In this document: positions 1-5,183 of the stretch, piece by piece
How the letters are laid out: each line of letters begins with the position of its first letter
How positions within the stretch are numbered: the first letter of the stretch is position 1
NCBI GenBank assembly: GCA_023443625.1
Contig: JAEZTQ010000084.1
Coordinates: forward strand, 1-5,183
Reading direction: 5' to 3'
DNA from: Bacillota bacterium
GTDB taxonomy: Bacteria; Bacillota_A; Clostridia; Lachnospirales; Lachnospiraceae
DNA length: 5,183 nt
The notes under the pieces: model-generated
Databases searched by the model: none
What the model saw: the letters and a program-made list of their open reading frames with translations, nothing else
Told to the model about the DNA's origin: nothing
Translations under genes and position numbers: made by a program

Positions 1-163
1 ATTCTTCATTATTTCTTGCAAAATCCTCCATCTCTTCCCAGCAGTCTGCGTTTGCCAGGGTCGCAAATAAAACAATGACCAGTATGTCCTTTAAGCCATG
101 TCTAACCTTCCTATGCTGACGAATATCTTCAATTATTTCAATCCAATCCAAAAGCTGTTCCAT
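1..163 (-). CDS. ISAs1-family transposase, N-terminal part (cut by window edge)
   Basis: The frame opens at ATG 163-161 and stays open for 54 codons to the left edge, so only the N-terminus is visible. It reads through IIEDIRQHRKVRHGLKDIL (about residues 10-28), then a hydrophobic stretch and ADCWEEMEDFA (about 39-49). This pattern (R.. RH.L.DIL.I.L.A...ADxW.E.E.F) matches the N-terminal domain that precedes the DDE catalytic domain in ISAs1/H-repeat transposases; the match is from memory of the family, without a search. The catalytic DDE residues lie outside the window, so integrity cannot be judged. The ribosome site is weak (GGGTGG about 6 nt upstream). The gene runs in the same direction as the CRISPR array, just beyond its leader-distal end, so array read-through could reach it. 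The element's terminal inverted repeat was not identified. Confidence 0.8.
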   Translation of the reverse strand, partial: MEQLLDWIEIIEDIRQHRKVRHGLKDILVIVLFATLANADCWEEMEDFARNNEE

Positions 164-232
164 AATTATCCCACCCGTTTCTTTTTATTATAACGGATAA
201 ATGGACAACTGTGTTCATAATTTGTTAACTCA
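164..232. other. Spacer region between array relic and transposase
   Basis: This AT-rich stretch lies between the outermost repeat relic and the transposase start. On the minus strand it contains a TATAAT at 192-187, placed 23 nt before the transposase ATG, but no acceptable -35 box is found 16-18 bp upstream of it. A 5-bp inverted repeat (CCGTT at 175-179, AACGG at 192-196) flanks that box. The end of the insertion element probably falls here or close to 240, but its terminal repeat cannot be fixed without the other end. No terminator hairpin for the array transcript is visible. Confidence 0.4.
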
Positions 233-264
233 TGCGTTTATCGTGCCCCTATGCCAAGGGCAAC
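233..264 (-). repeat. Decayed outermost CRISPR repeat relic
   Basis: In array orientation the first 20 bases differ from the consensus at only positions 3, 8 and 14. Positions 21-22 and nearly all of the last 8 bases are lost. The stem is now GCCCTTG/TAGGGGC around the same GCA loop. Both stem changes are C to T and turn G-C pairs into G-U wobbles, so all seven pairs can still form in RNA. It is separated from the next repeat by only 26 nt (265-290), shorter than the 32-36 nt of true spacers. I read it as an old trailer-end repeat, possibly eroded or clipped by the neighbouring mobile element. It lacks the handle needed for a normal crRNA. Confidence 0.7.
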
Positions 265-290
265 AGCAACCAAAGATCAATATTGGCAAT

Positions 291-322
291 ATCACAATAC
301 ACGCCCCTGTGCCAGGGGCTAC
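291..322 (-). repeat. Degenerate leader-distal terminal repeat
   Basis: The hairpin half (positions 1-23 in array orientation) is identical to the consensus. The last nine bases carry four substitutions, at repeat positions 24, 29, 30 and 32, so the handle segment reads TGTATTGTGAT in place of TGAATTGAAAC. Decay confined to the last repeat, at its far end, is usual for the oldest end of an array and supports the minus-strand orientation. Confidence 0.9.
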
Positions 323-488
323 TATACTCTGGCCGTGGACCGGGGAGGCCGAGAGGGGTTTCAATTCACGCCCCTGTGCCAGGGGCTACGAGCTTTGCTC
401 AAAACTTTACCAAAGAATATTTGTTTCAATTCACGCCCCTGTGCCAGGGGCTACTTTTATAATCCTTATCACTTTTATAGTCATCCGT

Positions 489-520
489 GTTTCAATTCAT
501 GCCCCTGTGCCAGGGGCTAC
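489..520 (-). repeat. Internal repeat with one substitution at base 21
   Basis: This is the only internal repeat that differs from the consensus: plus-strand position 500 is T where the others have C. In array orientation this is repeat base 21, G to A, the first base after the hairpin. In the Bacillus halodurans I-C system Cas5 (Cas5d) is known to cut between bases 21 and 22, so the change sits on the 5' side of the expected cut. The stem and the 11-nt handle are intact. Confidence 0.95.
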
Positions 521-1529
521 GACCGCAGAAAAGAGTTTATTACAAAGTCAATTAGTTTCAATTCACGCCCCTGTGCCAGGGGCTACATACCCTTGTTTTT
601 GACATGGATCGTGTTACATGTTTCAATTCACGCCCCTGTGCCAGGGGCTACTATTTACCGGTGACTGGAAAAAAGCCTGGGAAGGCAGTTTCAATTCACG
701 CCCCTGTGCCAGGGGCTACAGGAGCTGTAAGCACATAGGCAGCCTTCTGATTGTTTCAATTCACGCCCCTGTGCCAGGGGCTACCAATAAGGCAGGGCGG
801 GGCCGGAGATTAAGATGTTTCAATTCACGCCCCTGTGCCAGGGGCTACATCGATGGATTAAAGGACTTTGTAAAAGAGTTGGTTTCAATTCACGCCCCTG
901 TGCCAGGGGCTACGTGTATTGCTTTCCACCTTAGTATATACGTTAGTGTTTCAATTCACGCCCCTGTGCCAGGGGCTACGAAATAAATTAGGTATCATCT
1001 TCTCACAGATAACGTTTCAATTCACGCCCCTGTGCCAGGGGCTACGGATACGGCTGCTTTTTCAACATAAAATTTAAGTTTCAATTCACGCCCCTGTGCC
1101 AGGGGCTACTACTGCCCAAAATATATTAATTAGTCCTGAGAGTTTCAATTCACGCCCCTGTGCCAGGGGCTACCACAATGGTTCGAATTATGAAGTGGTT
1201 GAAAATATGTTTCAATTCACGCCCCTGTGCCAGGGGCTACGTCATTGGACTGGCTGGATAGATTTTTCATGCTTGTTTCAATTCACGCCCCTGTGCCAGG
1301 GGCTACCTTGAGCCTGGAGGCATGGTGCAGAAATTTATTGTTTCAATTCACGCCCCTGTGCCAGGGGCTACCTTGATGCCGCCTCTTTTAATACTTACGC
1401 CCGCGTTTCAATTCACGCCCCTGTGCCAGGGGCTACACCGGATCAGCTTATAAAGCTTCGGCACAGCCTAGTTTCAATTCACGCCCCTGTGCCAGGGGCT
1501 ACAGCAAAATAGCACAATAATCGCTGTTA

Positions 1530-1559
1530 AATATCCATTTTTTTATGATTTATTGACAA
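1530..1559 (-). promoter_or_regulatory. Candidate array promoter
   Basis: On the minus strand TTGTCA (1559-1554, five of six matches to the -35 consensus) is followed after 18 bp by GATATT (1535-1530, four of six matches). Transcription would begin near 1523, about 20 nt before the first repeat. The position is right for driving the array, but chance matches are common in such AT-rich sequence. Confidence 0.35.
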
Positions 1560-1582
1560 TTATTTGACGATAAAATTAAAAT
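1553..1582 (+). promoter_or_regulatory. Promoter-like pair pointing into cas2 antisense
   Basis: On the plus strand TTGACA (1553-1558, perfect) is followed after 18 bp by TAAAAT (1577-1582, five of six). It scores better than the candidate array promoter and shares its -35 bases, because ATTGACAAT is nearly self-complementary. If active, it would transcribe antisense to cas2 and cas1. It could also be a chance match in the AT-rich leader. Confidence 0.25.
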
Positions 1583-1606
1583 ACTACTAAAAACAAGATA
1601 ATAAAC

Positions 1607-1654
1607 CATAAAAATAACACGAAATCTCAGCGCGGACCTCCTAGTATTTTTATG
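1607..1654. repeat. 10-bp perfect inverted repeat in the leader
   Basis: CATAAAAATA (1607-1616) and TATTTTTATG (1645-1654) are perfectly complementary and separated by 28 nt that include the AGGAGGTCC motif. A further pair, ACCATAA (1605-1611) and TTATGGT (1660-1666), overlaps the same area. The arms are entirely weak pairs apart from one G-C, so a protein-binding or bending site is as likely as an RNA stem. Such repeats can also arise by chance in AT-rich DNA. Confidence 0.6.
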
Positions 1655-1685
1655 ATTGATTATGGTACGCTCCGTTAAATATACT

Positions 1686-1976
1686 TTACAATATAAGCGT
1701 ATCACCCTGCTTAATCAATACTTCTTTTCCTAAGGTCTCTACCTTTCTTTCCCATTTATTACCCAGTATGTAAAACCTTACAGAATCATTCTCTTTATCA
1801 ATAATATCCTCTAACTTTGACTTAATAAGTATAAATTGAGAATTATCTACAAGTAATTCAAATACAGATTTTTGAACCCGTACACCGTAGCTCTCGCAGA
1901 GCTTTGCCACTTTACGCAGCCGTTTTTCGCCGTTAGATAAAGCGATATTTACATCATAAGTTAATATTATAAGCAT
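1686..1976 (-). CDS. cas2: CRISPR-associated protein Cas2
   Basis: This is a 96-residue protein, the normal length for Cas2. It opens with MLIILTYDVN, the first beta strand of the ferredoxin-like fold with the conserved Asp8 after Tyr7. It continues with RLRKVAKLCESYGVRVQKSVFE (about residues 19-40) and DSVRFYIL (about 64-71), all family hallmarks. Cas2 dimers bridge two Cas1 dimers in the complex that inserts new spacers at the leader end of the array. The start at 1976 was chosen because Cas2 proteins begin directly with this strand and because GGAGGT (1985-1980) lies just upstream. An in-frame ATG at 2009 would add eleven unrelated residues inside cas1. The cas1 stop is one base before this ATG, so translation is probably coupled. 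It is the last cas gene before the leader. Confidence 0.97.
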   Translation of the reverse strand: MLIILTYDVNIALSNGEKRLRKVAKLCESYGVRVQKSVFELLVDNSQFILIKSKLEDIIDKENDSVRFYILGNKWERKVETLGKEVLIKQGDTLIL

Positions 1977-1977
1977 A

Positions 1978-3006
1978 TTACCTCCAATGAAAGGCTGGAT
2001 ATTCATCAAGATCGCCGCGAATTACTCTCGCAAAAAGCTGTGCGCCCGCATAAGGAATTAATCCAATTTCTATCTTCTGTTCAAAAAACGGATGAATAAT
2101 CTCCTCTTTTTTTCGTTTTTGCCATTGATCAATCACCATTCTTCTTGCTTTATCCGATAAAATAAACCGCCCGCTTTCAGCTTCAAAATCCTTTGCTTTA
2201 ATTTGCTTTAGATTAATCAATGACAATGCAAGTCTATCACAAAGCGGCGCACGTAATTCCTCCATCAAGTCAAGTGCAAGAGAGGGTCTGCCCGGACGAA
2301 GAGCATGTAAAAATCCTGCTGCTGGATCAAGTCCCACACACTCAAGAGCTGATTGCACATCATTTTTTAAAAGCATATATAAGAACGACAAAAGAGCATT
2401 CACTTCATTTTCAGGCGGATGACGGCTTCTCTTTTCAAAAACAAGTTCACCTTCCTGCAACTTAATCATGTCATCAAAAGCAAAGAAATAGTCACTTGCG
2501 GCATTACCTTCCAATCCCCTCATGGAATCAATATCAGATGCCGTATCCAATAAAATAGCGGTTTTAGCAATTTTTTCAGCCGCTCTGACAAGGTTGTTCT
2601 TTCTTGTTTCATCCGTCTGTTCTCTTGCACTCTTCATTAATACCATACGGCTATTAGCAAATTTCGCATATAAAATGGTTTTCACAATGGCAACCGAACA
2701 TTTTTTATCATTAATAGCGTCATACTGTTTCTTTCTGAGTAAAACATTTCCGCTAACTGGTCCATAGATTCTGCCATAAAACTTACCATAGTCAGACAAA
2801 AAAGATAAACCTATATTTCTTTCACCGCAAAAGGCAATAAAAGGGGTTGATACTGTGGTATTACCAAAGCAAAGAATTGATTCGATTGTATGGGAAGGAA
2901 TTCTTGCTTTTTCTACACCACCAATTTTAATACCAATAGCTTCATTCTGGCAAAACAAATAGCTGTCCGGTGTTAAAACATAAAGTACATTCTGCAGTTT
3001 TTTCAT
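1978..3006 (-). CDS. cas1: CRISPR-associated endonuclease/integrase Cas1
   Basis: The 342-residue length is typical of Cas1 in I-C loci. The N-terminal beta domain starts MKKLQNVLYVLTPDSYL. The helical C-terminal domain carries the metal-binding residues: Glu166 in GLEG, His234 in GFLHALRPGR, and Asp246 and Glu249 in LALDLMEELR. RHPPEN at 195-200 and NALLSFLY at 203-210 are also family signatures. With Cas2 it cuts and joins protospacer DNA into the first repeat; in I-C systems Cas4 works with this pair to choose spacers with the right flanking motif. The ATG overlaps the cas4 stop by 4 nt (ATGA), and GGAGGT at 3020-3015 provides the ribosome site. All catalytic positions are present, so adaptation looks intact. 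Confidence 0.98.
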   Translation of the reverse strand: MKKLQNVLYVLTPDSYLFCQNEAIGIKIGGVEKARIPSHTIESILCFGNTTVSTPFIAFCGERNIGLSFLSDYGKFYGRIYGPVSGNVLLRKKQYDAINDKKCSVAIVKTILYAKFANSRMVLMKSAREQTDETRKNNLVRAAEKIAKTAILLDTASDIDSMRGLEGNAASDYFFAFDDMIKLQEGELVFEKRSRHPPENEVNALLSFLYMLLKNDVQSALECVGLDPAAGFLHALRPGRPSLALDLMEELRAPLCDRLALSLINLKQIKAKDFEAESGRFILSDKARRMVIDQWQKRKKEEIIHPFFEQKIEIGLIPYAGAQLFARVIRGDLDEYPAFHWR

Positions 3007-3662
3007 ACATCATCACCTCCGATAGCGGCTTGCCTTACCCTGTTGTTATATGTCCTTGCGCTACTTTTTAGCTTGGGCATACACAATTCATTGAGCGAAC
3101 ACTTTTTACATTTTGCCGAATACTCCCCTGGAGGCACATTATTTGTACCAAATAATCTCCAGAGACTCTTTGCGTCACTCTCTACCTTACGCCGCAAATC
3201 TTCAGTAAACTCAATCTCCACCCTACGATGAGCATTCGTATAAAAAATGGCTCCTTTCGTTATAGCGCAGCCATACATCTCTTCCAGACACATAGCCTGC
3301 CCACAGAGCTGAATGTTGTATTCCTCCTCGTCACGAATTACACCATGTTTATACTCGATAGGGTACAATATAAATCGTCCTTCATGAAAAGGAAAAACAA
3401 AGCCGTCTCCATTCATAACAGCTTCAATACAATCACATTTCCCGCTGAGCCTCATTCTATGAGAATGCACTGAAAAATCATAAAGATTAATAATATCTCC
3501 CCGCTTTACCTGCCCCTGTGAATGAACCCGCTCATGGGAAATCGTACCCTCCATGGTGTACTCATTATCATTCCAGGCATTTTCAAGAAGAATGAGCGCC
3601 GCTCTCCTTTTGCAAAATCGATACTGCGATAATAATGACAGGTGCAAATAATCACTATCCAC
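3003..3662 (-). CDS. cas4: CRISPR-associated exonuclease Cas4
   Basis: This 219-residue RecB-like nuclease carries an iron-sulfur cluster. Cys17 in QYRFCKRRAAL and the C-terminal group Cys185, Cys188 and Cys194 (CKKCSLNELC) are the four cluster ligands. His43, Asp77 in LSGKCD, and Glu103 and Lys105 in PIEYK form the nuclease site, followed by the helix with Gln118, Gln122 and Tyr130. In I-C systems Cas4 trims pre-spacers next to the PAM and helps set spacer orientation with Cas1-Cas2. The start is GTG at 3662. It is preferred because DSDYLHLSLLSQY matches the normal Cas4 beginning and the next Met is residue 70, past the first cluster ligand and His43. AAGGAG (3680-3675) lies 12 nt upstream, a little far. 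The gene overlaps the end of cas7 by 8 nt and the start of cas1 by 4 nt. Confidence 0.96.
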   Translation of the reverse strand: MDSDYLHLSLLSQYRFCKRRAALILLENAWNDNEYTMEGTISHERVHSQGQVKRGDIINLYDFSVHSHRMRLSGKCDCIEAVMNGDGFVFPFHEGRFILYPIEYKHGVIRDEEEYNIQLCGQAMCLEEMYGCAITKGAIFYTNAHRRVEIEFTEDLRRKVESDAKSLWRLFGTNNVPPGEYSAKCKKCSLNELCMPKLKSSARTYNNRVRQAAIGGDDV

Positions 3663-4644
3663 GATTAATCCAATCTCCTTCTACTTTTCCCCAGCTTATT
3701 TCATCAAAAGGATTGCTTAAAAAGCCCACTTCAACACCTCTGGGCACGTTATTTAAATCTAATGACAAGTCAAAATCATGGTAACTCCTTGCAAACTCTA
3801 CCCCTTCCTTTTTCTTAATACTAACTAAGTCAAAAAGCTTATGGGCAGCTGCACAACCAAGCTTAGCTTGTCTGATACGCTGTTCCTCATTGCTGTCCGT
3901 TCCAACATGACGGAAAATAATCAACGGAGAAACTACTGACATATGCCCCTTACTGGCAGAACGATCATGCTCATACATATTTAAAATTGATTCAAACAGT
4001 ACTTTTAAGTCCTCTTCATCAAAGCCTGTTTCATTGGCAAGATTCGCACTGATAAAGCCTCTTGCTTCGTACAGTCCGTGGGAGATAAATTGCTTTCTTC
4101 CCATTGTCCTAAGCTTGTCCTCATTCTGTTCATGCTCCCACTTCTCATAATCGGCGACCGTTGTTGCTCCCTTAACATTTTCGGCAACCAACATTCTTGT
4201 AATCGATATATCCAGCGGCAAGATTGGTTCAACTGATTTCGCAAAAGTCAATTGTACCGGACCTCTCACTTGCCCCGCGTTAAGTCCGGTAGATAATACC
4301 GCACCAAAAGTTCTTACATCATAAAAATTTTCACAGGCATAATTTCTTGCAGTATTAACTCTATTCTTATCCTTCGATGCTTTTCCCTCTGTGTTTTCAT
4401 GCGCTTCAGCAATTGCCTTATTTATGTTTGTAGCATTTTGCATAATGATGCGCATACCGGTTTTCCCCTCATAAGCCATCTGAATATAGTTACGGATCCT
4501 GCGTTTTATAGCAACATCTGTAATGTATCCCCGCATGTCTTGCGGGTCAATTCGTGGTGTATTTCCCATATCCGGATCACCATTGGGATTTCCGTTCGCA
4601 CATTCAATGTAAAATAAAAATTCATACCTGCTTTGTAATTCCAT
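3655..4644 (-). CDS. cas7c: Type I-C Cascade backbone subunit Cas7c (Csd2)
   Basis: This 329-residue Csd2-family protein is the repeated backbone unit that coats the crRNA spacer in the I-C effector complex. Signature segments in order are NPNGDPD (19-25), RIDP (31-34), TDVAIKRRIRNY (42-53), YDVRTFGAVLSTG (108-120), GQVRGPVQLTFAKSVEPI (124-141), ITRM (148-151) and HGLYEARGFISANLA (189-203). The protein is somewhat longer than the roughly 280-300 residues I recall for this family. A charged segment near 80-100 and another near 165-180 are the likely extensions. The ATG has AGGAGG (4658-4653) eight bases upstream, inside the end of cas8c. Only 3 nt separate it from the cas8c stop. It ends in TAG, overlapping cas4 by 8 nt. 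Confidence 0.97.
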   Translation of the reverse strand: MELQSRYEFLFYIECANGNPNGDPDMGNTPRIDPQDMRGYITDVAIKRRIRNYIQMAYEGKTGMRIIMQNATNINKAIAEAHENTEGKASKDKNRVNTARNYACENFYDVRTFGAVLSTGLNAGQVRGPVQLTFAKSVEPILPLDISITRMLVAENVKGATTVADYEKWEHEQNEDKLRTMGRKQFISHGLYEARGFISANLANETGFDEEDLKVLFESILNMYEHDRSASKGHMSVVSPLIIFRHVGTDSNEEQRIRQAKLGCAAAHKLFDLVSIKKKEGVEFARSYHDFDLSLDLNNVPRGVEVGFLSNPFDEISWGKVEGDWINRG

Positions 4645-4647
4645 AAT

Positions 4648-5037
4648 TTAATCCTCCTCATTCTCTATCGTTTCTGTTTTTGCTTTTTTCTTATAGATCT
4701 TAGCAATTTGCTGATAGTAGCCAAGTGCAAACTGAGATTGCTGTTCAAGATTCATTGCTTTAGGAAATCCCCCCTCCACCTTTGCTGAAATATCCGCCAG
4801 GATATTGGTGTAATAAATATTCGCCCCTTTACTGAGTTTACTTAAATGGTGTTGGGACAGGGTCGATAATCTTCCAATCACAAGAGCCGGTGAAGTACTT
4901 GCAGAAGTATAGAACCGCTGGATAACCCCCGCACCAACATCTCCTAGTGCATCTTCTTGGATTTTTGCATAAACCGCCATCATACATCCGGCAAGATAAG
5001 CACTATTTGTATTCTGATCGTTTAAATCTTCCTTCAC
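4648..5037 (-). CDS. cas11c: Predicted Cas11c small subunit from an internal start in cas8c
   Basis: An in-frame GTG at 5037-5035 lies eight bases after AAGGAGG (5052-5046), a full-strength ribosome site inside the cas8c coding sequence. It would give a 129-residue, mostly helical, Lys/Glu-rich protein ending at the cas8c stop, starting VKEDLNDQNT (Met in the product). Independent translation of the small subunit Cas11 from within cas8 is established for type I-C, I-B and I-D systems, with an I-C product of about this size. Two or more copies line the belly of Cascade and support R-loop formation. The ribosome site and spacing are seen directly; expression is inferred. The lysine-rich tail (KIYKKKAKTE) is shared with Cas8c. 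Confidence 0.8.
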   Translation of the reverse strand: MKEDLNDQNTNSAYLAGCMMAVYAKIQEDALGDVGAGVIQRFYTSASTSPALVIGRLSTLSQHHLSKLSKGANIYYTNILADISAKVEGGFPKAMNLEQQSQFALGYYQQIAKIYKKKAKTETIENEED

Positions 5038-5183
5038 TGATACATCCTCCTTTTTAATACCTTTATCATGGATCTCTTTACGAATAAGCCATATTTTCAG
5101 GATACGGCAGGCCAGCTTATCCAGCGACTTAGAATTTGCCTTTTTATCCTCATCCATATTGAAAATATCCGAACGAATATAGC
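4648..5183 (-). CDS. cas8c: Type I-C large subunit Cas8c (Csd1), C-terminal part
   Basis: The frame is open to the right edge, giving 177 complete codons before the TAA. An ATG at 5157 is internal and has no ribosome site; codons upstream of it (Y-I-R-S-D-I-F-N) remain open, so the true start lies outside the window. YLAGCMMAVYAKIQEDALGD, STLSQHHLSKLSKG and QQSQFALGYYQQ are recognisable C-terminal Csd1 segments. The full family is around 600 residues, so less than a third is seen here. Cas8c recognises the PAM and helps open target DNA in Cascade; this C-terminal part is the helical region shared with the small subunit. The PAM-recognition portion is not visible. The gene directly precedes cas7c with a 3-nt gap. 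Confidence 0.95.
   Translation of the reverse strand, partial: YIRSDIFNMDEDKKANSKSLDKLACRILKIWLIRKEIHDKGIKKEDVSVKEDLNDQNTNSAYLAGCMMAVYAKIQEDALGDVGAGVIQRFYTSASTSPALVIGRLSTLSQHHLSKLSKGANIYYTNILADISAKVEGGFPKAMNLEQQSQFALGYYQQIAKIYKKKAKTETIENEED
5046..5052 (-). promoter_or_regulatory. Internal ribosome binding site for cas11c
   Basis: AAGGAGG on the minus strand, lying within the codons for Lys-Lys-Glu-Asp of cas8c, is followed by ATGTATCA and then the in-frame GTG at 5037. The eight-base gap is optimal. The ATG at 5045-5043 directly abuts the site and is out of frame, so it is an unlikely start. Confidence 0.75.

Follow-up and report, generated by a model that had tools for sequence, protein, structure and literature searches.

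The cas8c gene at the edge of the window, by which we mean the whole 5,183-nucleotide stretch of Lachnospiraceae DNA analysed here, is very probably translated twice, with an internal GTG start that yields free Cas11c, as in known type I-C systems. Sequence comparison makes it highly likely that an internal Shine-Dalgarno (SD) and start codon within this gene give rise to a smaller second protein of Cascade, Cas11c. What the sequences show is the SD and start site, the codon-selected conservation of this site, the homology of its product to chains of Cas11c and a type I-C setting. The original prediction had taken the site to mean that Cas11c would be translated independently, a reading which both the alignment and the conservation of SD and start support. 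It had also called the gene hidden, because ordinary gene calling would miss it; the word is apt, and the phenomenon itself is already known for I-C systems, as excerpts of PMC7684278 describe.

In the proposed mechanism, ribosomes from the cas8c start, outside the window, would make full-length Cas8c, and other ribosomes would bind the internal AAGGAGG, begin at the GTG at 5037-5035 and produce the 129-residue C-terminal helical bundle, that is, Cas11c. By analogy with solved I-C complexes, two copies of Cas11c would line up with Cas8c in the belly of Cascade and keep hold of the non-target strand in the R-loop. For the window operon, we infer Cas11c production, its 2:1 ratio and this role.

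The window operon and the internal site

The window carries a type I-C operon, cas8c-cas7-cas4-cas1-cas2 with a CRISPR array; cas3 and cas5 would fall outside it. All five genes are on the minus strand. The 3′ end of cas8c, encoding the large subunit, occupies 4648-5183 (Pfam Cas_Csd1 PF09709, 2.7e-36, profile positions 416-559 of 559; PADLOC Cas8c, 7.3e-34), with the tail open in frame from 5181 and the 5′ end of the gene outside the window. It is followed by cas7c, encoding the backbone subunit (3655-4644; PF05107, 9.6e-87; Cas7b, 6.4e-88; Cas7c, 5.5e-86), cas4 (3003-3662; PF01930, 1.5e-19; Cas4c, 2.4e-68), cas1c (1978-3006; PF01867, 1.2e-97; Cas1c, 7.8e-133) and cas2 (1686-2009 for the open reading frame as listed, with the profile match starting at residue 12; PF09827, 7.2e-25; Cas2c, 1.5e-36). 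The array, at 291-1502, comprises 19 copies of a 32-nt repeat, found by a repeat search that allowed up to 8 mismatches. Seventeen of the 19 copies are identical, and the variants are at 489-520 (1 mismatch) and at 291-322 (4 mismatches), the latter being the most degenerate repeat and lying at the end distal to cas2. We take the array to be on the minus strand, judging the orientation of the repeat by that of I-C repeats. The nearest relatives of the window Cas8c tail in a scan of genome contigs are clostridial metagenome-assembled genomes (MAGs); no relative of the tail was found among viral contigs, and a plasmid search with the window cas region gave five records with weak partial matches.

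Within the cas8c tail, an AAGGAGG at 5052-5046 on the minus strand is separated by the 8-nt spacer ATGTATCA (5045-5038) from a GTG at 5037-5035, which encodes valine in the Cas8c frame and is assigned as a start from the sequence and from the choice of valine codons in relatives. From this GTG, 129 codons run in frame with the cas8c tail to the common stop at 4650-4648, so that cas11c, assigned by homology and by its conserved start, spans 4648-5037. The AAG and GAG of the SD are codons -5 and -4 before the start, a register common to the relatives. The seven-base SD, eight-base gap, in-frame GTG and 129 codons of the original prediction are exact, and its range of 4648-5052 extends from the SD to the stop. 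Directly after the SD there is also an out-of-frame ATG-TAT-CAG-TGA (5045-5034), whose stop overlaps the GTG start.

The pairing of the window SD with the anti-SD of the 16S tail, for which we assumed a generic sequence, is predicted at -11.8 kcal/mol, as against -11.5 and -13.8 kcal/mol for the sites before cas7 and cas1 in the same operon. The RNA around the SD is weakly folded (z = +1.47; 190 of 200 shuffles fold at least equally well), and the SD sits in a loop of the minimum free energy structure. The GTG is at -13 from an anchor tyrosine, two codons upstream of the modal start at -11. Among the 148 cas8c genes compared below, the best start is at offset -13 as ATG in ten genes, as TTG in one and as GTG in the window alone; as a rule, GTG initiates translation less well than ATG.

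Taken by itself, the window SD is not significant against synonymous recoding, as 34% of the recodings drawn from the 177 codons of the gene itself match its strength. Strong SD-like stretches that lack a well-placed start also occur elsewhere in the window, one of them in cas4 (-11.6 kcal/mol). The significance of the window site therefore derives from its conservation in relatives and not from the site taken alone. The same 34%, together with the frequency of Lys-Glu at this place in the alignment of relatives, would favour a view in which the AAGGAGG is a by-product of a conserved Lys-Glu in Cas8c and is unused for initiation; the codons chosen in relatives, described below, make this very unlikely.

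Conservation of the start and codon choice in cas8c relatives

Relatives of cas8c were collected by a contig scan with the window tail (22 loci) and by PF09709 searches of 13, 394 and 392 genomes, for which most remaining matches were fetched. From the searches of 394 and 392 genomes, matches that lacked the C-terminal domain were left out, as were some further ones, including G397:C74, G611 and G643; in a later search, matches given without a locus were fetched only in part. The resulting 178 open reading frames with a Cas11 domain were reduced to 176 by removing L103 and L173, both shorter than 150 aa, to 163 by removing identical sequences and to 148 at 90% identity, including the window gene.

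A start codon is found 11 codons before a conserved tyrosine in 115 of these 148 genes (78%), and an anti-SD meta-profile of the set has one strong peak, near -10 kcal/mol, just upstream of this modal start; beyond the flanks of the peak the listed means are about 0 to -4.2. These data bear on the possibility that the small subunit is cut from Cas8c by a protease or begins at a different in-frame codon, such as the ATG at 5157, where a 169-codon open reading frame does begin. No single offset from -45 to -14 carries a start codon in more than 12% of genes, as against the 78% at -11, the SD peak at this site is the sole strong one, and the solved Cas11c chains begin at this place; we accordingly give such an origin very little credence. 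Initiation at the conserved site is the reading that we follow.

A start codon is present within -16 to -8 of the tyrosine in 146 of 148 genes, and it is accompanied by an SD of -7 kcal/mol or better in 144 and of -9 or better in 130, counts that are helped somewhat by picking the start with the best SD within this nine-codon range. The mean SD of the region is -11.2 kcal/mol, compared with -7.2 for synonymous recoding with the codons of each gene; the observed SD is in the better half of recodings in 142 of the 148 genes and within the best 5% in 25. Under a strict definition, 119 of the 144 cas8c genes with a length of 500 aa or more have an SD-start pair at the homologous site, and elsewhere in the same genes 54 in-frame pairs occur in 89,973 codons. 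A held-out set of 63 open reading frames, reduced to 51 by removing those 90% alike and with the repeat loci of G300, G214 and G080 left out, has the start in 49 and the start with SD in 46.

The original prediction asked for conservation of the SD and GTG in close relatives, and the relatives found do not refute it, with the reservation that the nearest of them is only 51% identical to the window gene. All 14 non-redundant relatives of at least 40% identity keep an SD, with pairing of -8.1 to -13.9 kcal/mol, and a start within three codons of the window site, ATG in 12 and TTG in two; GTG is used in none of the 14.

Codon choice at the site bears on whether the SD and start are functional or a by-product of the amino-acid sequence. 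Valine at -11 is encoded by GTG in 48 of 48 genes, where 12.9 would be expected from the same genes, and leucine by TTG in 12 of 12 (2.1 expected), two tests that are independent of the choice of best-SD start; in the held-out genes, GTG encodes valine at -11 in 20 of 20. For glutamate at codon -4, counted from the start, GAG is used in 104 of 106 (40.9 expected), and for lysine at codon -5 AAG is used in 74 of 84 (32.8 expected), counts that carry some selection, being placed relative to the best-SD start. Outside the SD register there is no enrichment, with GAG for 18 of 61 glutamates at -3 (21.7 expected) and AAG for 13 of 45 lysines at -6 (16.9 expected). Codon choice in the SD and start is under selection. 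The synonymous-recoding and codon tests and the held-out set together show that the site is conserved beyond the amino-acid requirement, and an SD that merely follows from amino-acid constraint is rejected by the codons used at both SD and start.

Least credible, to the point of being negligible, is the idea that the SD belongs to the out-of-frame ATG at 5045 or brings about a translational pause. In that other frame AAGGAGGATGTATCAGTGA does read Met-Tyr-Gln-stop, with the stop overlapping the GTG, but the spacer between the SD and this ATG is zero, and several relatives (for example L003, L088 and L171) have no ATG right after the SD, whereas the in-frame start is conserved. The internal GTG is the start that the SD would serve.

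A few genes depart from the pattern. In the set of 148, a start codon within the range searched is missing from L161 and L138, and the SD at the start is only -5.6 kcal/mol in L155 and -3.9 in L118, a fused gene described below; the five failures among the 51 held-out genes are L219 and L244, without a start, and L223, L180 and L250, with SDs of -5.8 to -6.7. In L161/L212, L138/L213, L219 and L244, no in-frame ATG, GTG or TTG falls within the searched range.

One of the short sequences set aside, L173, consists of an SD, a GTG and cas11c (about 4015-4430, plus strand) directly before cas7, cas4 and cas1, as assigned by Pfam. A PF09709 search of its genome found no other part of cas8c, and none was found upstream; one TGA lies inside its PF09709 match. 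This arrangement fits cas11c as a stand-alone unit, or a decaying locus.

Cas8c lineages with fused Cas11 domains

Three genes found in the PF09709 search of 394 genomes, L116, L117 and L118, encode additional Cas11-like domains without a break in the open frame. L118 (G300:C180, 1028-3733) has 902 codons and three bundles and lies between cas5 and cas7, with cas4 and then a cas1 cut by the contig end downstream of cas7. At the usual site its best start is a TTG, the one with the SD of -3.9 kcal/mol, and none of its 12 strongest SD-like sites is normally placed before bundle two or three; close to bundle two, a weak site (-7.5) cannot act as an SD for the in-frame GTG-TTG codons, since it overlaps them.

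Searching with bundles two and three of L118 gave 74 proteins, of which 58 have three bundles and 16 have one according to the domain profile. The three-bundle set (protein clusters P0034-P0091) consists of 57 proteins of 853-913 aa and one of 622. At -11, all 58 fused proteins have Pro, Asn, His, Tyr, Asp or Thr, and all 16 single-bundle proteins have Val, Leu or Met; some of the fused ones carry Met, Val or Leu at positions neighbouring -11. We count this replacement, along with the retained site of L173 and the weak folding around the window SD, in favour of internal initiation in the window gene. In a midpoint-rooted FastTree of 216 Cas8c sequences, the 57 fused proteins included (P0034-P0089 and L118) group in a single clade (support 0.999), separate from L116 and L117; by parsimony, the extra bundles would have been fused at least twice. 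The count of three bundles equals the total in the solved I-C Cascade, namely Cas8c's own and two Cas11c, as given in excerpts of PMC7684278, and two Cas11 per I-C Cascade are also stated in excerpts of PMC11899642. From the DNA of L118, the one member with readable DNA, and the residue change in the 58 proteins, the internal start appears to have been lost in the three-bundle clade, and the simplest reading seems to be that fusion replaced internal translation there.

L116 (an open reading frame of 779 codons, plus strand) and L117 (1959-4310, minus strand) are Cas8c genes with one extra Cas11 bundle and so two bundles each. Both retain an SD and GTG before the first bundle, and no comparable SD and start precedes the second among the 12 strongest SD-like sites of each gene; their internal product is predicted to be a Cas11-Cas11 tandem. 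When bundle two of L117 was searched against proteins, only P0108 and P0109 among the best 120 of 696 matches are of such length (780 and 779 aa), and by length and identity these are the L117 and L116 proteins themselves.

In wider genome searches, the triple fusion was found in G300 only, with no other in a domain scan of the loci fetched from genus, family and class-sample searches. In the genus of G300, two of 12 genomes have cas8c, the one besides G300 being single-bundle; G800 (L180), of the same genus, has an ordinary single-bundle Cas8c with an ATG and the weak SD of -6.7 kcal/mol. Matches were obtained in four of 87 genomes in the family and in 14 of 391 in the class sample. Fused proteins searched against viral contigs gave two loci, each with one bundle, and the last two bundles of L118 gave six plasmid records with partial matches in ordinary cas8c and no match in phages. 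Of the papers listed in searches of open-licence full texts, at most 20 per search and judged by titles and the starts of abstracts, none reports tandem Cas11 domains fused to Cas8c, which is weak evidence.

Taken together, we consider it probable that internal initiation is the dominant, perhaps ancestral, supply of the I-C small subunit, and that at least one lineage swapped it for a Cas8c-Cas11-Cas11 fusion of ~850-910 residues in which the start was lost and the 1:2 ratio hard-wired, while a second lineage, represented by two MAGs, fused one bundle and kept the SD and GTG, which would give a tethered Cas11-Cas11 pair.

Identity as Cas11c and comparison with known systems

The window cas11c is very probably a further example of known biology, internal initiation, to which the conservation statistics and the fused clade add value. 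A complete annotation of the window I-C operon should include cas11c, and heterologous expression of the operon calls for either the internal start or cas11c supplied as a gene of its own. Conservation at the codon level, seen in 144 of 148 and 46 of 51 genes, offers an inexpensive criterion for cas11c annotation. The fused clade is a natural experiment on whether it matters that the small subunit is free and in what ratio to Cas8c it is present.

The predicted window product matches solved Cas11c chains (7kha_K, E 1.4e-12; 8g9s_H, E 3.9e-14), and the window Cas8c tail also matches the Cas8 chains of the solved I-C complexes. Extrapolated from the alignments, the N-termini of the Cas11c chains fall 2-3 residues from the window GTG residue, in agreement with the prediction that the GTG lies at the distance expected for the I-C small subunit; the proposed alignment with Desulfovibrio vulgaris Cas11c works, the N-terminus being ~2 residues off. 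Assignment to Cas11c thus draws on homology to both the Cas8c C-terminal bundle and the solved Cas11c chains, on the in-frame SD and start at a conserved position with a stop common with cas8c, and on the type I-C operon context.

The closest parallel is D. vulgaris Cas11c itself (PDB 7kha chain K), which has an internal start at the homologous position of cas8c and the same C-terminus, and whose 124-residue chain is matched by the window product over residues 3-122; unlike it, the window sequence, which is distant, has 129 codons and a GTG start. The best PDB match is the Cas11 of 8g9s, which we take to be from Neisseria lactamica, a separate chain of 124 residues with a match that spans chain residues 8-117 only. 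Excerpts of PMC7684278 describe an internal ribosome-binding site in D. vulgaris cas8c that gives a small subunit equivalent to Cas11, and there O'Brien et al. (2020) name the Cas8c-Cas11.1c-Cas11.2c belly of I-C Cascade. Other fusions described in excerpts of PMC10910872, one joining Cas8 and Cas11 in an I-F1-related Cas8-HNH system and one joining Cas8 and Cas5 in I-C, differ from Cas8c with tandem Cas11 bundles. The gene-within-gene principle of the window cas11c is also that of archaeal Cas11b from cas8b, where, according to excerpts of PMC11899642, mutation of the internal start codon leaves a single product; that system is of type I-B, and its complex forms without Cas11b.
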